Virus record (IMG/VR): IMGVR_UViG_3300035701_000128
Coordinates: 1-36,999 of that record
Origin: a virus
Reading direction: 5' to 3' (one strand)
DNA: 36,999 nt
Shown here one piece after another: positions 1 through 36,999 of the stretch (position 1 is its first letter; every line of letters starts with the position of its first letter). Both the position numbers and the translations under genes were made by a program. The notes beneath the pieces were generated by a model. The model made no database searches. It was not told the origin of the DNA and saw only the letters and a list, made by a program, of their open reading frames with translations.

Positions 1-165
1 AACATTAAGAGAGGCAGATAATGAAGACAGGACTCTATTCAAATATTGCTGCTAAGAAAGCTCGTATCAAGGCTGGCTCAGGTGAGAAGATGCGTAAGGT
101 AGGCTCTAAAGGTGCTCCTTCTGCTAAAGACTTTAAGGATGCTGCTAAGACAGCTAAGAAGGTAA
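1..165. repeat. terminal direct repeat, left copy (circular-contig overlap)
   Basis: Bases 1-165 match 36835-36999 except at positions 5, 33, 35 and 39, giving 161 of 165 identical. Both copies carry the end of the same upstream gene (…KRGR stop) and the start of the same lysine-rich gene. This is what a circular assembly with overlapping ends looks like. True packaged terminal repeats are normally identical, so the mismatches suggest population variants meeting at the closure rather than a DTR. Confidence 0.85.
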
Positions 166-170
166 AGTAA
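21..170 (+). CDS. small lysine-rich phage protein
   Basis: A 49-residue, strongly basic protein beginning MKTGLYSNIAAKKARI and ending AKTAKKVK, with no membrane segment or Cys. Its ATG overlaps the stop of the preceding gene (TAATG, seen intact at the right edge), and its own stop overlaps the next ATG at 170, so it is translationally coupled to both. It belongs to a run of tiny basic proteins between the fibre and tail genes. Such proteins may be minor virion or DNA-condensing components, but that is inference; the sequence shows only charge and context. The other copy of this gene is the fragment at 36855-36999. Confidence 0.75.
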   Translation: MKTGLYSNIAAKKARIKAGSGEKMRKVGSKGAPSAKDFKDAAKTAKKVK

Positions 171-415
171 TGCCTAAGAAAGAGTTCCAGAACCCTAAAG
201 GTGGTCTTAACCAAAAAGGTAGAGACTACTACAACAAGACTACTGGTTCTAACCTAAAGCCTCCTGTATCAGCTAAACAAGCTGCAAAGTCTCCAAAGGA
301 TGCTGGTAGACGCAAGAGTTTCTGTGCCAGGATGGGCGGTGTTAAAGGTCCTATGACTGATGACAAGGGTAAACCTACTAGAAAAGCATTAGCTTTAAAG
401 AAATGGGATTGTTGA
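170..415 (+). CDS. small basic phage protein, DUF6321-like
   Basis: An 81-residue basic protein with segments KGGLNQKGRDYYN, NLKPPV and RRKSFCARMGGVKGP, ending in PTRKALALKKWDC. This pattern is typical of a widespread small phage family that I recall as DUF6321; the family name is from memory and the function is unknown. It overlaps the preceding stop by one base (TAATG). Two cysteines lie in conserved-looking positions, in FCARM and at the C-terminus. It precedes the tail adaptor gene after a 50-base gap that holds a promoter-like element. A structural or DNA-binding role is possible but not shown. Confidence 0.8.
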   Translation: MPKKEFQNPKGGLNQKGRDYYNKTTGSNLKPPVSAKQAAKSPKDAGRRKSFCARMGGVKGPMTDDKGKPTRKALALKKWDC

Positions 416-426
416 CCAAATAGTTG

Positions 427-455
427 TTGACACAAGCCTAAAACTGTGGTAAACT
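427..455 (+). promoter_or_regulatory. sigma70-type promoter before tail genes
   Basis: TTGACA at 427-432, a 17-base spacer, then TAAACT at 450-455 with an extended -10 TG at 447-448. It lies in the 50-base gap before the tail adaptor gene. The predicted start (about 461-463) would fall at or just after the AGGG Shine-Dalgarno, so this promoter may give a very short leader, or may be fortuitous. Confidence 0.45.
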
Positions 456-465
456 TAGGGATATT

Positions 466-1113
466 ATGCAATATATTCAACTTGTAAACGATGTATTAAT
501 AAGACTTAGAGAGACAGAGGTATCTTCTGTCAATGATAACGCTTATTCTAAATTAATAGGTAAGTTTGTCAACGATGCTAAACGCAATGTTGAGGATGCT
601 TACAACTGGAATGCTCTGTCAGATACATTGACTGCTATTACTGGTGCAGACATATTTAACTATGTTTTAGTGGGTTCAGGACAAAGATTCCGTGTTATTG
701 ATGTCTTAAATGATACAAGCGACACAATCCTCACTAATGCACCAACTCAGTACATGAATCAACAGTTCTTGCTAACAGCACAAACTAAGGGTTCTCCTAA
801 CTACTATAACTTTAACGGTACAGATTCTAACGGAGATACACAGGTAGATTTATTCCCTATTCCGAATGGTGTGTACAACATCCGTTTCAATGTCATTAAA
901 CCTCAAGTAGCTCTAGCTTCTGATTCTACTAGAGTCTTAGTTCCTTCAGAGCCTATTGTTATGTTAGCTTATGCTAAAGCATTGGCAGAGCGTGGTGAAG
1001 ACGGTGGTTTAGCTTCTAGCGAGGCTTATGGCTTGTATAAAACATCATTAGCAGACGCTATTGCTTTAGAGTCTGGTCGCTATATTGAAGAATCACAATG
1101 GGATGCTATTTAA
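466..1113 (+). CDS. head-tail adaptor (T7 gp11 / P22 gp4-like)
   Basis: A 215-residue protein beginning MQYIQLVNDVLIRLRETEV. It has the N-terminal helical pattern (NDVLxRL…NDAKRNVEDAYNWNAL) common to podovirus adaptor or tail tubular A proteins, and a C-terminal helical part (MLAYAKALAERGEDGG) typical of the same group. These proteins form the ring joining portal to tail nozzle. The gene is immediately followed, with no spacing, by the large nozzle-like gene, the usual gp11-gp12 arrangement. The start is set by TTAGGG upstream of ATG. Assignment rests on pattern and gene order, not on an alignment. Confidence 0.7.
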   Translation: MQYIQLVNDVLIRLRETEVSSVNDNAYSKLIGKFVNDAKRNVEDAYNWNALSDTLTAITGADIFNYVLVGSGQRFRVIDVLNDTSDTILTNAPTQYMNQQFLLTAQTKGSPNYYNFNGTDSNGDTQVDLFPIPNGVYNIRFNVIKPQVALASDSTRVLVPSEPIVMLAYAKALAERGEDGGLASSEAYGLYKTSLADAIALESGRYIEESQWDAI

Positions 1114-2712
1114 ATGGCAGAGACTCTTGTAACTGGAACAATCGCTGCACCTGGCTTCTTTGGTCTTAATACTCAAGATTCCTCAGTACAGTTATCTTCT
1201 GGTTTTGCATTAGAGGCTAATAACTGCGTAATCGACAAATACGGTCGTGTTGGTGCTAGGAAGGGCTGGACTAAGGTAAATACTACTGCAGCGTCTACAG
1301 GCTCTTTTAGAGCTATCTTTGAGGTATTTAAGGATGACGGTAATGTTGTGTTGTCTGCAGCTAACAATAATATTTATTCAGGAACTACAACTTTAACTGC
1401 ATTAGCTGTTCGTAACTCAACTGATAGTGCTAATTTAACTTACACAATCACTGATGATAACTGGCAGATTGCTGGTATGCCTTACGACACTGGAGCAACT
1501 CCTTCAGGTCATGCTATCTTAGCTCAAGCTGGTCATCCTCTATTGGTTTACCATAAGTTAGGTGCTACAGCTCATGCTCATACAGGTTCTTACGGTTTAC
1601 AGAGATTAGGTGATATTGCTACTAATCTACCAGGTTCTTATACTGTAACTAGCTTTACCCCAAACATTTCTTTGACAGCGTTTGGTCGTCTTTGGGTAGC
1701 AGACATTGCTGGTGATAGACAAACAGTTTACTTTAGTGATTTGTTAAACCCTGCTGAATGGAAGACAGGCACTGCAGGATATTTAGACATTAGTGAAGTT
1801 GTACCTAACAATGACCCTATTGTTGCTTTAGCTTCTCATAATGGATTCTTAATTATATTCTGTGAAAAGCATATTGTTGTTTATGCTAACCCTGTAGACC
1901 CCTCAGCTTTAACATTATCTGATGTTATTACTGGTATTGGTTGTATTGCTAGAGACTCTGTAGCATCTATTGGTACAGACTTAATGTTCTTGTCTTCAAC
2001 AGGTGTGCAGTCTTTACAGCGTGTTATTCAAGAGAAGTCACTACCGTTTAGAGATGTGTCTAAGAATGTACGAGATGAGTTACTAAGTAATGTGTCTTCT
2101 GAAACATTAAAGAATATTAAAGCTGCTTACTTCCCTACTGATGCTTTTTACTTATTGTCTTTACCCTCTACTGGTTTTACTTATTGTTTTGATACAAGAG
2201 GTGTGTTAGAGAATGGTGCAGCAAGAACTACTATTTGGAAACAGATTAATCCTACAGCATTCTGTGTAACTCAAGATAGACAGTTTTATATTGGTAAGCC
2301 AGGATACATTGGTAAGTACAATTTGTATGCAGATGACGGTGTCAAGTATCGTATGTCTTATTTTACTAACTACTTTGACTTTGAATCTGCTACTACTAAC
2401 AAGATTCTAAAGCGTATCAATGTAACTGCTATTGGCGGTTCTGCACAACCTATCGCTGTTAAGTGGGGGTATGATTATACTCGTAACTACTTCTCTAGTG
2501 GTGTTACACTAGAACAAATAAATGTGTTTGAGTATGGCATCGCAGAATATAATATTGCAACATACACTAACGGTATTGCATTAGATATAGCAAAGATTCC
2601 TGCCTCTGGCTCAGGAACAGTACTACAGCTTGGATTTGAATCAGACATTAATGGAACACCTTTGTCTATTCAGAAAATCGATTTTTTCCTTAAGTCTGGG
2701 AAGACTTTATAA
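1114..2712 (+). CDS. tail nozzle / tail tubular B-like protein
   Basis: A 532-residue protein. The N-terminal part (APGFFGLNTQDSSVQL, then NNCVIDKYGRVGARKGW) and the middle (GRLWVADIAGDRQTVYFSD, then GFLIIFCEKHIVVYAN) show repeated beta-strand blade patterns expected of the propeller that forms podovirus nozzles (T7 gp12 or P22 gp10 type). The C-terminus (SIQKIDFFLKSGKTL) also looks typical of such proteins. It directly abuts the adaptor gene upstream, and its stop overlaps the start of an endonuclease gene downstream. It is shorter than T7 gp12, so which family it belongs to is uncertain; the nozzle role is inferred from context and fold pattern. Confidence 0.7.
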   Translation: MAETLVTGTIAAPGFFGLNTQDSSVQLSSGFALEANNCVIDKYGRVGARKGWTKVNTTAASTGSFRAIFEVFKDDGNVVLSAANNNIYSGTTTLTALAVRNSTDSANLTYTITDDNWQIAGMPYDTGATPSGHAILAQAGHPLLVYHKLGATAHAHTGSYGLQRLGDIATNLPGSYTVTSFTPNISLTAFGRLWVADIAGDRQTVYFSDLLNPAEWKTGTAGYLDISEVVPNNDPIVALASHNGFLIIFCEKHIVVYANPVDPSALTLSDVITGIGCIARDSVASIGTDLMFLSSTGVQSLQRVIQEKSLPFRDVSKNVRDELLSNVSSETLKNIKAAYFPTDAFYLLSLPSTGFTYCFDTRGVLENGAARTTIWKQINPTAFCVTQDRQFYIGKPGYIGKYNLYADDGVKYRMSYFTNYFDFESATTNKILKRINVTAIGGSAQPIAVKWGYDYTRNYFSSGVTLEQINVFEYGIAEYNIATYTNGIALDIAKIPASGSGTVLQLGFESDINGTPLSIQKIDFFLKSGKTL

Positions 2713-3137
2713 TGTATAAATGTAAAAAGTGTGGAGAGAATAAACCTCTTACTGATTACTATAAAACAACTGATAGAAAATCAGGACATAAAACAATTTG
2801 TAAAGTGTGTATTAACGCAGACCCACTAAGCGAAACAAGAAAAGCTTACATGAGAGATTACGGTAAAAAATACCATTTAAAGAAAACATATAATTTAACT
2901 CAAGAACAGTATAATAACAAACTTAAAGAACAAAATCATAAATGTGCTATTTGTGAAATAGATGAAACAGAAGCACCAAAACAAAAGCTGTGTGTAGACC
3001 ATTGTCATGTTACTAATGAAATCAGAGGGCTACTATGTCACAACTGTAATGTTAGTATTGGGTTATTAAAAGAATCTATTAACACATTAACTAAAGCGAT
3101 TTCTTATTTAGATAAGTATAAAGGTAAAACACTATGA
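2712..3137 (+). CDS. endonuclease VII-like HNH nuclease, free-standing
   Basis: A 141-residue protein with an N-terminal four-Cys zinc ribbon (C4, C7, C30, C33) and a recombination endonuclease VII-type domain: zinc Cys C78/C81 and C109/C112, and the beta-beta-alpha-metal motif CVDHCH with D96 and H97 as likely metal or catalytic residues, followed by GLLCHNCN. T4 endonuclease VII resolves branched DNA, but small standalone copies between structural genes are usually homing-type invaders. It sits between the nozzle and tail fibre genes, overlaps both (TAATG at 2712; 4 bases at the end) and is more A-rich in codon use than its neighbours. Homing is inference. Confidence 0.85.
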   Translation: MYKCKKCGENKPLTDYYKTTDRKSGHKTICKVCINADPLSETRKAYMRDYGKKYHLKKTYNLTQEQYNNKLKEQNHKCAICEIDETEAPKQKLCVDHCHVTNEIRGLLCHNCNVSIGLLKESINTLTKAISYLDKYKGKTL

Positions 3138-3883
3138 GTAATTATACAAAGGCAACTAACTTTGCCACTAAAGACACCCTAACAACAGGTGACTCTAACA
3201 AGATTGTTAAAGGCACTGAAATTGATAACGAGTTTAACTCTATTTCAGGTGCTATCAGTTCTAAAGCTGATTTAGCTTCTCCTACATTTACAGGAACTCC
3301 TGCAGGTCCTACAGCGACTGCTGGTTCTAACACAACACAGCTCGCTAACACTGCTTATGTAAAAACTGAAATGAGTACACTAGGAACTATGTCTACTCAG
3401 AATAAGACTGCTGTAGATATAACTGGCGGTACAGTTGTTGGCATTGCTGACTTAGCTGTAGCTGATGGTGGTACAGGTGCTTCTACTGCTGCTAATGCTA
3501 GAACTAATCTAGGTGTTGCTATTAATTCAGATGTTTTGGGCTATGTTGCTCCAAGTACATCAGGAAATCTATTAACATCAAACGGAAGTGCTTGGACATC
3601 TGCTGCTCCAGCTTCTTTAGGTGTTGGTCAAACTTGGCAAGCAGTAACAAGGACATTAGGTACAACTTATACTAATTCCACAGGTAAGCCAATAATGATA
3701 GCTGTGAATATAACTCAAGTCCCTGGCGGCACGGCTACATTTACTGTTGGTGGTGTTCAAGTTTATAATTATGTTTTAGATAATATTGGTGAACAAGATG
3801 TTTATTCTGCTGTTATTCCAGCAGGTGCTACTTATGTTTTAGGTGGCAGTTCAACAATAAACTCAGTAGCAGAATTAAGGTAA
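3134..3883 (+). CDS. tail fibre protein
   Basis: A 249-residue protein. The N-terminus NKIVKGTEIDNEFNSISGAI is the characteristic attachment segment of many podovirus fibres, which binds the tail. It is followed by fibre-shaft motifs SPTFTGTPAGPTAT, LANTAYVKTEM and ADGGTGASTAANARTNLG, then a beta-rich C-terminal region from about residue 165 that may form the tip. It is short compared with T7 gp17, and the receptor-binding tip may be supplied by other repetitive genes at 33445-35750. AAGG precedes the ATG, which overlaps the endonuclease stop. Confidence 0.8.
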   Translation: MSNYTKATNFATKDTLTTGDSNKIVKGTEIDNEFNSISGAISSKADLASPTFTGTPAGPTATAGSNTTQLANTAYVKTEMSTLGTMSTQNKTAVDITGGTVVGIADLAVADGGTGASTAANARTNLGVAINSDVLGYVAPSTSGNLLTSNGSAWTSAAPASLGVGQTWQAVTRTLGTTYTNSTGKPIMIAVNITQVPGGTATFTVGGVQVYNYVLDNIGEQDVYSAVIPAGATYVLGGSSTINSVAELR

Positions 3884-3891
3884 TTAGATAA

Positions 3892-4179
3892 TTGAAGACA
3901 CCAGTAGTACAGCGTCAGCACTATGTGATGTACTTAGAGTTCTTCGCAGGTATGCACTGGTTTCATACGGATGTCTTTAAATGGACACCAAAGATTAAAC
4001 AGAAGTATTTAGAAGATTTAAATTTATTACAGTATCTTGTTGGAACTCCGTTAGTAGCCCTTATAGAAGAGGATAACACTAAGTTAGCGAAGTTTGGACA
4101 AAGTACTGGTTTTAAAATAGAACAACCTTTCAAAGGTAACGACAATGAAAACTACTTTATTTGGAGCAGGAGTTTATAA
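3892..4179 (+). CDS. T7 gp13-like / GNAT-fold fragment
   Basis: A 95-residue protein translated from TTG, with TAAGG upstream. The second half (VALIEEDNTKLAKFGQSTGF, then an aromatic C-terminal strand NYFIWSRSL) resembles the end of an N-acetyltransferase (GNAT) fold and the matching part of T7 gp13, a small protein needed for internal core assembly. The N-terminal GNAT strands are reduced, so enzymatic activity is doubtful. Its position, after nozzle and fibre genes and before three candidate internal virion proteins, is the gp13 position. The similarity was judged by eye and is moderate. Confidence 0.6.
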   Translation: MKTPVVQRQHYVMYLEFFAGMHWFHTDVFKWTPKIKQKYLEDLNLLQYLVGTPLVALIEEDNTKLAKFGQSTGFKIEQPFKGNDNENYFIWSRSL

Positions 4180-5234
4180 TGGGTAAATACGCAGGAACAA
4201 TCGGCACTATTGCTGGCGGAGTGTTTGGCGGACGTGCTGGTGCTGCTATTGGTGGGGCTTTAGGAGGAATGATTGGAGGCGGTCCTGATGTCTCTGGTGC
4301 TTATGGCGGTGCTTCTGCACAGCAACAACAAGCCTATCAAAATGCTCAGTTTAGACCTGTTGGTGTAACAACTAACTTTGGTTCTTCTAAGTTTGAAATA
4401 GACCCTACTACAGGACAACTAAAGTCAGCAGGGTATACTTTAGCACCTCAGTTACAAGGACTACAAACAAGTCTACTAGGTGGCTATGGCGGTGCTTTAC
4501 AACAAGCACAGGGTGTAGACACAGGTGCTCTTCAGCAAGGTGCTCAATCGTTATATGGTTTAGGACAAAGTTATCTAGGTGAGTCTCCTGATGCTATTCG
4601 TCAGCGTTATATGGCTCAACAACAAGCTTTGTTAGCCCCTGAAAATGAACAAACACTAGCTGGTATTCGTAACCGTCTATTCCAAACAGGTCGTACAGGT
4701 TTAGCTACTGGTGGAACTTCTGCTGGTAACATGGCTGCTACTAATCCTGAACTAGCTGCATACTATAATTCTTTAGCTCGTCAGCAAGCTCAGTTGGCTG
4801 CAGGTTCAGAACAAGCAGCACAGCAACAAGCTACTTTCGGTCAAGGATTGTTAGCAGGTGGTGCTGGTTTACAAGGTACTGGTTATGGTTTACAGTCAGC
4901 TGCTTACGACCCACTACGAACACAACTAGGTTTAGGTTCTTCTATAGAGTCTATGGGTGCTCAAGCTTTAGGGTTAGGTTCAGAGCTTGGTGGTCGTGCT
5001 TCTACAGCAGGTGCAAACGCAGGTGCTTTAGCTAACGCAGCTGCAATGACTGGTTTATCAGGTCAAATTGCACAGCAAGGTATTAACGCTACACAACAAA
5101 CAGATCTACAGAATGAACTTGGTGGTTTGTTTAGTAATCCACAAGCAATGCAAGGCATAGGAAATGCTGCAAGCAGCGTTGGTAATTGGTTTGATAACCT
5201 CATCGGTGGTGGTCCTGAGTTATTAAACTATTAA
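4179..5234 (+). CDS. internal virion protein candidate (gp14-like), Gly/Ala/Gln-rich
   Basis: A 351-residue protein. I take ATG 4179 (MGKYAGTIG) rather than the in-frame ATG at 4161, because GGAG precedes it and it overlaps the upstream stop as TAATG. Residues 5-35 form a glycine zipper (GxxGG and GAAIGGALGG patterns) likely to enter membranes. The rest is low-complexity Ala/Gln/Gly helix with repeated QQQA and AGGAGLQGTG stretches. Length, composition and position fit the T7 gp14-type ejection protein that forms part of the DNA-translocation channel in the outer membrane. No sequence motif proves it. Confidence 0.6.
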   Translation: MGKYAGTIGTIAGGVFGGRAGAAIGGALGGMIGGGPDVSGAYGGASAQQQQAYQNAQFRPVGVTTNFGSSKFEIDPTTGQLKSAGYTLAPQLQGLQTSLLGGYGGALQQAQGVDTGALQQGAQSLYGLGQSYLGESPDAIRQRYMAQQQALLAPENEQTLAGIRNRLFQTGRTGLATGGTSAGNMAATNPELAAYYNSLARQQAQLAAGSEQAAQQQATFGQGLLAGGAGLQGTGYGLQSAAYDPLRTQLGLGSSIESMGAQALGLGSELGGRASTAGANAGALANAAAMTGLSGQIAQQGINATQQTDLQNELGGLFSNPQAMQGIGNAASSVGNWFDNLIGGGPELLNY

Positions 5235-5249
5235 ACTAGGAAGAAAAAC

Positions 5250-6338
5250 ATGGCAGATAAAAACATTGTAGGCGGTATTTTTGGGATGACTCCTGAAATG
5301 TATTCTATGCAAAGAGACCTTGCAGGACAACAACGAGCTGCTTCTGTTGCACAACCTGGAACTATGATGAACCCATCATTAGCTCCTTTTTATGCACAAG
5401 CTGCACAACAAGGTCAACTACTTGGAAAAGGTATTGGTGGTCTGCTAGGTGTAGAAGACCCTCAACTAGCAATGATTCGTGATGTACAAGCGATGAAGGG
5501 GCAGTTTGATGTGTCTAATCCTGCTGGTCTTCGCCAGTTTGCACAGGCTCTAGGACAAAAAGGATACACTGACTTAGCTATTCAAGCATCAGGCGAAGCA
5601 GATAAACGAGAGTTAACACAGGCTCAAACAGTTCGTGCATTGCGTGAACCTGGTATGCAGTCTTTTGAGAAGTTAGTTTCTTCTGGTAAATACACTCCAC
5701 AATCATTAGCTCAATATCAACAAACTGGCAATGTAGGTTCGTTAGTACTTGTTAAAGGTGCTGCTGGTGAAGGCGGTTTGCCAAAACCATTGCCAGCAAG
5801 TTTACAAAAAGATGAAGGTAAAGATTTAGAGTCTTATGATACTTATGATGCTCAGAAACGAGCATTATTGCCGTCTATTGAAAATCTTACTGCAGATGCT
5901 AAAGGTGTCCGTAAGCTAGAACTAGGTCCAATAAAGAATGCTAAGTATGCTGCTCAGAACTTAGCAGGTAACTCAACACCAGAAAGCCGTGCATACGAAG
6001 GTTTAAAATCAGCAGTTGATACAGCTGTTAACTTACAAGTTAGTGCTGAAAAAGGTGTACAAACTGACAAGGATGTGCTCAGATTTGCTAATGCTTTAAT
6101 TGCTGCTTATGGTCGAAATGATACAGAGGCTACTTTAGATGCTTTAAAACGATATAATGATTCCGTAGACAATGCACAAAAGAAAGTTGCAGGTCGTATT
6201 GAGTCTCGTCGTAAGTCACAAAATGTTGAGCCATACTTTCAAGGTCAACAGCAAACAACTGTACAACCAGCTCCGTCAGCAGCTACACCAGCTACTCGTG
6301 AAGTTGACTTTAATTCATTACCTAAAAGGAATAAATAA
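5250..6338 (+). CDS. internal virion protein candidate (gp15-like)
   Basis: A 362-residue, mostly helical and Gln/Ala-rich protein beginning MADKNIVGGIFGMTPEMY, with AGGAAG before the ATG. Features include an N-terminal Gln-rich segment, GKGIGGLLG near residue 60, and a long predicted helix around residues 205-320 ending in a Gln/Pro-rich tail. It lies second in a three-gene set (4179-7843) that occupies the place of the T7 gp14-gp15-gp16 core. It is much smaller than T7 gp15 and has no recognisable enzymatic domain. Its stop overlaps the next start by one base. Confidence 0.55.
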   Translation: MADKNIVGGIFGMTPEMYSMQRDLAGQQRAASVAQPGTMMNPSLAPFYAQAAQQGQLLGKGIGGLLGVEDPQLAMIRDVQAMKGQFDVSNPAGLRQFAQALGQKGYTDLAIQASGEADKRELTQAQTVRALREPGMQSFEKLVSSGKYTPQSLAQYQQTGNVGSLVLVKGAAGEGGLPKPLPASLQKDEGKDLESYDTYDAQKRALLPSIENLTADAKGVRKLELGPIKNAKYAAQNLAGNSTPESRAYEGLKSAVDTAVNLQVSAEKGVQTDKDVLRFANALIAAYGRNDTEATLDALKRYNDSVDNAQKKVAGRIESRRKSQNVEPYFQGQQQTTVQPAPSAATPATREVDFNSLPKRNK

Positions 6339-7843
6339 TGCCTTTTGATGTCAGAATGCCTGATGGCACACTTCTTCGTAATGTACCTGATGGAACAACA
6401 CAAGAAGATATCCTTGATAGATATAACGCTTCTCAACAACCTACAGCACCTATAGAACAGCCAGCTCAGACTCGTTCTATACCTGACCAAATTGCTAGAC
6501 AAGTTGGGCTTACAGCTCGTGCTGGTCTTGAGGCTTTTACTTCACCAGCTACAGCAGTATTAGAAGCAGGTAGAACAGCATATAACATGGGTGCTGAAGC
6601 TTTGGGTTCTGAAAGTCGTATACCTTCTTTTTACGCAGAACAAGCTAAGTCTTTAACACAAGCTGGTCTTCCTCAAGCTGAAACAGGATTAGAAAGAGCT
6701 GTACAAGCTGGGACACAAGCTTTAACAAGTACAGCAGGATTTGCCAAAGCATTGCCTAATGTACCTGCATTTGCTGCTGATTTAGCTAGACAATTACCAG
6801 CAGCGTCGGTAGCTGGTTTAGTTAGTCAACCTGTCGGGGAACTTGTTAAAGATATTACAGGTAGTGATTTAGCAGCTTTCATTGCAAGTGCTGGTGCAGG
6901 TGCGGCAGGGGCAGCAGGAACTGGTAAAGCTATCAGTGCGGCACAGCAAGCAAAGAATCCGTTGTACACAATGGCAGAAATTAAGCAAAGAGCTTCCAGA
7001 GCTTACAATACAATGGATGAAGCTGGTGTTGTTTTAAAACCTGAAAGCACAACAAAAATGCTAACAGATGTAAGACAAGCACTTGATGATGCTAGAATGA
7101 TTCCAGGCACAGAACAAGCTAAAGAATTAAATGCTCGTATTGCTCAAGTACAAAGCATGATTGATAAAAACGGTGTGTCTTTTACTGCGTTTGAAAAAAT
7201 GCGTGGTATCTTTAATGATTTAAAAACAAACAGCGATGGCGATTTAAGAAGGCTTGGTGGAGTAGCTGTTAATAAAGTAGATGACTATATTAGCACTGTT
7301 ACTGGAAAAGATTTAATTGCTGGTCAAGGTGGTATTGATAAAGCTGTGCAAAGTGTTATGTCTGCTCGTAAAGACTGGAGAAACGCTAGCCGTGCTTCTA
7401 TTCTTGATGACGCTTTAAATGTAGCTGAAGCAAAAGCATTAGACCCAAAAGCTTCTGAGAGTGAGTTGATTCGTCGTGGGTTTATTAACATTGCTGCTGA
7501 TAAAAAGAAAATTAATCTGTTTACAGAAAAAGAACAGAATGTAATTAAGTCTGTAGCTAAAGGTGGTTCATTAGACCCATTATTAACTTTTGCTTCACAG
7601 TTTAGTCCATTGCGTTCAAAACTAGCAGCTGCTGGTGGTGCGTATGCGTTTACACAGATGCCTGTAACCACAACAGCTGTAGCAGGAAGTGGTTTAGCTG
7701 CTGATTTATTACAGAGTTCTTTAAGACAAAGAGCAGCACAACAAGCAGTTAAACAAATTGCTTCTGGAGCTGTTCCAAATCAATTACCAAGTTTAGCTTC
7801 TACAGGTCTGTTGACAAGTGCTTTAAACCCTCCAGGACAATAA
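6338..7843 (+). CDS. internal virion protein candidate (gp16-like), no transglycosylase domain
   Basis: A 501-residue protein. The first 30 residues (MPFDVRMPDGTLLRNVPDG…) match a small N-terminal module often seen on large phage internal or ejection proteins. The remainder is Ala-rich and helical, with hydrophobic Ala/Gly stretches around residues 180-200 (IASAGAGAAGAAGTG) and 430-455 that could insert in membranes. T7 gp16 carries a lytic transglycosylase; no EAR/SLT-type catalytic motif is visible here, so peptidoglycan cutting on entry must come from elsewhere or be absent. It is coupled by TAATG on both sides. Confidence 0.55.
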   Translation: MPFDVRMPDGTLLRNVPDGTTQEDILDRYNASQQPTAPIEQPAQTRSIPDQIARQVGLTARAGLEAFTSPATAVLEAGRTAYNMGAEALGSESRIPSFYAEQAKSLTQAGLPQAETGLERAVQAGTQALTSTAGFAKALPNVPAFAADLARQLPAASVAGLVSQPVGELVKDITGSDLAAFIASAGAGAAGAAGTGKAISAAQQAKNPLYTMAEIKQRASRAYNTMDEAGVVLKPESTTKMLTDVRQALDDARMIPGTEQAKELNARIAQVQSMIDKNGVSFTAFEKMRGIFNDLKTNSDGDLRRLGGVAVNKVDDYISTVTGKDLIAGQGGIDKAVQSVMSARKDWRNASRASILDDALNVAEAKALDPKASESELIRRGFINIAADKKKINLFTEKEQNVIKSVAKGGSLDPLLTFASQFSPLRSKLAAAGGAYAFTQMPVTTTAVAGSGLAADLLQSSLRQRAAQQAVKQIASGAVPNQLPSLASTGLLTSALNPPGQ

Positions 7844-8292
7844 TGAGATTAGCCTACTTTGTTATAGGTCTATTGATAGGTGGTTCTATCGCAGGAGCGA
7901 TGGCACAGCCTATCATAACTGATTCTACAAGCAGAGCAGAGACTACAGTTAAGTCTCCTCCTCCATCAGCTATTAGCCCTAGTATAACTACTATCAATAA
8001 CAAGATGTGTAGTAGCGGTGTTGCTGCTGCCGTACAGACACAGATATTTGGTATCTCAATGGGTAGCACTGTTCGTGATAGTAACTGTGAGATGATTCTT
8101 AAAGCAGAGACTCTATTCAATATGCAGATGAAGACAGCAGCTGTGGCAGTAATGTGTCAAGACTCTGCTAACTGGTGGGGTATGTGGGATGCTGGTACTT
8201 ATTGTCCAGTTGAGGGATTTGTCGGTAAGGAAGCTAAAGACTATTGGTTAGCTAATCCTAAGATGATTCCTGACAGACCGCAGATAAAATGA
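7843..8292 (+). CDS. exported four-Cys protein
   Basis: A 149-residue protein with a clear N-terminal signal peptide (MRLAYFVIGLLIGGSIAGAMA, then Q) and a likely signal peptidase I site after AMA; no lipobox. The mature part has four Cys (in KMCSS, SNCEM, MCQDS and TYCPV), suggesting disulfides in the periplasm or outside. A helical stretch with AETLFNMQMKTAAVAVM lies in the middle. It is coupled to the internal protein gene upstream and overlaps the NIDO-like exported gene downstream, so the two are probably made together just before lysis. Function unknown; o-spanin is unlikely without a lipobox. Confidence 0.7.
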   Translation: MRLAYFVIGLLIGGSIAGAMAQPIITDSTSRAETTVKSPPPSAISPSITTINNKMCSSGVAAAVQTQIFGISMGSTVRDSNCEMILKAETLFNMQMKTAAVAVMCQDSANWWGMWDAGTYCPVEGFVGKEAKDYWLANPKMIPDRPQIK

Positions 8293-9497
8293 GATGGCTG
8301 GCACTGATTGCATTATGGTGCAATATAGCAACTGCACAAGTTGTAGTACAACACAATATCTCAGATGATGGCTATGTTAGAGTTCCACTTCAGTTTCCAT
8401 TTCCTTATTATGGTCGTGTTTTTACTGAGTCTTTTATGTTCAGTAACGGTGTTGTTGGCTTTCTCAATCCAAGTAATAGTTGGTGCTGTACTGGATTTAA
8501 TCTCGAAACAACGGTAGGTAGTCCATTTAGCTATGCGATTATGCCTCTGCAGACAGACTTGCTTAACTATAGTGGCAGGTTCTTAACAGAAGGAACACCT
8601 CAGTATCAACGATATAAGTGGGAGAACATCAGTGAGTTTGGTGTCCCTAACAATCTTAATACCTTTGGTGTAGAGATTAGACCTAGTGGCTACATTGGTA
8701 TGCACTATGAACAGGTTAACATCAGTCCTTGGAGACCTGTTACAAGAGGCATGACAGGAAACACTGAAGCAGGTGAATATACACAGTATTATCATGGTCC
8801 TGGCTACAGCAGTATAGAAAATGTAGGGTATATTACACAAAATACTGGCGACAGGTGTGCAGTAGACCCTCTATTTAGTCCTAGTTGTCCTGGTTATCAG
8901 TTAGCTTTCTACAACCAACAATGCACTGTGAACCCACTATATGACGCAAGCTGTTACGGATATGCAGAAGCTTATCTCAATCAACAATGCAGCTCTAGTG
9001 CGTTGTATGACAGAAGATGTCCTGGATACAACTCAGCTTATGCACTTGCAAATGTTGTGTCAGCACCAACACCAGTTGTATCAAGACCTGCTTTACAAAT
9101 CAGCTCGTCAGGTAGAGTCTCTGTCGAAACTCCTATCGTGTCTGACACAGTTGTCAACGAAGTAATAACAAGACCAAATGCTAATACATCAGTTCAACAG
9201 ACTAATCAAGAACCTAATAGACCTGCCTCAGTACAGACAGAACCAAAGACGGAGAAGAAGACTGAGGCTAAACCGCAAGCTCAGACTAGGAAAGCTGAGA
9301 GTAAGAATGAAGTCACGGCTAAAGGACCTACGATAGTAGATGTGCAGATTCAACAACCTAATGTCTTAATTATAGACATGATGTACAAACAGCTCATTAA
9401 AAAGCCGATACAAGATAACAACAGAGCTTATTATGCTCTGATAATGAATAGTCAGAAAACACACGAGGAGATGGTAGATGAGCAGTATAGAAGATAA
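8289..9497 (+). CDS. exported nidogen (NIDO)-like protein with 22-residue Cys repeats
   Basis: A 402-residue protein with a signal peptide (MRWLALIALWCNIATA, cleavage before Q17). Residues about 34-150 have the NIDO-domain pattern: FPFPYYGRVFTESFMFSNG, then a hydrophobic strand, IMPLQTDL and FGVEIRPSGYIGMHY. NIDO domains are extracellular adhesion modules. Residues 190-252 hold three copies of a 22-residue unit with Cys at 190/200, 212/222 and 234/244 (pattern C-x4-L-[YF]-x3-C-x-G-Y-x2-A-[FY]). A charged Lys/Gln/Thr linker (about 290-350) leads to a helical C-terminus. It sits just before the lysis genes. Roles such as adhesin or receptor blocking are inference. Confidence 0.75.
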   Translation: MRWLALIALWCNIATAQVVVQHNISDDGYVRVPLQFPFPYYGRVFTESFMFSNGVVGFLNPSNSWCCTGFNLETTVGSPFSYAIMPLQTDLLNYSGRFLTEGTPQYQRYKWENISEFGVPNNLNTFGVEIRPSGYIGMHYEQVNISPWRPVTRGMTGNTEAGEYTQYYHGPGYSSIENVGYITQNTGDRCAVDPLFSPSCPGYQLAFYNQQCTVNPLYDASCYGYAEAYLNQQCSSSALYDRRCPGYNSAYALANVVSAPTPVVSRPALQISSSGRVSVETPIVSDTVVNEVITRPNANTSVQQTNQEPNRPASVQTEPKTEKKTEAKPQAQTRKAESKNEVTAKGPTIVDVQIQQPNVLIIDMMYKQLIKKPIQDNNRAYYALIMNSQKTHEEMVDEQYRR

Positions 9498-9918
9498 GAA
9501 GCCTGACTACGAGTTCAGCGTTGGTGGCTATAAACTTAAGTATTCTAACAAGTTATTAGCTATGATTATCGCTATTACTCCTATCCTTGGTGGCACTCTT
9601 TGGGGTGCTTTTGAAGCTGTTAAAGGTTATCAGTCTATGCAGAAGAAGATTGATACTTATGTCGCTCCTGACTTGTCAGAGTTTGATAAGAGATTAGCTA
9701 CACTAGAAGAGTCTACAGCTAAGGTTAATGATTACACAAGAGACATCAAGAATGATATTAAGAATGATGTTCGTAGGCTTGAGAAGGTTGTAGAGCAGGT
9801 AGAAAGAGACGGTAAACAGTTATCTCGTGAAGTAGACAAAGACATTAGAGAGATGCGTAGAGAGACTGACACCAAGATTAAACGAGCATTAGATAACCCA
9901 TTATCAAACAAGGATTAA
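9478..9918 (+). CDS. membrane-anchored coiled-coil protein, i-spanin candidate
   Basis: A 146-residue protein with a short N-terminal domain, one transmembrane segment (about residues 27-48: LLAMIIAITPILGGTLWGAF) and a long, highly charged coiled coil (residues 52-140, heptads with KKID, EKVVEQVERD, REVDKDIREM). GAGGAG precedes ATG 9478, which overlaps the NIDO gene by 20 bases. Placement directly before holin and endolysin and the TM-plus-coiled-coil layout fit an inner-membrane spanin. The cytoplasmic N-terminus of about 25 residues is longer than usual, and no o-spanin partner was recognised. Confidence 0.55.
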   Translation: MSSIEDKKPDYEFSVGGYKLKYSNKLLAMIIAITPILGGTLWGAFEAVKGYQSMQKKIDTYVAPDLSEFDKRLATLEESTAKVNDYTRDIKNDIKNDVRRLEKVVEQVERDGKQLSREVDKDIREMRRETDTKIKRALDNPLSNKD

Positions 9919-9920
9919 CC

Positions 9921-10325
9921 ATGATTCCAATCGCAGCCATTTTAAGCATCGGTGAGAAGGTATTAGATAGAGTATTGCCTAACCCAGAAGCTAAAGCCAA
10001 AGCTCTTGCTGAACTAGCTAAGATAGAGCAAGAAGGTAAGTTAGCTGAGTTACAAGCTGACAATGTTGAATCTCAGGAAGTTAGCAGTCGTTGGAATGCT
10101 GACATGGGTTCAGATTCTTGGTTGTCTAAGAACATTAGACCATTGACTTTGATTGCAATTCTTATTGGTTACTTTGTATTTGCCACAGCATCAGCTTTTG
10201 GTCTTGATGTTAAACAGGCTTATGTTGAGTTACTAGGTCAATGGGGTATGTTGATTATGTCTGCTTACTTTGGTGGTCGTACCTTAGAAAAGATTATGGA
10301 TAAGAAGAATGCAATTAACAAGTAA
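9921..10325 (+). CDS. holin, 3TM (GTA-holin) family
   Basis: A 134-residue protein with an amphipathic charged N-terminus (LPNPEAKAKALAELAKIEQE), the family hallmark WNADMGSDSWLSKNIRPLTL (about residues 59-78), then two hydrophobic segments (LIAILIGYFVFATASAFG and LLGQWGMLIMSAYFGGRTLEK). This matches the Holin_3TM family of gene-transfer agents and many phages, which permeabilises the inner membrane to time lysis. AGGA precedes the ATG. Its last 17 bases overlap the endolysin gene, the usual coupling of holin and endolysin. Confidence 0.85.
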   Translation: MIPIAAILSIGEKVLDRVLPNPEAKAKALAELAKIEQEGKLAELQADNVESQEVSSRWNADMGSDSWLSKNIRPLTLIAILIGYFVFATASAFGLDVKQAYVELLGQWGMLIMSAYFGGRTLEKIMDKKNAINK

Positions 10326-10773
10326 CTTTAGTTTAAAAGAACTTACTGTATCAGAGACAGCTACTCGTAAGGGGTTAGATAACACCCCTAGTGAGGCTAT
10401 TACTGCTAACCTTAAGACACTAGCTGAGACCATCCTACAGCCTCTTAGAGAGCATTATGGCAAGTCTGTGAAGGTCAACAGTGGCTATCGCTCTCCTGAT
10501 GTCAATGCCTCTGTAGGAGGCTCTAAGACCTCTGACCACTGTAAAGGTCAAGCAGCAGACATAGAGATTGCTGGAGTTGCTAATGGCGAGTTAGCTAACT
10601 ACATTGCTTCTAACTTTAAGTTTACACAGGTTATCCTAGAGTTCTATACTCAAGGTATACCCGATAGTGGATGGGTTCATGTATCTTATGATGCTAACGA
10701 CCTAAAGTGTCAAACACTGACAGCGGTCAAGAAAGACGGTAAGACTGTGTACTTACCTGGTTTAGTTGTATAA
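10309..10773 (+). CDS. endolysin, M15_3 family L,D/D,D-peptidase
   Basis: A 154-residue protein of the M15_3 zinc peptidase family, which cleaves peptide cross-links in peptidoglycan. Visible motifs are NSGYRSPDVN (58-66), SDHCKGQAADIEI with zinc ligands H77 and D84, and WVHVSYD with H124. The length suits a single-domain endolysin. There is no signal peptide, so export depends on the upstream holin. The ATG at 10309 lies inside the holin gene with AAGAAG before it. It is the last gene of the rightward transcription unit. Confidence 0.9.
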   Translation: MQLTSNFSLKELTVSETATRKGLDNTPSEAITANLKTLAETILQPLREHYGKSVKVNSGYRSPDVNASVGGSKTSDHCKGQAADIEIAGVANGELANYIASNFKFTQVILEFYTQGIPDSGWVHVSYDANDLKCQTLTAVKKDGKTVYLPGLVV

Positions 10774-10957
10774 CTTTACCTAACGGTAACATTTGCTTAA
10801 TTATTGTGCAAATATGCTGTTTTATTACCTTTCGGTAATCTATGTAAATCTTCTGTTAAAAGTAAAATAGTTATGTAAATCCTCTTTTTAAAAGTGGAAT
10901 TGCACAAATTACGGAAGCAAGGCTCGTAAATTACGGAAGCAAATCCGACTAACTGTG
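10774..10957. repeat. repeat-rich intergenic region between converging arms
   Basis: There is no gene here. Two TTACC-N4-GGTAA hairpins lie at 10776-10789 and 10824-10839 (the second extended to ATTACC/GGTAAT). ATTTGC/GCAAAT forms an inverted pair at 10791-10796 and 10808-10813. TATGTAAATC with a following TTAAAAGT occurs twice (from about 10841 and 10872). AAATTACGGAAGCAA occurs twice exactly, at 10906-10920 and 10928-10942. None is followed by a T-run on the + strand, so these are not obvious terminators. Confidence 0.7.
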
Positions 10958-10987
10958 TAAAAAAAGACAGCCCCGATTAGAGGGCTG
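10958..10987 (-). terminator. intrinsic terminator of the leftward arm
   Basis: A perfect six-pair stem, CAGCCC (10968-10973) and GGGCTG (10982-10987), with an eight-base loop. Read on the - strand it is followed by TC and seven T (10965-10959). It lies 28 bases past the stop of the ribonucleotide reductase gene and would end leftward transcription. Confidence 0.85.
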
Positions 10988-11015
10988 CCATAAAGGTACT
11001 ACACACACAAGGAAA

Positions 11016-12923
11016 CTAGATAGAACAACCACCTGCAGTACAGCTCAACATCTGAGCACCTTCCACATTATCATCATACTCTTTAAATGTAGCCCAATCA
11101 ATGTCAGCAGGTTGTAAAGCTTTTAACTTAGCATACTCTTGTTCGTTTACCTCTTCATAAGGGGCTTGCTTGTATGTCCCTCCGTCCATCGGTAGGAAAG
11201 ACACACCAGTTACCTCATCAAAGTGTTCAAACACCCATGCTCCAACTTCCATCCATTCATTCTCTTTAACAGAGATAGTCACAGACGGCTTGTGTTCGCA
11301 ATAGTGACGCTGGAATAATAACCATAACTTCAAGTGTTGCACAGCTGTTAAGTCTTCACGCAACAAAGCACCGTCAGCCACAGCAACAGGGAAACTAAAT
11401 ACTGTTGTACTCTCAGGCTTCATTACACAAGGCTCTGCTACAAATCCAGCTTGAATCATGAACTGCGTTAGTGGGTCTTTGTTATCACCTCTAACACGAC
11501 GAATATAGTATTGGCTATGCTGAGGATGAATGCCAGAGGCAGTACTACAAAGCTGCGACACTGTACCTTCGGGTTTAACAGCTGTAACAGCCACACTCGG
11601 GTTAATTCCAATGATAGCAGCAAATTCAGCATTAGTAGTAACAGCAACATCTTTCAACCTTTCTAGTCTAGCTGGTAACTGAGGGTCATCAGGGTTATTC
11701 AACAGTGCGTTATCACAGATACCAGTCATCGACACACCTAGTAGTGCTTCTTCTTCTGTATTCTTCTGCCATATCTTACGCAAGTAAGGGAAGTCTGTTA
11801 ACGACGCTTGAAAAGTTCCAAGGATAGATGCCACACGAATCTTATGCTCCAAAGACTCCATAGTGTCATCACTGCGAACAATGCAACTAGAAAGATTACA
11901 GAACTGATAAGGACGCAGGATAATCTCGCTGCAAGGGTTTGTACCAAAATCGTATGAAGCGTCTCGTCTACCGTTCTTTTCAGCTTGTCTCTGTGATGCG
12001 TCACGACTAAATATTCCTCTCTCGCCTGAATGTGACTCATAGATACTTGTCCACTCACGCATAAATTGACCAATGTACGGCTTCTCTTTATAGACAGCAG
12101 AGTTATTAGCTAATGCTCTTTGTCCTTGACCATCCCACCAATTACCTGCTTTAGCATGAGCCATCTTGTCATCAGACAAGTCAGACAAGCTAATCATGGC
12201 ACTGCGTCGTACTCCGCCCACAACAACAACTTCCCCGATTTTGCAGAGAATATCATGGCATTCGAGTGATGAGAGACGGCGACCAACTGCTCCTTTGAAC
12301 TTGGTAACACAAAACTTATAAAGTTCTTCCAAAGGTCCAGGTCCAGACGCTCTTCCACCAAAGGTTTTAAGTCTTGCTCCTGTAGGTCGAACTTTTGATA
12401 CATCGAACCTTGGAATCTCACCAGAATATAAAAGAGCCAAGAGCTGTCTAAGCGATTTAGCCCATCCCTCTTTAGAATCCGACACAACAATAGAAGTCTG
12501 ACTATCAAACAACTGCTCTGGCACTTCAGGTAATTTAGTAACATATTGTTGCTCCACTGAGAATCCTACACCTGTACCACAGAGAAGGATGTACATAGCT
12601 TCATCAAAAGCTTTAGGGTCATCAATAGGTAAATATGAACAGTTAAATGCTGCCACATTCTGACGCTCTAAGGCTGGTCCTGCAGTCATGATAGCTCTCA
12701 TTGACGGCATCACTGCTAAATCGTTTACTGCTAGTTCTAACTCTGCACGAAGTTCTTTAGTTAATGTGTAGTTCTGCTTTGTCTGTAAATGGTTTTCCAT
12801 GAAATCAAAGTATCTTGCTACTGTTTCATTCCAGTGTTCGCGACGACCTTCATTGTCAATGTATCGACTGTAGCGACTTTTTGCAATGAAATTATTATAA
12901 GGACTCATTGTGTATTTATTCAT
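11016..12923 (-). CDS. nrdJ: adenosylcobalamin-dependent (class II) ribonucleotide reductase, monomeric
   Basis: A 635-residue protein that reduces ribonucleotides to deoxyribonucleotides using coenzyme B12. Active-site residues are visible: C95 in FNCSY, the thiyl-radical C331 and E333 in NPCSEI, and C342 in FCNLSS. The 11-residue gap from C331 to C342 equals that in the Lactobacillus leichmannii enzyme (408/419). The C-terminal shuttle pair is C628/C633 in CTAGGC. Substrate-loop motif GTGVGFSVE lies at 116-124. It is shorter than the Lactobacillus enzyme, as phage versions usually are. GGAAG precedes the chosen ATG. It is the last gene of the leftward arm, supplying dNTPs for the polymerase module. 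Confidence 0.95.
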   Translation of the reverse strand: MNKYTMSPYNNFIAKSRYSRYIDNEGRREHWNETVARYFDFMENHLQTKQNYTLTKELRAELELAVNDLAVMPSMRAIMTAGPALERQNVAAFNCSYLPIDDPKAFDEAMYILLCGTGVGFSVEQQYVTKLPEVPEQLFDSQTSIVVSDSKEGWAKSLRQLLALLYSGEIPRFDVSKVRPTGARLKTFGGRASGPGPLEELYKFCVTKFKGAVGRRLSSLECHDILCKIGEVVVVGGVRRSAMISLSDLSDDKMAHAKAGNWWDGQGQRALANNSAVYKEKPYIGQFMREWTSIYESHSGERGIFSRDASQRQAEKNGRRDASYDFGTNPCSEIILRPYQFCNLSSCIVRSDDTMESLEHKIRVASILGTFQASLTDFPYLRKIWQKNTEEEALLGVSMTGICDNALLNNPDDPQLPARLERLKDVAVTTNAEFAAIIGINPSVAVTAVKPEGTVSQLCSTASGIHPQHSQYYIRRVRGDNKDPLTQFMIQAGFVAEPCVMKPESTTVFSFPVAVADGALLREDLTAVQHLKLWLLFQRHYCEHKPSVTISVKENEWMEVGAWVFEHFDEVTGVSFLPMDGGTYKQAPYEEVNEQEYAKLKALQPADIDWATFKEYDDNVEGAQMLSCTAGGCSI

Positions 12924-12925
12924 TC

Positions 12926-13081
12926 TTATCGTACTTCCTTTTCTAGTTTATCGGCTCTTTCCTCGATGCGGTCAGAGAATGCTTCTACAATGTCTTCACT
13001 GTTAATATCTAACAACTCTAACAAGGTTATTTCATCAAGGTCTATAAGACGCTCTTTAATCTCGTGAAGTAGTAAGGGCAT
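12926..13081 (-). CDS. small acidic/helical protein
   Basis: A 51-residue ORF beginning MPLLLHEIKERLIDLDEI and ending ERADKLEKEVR. It overlaps the end of the DUF3310-type gene by 26 bases and stops three bases before the nrdJ start, filling what would otherwise be a gap. AAGAAAG precedes the ATG. The heptad-like Leu/Ile pattern suggests one or two amphipathic helices. Tight packing and charge-rich codons make it likely real; the function is unknown. Confidence 0.6.
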   Translation of the reverse strand: MPLLLHEIKERLIDLDEITLLELLDINSEDIVEAFSDRIEERADKLEKEVR

Positions 13082-13391
13082 CTTTTTCTTTCTTGATTAA
13101 ATACTCTAAATAGTGTGCAGCCTTTTCAAGGTCTTCAACACCGTTCTTATAAGGGTATCGTAACACATACTTAATAATGTTACCAGCCCAATAGTTCAGT
13201 TCCCATTCTTCTATAATTTCCCAAGGTTGACAAGCTCTCTTGTAATGAGAACCGCCAACTTGACGAGATAAGACATCTCCCTGGTCTTCTAAGCCCTCTC
13301 TAGAAAGAAGTAAATCTTTGAGAGAAGGGTCATCATTATAACACAGGTTTGGCATTGCTATAGGAAAATCAGTAAATTTATTTTCCATCAT
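13056..13391 (-). CDS. DUF3310 protein (T7 gp1.7-type nucleotide kinase family)
   Basis: A 111-residue protein whose C-terminal half carries the DUF3310 pattern: VGGSHYKRACQPWEIIEEWE, then YWAGNIIKYVLRYPYKNG, then EDLEKAAHYLEYLI. Phage proteins with this domain are often annotated as nucleotide kinase by relation to T7 gp1.7; I cannot verify kinase activity here. The N-terminal 45 residues look like a less conserved extension. AAGGGG precedes the ATG, which overlaps the upstream exonuclease stop. Placement beside nrdJ fits a role in nucleotide metabolism. Confidence 0.75.
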   Translation of the reverse strand: MMENKFTDFPIAMPNLCYNDDPSLKDLLLSREGLEDQGDVLSRQVGGSHYKRACQPWEIIEEWELNYWAGNIIKYVLRYPYKNGVEDLEKAAHYLEYLIKKEKDALTTSRD

Positions 13392-14125
13392 GCAACCCCT
13401 TTGATTTTAATACCTTTTTTAACCGCTGTAGTCCCTTGACTCCACGAACCGCAGTCCCTGCACTGATACCTTTGATAAGTACCTGTTGTCGCCAAAGTGA
13501 ATCCACGCTTCTGTATCTTCGTTGAAGCACAGCTTGGACATACATGGTTATCGGTATTAAGATTGCGATTAGGAAGCGATTTAATCCAAGGTAACAATTT
13601 ATAGTAAAGCTTTTCCAATAATATGACATCCTGGATGTTGTACTTTTCCATACGACTCCAAGCTGCACTATCTTTGTCCATACACTTAAGCCACAGTTCA
13701 AATCCTTCATGCTCTACCTTCTTACCTAGTCCTAGTTGTTGTGAGACATAATCTAACTTATTGCTAGTAAACCTAAAGTTGCTCCTAACAGTACGAAGTA
13801 AATCAATCTTCTTACTAGGAGATGGTGGATTAAGATTATGTAAAAGAAATTCCTTGTTGAGAATAGGTAAGTCGAACTTATTGCCATTATAAGTAACAAC
13901 ACCGTCTGCTGAGTCGATAAGTCCATGAATACCTTTTAACATTTTCTTTCTTGATGATTTGTGAATAGAATCAAACACAACTTCTTTATCACCGAGCCAC
14001 TTAGCACAGTAGCAAAGAACTTGTGATGAGTCTATCATCTGATTGATGCCGATGTTCTGGTCGAATAGTCCCCAAACATACGCACTGTTGGGGCTTGTTT
14101 CAATATCAAGCAATAGAATTTTCAT
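13388..14125 (-). CDS. DnaQ/RNase H-like 3'-5' exonuclease with C-terminal zinc ribbon
   Basis: A 245-residue protein. Acidic catalytic residues are visible: D7 and E9 in LLDIETSP, N80 and D85 in YNGNKFDLPIL, D125, and D166 in the YNIQDV helix. This is the RNase_H_2/DEDD layout that degrades nucleic acid from the 3' end. A four-Cys zinc ribbon follows (C196, C199, C222, C225), probably for DNA binding. It lies in the replication arm, overlapping neighbours as ATGA. The polymerase has its own exonuclease domain, so this enzyme probably acts in recombination or host DNA breakdown. Confidence 0.85.
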   Translation of the reverse strand: MKILLLDIETSPNSAYVWGLFDQNIGINQMIDSSQVLCYCAKWLGDKEVVFDSIHKSSRKKMLKGIHGLIDSADGVVTYNGNKFDLPILNKEFLLHNLNPPSPSKKIDLLRTVRSNFRFTSNKLDYVSQQLGLGKKVEHEGFELWLKCMDKDSAAWSRMEKYNIQDVILLEKLYYKLLPWIKSLPNRNLNTDNHVCPSCASTKIQKRGFTLATTGTYQRYQCRDCGSWSQGTTAVKKGIKIKGVA

Positions 14126-14328
14126 TTAACTTTCTTCTTCCAATCGTAAACAAACCAAGGACCAATAACTTCTAAAGCATCAACCACTTGCTTAAAGCTA
14201 TCTAAATCTTCTTGACCCCAATTATTGTCTTTGATGTCTTTTTTAAGAGACTTGTATGTACCGATTAAACGACCAGCAACAATCTCGTCACAGAAGTCGT
14301 TATCAATGTCAATTTTAATTTCACTCAT
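14122..14328 (-). CDS. hypothetical acidic protein
   Basis: A 68-residue protein beginning MSEIKIDIDNDFCDEIVAG and ending PWFVYDWKKKVK. It has no membrane segment; it is predicted mainly helical with an acidic start and basic end. It sits between two nuclease genes in the replication arm and overlaps the next gene as ATGA. Not recognised as a named family; small proteins with this start occur in many T7-like phages. Confidence 0.7.
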   Translation of the reverse strand: MSEIKIDIDNDFCDEIVAGRLIGTYKSLKKDIKDNNWGQEDLDSFKQVVDALEVIGPWFVYDWKKKVK

Positions 14329-14329
14329 A

Positions 14330-14662
14330 TTATCCTGCCATCATGTCAAAGAGAACCTCAGCGTCAATCACTGCTAAGGGCTTACAACCGTTTTGTTTAA
14401 TAATAACAATAGGTTCATACTTACCGTGAGACTTAGCTTGTTCGTAGTAATTATACACAGCTACCTTTGCTAGTGACTTACATTCAAACACTGCAGGTAT
14501 TTCATCCTTTGCAAACTGAGACATCACTACATCTTCACCGTGCGAACCCATTGGACAACTACGCAAGTCTAATTCGCTTAGTTGCGGATACCTTGCTAGT
14601 AACTCTTTTACTACCCATTTTTGCAGGTTTCTTCCCTTTGCTTTCGCTGATTGTGTTTTCAT
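14330..14662 (-). CDS. PD-(D/E)XK nuclease (Holliday-junction-resolvase-like)
   Basis: A 110-residue protein with the motif GSHGEDVV (D44) followed by VFECKSLAK (E60-x-K62), and a helix VAVYNYYEQAK. This is the PD-(D/E)XK core layout of small archaeal/phage resolvase-type nucleases. Its likely role is cutting branched DNA before packaging, or recombination. AAAGG lies nine bases before the ATG, inside the upstream gene, with which it shares a 104-base out-of-frame overlap. The E-x-K motif is certain; the substrate is inferred. Confidence 0.75.
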   Translation of the reverse strand: MKTQSAKAKGRNLQKWVVKELLARYPQLSELDLRSCPMGSHGEDVVMSQFAKDEIPAVFECKSLAKVAVYNYYEQAKSHGKYEPIVIIKQNGCKPLAVIDAEVLFDMMAG

Positions 14663-14888
14663 TTAATATTACCTTTCTGTTTTTAATCCATGCTTTAGGG
14701 ATGTGCATTCTTGCATTGGTTTGGTCGATAGACCAGGTAGATGCTAAACATATTGCTTCATCTGTTTCATCAACTAAATAACCAATAGTAGTACAGTGAT
14801 GCACCTCTGCTTTAGTCTTTGATTCCCATCCTGAGTCCGCTACTGCATCAATCCAAACTACTTGTATTACTTTAGGGGTGGTTGCCAT
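14559..14888 (-). CDS. conserved phage hypothetical protein
   Basis: A 109-residue protein. The core (VVWIDAVADSGWESKT, TIGYLVDETDEAICLASTW, ARMHIPKAWI) is a pattern I know from many phage genomes without a function. The part after residue 72 is Lys/Ser-rich and overlaps the nuclease gene for 104 bases in another frame, so this tail may be an extension with little constraint. Its start overlaps the end of the exonuclease gene by 22 bases. The core resembles a small DUF3850-like beta domain, but I cannot assign it. Confidence 0.75.
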   Translation of the reverse strand: MATTPKVIQVVWIDAVADSGWESKTKAEVHHCTTIGYLVDETDEAICLASTWSIDQTNARMHIPKAWIKNRKVILNENTISESKGKKPAKMGSKRVTSKVSATKRIRLA

Positions 14889-15541
14889 ACATCGCCTTGT
14901 TTTCGTTGTAAGTAAAGTAAGTTTCCATTCTCTAACACCCTTGGAGTATCACCATCGTAAGCCTTGAGTACAGCTTCGTATAGCTCTTCTACATTAGTGC
15001 AGTCTTTAAGTATCTTAGCTCCTTTAGCAGGTCCAATACCTTTTAATCCTTTAATATTATCAGCAACATCTCCTGTTAATATTTGAAGATAAAAATTGTA
15101 CCAACCTGTAAATTCGTCTACATACTGTTTAGTATGTTTTCGATAATTATAGTGCCATCCAGGAATCTGCAGCAAGTCTTTATCAATTCCGACAATGATG
15201 CACTCATCCTTTAGTTCTGTTCCTCTTGTTGCTACTATATCATCTGCTTCAATACCATCTACAATTACAAAACCCCACGATTCCACTAGGTGGTTTCGCA
15301 GAGCTTGTAAGTGTATTGGTTTCTCAGAGATTCTATTGCCTTTGTAGGGGGCTGTTTTAGCTAACTCATAACGAAAGTTTCCTGTACCTGTCAAGTAACC
15401 CTCATACTCATCACACTCAACTTCCATACAAAGCTCAATCATAGTAGCTTCAAGCCTAGATACAGCAAGTGCCTCATCTATATCATTAGACGAGAATCCT
15501 ACAGCGTATGTCAAACTATCGCTATCTATAATGGCTATCAT
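14867..15541 (-). CDS. 5'-3' exonuclease / flap endonuclease (T7 gp6 / T5 D15-like)
   Basis: A 224-residue protein with a PIN/FEN domain. Acidic metal ligands are visible at D6 and D8 (IDSDS), E98/D100/D101 (GIEADDIV), D120/D122 (GIDKDLL) and D158/D161 (TGDVADN). They are followed by a helix-hairpin-helix GLKGIGPAKGAKIL (165-178) that grips DNA. It removes RNA primers and degrades DNA 5' to 3' during replication. Together with primase-helicase, polymerase and SSB it completes a T7-style replisome. The start overlaps an HNH gene as ATGA. Confidence 0.92.
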   Translation of the reverse strand: MIAIIDSDSLTYAVGFSSNDIDEALAVSRLEATMIELCMEVECDEYEGYLTGTGNFRYELAKTAPYKGNRISEKPIHLQALRNHLVESWGFVIVDGIEADDIVATRGTELKDECIIVGIDKDLLQIPGWHYNYRKHTKQYVDEFTGWYNFYLQILTGDVADNIKGLKGIGPAKGAKILKDCTNVEELYEAVLKAYDGDTPRVLENGNLLYLQRKQGDVWQPPLK

Positions 15542-16029
15542 GCTTCTATCCTGTGGTATTTATCTCGTGCTTCATCAGCAACAAGACAAGCATATTCAAA
15601 GTCGTCATAATGACCAAGCTCTAAACGCTTTTTAGAAACATTAATATAAACTCTCCACTTATTTTTCAACTTATTCCAAGACACACCCTTAACTCCAGAT
15701 GTGTTATCTTTTCTTTTTGCTGAATTGTAAGAGTTTTCTGAGTCTGAGACAACTCGAAGATTCTCTATTCTATTATCGTTCCTCTTCCGATTGATGTGGT
15801 CTAAAGTAGCAGGGTCTTCACCTTTGAACATTTTCCATATTAAACGATGCTCCCTGTACAATTCTTTATCAATACCTATGTAAACATAACCGCTAACAGT
15901 ACAATAAAAACCTGCCTTACTGCCATTAACAACTTTACGCTTATTTATTTTCCAATACAAACCACCATCTTTATAACAAAACAAAGACAGCAGTTTTTCT
16001 TGAGACGGAAGAGGAATCGTTTTACGCAT
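15538..16029 (-). CDS. HNH endonuclease with AP2 domain, free-standing homing type
   Basis: A 163-residue protein. An HNH_3-type nuclease domain has H61 (REHRLIW), D77/H78 (LDHINRKRNDN) and N90 (ENLRVV). It is followed by an AP2-like DNA-binding domain from residue 112 (SGVKGVSWNKLKNKWRVYI, ELGHYDDFEYACLVADEA). This two-domain layout is typical of mobile homing endonucleases in phages. It is wedged between the ssDNA-binding and exonuclease genes, overlapping the first as TAATG and the second as ATGA, so it is fully embedded in the operon. Confidence 0.9.
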   Translation of the reverse strand: MRKTIPLPSQEKLLSLFCYKDGGLYWKINKRKVVNGSKAGFYCTVSGYVYIGIDKELYREHRLIWKMFKGEDPATLDHINRKRNDNRIENLRVVSDSENSYNSAKRKDNTSGVKGVSWNKLKNKWRVYINVSKKRLELGHYDDFEYACLVADEARDKYHRIEA

Positions 16030-16442
16030 TAAAGAATATCGTCGTCTAAATCAGCTGTGGCTGCTTCAGGATTGTATTCCTTCAAGTCAGTGATAACAAT
16101 CTTCATCAATGTAGGGCTAACACCTGATTTGTTTTTCCAGTTCCAGTTGTAAGCTGATACTAGAGCTGTTGCCTTAGAACCGTTAGCGACCAAAGCAGTA
16201 ATGTGATTACCTTTCTCATCTACAGGCTTGATAGGGTTGCTAGACTTAACTGTAACAAACCAGCCCTTCTCAGGCTTGTCTTCACGCTTACGAGGTGCTA
16301 CACCGATAGCTTCTAATGCTGATACAGCTTGGTCTGTTAGGTTACACAAGTCAACCTGGTACTTACCTGACATCTCTGATACCTTGTCAAAGAAAGCCCA
16401 ATTAACTTCTGCTGATAATTTTACTGGTTTAATTTCACTCAT
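16029..16442 (-). CDS. single-stranded DNA-binding protein (T7 gp2.5-like)
   Basis: A 137-residue protein starting MSEIKPVKLSAEVNWAFFD. I chose ATG 16442 over an upstream in-frame ATG because AAGGAG stands six bases before it. It has an OB-fold-type beta-rich pattern (GWFVTVKSSNPIKPVD, ALVANGSKATALVSAYNWNW, SPTLMKIVITDL) and an acidic C-terminus DLDDDIL, the tail by which gp2.5-type proteins contact polymerase and helicase. It lies with the exonuclease and polymerase genes. A promoter-like element directly upstream (16486-16513) may give extra expression. Confidence 0.8.
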   Translation of the reverse strand: MSEIKPVKLSAEVNWAFFDKVSEMSGKYQVDLCNLTDQAVSALEAIGVAPRKREDKPEKGWFVTVKSSNPIKPVDEKGNHITALVANGSKATALVSAYNWNWKNKSGVSPTLMKIVITDLKEYNPEAATADLDDDIL

Positions 16443-16485
16443 TTGATTCTCCTTAGATACTGCGTTAATTAAATACTGCAAGGTA

Positions 16486-16513
16486 AGTATACTACATTTT
16501 AGTGCTTTGTCTA
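16486..16513 (-). promoter_or_regulatory. promoter for the ssDNA-binding protein gene
   Basis: On the - strand TAGACA (16513-16508) is separated by 16 bases from TATACT (16491-16486). Each box differs from the sigma70 consensus at one position. It lies just after the stop of an HNH-type gene and about 44 bases before the SSB start codon, in a 77-base gap within an otherwise gap-free operon. Confidence 0.55.
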
Positions 16514-16519
16514 CTAACT

Positions 16520-16900
16520 CTATTGCACATCGTGAAATTGTTTTATAAAGTTGTATATTGCTAAATGCTCTTCTGCTGTACCACTATTTTTAATACGGTT
16601 AGCTTTACTAGAAATCCAAACAACATTTCCTTCAACATATCCTTTTGAAGAATCTATCCTATCAATAGACGGTGAACCATCTGTTACGGTTTTACTTCTA
16701 ACACACCAAGATAAAGGAATATTTAATACAGGACAAACATCAGGTGCTATGCTTGTAATGTATTCTAATGAAACAGTAAACTCAATACCTGTTTTCTTTG
16801 CATGATTCTTGCGTGAATGCCAACGATTATAAATATGTCCTTCTTTGGTAGACATAAGTTTATTTCTATATTTCAAAGCTCTGTCAGGGCAGTTTGTCAA
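16520..16900 (-). CDS. HNH-type (His-Me finger) endonuclease, free-standing
   Basis: A 126-residue protein starting at TTG with GGAGGG eight bases upstream. The family pattern is VCPVLNIPLSW, SPSIDRIDSSKGYVEGNVVW and SSKANRIKNSGT: a phage HNH-like group in which the usual central His is replaced by SIDRID. The N-terminal helix has RKNHAKKTGIEF. Proteins of this type are small mobile nucleases. It lies between a small acidic gene and the SSB gene in the replication operon. TTG and the upstream TGA overlap (TTGA), implying coupled translation. Confidence 0.75.
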   Translation of the reverse strand: MTNCPDRALKYRNKLMSTKEGHIYNRWHSRKNHAKKTGIEFTVSLEYITSIAPDVCPVLNIPLSWCVRSKTVTDGSPSIDRIDSSKGYVEGNVVWISSKANRIKNSGTAEEHLAIYNFIKQFHDVQ

Positions 16901-17109
16901 TGTAAAGACCCTCCATTTCGTAAAATATCTTCAAGTCCTTCAACTTCACCTTCTATTAAATCATCGCCTACTTCTACTACTAACTGAATCATGTCTTCTC
17001 CAGGCAAATCTGTTTTAATGATGTAGGTATCATTCCTATAAGCAACTATAGACACAACACCTACTACATTATCTTCATCGTCGTAATCGTACTCGTCATC
17101 TTTAATCAA
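16897..17109 (-). CDS. small acidic protein
   Basis: A 70-residue, strongly acidic protein. I favour the TTG at 17109, since GGAAGGA stands six bases upstream and the codon overlaps the polymerase stop as TTGA; a TTG at 17124 would add five residues but lacks a ribosome site. It begins IKDDEYDYDDEDNVVGVV and ends in GLEDILRNGGSLH, with alternating strands in the middle. It resembles a DNA mimic in charge only. It lies between the polymerase and an HNH gene. Function unknown. Confidence 0.65.
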   Translation of the reverse strand: MIKDDEYDYDDEDNVVGVVSIVAYRNDTYIIKTDLPGEDMIQLVVEVGDDLIEGEVEGLEDILRNGGSLH

Positions 17110-18752
17110 TGTGTGTCCTTCCAAGTTATACCTACTTTATATTCCCCATCAAGAGGGCAACTCATCTCTAATACTTTACCAGCTTCTTGAATTGATTGCA
17201 CACCATATTGACCTACTAAGTCTGCAGTCTCTTCTTTAGTTTCTATCTGCCATTCATCGTGGACATTAGCACATATCTTGTGTTCTATCTTTTCTTTCTT
17301 TAAACGATTAGACAACAACACAACTGCTTGCTTCATTACGATTGCACCCGCACCTTGCAGAAGCGTATTGAGTGCGGAGTGTTCCGAACGAACCAATAAC
17401 TTGCGTCCGTCAAGACCTGGTAGCCAGCCTTTTTGAGAGTAGATACGACCAACTTTCTCACGAAGTGCTTTGAGTTTCGGGGTGTTGCGTAGAAAACTAG
17501 TAATGAGTTTTTGTCCTTCTTTCGCACCACCTCCAACAATCGACCCGATTTTGGGACTTCCCGCACCATAGAGGAATGCATAAATAAATGTTTTAGCTTG
17601 ATTCCTCGTTTCAAGTCCTGCTGCCATTTGATTGGCTGTGTGTATGTCGCCTGATACGACTTCAGTTGTATACGCATCATCTTTCATATAGTGAGCCAAC
17701 ATTCTCAACTCCAAACCTGAAGCGTCAATGCCAACTAATCTATTGCCTTTCTCTACAGTCCATAGGTTTCTACATTCAGGTCCATAAACAGCACCGCTGT
17801 TAGGAACTTGAGCCATGTTAGGACTCATGTGCGTCATACGACCAGTAACTGCACCGTTGGTAATGACACGACCATGAACCCTACCGTCTGATTCTACTGC
17901 TGATAACCAAGATTCTATCTGAGCAATCCTTTTCTGAAGCATTAAGTATTCTGCAATAGCTAAGGCTTCGGGGATGTCGATGCCTTCGAGCGTGGTTTCG
18001 TCGACGATGACTGCACCTTTTTCGGTGTGCTTCTTGGGCTTCCAGCCTTTCTCTTGGAGACGCTCTGCGATTTGCTGGCGACTGCCTGGGTTGAACGGGG
18101 TGATGATGTCGTTGAGGGCTTTTCCTGTTTTTTTATGAGTTCTGCCACATTCAACTCTGGGAGGAAATATGCTTTCCATTTCAACTTTGATAGCGTCCAG
18201 CTTAGTCTTAAGAGTGCATAGAAGCTCCGTAGCTCCTCTTTCATCGAGCTTAAAGCCGTTGCGTTCTTGTTCTGCAATGATGATTGCAACTTGGTGTTCG
18301 AGGTCGATGCTCTTTTGCGAGTAGTCATTTTTCATTTCCTTAGTTAAGTATTTATAAAGTTCTGCTGTTACCTTTGTGTCTTGAATACAATAATCTACCA
18401 TCTCTTGCGAGAAAGTACCAAACCGATTAAACTGTATCTTTGGATAACCTAGTCTAGCACCCCACGCAGCCAAGCTGTGTCCTTCGTCTAAGCTAGGGTT
18501 ATACAACCTAGACATAACAAGAGTATCCACAACCTGAGACTTTTTTACCTGTATATTCCATAATTTCTTTAATACAGGGAAATCAAACCCTATGCCATTA
18601 TGTGCGATTAAACTAACACAAGAGTCTAAGTATGCTTGTAGATTGTCAGGTTTAACGAACATTGACACAATGTCAGTGTCTAAGTCACGACAAACCACAC
18701 ACCATATCTTATCGTGTTCTAAGTTTGTTTCTATATCAATAATTATTCTCAT
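17106..18752 (-). CDS. DNA polymerase, family A, with 3'-5' exonuclease domain
   Basis: A 548-residue replicative polymerase, shorter than T7 gp5 (704). The exonuclease domain shows D6/E8 (IIDIETN), D57 (GIGFDFPVL) and Y121-x3-D125. Polymerase motif A is GIDASGLELR (D343), motif B RNQAKTFIYAFLYG (R383, K387, Y391, Y395) and motif C VHDEW (D499). Y391 falls at the E. coli Pol I position 762, where T7 also has Tyr, a state linked to efficient ddNTP use and, in the virioplankton literature, mostly to virulent phages. A thumb-insert region (thioredoxin binding in T7) looks short or absent. Confidence 0.96.
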   Translation of the reverse strand: MRIIIDIETNLEHDKIWCVVCRDLDTDIVSMFVKPDNLQAYLDSCVSLIAHNGIGFDFPVLKKLWNIQVKKSQVVDTLVMSRLYNPSLDEGHSLAAWGARLGYPKIQFNRFGTFSQEMVDYCIQDTKVTAELYKYLTKEMKNDYSQKSIDLEHQVAIIIAEQERNGFKLDERGATELLCTLKTKLDAIKVEMESIFPPRVECGRTHKKTGKALNDIITPFNPGSRQQIAERLQEKGWKPKKHTEKGAVIVDETTLEGIDIPEALAIAEYLMLQKRIAQIESWLSAVESDGRVHGRVITNGAVTGRMTHMSPNMAQVPNSGAVYGPECRNLWTVEKGNRLVGIDASGLELRMLAHYMKDDAYTTEVVSGDIHTANQMAAGLETRNQAKTFIYAFLYGAGSPKIGSIVGGGAKEGQKLITSFLRNTPKLKALREKVGRIYSQKGWLPGLDGRKLLVRSEHSALNTLLQGAGAIVMKQAVVLLSNRLKKEKIEHKICANVHDEWQIETKEETADLVGQYGVQSIQEAGKVLEMSCPLDGEYKVGITWKDTH

Positions 18753-19177
18753 AAGTTTATTCTACGGTATTTCACACCATCGTGCCATTGTTTTTCTTCA
18801 GCTTCTATATATTTTCGTTTAAGTGTATCAACACTCATCAATACAGGTTCATGTCCTTTAAAACAAAAAGCATAAATAAAGGGTGCTTTATCGCTAGAAT
18901 AGCACATCACCAATGTATCTAGCATTTCAAACTCTGTTTTTTTAATACTTGGAGTTCCTTTAACACTTACAACATAAGTTTTATTATCTTTTGTCAATAC
19001 AAAATCAGGAACATTCCTAAGTATTGGATTCAATCTAGAAAAGTTAGGTATAGGATTATCCCTAGCATTCGAGCCAAAAACAGTTGCAATATATCCTTTT
19101 GACAAAGACCAATCAGCAAACCATTCTTCTCCTGTTTGATATAAAAGCCTATCTTGGTAAGAATCTGTATTCTTCAT
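18749..19177 (-). CDS. PD-(D/E)XK-like nuclease candidate
   Basis: A 142-residue protein. I chose ATG 19177 (MKNTDSYQDRLLYQTGEEWF), since AGGAGG lies nine bases upstream; the longer in-frame ORF runs into the neighbouring membrane gene. Residues around 70-95 read NVPDFVLTKDNKTYVVSVKG, a PD…x-x-K arrangement like restriction-nuclease folds, but with Ser where Asp/Glu is expected before x-K, so catalysis is uncertain. It sits directly upstream of the polymerase with a four-base overlap. It may be a Holliday-junction-type or repair nuclease; moderate certainty. Confidence 0.55.
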   Translation of the reverse strand: MKNTDSYQDRLLYQTGEEWFADWSLSKGYIATVFGSNARDNPIPNFSRLNPILRNVPDFVLTKDNKTYVVSVKGTPSIKKTEFEMLDTLVMCYSSDKAPFIYAFCFKGHEPVLMSVDTLKRKYIEAEEKQWHDGVKYRRINL

Positions 19178-19368
19178 CTTAGTAAGCCTCCTAAGTACAT
19201 TAACACAGCGACTGCTTCGACAACAAACAAAGCATAGTCTTTCTGCTGCACACCAGACCAAGCCCATAAACCACTACCAACTAAGCCAAACCAGAGGTTC
19301 AGTGGGTATATGTTTAGACTGGTCAATCCGATACCAGTCAGACAAAGGGCTGTGCCTGTCCATTTCAT
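19174..19368 (-). CDS. small two-TM membrane protein (DUF6552-like)
   Basis: A 64-residue hydrophobic protein with two or three membrane segments: MKWTGTALCLTGIGLTSL, then PLNLWFGLVGSGLWAWSGV, then YALFVVEAVAVLMYLGGLL. The pattern matches a small bacterial/phage family that I remember as DUF6552, function unknown. Its location among replication genes with four-base overlaps suggests early expression. It could alter the host envelope, but nothing in the sequence shows this. Confidence 0.75.
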   Translation of the reverse strand: MKWTGTALCLTGIGLTSLNIYPLNLWFGLVGSGLWAWSGVQQKDYALFVVEAVAVLMYLGGLLR

Positions 19369-19580
19369 TTCTTCTTAACAACTTTCTTTTTAATGACTAA
19401 TGGCTCTTCAACAACAGTAACAGATTCAATTCTAGGTTCATTAAACATTGCTGCTAGTAAGTCTTGAATCTCAGGCTCTGTAGCAGTCCATGAAGTGCCG
19501 TTGTTGAAGTAAACCTGACGGTCAATGATGTAAGTCACATTGTCGATGTTAACTATTCTGTTTCCAATTTTGATGTTCAT
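19365..19580 (-). CDS. hypothetical protein with Lys-rich C-terminus
   Basis: A 71-residue protein: an N-terminal beta-rich part (IKIGNRIVNIDNVTYIIDRQ, then VYFNNGTSW) and a tail of KKKVVKKK. The first part resembles a small beta hairpin module similar to those that sense or bind small ligands, but I do not recognise it. GGTGG precedes the ATG; it overlaps neighbours at both ends by four bases. Confidence 0.65.
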   Translation of the reverse strand: MNIKIGNRIVNIDNVTYIIDRQVYFNNGTSWTATEPEIQDLLAAMFNEPRIESVTVVEEPLVIKKKVVKKK

Positions 19581-19771
19581 ACTTTAACCACCTTTATCCA
19601 TGTTGCGAAATGATGTAACACACCGTGACTGTCGTAACAGAAAGCAAAGCCATCACTAAAGTGTTTAAGTTTAAATACTTCTGTATCGTAATCACCAAGC
19701 ACACTAAACTTATCACCTTCGTGTAGTTTATCTAGCTGACACATATCTGCTATGTCGTGTTCGTTAATCAT
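19577..19771 (-). CDS. small beta-rich phage protein, paralogue of 22166-22366
   Basis: A 64-residue protein. I use ATG 19771 (MINEHDIADMCQLDKL), which has GGAAAGG upstream and overlaps the preceding gene by eight bases; the ORF extends further without ribosome signals. The segment GDKF…FKLKHFSDG…GVLHHFATWIKVVKV lines up with the protein at 22166 (NKF…DGDEVVHFAAWTEVEVV), so the two look like a divergent duplicated pair. Function unknown; the pattern resembles a small SH3-like barrel. Confidence 0.65.
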   Translation of the reverse strand: MINEHDIADMCQLDKLHEGDKFSVLGDYDTEVFKLKHFSDGFAFCYDSHGVLHHFATWIKVVKV

Positions 19772-20099
19772 ATTTGTTACCTTTCCTAAACTCATCAATA
19801 GCTTCATCTAACATAATACCTGTAAGCCATGTCCAGTTCTGACCACGACCATCACAAGAGATAACTGTTGGTGCAACCACCTCTTCAGGTAAATCCCATG
19901 CTTGTGTCTTGAGCCATCGGTAACGCTCGGCATCTTCAAAGACTTCTACATTGTCTTGTATCTTACTAAAGACATCTTTATTAAGACTGCGTAAACGCTC
20001 AATCTCTAAACACAAAGCCAAGATATAGTTACGAGTGACATGATATTCATCGGTTTTAGCGTACTCTCTTGCTTTCTCTACTAAATCATTCTTTGTCAT
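19764..20099 (-). CDS. conserved phage hypothetical, DAERYRWL motif
   Basis: A 111-residue protein with the segment FEDAERYRWLKTQAW and, near the end, GIMLDEAIDEFRKG. These two motifs recur together in many phage proteins of unknown role. The N-terminal 40 residues are helical (LVEKAREYAKTDEYHVTRNY). GGAGA precedes the ATG, which overlaps the primase-helicase stop. It is expressed with replication genes; the function is not known. Confidence 0.7.
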   Translation of the reverse strand: MTKNDLVEKAREYAKTDEYHVTRNYILALCLEIERLRSLNKDVFSKIQDNVEVFEDAERYRWLKTQAWDLPEEVVAPTVISCDGRGQNWTWLTGIMLDEAIDEFRKGNKYD

Positions 20100-21694
20100 A
20101 ATGTCTCCGTTGTTTCTAGCATTCTACCTGTGTGGCTCTGATAAAGCAAGTGACCTGCTGCACCAGTAAAGCCACTAAAGCGATTCTTTAGGACACGAAC
20201 ATGAGTAGTGTTACGCTCAATTAAATCTGTTGCCTGTCCATTACGCTCTAATCCTATCACAATATCACTAAGTTGTGCAATAGCACCTGAGCCACGAAGT
20301 TGTGCTAATGATGTGGCTGCACCTTCCTCGTGACCTTTGGACTCTGGACGCTTTAGGTGTGATACGCAGATTAGGCTGATACCTGTTTCCTGGACCAACA
20401 TACGAAGCTTAGTCATAATAGAATCAAGAGCCTTACGCTCATCACCCACATCGCCACCACTGACAATAATACTAAGATGGTCAAGAAATACATACCCACA
20501 ATTTAATCCTTTCGCCATATATCTAACTCGATTAACAATGTTCTCCAAGCTAGTAGACCCAAAATGGTCAAACAAATAAAGACGGTCAGTGCCAAGAGTG
20601 CGGTCAAAAGCATCTTTTAATTCCTCCGCAGTTACTTCGACATCTGGTAAGTGGATTGGTCTATTGACTGCGAGCGACATAAGAGAACGAGCTGTTTTAC
20701 GCACTCCTTCTTCAAGAAACATGAGTCCGATGTTGTCAGTTGTTTTTTCCAATATGTGCCATACAATCTCTCTAAGGAACTGCGATTTACCAAGTCCACT
20801 TCCTGCGGTAACCATGACAAGCTCCCCTTTGCGTATGCCGTAAGTAAGCTTGTTAAGTGCCTCATACGGGTAATCACAATCAGCCTTCTCAATAGGAGTT
20901 GATACCATTTCCCAGAGACTGTTACCTTGAATAATTCCATCAGGTATATAAGACTCAGAAGCCCACCAAGCATCAGTAAATTCTTTAATAGCATCATTCT
21001 TAAGATAATCACACGCATCCTTGTATCCTTTCTTATGTTTCATTACTTTAACTTTGCCACCGAATAACTCCGCTACTGCTTGAGCTGCTTTCTGCCCTGG
21101 CTCATCAGCATCAAAACAGATAACGATAGCTTCAAAGGTATCAATCCACTCATACTGTGCCTTACAGTCCTTTAAAGCAGCACTAGCACCGTTTCTAACA
21201 CTTACGCAAGGATACTTACTACCTTGCATCTGAAACGAAGCCATAGCATCTAATTCGCCCTCACAGATAGTTAGGTATCGACCACCCTTAGTGAAGTTAG
21301 TTTGTCCAAATAGTAATGCTTCTTTGAAGTCACCAGCAATACTAAACTGTTTACTTGGTACATCTCTAGTCTTAACCGCAGTCATCACCCCATCAGCATC
21401 ATAGTAGGGGTAGAAGTGTTTATCTCTTGATTGCTTAACTCCGTAGCTTAGGCAAGTAGACGAAGTAATACGACGGTCAGCGATAGAACTAGTAGAAGCA
21501 GTGTCATAAAAGTTTAAATCCTTATTCATAGGTTTGTTTTCTTTGTGGTGTTGTATTTCAAAAGAGCCGTCTTCACTTGTATAAGTTTCACACTTGAAGC
21601 AATATTGATGTCCATCATCATACAAACTATTCGCATTAGATGAATCACAATTTGGACATGGTGTGTGCTTAATAAATTTACTTTCTGAGTTCAT
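20096..21694 (-). CDS. primase-helicase (T7 gp4 / Twinkle type)
   Basis: A 532-residue bifunctional replicative enzyme. The N-terminal zinc-binding domain has C13, C16, C32 and C35. The TOPRIM primase has E145 (ICEGELDAM) and D195/D197 (CFDADEPG). The RecA-like helicase has Walker A GSGLGKS (298-304), an FLDHLS Walker B and a SHLKRP segment. It primes and unwinds for the family A polymerase. An in-frame Met at 56, just after the zinc domain, stands where T7 makes its short 4B form, but no ribosome site is visible there. AAGGA precedes the chosen ATG. Confidence 0.95.
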   Translation of the reverse strand: MNSESKFIKHTPCPNCDSSNANSLYDDGHQYCFKCETYTSEDGSFEIQHHKENKPMNKDLNFYDTASTSSIADRRITSSTCLSYGVKQSRDKHFYPYYDADGVMTAVKTRDVPSKQFSIAGDFKEALLFGQTNFTKGGRYLTICEGELDAMASFQMQGSKYPCVSVRNGASAALKDCKAQYEWIDTFEAIVICFDADEPGQKAAQAVAELFGGKVKVMKHKKGYKDACDYLKNDAIKEFTDAWWASESYIPDGIIQGNSLWEMVSTPIEKADCDYPYEALNKLTYGIRKGELVMVTAGSGLGKSQFLREIVWHILEKTTDNIGLMFLEEGVRKTARSLMSLAVNRPIHLPDVEVTAEELKDAFDRTLGTDRLYLFDHFGSTSLENIVNRVRYMAKGLNCGYVFLDHLSIIVSGGDVGDERKALDSIMTKLRMLVQETGISLICVSHLKRPESKGHEEGAATSLAQLRGSGAIAQLSDIVIGLERNGQATDLIERNTTHVRVLKNRFSGFTGAAGHLLYQSHTGRMLETTETL

Positions 21695-21989
21695 TGTGAA
21701 TAGTCCTTACTTCTAATGCTGTAAATTCTTCCATAAAGAAATAAGACAAAGCCTCGTTGATAACACCGCTATGCTTGTCGTAATCTTTCTCAATCGTTGC
21801 AACAATAGCATCAACCGCTTTAGACAACTCACGAATCTCTTGGTCTGTGTGTCTTCTAAAAGGGTTAGTATGTGTCCAGGCTTCTTGTGCTTTCATTTTT
21901 AACTCCTCATTCTCTTTCATAAGTTGTTGATTAGCTTCAACTGTTTTTTTCAGTTGTAAATGTGTTAAATATTCTAAATCATTTTCCAT
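21678..21989 (-). CDS. hypothetical coiled-coil protein
   Basis: A 103-residue protein. I choose ATG 21989 (MENDLEYLTHLQLKKTV), with GGGAGA upstream and overlap with the previous gene. Residues 8-40 form a coiled coil (LKKTVEANQQLMKENEELK). The following part (FRRHTDQEIRELSKAVDAIV) is helical. It overlaps the primase-helicase start by 17 bases. It could be a helicase-associated factor by position, but no family is recognised. Confidence 0.65.
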   Translation of the reverse strand: MENDLEYLTHLQLKKTVEANQQLMKENEELKMKAQEAWTHTNPFRRHTDQEIRELSKAVDAIVATIEKDYDKHSGVINEALSYFFMEEFTALEVRTIHNELRK

Positions 21990-22173
21990 GCTTATTCTCC
22001 CACCATCTTTGAATCTGTTGCATAGGTGTTTCAACAACAGGGTTTAACTCAAGCCACTTCTTACACCATCTTACATGGTCATCTCTTTGTAGCTTAATCT
22101 TGTCGTGTGATAACTCATAGTACTCATTAGCTATCATCTCAATAATCTGCCTAGCTGTTAGTCCTTCAATCAT
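21979..22173 (-). CDS. small hypothetical protein
   Basis: A 64-residue protein from ATG 22173 (MIEGLTARQIIEMIANEYYE), with GGAGG seven bases upstream; the longer frame 5' of it is the antisense-like extension through the neighbouring gene. It is predicted helical with a Trp-rich C-terminal part (HVRWCKKWLELN, then QQIQRWWENK). Overlaps of 8-11 bases with both neighbours indicate a compact operon. Function unknown. Confidence 0.6.
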   Translation of the reverse strand: MIEGLTARQIIEMIANEYYELSHDKIKLQRDDHVRWCKKWLELNPVVETPMQQIQRWWENKHGK

Positions 22174-22366
22174 TGACAACCTCCACCTCAGTCCAGGCTG
22201 CAAAGTGCACAACCTCATCACCATCTTTACAGTATGAATACATACCGTCAATGTTTCCAAACCAATATACCTTGTCATAGTCAGGTTCAGGTGAACAGAC
22301 TGGCATCTTGATATTAGTGTCTATCAGTTTAAACTTGTTACCGTGTTTTAAATTATATAGTTCCAT
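22166..22366 (-). CDS. small beta-rich phage protein, paralogue of 19577-19771
   Basis: A 66-residue protein from ATG 22366, with AAGGAG eight bases upstream; a TTG immediately before it could add one residue. It shares the NLKHGNKFKLID and DGDEVVHFAAWTEVEVV segments with the protein at 19577. The fold is probably a small beta barrel. The ATG overlaps the upstream TGA. Function unknown. Confidence 0.65.
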   Translation of the reverse strand: MELYNLKHGNKFKLIDTNIKMPVCSPEPDYDKVYWFGNIDGMYSYCKDGDEVVHFAAWTEVEVVND

Positions 22367-22587
22367 CAATTAACTCCTTGTCTAACCCTATTAGGGTATC
22401 GTTGTTCTAACCAAAAACATCTTCTTTCGTTCTCATCACTAATCGCTCTATAACCCACCCAGGTTACTCCGCTTTGTTTGTAGGTAGGACAATGGTTCAT
22501 ACTATCAACATAGTGATTTAACGAGCCATAAGCAAAGCCACCCATAAAAGCGAAGACAAAGCCCAAGGTTATAAATGCCTCTTTCAT
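22366..22587 (-). CDS. small membrane/exported protein
   Basis: A 73-residue protein with an N-terminal hydrophobic segment (AFITLGFVFAFMGGFAYGS, residues 4-22) that is either a membrane anchor or an uncleaved signal. A 50-residue polar part follows with two Cys (NHCPTY and RRCFWLEQRY), possibly a periplasmic disulfide. It overlaps both neighbours. Small early membrane proteins of this kind are often host-takeover or exclusion factors; that is inference. Confidence 0.65.
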   Translation of the reverse strand: MKEAFITLGFVFAFMGGFAYGSLNHYVDSMNHCPTYKQSGVTWVGYRAISDENERRCFWLEQRYPNRVRQGVN

Positions 22588-22775
22588 ACAGGCTTTACTA
22601 TGTATTCGACATTTACAGGCTCTAGCTTGTCCACTTTAGCGTTGATGATAGCGATTAACTGCTCCATAGTAGGCTCAAAGCCCTGAGATAGACATAAATC
22701 TGCCATATCGTGCAAGATAAAGTGATTGTGTGCTTCGTGTGCTTCTGCTGGTGTCATATTCATAAATTGAATCAT
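22584..22775 (-). CDS. small hypothetical protein, first gene of replication operon
   Basis: A 63-residue protein beginning MIQFMNMTPAEAHEAHNHFI, with a strong AGGAGG ribosome site. It is helical with a beta-rich end (VEYIVKPV). It follows a 241-base noncoding gap, so it opens the operon that leads down to the primase-helicase and polymerase. Not recognised. Confidence 0.65.
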   Translation of the reverse strand: MIQFMNMTPAEAHEAHNHFILHDMADLCLSQGFEPTMEQLIAIINAKVDKLEPVNVEYIVKPV

Positions 22776-23016
22776 AATTCCTCCTGTTATACGACAATGT
22801 TAAAACATATTTAGACATTGTCAATAGATTTAAATAAATAAAGTTCTTGACAACATTTTAAGACATCTATATAATACTTTTCAACAAGGTTCTTTATAGA
22901 TTGTTTTCTATAAGGTTTATTGTTAATGATTGTAACTCTAAAGAGGTCTACATAGCTACATAGCTATATAGGGCTAAAGTGTGTAATTACTGAACCACAC
23001 TCCCATAATTGCAAGG
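22776..23016. other. noncoding gap with divergent -35 boxes
   Basis: No gene was found in 241 bases. It contains a full consensus + strand promoter (listed separately), a - strand TTGACA at 22825-22820 without a good -10, a nine-pair hairpin at 22893-22916 (CTTTATAGA against TCTATAAGG, one G-U) followed by TTTATTG, and CTACATAG-type short repeats near 22950-22975. It separates the early - strand gene block (23017-25545) from the replication block. Confidence 0.6.
22848..22876 (+). promoter_or_regulatory. consensus sigma70 promoter, rightward orphan
   Basis: TTGACA (22848-22853), 17 bases, TATAAT (22871-22876): both boxes match consensus exactly. No + strand gene follows for more than 3 kb. 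Transcription would run antisense to the - strand genes starting at 23017, or make a short RNA ending at the hairpin at 22893-22916. Confidence 0.6.
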
Positions 23017-23265
23017 TTATCTCTCTTTCCAATAATCATCATAATCTTCTTCATCAATAAATAGCTGGTCTTCCTCGCTGGTGTCTAGCAAGTCAGCTAA
23101 GTCTGTGTCAGCTTCTCCTATAAGGTCATTACGAACCTGTAACGGTATAGAAGAACCTATTTCTTTAATACAAACACCGCATAGCTCTACAAATCTCTTT
23201 GTGACGGCATGGCGTAGCGTAGCCTCATAATCGCTCAGTTGTTCGTTGCAACAAGTACATCTCAT
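23017..23265 (-). CDS. small zinc-finger-like acidic protein
   Basis: An 82-residue protein from ATG 23265 (MRCTCCNEQLSDYEATLRHA), with GGGGAGG six bases upstream. Cys pairs CTCC (residues 3-6) and CGVC (about 29-32) form a likely zinc finger at the N-terminus. The second half is very acidic, ending EEDYDDYWKER. This combination occurs in many small T7-like phage proteins. The ATG overlaps the methyltransferase-like stop. Possibly DNA- or protein-binding; function unknown. Confidence 0.7.
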   Translation of the reverse strand: MRCTCCNEQLSDYEATLRHAVTKRFVELCGVCIKEIGSSIPLQVRNDLIGEADTDLADLLDTSEEDQLFIDEEDYDDYWKER

Positions 23266-23861
23266 AATGAACCTCCCCATTGTTGTGCCATAGCATCTGC
23301 AATCCCCTGGAATGTCTTATTTCTCATCTTTTCCCTTTCTTTTGGCGGTAATAAACTGCTCTCATAAAACCATTGGCTCATTCGTTTACCGCTTTTAGCG
23401 ACCCAAACACCGCCTTTATCAACGATATGTGTAGGTTTTAATAGTGGTAAGCCTTTAAGCCATAGACAAGTAGCTTTGGTCGTGTCGTGTCCATATTGCC
23501 AAGGTTGAATAATCTGAGCTGGCTTACGATATACGCTAGACATAATACCGATAGGGTTTTCAATAGCATAACGAGGAATATTGCAGTTAGCCAAAGCCAT
23601 AAAGAAGTCGATGCCTTGTTGTTGTCTACCGTCTGCTATTTTCTTAGCAAAGTGCCTTGCACCACTAACTGCCAAATGAGTGCATGGCGGGTGTGCAATC
23701 ATCAAATCAAACCCATCATTGATAATATCAATGACATCACCTTGATAATGCTTCCCAGGTGTTGAGCTTGGCTCTAAATCACATGATATAGCATCATGCC
23801 CCAAAGCAGTAAAAGCATCTCGCACAGTACCGCTAAATTCACACGCTATTAAGACTTTCAT
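23262..23861 (-). CDS. DNA cytosine methyltransferase-like protein
   Basis: A 199-residue protein from ATG 23861, with AGGAGG four bases upstream. The N-terminus MKVLIACEFSGTVRDAFTAL resembles the SAM-binding FxGxG-type strand of C5-cytosine methylases, followed by ISCDLE and IAHPPCTHLA, where C60 of the PPC motif would be the catalytic Cys. It is short for a full methylase and I see no clear target-recognition domain, so activity is uncertain. Phages often carry this protein, possibly for protecting DNA from host restriction. It sits in the early gene block. Confidence 0.7.
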   Translation of the reverse strand: MKVLIACEFSGTVRDAFTALGHDAISCDLEPSSTPGKHYQGDVIDIINDGFDLMIAHPPCTHLAVSGARHFAKKIADGRQQQGIDFFMALANCNIPRYAIENPIGIMSSVYRKPAQIIQPWQYGHDTTKATCLWLKGLPLLKPTHIVDKGGVWVAKSGKRMSQWFYESSLLPPKEREKMRNKTFQGIADAMAQQWGGSL

Positions 23862-23895
23862 ATAACCTCCTAGAATCAATTTAAATTAAGCTACC

Positions 23896-23929
23896 TTGAC
23901 ACACCCATTGACACACCCATAAACACCCA
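23896..23929. repeat. 12-base tandem repeat, operator candidate
   Basis: TTGACACACCCA occurs twice in tandem (23896-23919), followed by the partial copy TAAACACCCA (23920-23929). It is in the 96-base gap between the gene at 23958 and the methyltransferase-like gene, just upstream of the latter's ribosome site on the - strand. Confidence 0.6.
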
Positions 23930-23957
23930 ATACAGAGCGTTCTAGTGCGTTTTAGAG

Positions 23958-24146
23958 CTAGTATATTGTCGAATGAATATGCTCAAAAAGCAAATCAGCA
24001 TCTTCTGTTAGTTTTTCAAGTGCTTCATCAGTCAATAGTGTGCCATCAGCATATTCACCATAACAGAAATAAGCATCTGAAAAGTCGGGATAATCTTTGG
24101 TGTCTATCCCATCCAATTCAAGCGTTTTATAGTTAATTTGTGTCAT
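23958..24146 (-). CDS. small acidic conserved phage protein
   Basis: A 62-residue acidic protein with the pattern LELDGIDTKDYPDFSDAYF, DGTLLTDEALEKLTED and a helical end LLFEHIHSTIY. Small proteins with LDGID-x-KDYPDF occur widely in phages of Gram-negative hosts, function unknown. GGGG precedes ATG 24146. It overlaps the winged-helix gene by 14 bases. Confidence 0.75.
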   Translation of the reverse strand: MTQINYKTLELDGIDTKDYPDFSDAYFCYGEYADGTLLTDEALEKLTEDADLLFEHIHSTIY

Positions 24147-24513
24147 ATTTTAACCCCAATTCTTTAGAATACATTATAAATAGATAGTTTTTATTCATCA
24201 ATAGCTCTTTAAAGTGTTCTATATTTCTAGCCTTATTTAGGTCAGCTTTAGCCTTAGACTTAGTGTAATCCCTAGTTTTTAGGGGTTCACTCATAGGCTT
24301 AAGTTTATAGATTGAGTTTGGTCTTCGTCGGTTACATTCGTCGACTTCGGTTCGTTTACCTATGACCTCAAGAGCATCTCTTTTCTTTAGTGTGTTCAAT
24401 ATACAATGGACTGCTTCTTTTGTATGTTGCCCGCCCATAGCGTCCCGAAGCTCTCTGGCGGTCATACAATTAGTGGTTAAGAGTGTCACTATTTGCTGCA
24501 CTTTTGTAGTCAT
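24133..24513 (-). CDS. winged-helix DNA-binding protein candidate
   Basis: A 126-residue basic protein. Residues 1-50 have a helix-turn-helix pattern (VQQIVTLLTTNCMTARELRDAMGG, then AVHCILNTLKKRDALEVIG) like winged-helix regulators. A basic middle (RRRPNSIYKL) and a helical C-terminus follow. GAGGTG precedes the ATG. It is the only plausible transcription regulator in the genome and lies in the early block, so it may control the divergent promoters; this is inference. Confidence 0.65.
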   Translation of the reverse strand: MTTKVQQIVTLLTTNCMTARELRDAMGGQHTKEAVHCILNTLKKRDALEVIGKRTEVDECNRRRPNSIYKLKPMSEPLKTRDYTKSKAKADLNKARNIEHFKELLMNKNYLFIMYSKELGLKYDTN

Positions 24514-24710
24514 GCTTTCACCTCTATACCTTCGTTTATTTGTTTAACTCCACAAACTGCTAGAATAATCTCATGGCAACCAGGGTCAACCCCAAAATCT
24601 GAGCATATATCTACCCAATCATTAGGAATTATCTCAGGATTAAGTCTTATCCAACCACCTTGAGGCAATACCTCATAACCGTTATCTAATAGCTTTTCTT
24701 TAGTTAGCAT
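24510..24710 (-). CDS. small hypothetical protein
   Basis: A 66-residue protein beginning MLTKEKLLDNGYEVLPQGG and containing DWVDICSDFGVDPGCHEIILAVCGV, with three Cys. It overlaps the winged-helix gene by four bases and follows the 58-codon ORF at 24713. Not recognised; many phages have similar early small proteins. Confidence 0.65.
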   Translation of the reverse strand: MLTKEKLLDNGYEVLPQGGWIRLNPEIIPNDWVDICSDFGVDPGCHEIILAVCGVKQINEGIEVKA

Positions 24711-24712
24711 GA

Positions 24713-24889
24713 TTACACCTTAAAAAAGTGATTCATTAATTGTACCGTTGATTTATAAGACATGATATTGATTCTAGGGTTAGTTAAGCCCTCTAAAAAC
24801 TTATCCGCTTCGTGTTCAGTTGCAAAAGCCTTGATTAGCTCTTGATTAGTATAAGAGTTGTAACCCTTAGCTATAAATAGTTTTTTCAT
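24713..24889 (-). CDS. small hypothetical protein
   Basis: A 58-residue ORF beginning MKKLFIAKGYNSYTNQELIK and ending QLMNHFFKV. It fills the gap between neighbouring - strand genes with only a few bases on each side, and AGGGG precedes its ATG. Basic, helical; no family recognised. It is probably real because of packing and the ribosome site. Confidence 0.65.
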   Translation of the reverse strand: MKKLFIAKGYNSYTNQELIKAFATEHEADKFLEGLTNPRINIMSYKSTVQLMNHFFKV

Positions 24890-24899
24890 TGTAAACCCC

Positions 24900-25232
24900 T
24901 TAGAATTGTCTAAAAATATAAGTATTAATGTCAGTTTTACCGATTACCCATGTTTGATTATTTAGCCAATCAGTAACATAGCTCAAAGCATCATCATCGT
25001 TTAATCGTGCCTCATCCATCATATAGCCATAAGCCTCTATGATTTCATTAATTGACATCTCGCAAAAATCACAACATAGAGCAATTACATCTAATTCCAT
25101 ATCATCGCCTGTTTCCTCTTCAAATTCCTCTAAACCGTTAAATAAAATCTCCAATCCTTCATATGTAAAGTTTTTAGGACGAAGAGACATAAAAGCATCT
25201 GTGAATTGTGATAGACCGATAGTTTGTTTCAT
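24900..25232 (-). CDS. conserved acidic phage protein
   Basis: A 110-residue acidic protein: SLRPKNFTYEGLEILFNGLE, EETGDDMELDVIALCCDFCE, INEIIEAYGYM, ending TDINTYIFRQF. This layout (a Tyr-Glu-Gly helix, then DVIALCCxF) recurs in phage early proteins of unknown function. Low pI and small size would fit an anti-restriction or inhibitor protein, but nothing proves it. AAGGGG precedes the ATG; it overlaps the next gene upstream by four bases. Confidence 0.75.
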   Translation of the reverse strand: MKQTIGLSQFTDAFMSLRPKNFTYEGLEILFNGLEEFEEETGDDMELDVIALCCDFCEMSINEIIEAYGYMMDEARLNDDDALSYVTDWLNNQTWVIGKTDINTYIFRQF

Positions 25233-25411
25233 TTTTGACCCCTTGTTGATAAGTATTTAAAGTATGTTTGTGCTATATCTAATTGATTGTGACCAAAGCT
25301 CGCAACAGTTTTTGAGTGAGTACCTTGGTTTTTCATTACATCAAACCCTGTATTACATTTTAAGACCCAATATAAACCGCTTTCCGCTATGATGTCTGAT
25401 TCTTTAATCAT
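25229..25411 (-). CDS. small hypothetical protein
   Basis: A 60-residue protein, with strands then a helix: SGLYWVLKCNTGFDVMKNQG, THSKTVASFG and LDIAQTYFKYLSTR. It resembles small phage proteins of unknown role whose middle reads THSxxVA. The ATG is preceded by GGGG. It overlaps the next gene by four bases. Early block, unknown function. Confidence 0.65.
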   Translation of the reverse strand: MIKESDIIAESGLYWVLKCNTGFDVMKNQGTHSKTVASFGHNQLDIAQTYFKYLSTRGQK

Positions 25412-25425
25412 GTTTAAACCCCTGT

Positions 25426-25545
25426 TTAGTTTGTTTGTGTTAATGCGATTGCGAATAGATAGCCAAAGCTAATGGCTAATGATAGTAATACGATTGCGTT
25501 AATAATAAAGTTTTTCATTTCTAATGTGCGTTGTTTTTGAGTCAT
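25426..25545 (-). CDS. 39-residue single-TM protein, first leftward gene
   Basis: A 39-residue ORF starting MTQKQRTLEMKNFIINAIVL, with one transmembrane helix of about 20 residues (FIINAIVLLSLAISFGYLFAIA) and a polar end. AAAGGA lies about nine bases before ATG 25545. It is the gene nearest the divergent control region, so it is likely the first gene made. Tiny membrane peptides in this position often target host envelope functions; that is inference. Confidence 0.6.
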   Translation of the reverse strand: MTQKQRTLEMKNFIINAIVLLSLAISFGYLFAIALTQTN

Positions 25546-25637
25546 GATATGTTTTCCTTTGTTTTGTTTATTTTTACCTACAAACAAATATTACTACACC
25601 AATAACAGAAAAGGTAGACTATCGTACATTGTATTTA

Positions 25638-25666
25638 TTTATAACTATCCTGGACTCAATAGTCTA
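25638..25666 (-). promoter_or_regulatory. leftward promoter candidate for early genes
   Basis: On the - strand TAGACT (25666-25661), 17 bases, TATAAA (25643-25638), which is 4/6 and 5/6 matches to sigma70. It points at the first early gene, about 90 bases ahead. An inverted repeat CAATAG/CTATTG (25657-25662, 25670-25675) overlaps the -35, as an operator would. Confidence 0.45.
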
Positions 25667-25747
25667 AAGCTATTGGTATATCATTGGTCTATGTCAGTCT
25701 ATCTAGGTATCCCATTTAGGGTACACCGATGCCATACATACTCAGCC

Positions 25748-25767
25748 TGTGGATAACCTGTGGATAA
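25748..25767 (-). other. tandem DnaA boxes
   Basis: TTATCCACA occurs twice on the - strand (25756-25748 and 25767-25759), 11 bases apart, i.e. one helical turn, on the same face of the DNA. TTATCCACA is the strongest E. coli DnaA box. Position in the only large gene-free region supports host DnaA-assisted initiation or regulation. Confidence 0.7.
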
Positions 25768-25788
25768 CTATATAGCTCGTACAAGTGT

Positions 25789-26050
25789 GTAAGCACTCAC
25801 TAACATAGACAAATAAAGCCTGTGATGTAAGTAAGTACTCACTAACTTTGATGGGGGGTGGGGGTGGCTGTGATGTTATAATGTTGTTGCTACCACTAAT
25901 ATTTACAATAAGGTAAAATAGCAAATAAGCTATAAAGCTATGATTTCAATAACTAAAAGTAATATAGAATCAGTGATGGAGAAACTGCACACTTTAGGTC
26001 ATGCGGAGTACCTGTAAAGTCTGTGATGCCCCGCTGTACTCTTTAGGTCA
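25789..26050. repeat. direct repeats in the origin/control region
   Basis: GTAAG[C/T]ACTCACTAAC at 25789-25804 and 25831-25846 (one mismatch, 42 bases apart). CTGTGATG occurs three times (about 25820, 25868 and 26020). CTTTAGGTCA occurs at 25992-26001 and 26041-26050, the pair bracketing GAGTAC/GTACTC inverted arms (26006-26011, 26036-26041). A G-rich tract of six, five and two G lies at 25853-25867. Confidence 0.6.
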
Positions 26051-26134
26051 CAGTCAGTGGTCTCTATCACCTTACTGTAGATAGACTTTGTCAGATTCAG
26101 CTATACTTTCTTTGTGAATAGATGTAAATAAAGC

Positions 26135-26163
26135 TTGACAAGAATTAACAATGTTGTTATAAT
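26135..26163 (+). promoter_or_regulatory. main rightward (late) promoter, fully consensus
   Basis: TTGACA (26135-26140), 17 bases ending TGT (extended -10), TATAAT (26158-26163): all consensus. It points at the terminase-portal-capsid genes, with a leader of about 205 nt before the first ATG. Confidence 0.8.
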
Positions 26164-26182
26164 ACTCTCTATAGAACCCTAT

Positions 26183-26311
26183 AGCACTTTGTTAAACCCT
26201 AAGACTAATTAAAATATGAAGAAAAGAAACTAAATAAGTAACCCTAACAAAGTGCTTCAGAACCCTGAAGAAATCAATATAGAACTATATAGTCTATATA
26301 GAGCACTTCAG
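26183..26311 (+). promoter_or_regulatory. structured 5' leader of the late operon
   Basis: AGCACTTTGTTA (26183-26194) is the perfect complement of TAACAAAGTGCT (26245-26256). CTTCAG (26255-26260) pairs with CTGAAG (26265-26270). AGCACTTCAG (26302-26311) can compete for AAGTGCT (26250-26256) or CTGAAG. CTATATAG occurs twice (26285, 26294), and AACCCT four times. A five-codon ORF (MKKRN) lies in the large loop at 26216. No T-run follows, so this is not a plain terminator. Confidence 0.55.
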
Positions 26312-26374
26312 ATAAAAAAGTAATACTTTAGATAATTTTATTTAGTCTTTCCCCTATTGGGATAAAAGGATGCA

Positions 26375-26809
26375 ATGTCAGATGCTGAACACACGGTCGA
26401 AAAGAAGTCTCGTCCAAAGATTAAACGAAGAGAAGTAGTTGATGGTAAACCTAAGTTAGGTCGGCCAAAGAAAGCCGACATACAAAAGAAGAAGAAACCT
26501 GGTATTGTTGGTCGTCCTGTAGGGGATGCTGGTCGCATAGCAGAGTTTAAAGCAAGGTTACTAGCCACTGCTGGTGACACAGTAATTACAAAGATTATAG
26601 AAACTGCACTGACAGATGGTCATCCTTCGCAGGGGGCAATGTTAAAGTTCTGTGGAGACAGGTTATTACCCTTGTCCAGTTTTGAAGCTAAGGGCGGTAA
26701 CTCAATGCCGACCATCAGTATTAACATTAGTGGCATCACCAACCCAACGGTTGATGCTAATGAAGTAATAGATGATGTCACTGATGTTTATATCAAGGAT
26801 GTTGAATAG
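26375..26809 (+). CDS. terminase small subunit candidate with AT-hook motifs
   Basis: A 144-residue protein. The N-terminal 50 residues are highly basic with AT-hook cores GRPKK (LGRPKK) and GRPVG, expected to grip AT-rich DNA. The middle (AEFKARLLATAGDTVITKII, HPSQGAMLKFCGDRLLP) is the pattern of a phage protein that regularly precedes terminase large genes and helps choose DNA for packaging. The C-terminus is acidic. AAAGGA precedes the ATG. Its stop overlaps the GTG of the large subunit, typical of a terminase pair. Confidence 0.75.
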   Translation: MSDAEHTVEKKSRPKIKRREVVDGKPKLGRPKKADIQKKKKPGIVGRPVGDAGRIAEFKARLLATAGDTVITKIIETALTDGHPSQGAMLKFCGDRLLPLSSFEAKGGNSMPTISINISGITNPTVDANEVIDDVTDVYIKDVE

Positions 26810-28071
26810 TGGCTGATTTAAACTTTCAACTCTTAAAATGGCAGCAGGAAGTTTTTAAGGATGAAACCCGATTCAAAGTTATTGCTGCTGGGCGACGCTG
26901 TGGTAAATCACGACTCTCTGCAGTAACCCTACTGATTGAAGGTATTAACTGTCCTGAAGGTTCTAGTGTAATGTATGTTGCACCAACCTTGGGACAAGCC
27001 AGAACAATTATCTGGGAATTATTAATGGAGTTAGGTAGACCGATTATTAAGTCTGCACACATTAATAACTTAGAGATTACTTTGGTGAATGGTCGTAAGA
27101 TATTAGTTAGAGGTGCGGATAACCCTGACTCATTGCGTGGTGTGTCTTTATCATACCTAGTAATGGACGAGGTGGCTTTTATTAAAGCTGATATTTGGGA
27201 AAGAGTACTTCGTGCTTCTTTGTCAGATAGAAAAGGTAGAGCGATGTTTATCTCTACTCCGTCAGGAAGAAACCACTTCTATGATTGGTATCAGCTCGGA
27301 CAGACAGGTGAAGATGAAGATTGGAAGTCTTGGCACTTTACGACTTCTGATAATGAAACGATTGACCCTAAAGAGATTGAAGCTGCTAAACGCACACTAT
27401 CTAGCTTTGCTTTCAATCAAGAATACTTGTCTTCCTTTAACAACGCTGGTGCAGGTTTGTTTAAAGAAGAGTGGGTTAAGTTTGGAGAAGAACCTAATTA
27501 TGGTAGCTGGTACATCGCTATCGACTTAGCTGGCTTTGAAGCTGTGTCTAAGAATGCTTCTGCAGCTAAGAGTAGATTAGACAAATCAGCGATTGCTTGC
27601 GTTAAGGTCATGGATGATGGTAGTTGGTTTGTGGATAAGATTGAGTCTGGTCGTTGGGATATTGAAGAGACAGCAACTAGGATACTAAAGAATATTAAAC
27701 ACTATGAGCCTCTAGCAGTTGGTATTGAACGAGGGGCTTTAAAGAATGCAGTGTTACCGTACTTAAGTGATTTGATGAGAAAGAATAATACTTATGCTCA
27801 CATTGCTGACTTAACTCATGGTAACAAGAAAAAGACAGATAGAGTTATTTGGGCTTTGCAGGGACGGTTTGAACACGGACGAGTATCTTTAAACTGTGAT
27901 GGAGACTTTGATGAGTTTGTTGACCAACTCTTAATGTTCCCCACTGCTGGAGTACATGATGACTTACCAGACGCATTGTCGTACATCGACCAGTTAGCTG
28001 TCACTAGCTACAACACGGATGATGATGGCGGTGATGAATGGGAAACTTTAGATGTTATATCGGGGTACTAA
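26809..28071 (+). CDS. terL: terminase large subunit (packaging ATPase-nuclease)
   Basis: A 420-residue protein starting at GTG. The ATPase domain has Walker A GRRCGKS (28-34), Walker B YLVMDE (D120/E121) and coupling motif ISTPSG. The RNase H-like nuclease has D239 (IAIDLA), E307 (GIERGA) and a late Asp in HDDLPDALSYI. It translocates DNA into the prohead and cuts concatemers. This is a compact TerL, as in many short-tailed marine/freshwater phages. The GTG overlaps the upstream TAG, coupling it to the small subunit. Confidence 0.95.
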   Translation: MADLNFQLLKWQQEVFKDETRFKVIAAGRRCGKSRLSAVTLLIEGINCPEGSSVMYVAPTLGQARTIIWELLMELGRPIIKSAHINNLEITLVNGRKILVRGADNPDSLRGVSLSYLVMDEVAFIKADIWERVLRASLSDRKGRAMFISTPSGRNHFYDWYQLGQTGEDEDWKSWHFTTSDNETIDPKEIEAAKRTLSSFAFNQEYLSSFNNAGAGLFKEEWVKFGEEPNYGSWYIAIDLAGFEAVSKNASAAKSRLDKSAIACVKVMDDGSWFVDKIESGRWDIEETATRILKNIKHYEPLAVGIERGALKNAVLPYLSDLMRKNNTYAHIADLTHGNKKKTDRVIWALQGRFEHGRVSLNCDGDFDEFVDQLLMFPTAGVHDDLPDALSYIDQLAVTSYNTDDDGGDEWETLDVISGY

Positions 28072-28072
28072 T

Positions 28073-28489
28073 ATGAAATGTCCTATTGCAACACAAGATG
28101 TAAAAGTTAATCTTAAAAACAGAAATTGGGCTTTTAAGAATGTTGGTTATGGTCCTGCAAACCCAGGTGAACCTAATGGTGCTTTCTGGAACGATAAAGC
28201 CAATGAATGGCAAACTGATTTAAAACAAGCCAAGTCTATGCGATGCGGTAACTGTGCTGCCTTTATTCAAACTCCCCAAATATTAGAATGTATTCGTGCA
28301 GGTATTGACGAAGAAAAAGATAGCTATGCAGAAGATGTTATGGAAACTGCTGGTTTAGGATACTGTGAACTGTTTGATTTCAAATGTGCTGATACTCGTA
28401 CTTGTAACGCTTGGCTTATTGGAGGTCCAATAACAGGTGAAAAAGAAGAATACATTGATGAACCCTTTAAAGATACAACCGAAGACTAA
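28073..28489 (+). CDS. Cys-rich conserved phage protein
   Basis: A 138-residue protein from ATG 28073, one base after the terL stop; the frame extends to an in-frame ATG at 28052 inside terL but without a ribosome site. The Cys set is KCPIA, RCGNCAAF, LECIRAG, GYCELFDFKCAD and RTCNAW, suggesting a zinc or iron-sulfur site. The start MKCPIATQDVKVNLKNRNWA recurs in metagenomic phage genomes, always unnamed as far as I recall. It lies between terminase and portal, so a packaging or virion role is plausible. Confidence 0.7.
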   Translation: MKCPIATQDVKVNLKNRNWAFKNVGYGPANPGEPNGAFWNDKANEWQTDLKQAKSMRCGNCAAFIQTPQILECIRAGIDEEKDSYAEDVMETAGLGYCELFDFKCADTRTCNAWLIGGPITGEKEEYIDEPFKDTTED

Positions 28490-28497
28490 GGAATAAT

Positions 28498-30498
28498 ATG
28501 GCTGAAATGAAAGACAACAATGAAGGCATGAAGTGGGATAGTCCTTCTGACTCTGATAAAGAGTTAACTTCTTTTGTGGTTGCACATTGTGACCGTTGGA
28601 GAGACCATCGTGATGAGAACTATTTAAACGCATGGGATGAATATGAGCGTATCTTCCGTGGTCAATGGGCTTCAGAAGACAAGACTCGTGACTCAGAGCG
28701 TAGTCGTTTAATTTCTCCTGCAACGCAACAAGCTGTAGAAACTCGACACGCTGAAATCATGGAAGCTATCTTTGGTAACGGTGAGTTCTTTGACATCAAG
28801 GATGATGTACGAGACATGAATGGTAATTCAATGGACATCGAGATGATGCGTGTTCAACTTCGTGAAGACCTAGAGAAGTCTAAGATTCGTAAGTCTATTG
28901 ACCAAATTGAATTGATGGCAGAAATCTATGGTACTGGTGTTGGTGAGATTATGGTTAAGACAGACACAGAGTATGTTCCGTCTACCCAGCCAATCCCTGG
29001 CTCTACGCAAGCTGCGTATGGTGTATCAGAGAAAGAAGTATTCTTTGTTAAAGTAAACCCTGTCAACCCTAGAAACTTCTTGATTGACCCTAACGCTACA
29101 ACGATTGATGAAGCGATGGGTGTTGCGATTGAGAAGTTTGTGTCTATTCACAAAGTTGTTGAAGGTATGGAAAAAGGTATCTATCGTAAGGTAGACATAG
29201 GTCCATATGGTGTGGATGATGATTTAGAACCAACACAAGAACTAACACAGTATCAAGATGACAAAGTAAAGATGTTGACTTACTACGGTCTAGTCCCTAG
29301 AGAGTACCTAGAAGACCTTGAGAACGACGGTAGTGAGATGGTAGATTTATTCCCTGAGGACAGTACAGCTGACCGCTACAGTGACCTTGTAGAGGCTATA
29401 ATCGTGATTGCTAACGATGGTTTACTGTTAAAGGCTGAAGCAAGTCCTTACATGATGAAAGACCGTCCTGTTATCGCTTACCAAGATGACACAGTACCTA
29501 ATCGCTTTTGGGGTCGTGGAACAGTTGAAAAAGCATACAATATGCAAAAAGCTATTGATGCACAACTACGCAGTCATTTAGACTCATTAGCATTGACTAC
29601 AGCTCCTATGATTGCAATGGATGCTACTCGCTTACCTCGTGGTGCTAAGTTTGAAGTTAAACCAGGTAAAGCTATTCTTACTAACGGCAACCCTGGTGAG
29701 ATTCTATTCCCATTCAAGTTTGGTGCTACTAGCCCTGAGAATGCAGCAACAGCTAGAGAGTTTGAAAGAATGTTGTTACAAGCAACAGGTACTTTAGATT
29801 CACAAGGCATGATTTCTGCAGCTCCTCGTGATGGCGGTGGACAAGGTATGTCGATGGCAATGGCTGGAATCATCAAGAAGTACAAGCGTACATTAACTAA
29901 CTTCCAAGAAGACTTCCTAATCCCATTAATTAAGAAAGCCGCTTTTCGTTATATGCAGTTTGACCCTGAGCGTTACCCTTCAGTAGACATGAAGTTCATT
30001 CCTACAGGTAACTTAGGTATGATGGCTCGTGAATACGAACAGCAACAGTTAATTGGTTTGTTACAGACCCTTGGTCCTGATACTCCAGTGCTTCCTGTAT
30101 TGCTCAAAGGTATCATTGGTAACTCTAGTTTGTCTAACCGTGCTGAATTAATGGCTACTTTAGACCAAATGAGTCAACCAAACCCTGAACAGCAACAAAT
30201 GCAACAGATGGCTCAACAGATGCAGATGGAACAGTCTCAAGCAACGACTCAATCTCTACAAGCTAGAGCACAAAGAGACCAAGCAGAGGCTCAAAAGACT
30301 GTTGTTGAGACACAGTTACTACCTGAAGAGCTAAAAGCTAAGGTAATCAGCTCATTGTCTACCAATATTGATGGTAATAACCAAGATAACGAGTTTGAAA
30401 AGAGAGCCAGAATAGCTGATTTGATGCTGAAAGAGAAAGACATCAACAACAAAGGCAAGATTGTTGAGTTACAGATGCAAAAAAACAACACAATGTAA
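28498..30498 (+). CDS. portal protein
   Basis: A 666-residue protein. The N-terminal part has WDEYERIFRGQW and SERSRLISPATQQAVETRH, hallmarks of podovirus portals. The central part holds the wing/stem (ILTNGNPGEILFPFKFGAT; AFRYMQFDPERYPSVD). The last 120 residues are Gln/Met-rich helix (EQQQMQQMAQQMQMEQSQ), the barrel that projects into the capsid. It forms the dodecameric vertex through which DNA enters. AAGGA precedes the ATG. Placement after terminase supports the call. Confidence 0.9.
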   Translation: MAEMKDNNEGMKWDSPSDSDKELTSFVVAHCDRWRDHRDENYLNAWDEYERIFRGQWASEDKTRDSERSRLISPATQQAVETRHAEIMEAIFGNGEFFDIKDDVRDMNGNSMDIEMMRVQLREDLEKSKIRKSIDQIELMAEIYGTGVGEIMVKTDTEYVPSTQPIPGSTQAAYGVSEKEVFFVKVNPVNPRNFLIDPNATTIDEAMGVAIEKFVSIHKVVEGMEKGIYRKVDIGPYGVDDDLEPTQELTQYQDDKVKMLTYYGLVPREYLEDLENDGSEMVDLFPEDSTADRYSDLVEAIIVIANDGLLLKAEASPYMMKDRPVIAYQDDTVPNRFWGRGTVEKAYNMQKAIDAQLRSHLDSLALTTAPMIAMDATRLPRGAKFEVKPGKAILTNGNPGEILFPFKFGATSPENAATAREFERMLLQATGTLDSQGMISAAPRDGGGQGMSMAMAGIIKKYKRTLTNFQEDFLIPLIKKAAFRYMQFDPERYPSVDMKFIPTGNLGMMAREYEQQQLIGLLQTLGPDTPVLPVLLKGIIGNSSLSNRAELMATLDQMSQPNPEQQQMQQMAQQMQMEQSQATTQSLQARAQRDQAEAQKTVVETQLLPEELKAKVISSLSTNIDGNNQDNEFEKRARIADLMLKEKDINNKGKIVELQMQKNNTM

Positions 30499-30508
30499 CA
30501 AAAAAGTG

Positions 30509-30537
30509 TTGACAAACAAAAATAAGTGTGTTAAAAT
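30509..30537 (+). promoter_or_regulatory. promoter of a free-standing HNH gene
   Basis: TTGACA (30509-30514), 17 bases ending TGT (extended -10), TAAAAT (30532-30537). The expected RNA start (about 30544) is only a few bases before the ATG at 30547, and there is no Shine-Dalgarno, so the mRNA would be nearly leaderless. Confidence 0.65.
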
Positions 30538-30546
30538 TATCAAATA

Positions 30547-30987
30547 ATGAAAATATGTTCAAGTTGTGGTAATTCTTTAGATATTTCTTTGTTTTCTTTT
30601 GATAAGAGCCGTAAAGACGGTTTTTATCATACTTGTAAACCTTGTCATAAAGCATACAGACAATCTACACAGCAAAAACAAACAATTAAAGAATATTGGT
30701 CTAATCATTACGAAAATAATAAAGCAAAGTATTGTGCAAAGAGAGCAAAACGAAGAGCAAGTTTATTAAATGCTACACCAAAGTGGCTATCTAAAGAACA
30801 GCTTACAACTATAGAGTGTAAATATTCTGTTGTTGAAATGTTATCTAAACACAGTGCAGAAAAGTATTCAGTTGACCACATTGTCCCCTTACAGGGTAAA
30901 ACAGTTTGTGGACTCCATGTGCCTTGGAATCTACAAGTTATTAAAGCTTATGATAATTTGAAAAAAGGTAACAGGTTTAATGGATAA
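30547..30987 (+). CDS. HNH endonuclease with zinc ribbon, free-standing
   Basis: A 146-residue protein. The N-terminal zinc ribbon has C4, C7, C30 and C33, with the same layout as the nuclease at 2712. A basic linker (KYCAKRAKRRASLL) leads to the HNH core YSVDHIVPLQGK (D110/H111), LHVPWNLQ (H124, N128) and NLKKGNRF. It probably cuts DNA at intronless alleles and spreads by repair. It separates portal from the next core genes and seems to bring its own promoter. A-rich codon use contrasts with the portal gene. Confidence 0.88.
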   Translation: MKICSSCGNSLDISLFSFDKSRKDGFYHTCKPCHKAYRQSTQQKQTIKEYWSNHYENNKAKYCAKRAKRRASLLNATPKWLSKEQLTTIECKYSVVEMLSKHSAEKYSVDHIVPLQGKTVCGLHVPWNLQVIKAYDNLKKGNRFNG

Positions 30988-31237
30988 GAAACTTCAAGAA
31001 CATTATGAAAAGATGTTCTCTATGTTTGTAAGTGAAGCTTGGCAGGATTTGATGGAAGATGTAGAAAAGATATATGAAGCAAACAGCGATATATCTAGCA
31101 TCGACACAGAAAAAGAACTTCACTTTAAAAAGGGGCAATTAGATGTTCTTCAATGGTTAAGGTCTATGAAGAACTCTTATGAGCATTCTTACGAGCAATT
31201 AGTTAACGACTCTTCGGGAGAAGCTCGTGACTCGTAG
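30980..31237 (+). CDS. small hypothetical protein between portal and scaffold
   Basis: An 85-residue acidic helical protein (MFVSEAWQDLMEDVEKIYEA, FKKGQLDVLQWLRSM). Proteins of this type occur between portal and scaffold genes in T7-like phages, with no known role. Its ATG overlaps the HNH gene by eight bases, and its stop overlaps the next GTG by 11 bases. Confidence 0.7.
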   Translation: MDKKLQEHYEKMFSMFVSEAWQDLMEDVEKIYEANSDISSIDTEKELHFKKGQLDVLQWLRSMKNSYEHSYEQLVNDSSGEARDS

Positions 31238-31463
31238 GATTTTTGAACACAAATGTTCGCGAGGACATATAACAGAACACTATGTTACTTATGAGGTAAC
31301 GGTAGTTCCGTGTTCAATTTGTAATAGCGATGCTAATCGAATTATCTCCGCACCAAGAGTGGAACTTGATGGGACAGACCCTATCTATGTTTCTGCTTAT
31401 GACAAGTGGGCTAAAAGACATGAAGATAAAGCAAAGCAAGAGCGAAAGCAAAACCAAGCCTAA
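31227..31463 (+). CDS. small zinc-ribbon protein
   Basis: A 78-residue protein translated from GTG, preceded by GGGAGAAG. Metal-binding residues are HKCSRGH and PCSIC, resembling a FmdB-type zinc ribbon. The second half is a Lys/Glu-rich helix (AYDKWAKRHEDKAKQERKQ). It overlaps the preceding gene. It lies before the scaffold gene, so a capsid-assembly or regulatory role is possible, but unknown. Confidence 0.7.
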   Translation: MTRRIFEHKCSRGHITEHYVTYEVTVVPCSICNSDANRIISAPRVELDGTDPIYVSAYDKWAKRHEDKAKQERKQNQA

Positions 31464-31537
31464 GATACCTCGAAAGAGCCTTAGAACATGAATCCTAAAA
31501 TAACTTGATTTATTCAAGCTTTAATGGAGAACTTTAA

Positions 31538-32374
31538 ATGGCAGCAAACTTTATTGAACAAGACGAACTGTTTAACAGCAACGAAGAAGAAACCGTACAA
31601 GACATTGCTAATCAAGCGGACTCTACGCAAGTAGAACAAACCCAAGAAGCAACACCTACATCAGCAGTAGAAGAGTTACCAGAGAAGTATAAAGGTAAGT
31701 CTGCTATTGAGATTGCAAGAATGCACCAGGAAGCTGAAAAGCTTATAGGTCGTCAAGCAAATGAGGTGCATGAAGTACGAAGTCTTGCAGACCAGCTTTT
31801 AAAACAACAACTCGACTCAAACAAAAGAGTAACGCATGAGCCGATTGAAGAATCGCAAGATGAAGACTTTTTTGCAGACCCTAAACAGGCTGTTAACAGA
31901 CAAGTTGAAAAGCATCCTGCAGTAATTGAAGCACGACAAGCAGCACTCGAAATGAGGAAGATGAAGACGGCACAACAGTTGTCTTCTAAACATCCAGACT
32001 TTATAACCATTGCATCTGATGCAGGGTTTCAAGATTGGGTTAAAGGTTCTGCAATTCGATTGAACTTGTTTGCTAAAGCTGACGCTGAATATGATTTTGA
32101 TAGTGCTGATGAGCTTTTATCTACTTACAAAGAGATTAAACAAATCAAAGCACAACAGGTTGTCCAACAGACTAACCAATCAAATGAAGTAGAAGCTAAC
32201 GCACAAAAGACTGCAATGAAAGCTGCAACAGTTGATGTTGGCGGTTCTGGTGAGACAAGCCGAAAGGTATATCGTCGAGCAGACCTTATTAAATTGAGAA
32301 TGACCGACCCTGATAGATATATGCAAATGTCCGATGAAATCATGGACGCATACGCAACAGGTAGAGTCAAGTAA
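31538..32374 (+). CDS. capsid scaffolding protein
   Basis: A 278-residue, acidic, mostly helical protein directly before the capsid gene. The N-terminal 60 residues are Glu/Thr/Gln-rich and probably disordered. Residues about 70-125 form a coiled coil. The C-terminal YRRADLIKLRMTDPDRYMQM and SDEIMDAYATGRVK is the typical end of podovirus scaffolds, which contacts the capsid protein. GGAG precedes the ATG. It is expected to leave the prohead before packaging; no protease is seen. Confidence 0.85.
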   Translation: MAANFIEQDELFNSNEEETVQDIANQADSTQVEQTQEATPTSAVEELPEKYKGKSAIEIARMHQEAEKLIGRQANEVHEVRSLADQLLKQQLDSNKRVTHEPIEESQDEDFFADPKQAVNRQVEKHPAVIEARQAALEMRKMKTAQQLSSKHPDFITIASDAGFQDWVKGSAIRLNLFAKADAEYDFDSADELLSTYKEIKQIKAQQVVQQTNQSNEVEANAQKTAMKAATVDVGGSGETSRKVYRRADLIKLRMTDPDRYMQMSDEIMDAYATGRVK

Positions 32375-32407
32375 TTTTAGTATTTATAAACTTAAAGGAA
32401 ATTTATC

Positions 32408-33361
32408 ATGGCAAAAGTAGTCTACCCAGGAGGCAGTACCTCCATCGTTAACAACACAGCAGCAGACAAATTCATACCAGAAATTTGGTCTGATGAAGTC
32501 ATCGCTGCATACAAGAAAAACTTAGTATTGGCAAACCTAGTTCGCAAAATGTCTTTCAAAGGCAAAAAAGGCGATACATTGCACATTCCTAAGCCAACTC
32601 GTGGTTCAGCAACTCTTAAAGCTGCTAATACAGCTGTTACAATCCAAGCTGATGTTGAGAGCGAAGTACAGGTTCTAATCAACCGTCATTTCGAGTACTC
32701 ACGCTTCATCGAGGACATCACTGAAGTTCAAGCTTTGGCATCATTACGCTCTTTCTACACAGAAGATGCTGGTTATGCTTTGGCTAAACAAGTGGATGAC
32801 GACCTAATTAACTTAGGTAAGACATTCGGTAACGGAACAACAACTTTTGTACATAGCAACAGCTATTACATCGACGCTACTACTGGTTTAACAGCTTATG
32901 CTGAAGACACAGTTGTTGCTGCTGATGTGTTTACTGATGCTGGCTTCCGTAAACTTATCCAGTTGATGGATGACGCTGATGTACCAATGGACGGTCGTAA
33001 GTTTGCAATTCCTCCTTCATTGCGTAATGCAATCATGGGTGAGAATCGCTACAACTCTAGCGACTTCGTTGATGGTCGTGGTGTTCAGAACGGTCAAATC
33101 GGTAAGTTATATGGTATTGATATTTATGTATCAAGCAATATGCCTGTTATCGAAACTGATGCTAACAACTCTGTTGGTGGCGATGTTAAAGCTGCGTTGT
33201 TGTTCCATACCGACACAATGGTATTGGCAGAGCAATTAGGTGTTCGTTCACAAACTCAGTACAAGCAAGACTACTTGTCAACTCTTTACACTGCTGACAC
33301 ATTGTTTGGCACTAAAGTTGTTCGACCAGAAGCTGGTTTTGTATTGGCTGTAAACGCTTAA
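32408..33361 (+). CDS. major capsid protein (HK97-like fold)
   Basis: A 317-residue protein starting MAKVVYPGGSTSIVNN. Regions fit an HK97-fold capsid: an N-arm and E-loop (SFKGKKGDTLHIPKPTRGSA), a spine helix (SFYTEDAGYALAKQVDDDLI), and P/A-domain strands (KFAIPPSLRNAIMG; GRGVQNGQIGKLYGIDIYVS; TLFGTKVVRPEAGFVLAV). AAGGAAA precedes the ATG. A strong terminator follows, as is usual for highly expressed capsid genes. Confidence 0.92.
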   Translation: MAKVVYPGGSTSIVNNTAADKFIPEIWSDEVIAAYKKNLVLANLVRKMSFKGKKGDTLHIPKPTRGSATLKAANTAVTIQADVESEVQVLINRHFEYSRFIEDITEVQALASLRSFYTEDAGYALAKQVDDDLINLGKTFGNGTTTFVHSNSYYIDATTGLTAYAEDTVVAADVFTDAGFRKLIQLMDDADVPMDGRKFAIPPSLRNAIMGENRYNSSDFVDGRGVQNGQIGKLYGIDIYVSSNMPVIETDANNSVGGDVKAALLFHTDTMVLAEQLGVRSQTQYKQDYLSTLYTADTLFGTKVVRPEAGFVLAVNA

Positions 33362-33373
33362 TTAAGCAATAAG

Positions 33374-33401
33374 ATTCCCTGCTTCGGCAGGGGTCTTTTT
33401 T
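33374..33401 (+). terminator. intrinsic terminator after the capsid gene
   Basis: CCCTGC (33377-33382), TTCG tetraloop, GCAGGG (33387-33392), then a run of six T from 33396. A second, weaker hairpin (GGCTC-TGCG-GAGTC, about 33405-33418) with TTT follows. Transcription of the fibre genes beyond must come from read-through or another start. Confidence 0.9.
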
Positions 33402-33444
33402 AAGGGCTCTGCGGAGTCTTTAAACAAGACACAAGGGGATAAAA

Positions 33445-34818
33445 TTGTTTTATAACAGTCCAAAACATAAACACAATTGCTTCGCAATCTATAGAGGAGC
33501 AGGCGGAGCAGGTGATGCAACTGGTGACTCAGCCAGTGAAGCCCTATTAGTTAGTCAATTATCTGTTGAAGTACAGGCTGACGCTGATGCTGCAGAGGCT
33601 GCAAGAGCTGCTGCTGTTACTGCTAAGGTTGCTGCAGAATTAGCTGAGACCAATGCTGAGACAGCACAGGCTAGTGCTGCATCTATTGCTGCTAGTTCAG
33701 CCTCTAGTGCAACTACAGCAACTACTCAAGCTGGTATCGCTACAACTCAAGCTGGTATAGCAACTACTCAAGCTAGTAATGCTTCTACAAGTGCTAGTGC
33801 TGCTTCAGGCTCTGCTTCAACTGCTACAACACAAGCTACCAATGCTTCTAACAGTGCTACAGCTGCATCTACATCAGCTAGTAATGCTTCTAGTTCAGCC
33901 AGTGCAGCAAGTACATCCGCTACTAATTCAGCTAACAGTGCTACAGCAGCTTCTGGTTCAGCTTCTACAGCTTCTACTCAAGCCACTAACGCTGCTAGTT
34001 CAGCTTCTGCAGCGTCTACTTCAGCAACCAACGCAAGTAACTCAGCTACATCAGCAAGTACATCAGCATCTACTGCTACAACACAAGCTGGTATAGCAAC
34101 AACTCAAGCTACTAACGCAGCTTCATCAGCATCTGCTGCAAGTACTTCAGCAACTAACGCAAGTAACTCAGCAACTACAGCAACTACTCAAGCTACCAAT
34201 GCAAGTACTTCAGCAAGCAACGCTTCTACATCAGCAACGAATGCAAGTAACTCAGCAAGTGCAGCATCAACAAGTGCTACCAATGCTTCTAACTCTGCTA
34301 GTGCTGCAGCAACTTCTGCAACTAACGCCGCTAACAGTGCTACCCTAGCAGCTAGTTACACACCAAGTCAAACAGGTAACTCAGGTAAGTTCTTAACAAC
34401 TAACGGTACTGCTACTAGTTGGGAGACTGTATCAGGTGTAACTTCTGTAACGGGTACTGCTCCTGTCGTATCTTCAGGCGGAGCAACTCCAGATATTAGC
34501 ATGGCTGCTGCAACTACTTCTGTAAGCGGTTATCTAACTTCTACTGATTGGACTACATTCAACAATAAGTATTCTACAGGGGGTGCGTTAGGTACTCCTT
34601 CTAGTGGTACATTAACTAACTGTACATTCCCAACACTTAATCAAAATACTACAGGTAACGCAGCTACTTCAAATGCTATTGCTAATTCAGGAGGATGGTC
34701 TGTGACTCCTTCTGGAACTAAATTACTTTTTGCATATAATGGTGTTAACAAAGGAAGTTTAGATTCGTCAGGTAACTTTATTGTCACAAGCAACGTAACA
34801 GCATACGGAACACCTTAA
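33445..34818 (+). CDS. repetitive Ala/Ser/Thr/Asn-rich tail fibre protein
   Basis: A 457-residue protein from TTG 33445, with AAGGGG upstream. The start (NSPKHKHNCFAIYRGAGGAG) is the attachment module of many phage fibres. Residues about 50-310 are a long repeat array of seven-residue-like units (ATNASxSATxAST variants), predicted to make a triple-stranded rod like trimeric adhesins. The C-terminus has SGYLTSTDWTTFNNK and GTPSSGTLTNCTFP, common fibre motifs, and ends without a chaperone domain. It is probably the long side fibre. The repeats make length variation and recombination likely. Confidence 0.85.
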   Translation: MFYNSPKHKHNCFAIYRGAGGAGDATGDSASEALLVSQLSVEVQADADAAEAARAAAVTAKVAAELAETNAETAQASAASIAASSASSATTATTQAGIATTQAGIATTQASNASTSASAASGSASTATTQATNASNSATAASTSASNASSSASAASTSATNSANSATAASGSASTASTQATNAASSASAASTSATNASNSATSASTSASTATTQAGIATTQATNAASSASAASTSATNASNSATTATTQATNASTSASNASTSATNASNSASAASTSATNASNSASAAATSATNAANSATLAASYTPSQTGNSGKFLTTNGTATSWETVSGVTSVTGTAPVVSSGGATPDISMAAATTSVSGYLTSTDWTTFNNKYSTGGALGTPSSGTLTNCTFPTLNQNTTGNAATSNAIANSGGWSVTPSGTKLLFAYNGVNKGSLDSSGNFIVTSNVTAYGTP

Positions 34819-35750
34819 TGGCATTACCAGCATCAGGTACACTTTCTATGTCTCAGATTAATACTGAGTTTGGTAGGGGTAATAACTTAAACGCATACCG
34901 TGGAACTACTTACTACACATCAAGTGGTGGTCCTTTTACATTCTCTGCAGGTGCAATTAGTTTTAGTAATTTTTACGACACTCAATTAGCAGCCCCAACT
35001 TACAGTATTGACTTTTTAGTTGTATCTGGCGGTGGTGGTGGTGGCACTAGAGATGATGCCGTTTCAGGTGGTGGCGGTGGCGGTGGTGGTGGTGGATATA
35101 CTGCATCTACTGCTACCCTTACTGTAGGAACAGGCTATGGAGTTACAGTTGGAGGTGGTGGAAGTGCTGGCGGGGTTGGCACAAATTCTTCATTTTCTGG
35201 AGTAACCCCCACTCGTGGTGGTAACGGTGGTGGAGACACCGCTACAGGTGCTTCAGGTGGTTCAGGTGGTGGCGGTGGTGGTACTTCTACTTTTGAGGCT
35301 GGCGGTGCGGGAACTAGCGGGCAAGGCAATGCAGGTGGAACAGGTTTTCGCAGTGCTCTTCAATCTTCTACTAGAAATAACGGTGCTGGTGGTGGCGGTA
35401 AAAATGCAGGAGGTGCTTCTGCTACTACTGTTGCTACTTATAGCCCAGGTGCAGGTGGTGCAGGTGCTGACTGGCTTAACGGAACGTATTATGCTGGTGG
35501 TGGCGGTGGAGAAGGCGGTCGTACAGACGTAGGTTTTAGAACTGCCGCTGGTGGTATAGGAGGAGGCGGTACAGGTCGTTCTAACGGTACAACAAATACA
35601 GGTGGCGGTGGTGGTGGTAAAAATTCAGGAGGCTCAGGTGTTGTTATTATTAGGTACTCAGGGGCACAAAGAGGCACAGGTGGTTCAGTATCTTCCGCTG
35701 GAGGATTTACATATCACACCTTTACTGGTAGTGGCACATATACTGCTTAA
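34818..35750 (+). CDS. poly-glycine tail tip adhesin candidate
   Basis: A 310-residue protein. The N-terminal ALPASGTLSMSQINTEFG is a docking motif seen on phage fibre proteins. Residues about 65-285 are glycine-rich strands broken by variable loops (SGGGGGGTR, SGGGGGGGGGG, NGGGDTATG, SGGSGGGGGG), much like the polyglycine-II sandwich of T-even gp38-type adhesins, whose loops contact the receptor. It ends SGVVIIRYSG and FTGSGTYTA. The ATG overlaps the fibre stop (TAATG), so fibre and tip are made together. Receptor binding is inferred from this likeness. Confidence 0.75.
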   Translation: MALPASGTLSMSQINTEFGRGNNLNAYRGTTYYTSSGGPFTFSAGAISFSNFYDTQLAAPTYSIDFLVVSGGGGGGTRDDAVSGGGGGGGGGGYTASTATLTVGTGYGVTVGGGGSAGGVGTNSSFSGVTPTRGGNGGGDTATGASGGSGGGGGGTSTFEAGGAGTSGQGNAGGTGFRSALQSSTRNNGAGGGGKNAGGASATTVATYSPGAGGAGADWLNGTYYAGGGGGEGGRTDVGFRTAAGGIGGGGTGRSNGTTNTGGGGGGKNSGGSGVVIIRYSGAQRGTGGSVSSAGGFTYHTFTGSGTYTA

Positions 35751-35759
35751 AGGAAATAT

Positions 35760-36122
35760 ATGGCACATTTTGCAAAACTAGACGAAAACAATATTGTTAC
35801 AGATGTCTTTGTAGTAAATAACGAAGACTTACAAAATTTAGAATATCCAGAGAGTGAATCTTTAGGCATTGCTTTTTTAACTGATCTTACTGCACATACT
35901 AATTGGAAACAAACAAGTTATAACTCTAATTTTAGAAAAAACTACTCTACAGTAAACGGAACATATGATGCAAGTAAAGACGCTTTTATACCTGTCAAAC
36001 CTTTTTTATCTTGGGTTTTAAGAGAAGAAACTTGCAAGTGGGAATCTCCTATGCCTTATCCAACAGACGGTAAAGATTACTACTGGAATGAAGCTACAGA
36101 GCAGTGGGTTTTAGAAATTTAA
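35760..36122 (+). CDS. conserved phage structural protein (fibre-associated)
   Basis: A 120-residue protein with a pattern well known from cyanophage and other marine phage genomes: MAHFAKLDENNIVTDVFVVN, TNWKQTSYNSNFRKNYS, DAFIPVKPFLSWVL and CKWESPMPYPTDGKDYYWNE. It is usually annotated only as virion structural. It follows the adhesin with AAGGAAA before its ATG. The Trp/Tyr-rich C-terminus could bind carbohydrate or a fibre partner; this is inference. Confidence 0.8.
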   Translation: MAHFAKLDENNIVTDVFVVNNEDLQNLEYPESESLGIAFLTDLTAHTNWKQTSYNSNFRKNYSTVNGTYDASKDAFIPVKPFLSWVLREETCKWESPMPYPTDGKDYYWNEATEQWVLEI

Positions 36123-36143
36123 ATATAATATTACAGGAACATT

Positions 36144-36332
36144 ATGAGTGACAATCACTTACCTTTAACTGACGAACAGATTGAGATTATTGTTGAAAGA
36201 GTAACTGAAAGAGTTATTGACAATGTATACATCTCTGTCGGCAAAGGTGTTGTAAAGAAAGCATTTTATGTTGTCGGTATAGGGGTTGTTGCTCTTGTAA
36301 CTTGGTTAGCTGGAAACGGACATCTTAAATGA
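36144..36332 (+). CDS. small single-TM protein
   Basis: A 62-residue protein: an N-terminal helix (LTDEQIEIIVERVTERVID) and one C-terminal membrane segment (AFYVVGIGVVALVTWLAG). It may be a holin accessory or minor membrane component; no diagnostic motif is present. AGGA precedes the ATG. It overlaps the next gene by four bases. Confidence 0.7.
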   Translation: MSDNHLPLTDEQIEIIVERVTERVIDNVYISVGKGVVKKAFYVVGIGVVALVTWLAGNGHLK

Positions 36333-36673
36333 GAGAACTTACAATCTTTAAAAACCTTACTGCAGGTGCGTCTAATACTATTTATACAGTACCTAAAGGA
36401 TGTAAAGCTATAGCTACATTATTGTTTCTAGCAAACAGTGGTGGTTCAACTAAAGCTATTTCTGCTGCAGTGCATGATGCTAGTACTACTACTACTGTTC
36501 CTATTGTAGGAGCTAAGTCACTCGGTGCTGGAGATGCTCTTCAGTTTAATCAAGGTCGAATGGTGATGGATGAGTATGATTATATTACAGCCACACCAGA
36601 AGCAGGTGCAACTATGAGTTGTATTTTTACTATGGAAATCTTACAAACCACATCTTATCAGCATGTTTCTTAA
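36329..36673 (+). CDS. small beta-rich virion protein candidate
   Basis: A 114-residue protein with a beta-sandwich pattern: [44 protein letters not shown] and [13 protein letters not shown]. Small proteins with this layout (a trailing EIL strand, hydrophobic core) lie beside fibre and tail genes in many marine podoviruses and are likely tail or capsid decoration. Not named. The start overlaps the TM gene. Confidence 0.7.
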
Positions 36674-36681
36674 GGATTATT

Positions 36682-36855
36682 ATGCCACTCAAAAAAGGTA
36701 AATCAGAAAAAACAGTATCTTCTAATATCAGTAAGATGGTTAAAGAAGGAAGACCACAGAAACAAGCAGTCGCTATTGCTTTATCTACAGCTGGTAAATC
36801 AATGCCAGTGCGTGGTGCAAGAACTATGAAGAACAACACTAAGAGAGGCAGATAA
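36682..36855 (+). CDS. small basic conserved phage protein
   Basis: A 57-residue protein from ATG 36682, with AAGGA upstream; the in-frame ATG at 36619 would lie inside the neighbour and lacks a ribosome site. [20 protein letters not shown] and [13 protein letters not shown] are the signature of a very common short basic phage protein of unknown role. It ends NNTKRGR, where the other closure variant reads N-I-KRGR. The stop overlaps the ATG of the lysine-rich gene. Confidence 0.8.
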
Positions 36856-36999
36856 TGAAGACAGGATTATATGCAAATATTGCTGCTAAGAAAGCTCGTA
36901 TCAAGGCTGGCTCAGGTGAGAAGATGCGTAAGGTAGGCTCTAAAGGTGCTCCTTCTGCTAAAGACTTTAAGGATGCTGCTAAGACAGCTAAGAAGGTAA
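36835..36999. repeat. terminal direct repeat, right copy
   Basis: Matches bases 1-165 with four mismatches (positions 36839, 36867, 36869 and 36873), three of them inside seven bases. See the left copy. Confidence 0.85.
36855..36999 (+). CDS. small lysine-rich protein, partial at window end
   Basis: 48 codons of the same gene as 21-170, cut four codon positions or fewer before its stop by the end of the sequence. It begins [13 protein letters not shown]; the residue at position 7 is Ala here and Ser in the left copy, the only amino-acid difference. It should be counted once in the circular genome. Confidence 0.85.
   Translation, partial: MKTGLYANIAAKKARIKAGSGEKMRKVGSKGAPSAKDFKDAAKTAKKV

Follow-up and report, generated by a model that had tools for sequence, protein, structure and literature searches.

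Among the described lysis systems of phages, the spanins come closest to the locus studied here. The outer partner of a two-component spanin, the o-spanin, is defined by an outer-membrane lipoprotein, i.e., by its lipobox. Rz and Rz1 bind via their C-termini, and Rz1 is proline-rich (PMC6139136, PMC5295617). No recognisable spanin was found in 91 of 677 genomes of Gram-negative phages (PMC6139136). The locus analysed here carries three genes, A, B and C, ahead of a holin and an endolysin gene. In the open-access literature searched this module is undescribed, and neither Pfam nor PHROGs gives the A, B and C families a functional name, which agrees with the original prediction of an apparently undescribed exported system.

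The window, i.e., the whole stretch of DNA analysed, is an IMG/VR record of 36,999 bases from a podovirus-like phage with genes for terminase, portal, DNA polymerase, primase/helicase and ribonucleotide reductase. The last gene of the structural region is followed, with overlapping ends, by these genes:

7843..8292, + strand: gene A, exported, 149 aa, four-Cys; ORF and phrog_20531 domain match
8289..9497, + strand: gene B, exported, modular, 402 aa; ORF and 39 IMG/VR relatives
9478..9918, + strand: gene C, 146 aa, one N-terminal TM segment, C-terminal RALDNPL motif
9921..10325, + strand: holin, GTA_holin_3TM (Pfam), phrog_3427
10309..10773, + strand: endolysin, peptidase M15_3 (Pfam), phrog_894

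Gene A starts on the final base of the preceding gene, which matches phrog_21712 (major head protein). A and B overlap by 4 nt, B and C by 20 nt. In nucleotide comparisons of the window with four relatives, pN/pS was 0.21-0.31 for A, 0.28-0.37 for B and 0.13-0.30 for C; we hence conclude that all three genes are protein-coding and under purifying selection. The original prediction had described a pair of overlapping exported genes next to lysis genes. Both reading frames were confirmed (7843-8292 and 8289-9497) with signal sites in each, and a GTA-type 3TM holin and an M15 endolysin do adjoin them, directly 3' of C. The unit is more than a pair at 7843-9497, as the third gene, C, extends it to 9918.

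Uncharged hydrophobic residues open both A and B and lead up to a plausible signal peptidase I site, which lies between ..GAMA and QP in A and between ..IATA and QV in B. A rule combining these two elements fired in 151 of 154 A relatives and 143 of 147 B relatives, i.e., export-type N-termini recur in the relatives. Yet the rule is crude and was positive in 37% of the whole set of genes called from these loci; we read it as weak gene by gene and as strong only as a pattern conserved across relatives.

Behind its signal peptide, A has a Ser/Thr-rich linker and two conserved elements:

7954..7983, + strand: SPPPSAISPS motif of A, aa 38-47; kept in nearly all relatives
8008..8247, + strand: four-Cys domain of A, aa 56-135; predicted beta hairpin 57-78 and four helices (AlphaFold2)

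Its cysteines C56, C82, C105 and C121 are invariant in an alignment of 84 sequences. The AlphaFold2 model reaches a pLDDT of about 90 over residues 81-149, with about 90 or higher over 81-140, and a fold search with it found no similar fold in the PDB. The phrog_20531 profile matches the four-Cys domain with E=2.3e-12 over aa 36-122, and beyond this A had no Pfam or PHROG match. Many A relatives end in a hydrophobic, TM-like stretch (GLLLLLL). This end is present in 72 of 87 loci with a large A/B overlap, where it is encoded within the ~65-71 nt shared with the B signal peptide; 60 of the 61 loci whose overlap is small or missing do not have it. The window belongs to the latter class, and its A lacks such an end.

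Gene B is built from four parts downstream of its signal sequence:

8337..8846, + strand: N-terminal NIDO-like beta domain, aa 17-186; profile links, predicted structure
8856..9053, + strand: three 22-aa Cys repeats, aa 190-255; one helix per repeat, pLDDT about 90
9075..9419, + strand: disordered Pro/Lys/Glu-rich linker, aa 263-377; predicted structure
9420..9494, + strand: conserved C-terminal helix, ending HEEMVDEQYRR, aa 378-402; lower model confidence

The repeats have the exact 22-residue period that had been predicted, with cysteines ten residues apart at residues 190/200, 212/222 and 234/244. B relatives keep this unit in 2 to 12 copies; other B types have 0 or 1. B and its close relatives agree well in the N-domain (83-89% identity) and in the last 25-26 residues (81-92%), less in the repeats (59-74%) and least in the linker (42-60%). 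Across loci, B-type proteins range from about 280 to 850 aa and differ strongly in their N-domains. Judged by eye and by profile, their C-termini stay close to DN...L....LH.EMVD.QY and are more diverged in most pelagiphages. B is modular, with a swappable N-domain (NIDO-like here, elsewhere carbohydrate-binding-like or unrecognised), 0-12 repeats, a disordered linker and a conserved C-terminus. As the N-domain is freely exchanged and the C-terminus kept, NIDO as the essential part is not supported.

The N-domain of the window B contains both patterns that had pointed to NIDO, FPFPYYG..SNG and I.PLQTDL, and an invariant vicinal pair, Cys66-Cys67. Searched against Pfam, B gave no match at E<=0.1, and the PHROG scan was likewise empty. 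The profile of the N-domain matched the relatives in loci L069, L100, L122, L053 and L092 with E from 4e-16 to 3e-32. The L069 protein, matched at 4e-16, in turn hit Pfam NIDO (PF06119) with E=0.0087 and 16.5 bits, below the cut-off of 25. We label the domain NIDO-like because of this transitive link, and not as a proven NIDO member. Its structure model is a confident beta domain (aa about 19-183), and the best PDB hit (Z 5.6) is within the range of common arrangements. The NIDO identity proposed originally is supported only indirectly, by the chain through L069; there was neither a direct Pfam match nor a clear PDB match. Sequence profile searches of the PDB were empty or returned chance matches. 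A viral fold library linked B solely to other phage proteins without function, and tblastn against 50,697 phage records yielded no match with B or with a short B query.

The third constant gene of the module, C, emerged from clustering all genes around A. Its short N-terminal segment is followed by one hydrophobic stretch, then by a long region that is charged and helix-like, and finally by an ALDNPLA-type end. By sequence and hydropathy the charged region is coiled-coil-like, with weak matches to coiled-coil families only. Of the 114 loci with enough sequence, 105 have a TM-bearing gene with an NPL end directly after B, compared with 7 NPL ends among 1727 ORFs elsewhere in the same loci; these loci were chosen by similarity to A or B and are no random phage sample, and the control ORFs are internal to them. 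Pelagiphage C proteins end in KNPLG, SDNPLAQ, AKNPLAG, ENPLR or SNPLAN. The loci L189-L199 form a sister group, in which another type of B, with the C-terminus QDLGFEQ, is paired with another type of C ending in NRLGN or NRLGQ. B and C thus change together in this group; as the pelagiphages show, the coupling is not strict.

B relatives were found in 39 IMG/VR loci. A was present in all 35 of those with upstream DNA, and in the other 4 the contig starts inside B. The A profile scan gave at least 600 matching stretches, all confirmed relatives, and in nearly all of the 80 loci kept from it the next gene encodes a B-type protein. The original prediction had taken such exported proteins to be rare in short-tailed phages; judged by these matches the exported pairs are common there and in other aquatic phages. 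The module occurs in the cultured Pelagibacter phages HTVC023P, HTVC033P, HTVC115P, HTVC202P, Baldr and the T4-like Mosig. Its contigs include podovirus-like and T4-like ones and others of 120-316 kb, whose particles differ. HTVC023P shares the arrangement of the window, with A as gp45, B as gp46, C as gp48 and M15 as gp49. The Roseobacter phages CRP-810 and CRP-207 carry A followed by a gene that is not B-type; in CRP-810 this gene is followed by a C-type gene, gp51, annotated as lysozyme. In Achromobacter phage JWAlpha the A domain stands alone among replication genes, without B or C. The expectation that the two genes travel together therefore holds for the loci built around B and for nearly all loci found with A, and fails at the margin, for JWAlpha.

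A scan of bacterial genomes gave 25 matches only, mostly on short MAG contigs, and we therefore take the module to be viral; the bacterial matches are possibly misbinned. Few uncharacterised gene sets of aquatic phages may be as widespread as A-B-C. Three further exported genes, c4-c6, join the module in about 50 loci. The c6 of marine loci was considered as a paralogue of A, for which hhalign gave only 36%, and c4 and c5 resembled a pilin and a chaperone by eye, for which profiles gave no support.

We scanned the 139 genes lying directly 3' of the module in 65 diverse loci. The commonest families were Phage_lysozyme (8), class-3 lipase (6), M15_3 (5), SprT-like (5) and GTA_holin_3TM (3), followed by GH19 (2), S11 DD-carboxypeptidase (2) and one Rz1-like LysC gene. 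From these annotations an envelope and lysis theme is clear and not universal, as some modules do not adjoin a recognised endolysin. A slightly relaxed lipobox consensus, which does not cover rare non-consensus forms such as AWAC, matched no protein on the two strands of the window, A and B included. Lipobox proteins near the module were few in 112 loci, and none of 39 records matched the Rz family PF03245 above its cut-off. Fifteen loci have the same holin family and lack A-B-C; no convincing canonical spanin was found in the corresponding slot, which held an unrelated tail-anchored protein where inspected. The slot alone is hence no proof of spanin function.

As the favoured, though tentative, reading we propose that A-B-C may form a trans-envelope complex and act like a spanin, in which B would grip the outer layer and C would be anchored in the inner membrane. 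This proposal draws on the gene order, the timing implied by position, the topology of C, the linker and conserved C-terminus of B and the lack of a recognised spanin. Gene order, conservation, export-type N-termini, domain architecture, lysis-gene linkage and the absence of a lipobox protein from the window are observed; topology, protein contacts, ligand, membrane action and function of A-B-C are what we infer in the following. A, B and C would be made late, along with holin and endolysin, as one trans-envelope unit. C would sit in the inner membrane (N-in, one TM) and send its coiled-coil-like rod with the NPL tip into the periplasm. A may serve as an exported, disulphide-rich hub. The variable N-domain of exported B would bind a host-specific target in the outer layer, be it the outer membrane, LPS or a wall glycan. 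The long linker of B and the conserved helix at its C-terminus would reach back to A and/or C. Once the endolysin has removed the wall, the bridge would act as Rz-Rz1 do and join the membranes or tear the outer one, the binding domain of B presumably replacing lipid as the outer anchor. By formal definition A-B-C are no spanin because no lipoprotein is present. Against the spanin-like model, B looks over-built at 280-850 aa with a swappable binding domain where a small spanin pair would suffice, and the A domain of JWAlpha does without B and C.

A large, host-variable binding domain is more easily explained as an adhesin, and surface display against superinfection is the main rival to the spanin-like model. 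Here B would act at the cell surface or in the periplasm, its N-domain binding a glycan or receptor and thereby causing superinfection block, masking of receptors against released progeny or clumping of cells and debris, with A and C holding or exporting B. A variable binding domain on repeats or a linker with a fixed C-terminus is the usual build of adhesins. B fits it, with an extracellular-type N-domain (NIDO-like, CBM-like) that is swapped on variable repeats and linker while the C-terminus stays fixed, and the additional exported genes c4-c6 in about 50 loci point the same way. Pelagiphages moreover carry another surface module, curli, proposed for such a role (PMC9599517). We nevertheless consider this reading doubtful, as Sec signals were the only ones found and no device for export across the outer membrane was recognised. 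A late position linked to lysis is also odd, since superinfection exclusion usually acts early.

A periplasmic regulator or helper of wall degradation would likewise be consistent with the linkage to lysis genes. B, for which sugar-binding-like domains speak, would then attach to peptidoglycan or another wall glycan and act jointly with A and C to steer or focus the endolysin and so the timing of lysis; Sec signals suffice for a periplasmic location. Peptidoglycan, however, is conserved and leaves the strong variation of the N-domain unexplained, and the endolysin family varies by locus (lysozyme, M15, GH19) while A and C are constant, which makes this explanation rather improbable. That the module supplies a virion component or a receptor-binding accessory of the particle, as its place directly 3' of structural-region genes and the head-protein match just upstream might suggest, is very improbable, since tailed virions assemble in the cytoplasm, the Sec signal peptides on A and B make attachment to virions less likely, and the same module is present in podovirus-like, T4-like and 120-316 kb contigs despite their different particles.

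Returning to the trans-envelope complex, a broader proposal comes nearer to an even chance while still falling short of it. A-B-C would be a phage-only trans-envelope machine of a new kind, made of a membrane rod that ends in a C-terminal NPL plug, of a hub with disulphides and of an adhesin that is interchangeable and extended by repeats. It would either replace lipoprotein spanins, its outer anchor gripping sugar or protein, or display the adhesin on the infected cell. If A-B-C do the job of a spanin, they would account for how many aquatic phages, among them those of SAR11, the commonest bacterium of the ocean, lyse the outer membrane. They would then represent a new design, with a binding domain in place of the lipid anchor, and a variant of trans-envelope lysis complexes. 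If they display an adhesin instead, this would be a widespread route for phages to remodel infected cells; should the spanin-like reading be wrong, A-B-C may be a new kind of system. The signatures of A, B and C let many unannotated genes be named as one system, e.g., CRP-810 gp51, now filed as lysozyme.

Of the known systems, the pelagiphage curli (T8SS) module (PMC9599517) is likewise an exported surface module common to phage families of aquatic bacteria. It differs in its genes, i.e., CsgG, CsgF, CsgA/B and FecR, none of which was recognised in core A, B and C; we rejected A-B-C as curli, there being no CsgG, CsgF or CsgA Pfam matches in A, B, C or the tallied neighbours. JWAlpha gp25, the phrog_20531 protein, shares the four-Cys domain of A and differs in its length of 304 aa, its long Gly/Asn-rich N-terminus and its solitary position. 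NIDO (PF06119) shares the two sequence patterns and the profile link with B, whereas the window B lies below Pfam detection and other B proteins replace the domain entirely. With unimolecular spanins of the T1 gp11 and roseophage SIO1 type, many A relatives have in common a signal at the N-terminus, beta structure and, at the C-terminus, a TM-like stretch. These spanins combine an N-terminal lipobox with a C-terminal TM; the window A has neither, the A alignment shows no lipobox pattern, the signal of A is of signal peptidase I type, and B and C are present in addition. The two-component spanins (lambda Rz/Rz1, T7 gp18.5/gp18.7) share the position in the lysis cassette, and C has the topology of their i-spanin, i.e., a single N-terminal TM and a predicted periplasmic helical domain. 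B, whose linker is flexible and contains Pro and whose C-terminus is conserved, could take the part of the partner, yet neither A, B nor the whole window provides the lipobox of an o-spanin. A-B-C further differ from these pairs in comprising three proteins, in the near-invariant C-terminal NPL of C and in the large, swappable binding domain borne by B.

In L079 (10494-10561) and similar loci, the same 65-71 nt encode, in two frames, the C-terminal hydrophobic stretch of the exported four-Cys protein A and the signal peptide of the exported modular protein B, i.e., the A/B overlap is dual-coding for two membrane signals. The B protein at L044:4789-6729 has 12 Cys repeats compared with three in the window B protein, which shows that the 22-residue unit has expanded. 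Very long TNTNTN/SN repeats were found upstream of the SPPPSAI motif in the A proteins of L069, L100 and L127, where they apparently form a linker of variable length.

In about 50 marine loci (L055-L138), B is separated from C, the gene for a protein with one transmembrane (TM) segment, by three more conserved exported genes:

c4, between B and C, about 166 aa, exported and conserved
c5, between B and C, about 130 aa, exported and conserved
c6, between B and C, about 140 aa, exported and conserved

None of the three had a Pfam match over the cut-off. By eye, c4 resembles a beta-rich subunit with two Cys. Two conserved Cys are also present in c6, together with a C-terminal helix. Class-3 lipase genes (cluster c54) lie shortly 3' of the A-B-C module in L072, L075, L091, L136, L137 and L138, and their product is a possible lysis helper degrading outer-membrane lipid.

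One PHROG assignment concerns the structural region of the window:

window 1114-2712, structural-region protein, matching phrog_5107 (labelled amidase; E=8e-31) and head-closure families

The amidase label of phrog_5107 is possibly wrong.

The sister B genes of L189, L194 and L199 are located 5' of the holin gene and encode Cys-rich modules with CPSG.WTEWQ motifs. A scan of this group listed no Pfam match for these proteins; inspected by eye, the modules resemble thrombospondin type 1 repeats.

Two named phages encode a C-family or an A-domain protein:

L129:7219-7641, Roseobacter phage CRP-810 gp51, C-family protein with TM segment, charged helix and NKNPLGR end
L131:6515-7429, Achromobacter phage JWAlpha gp25, A-domain protein whose long N-terminus is rich in Gly/Asn

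JWAlpha gp25 stands on its own, without B or C, surrounded by early/replication genes. Despite its lysozyme annotation, CRP-810 gp51 is a member of the C family.
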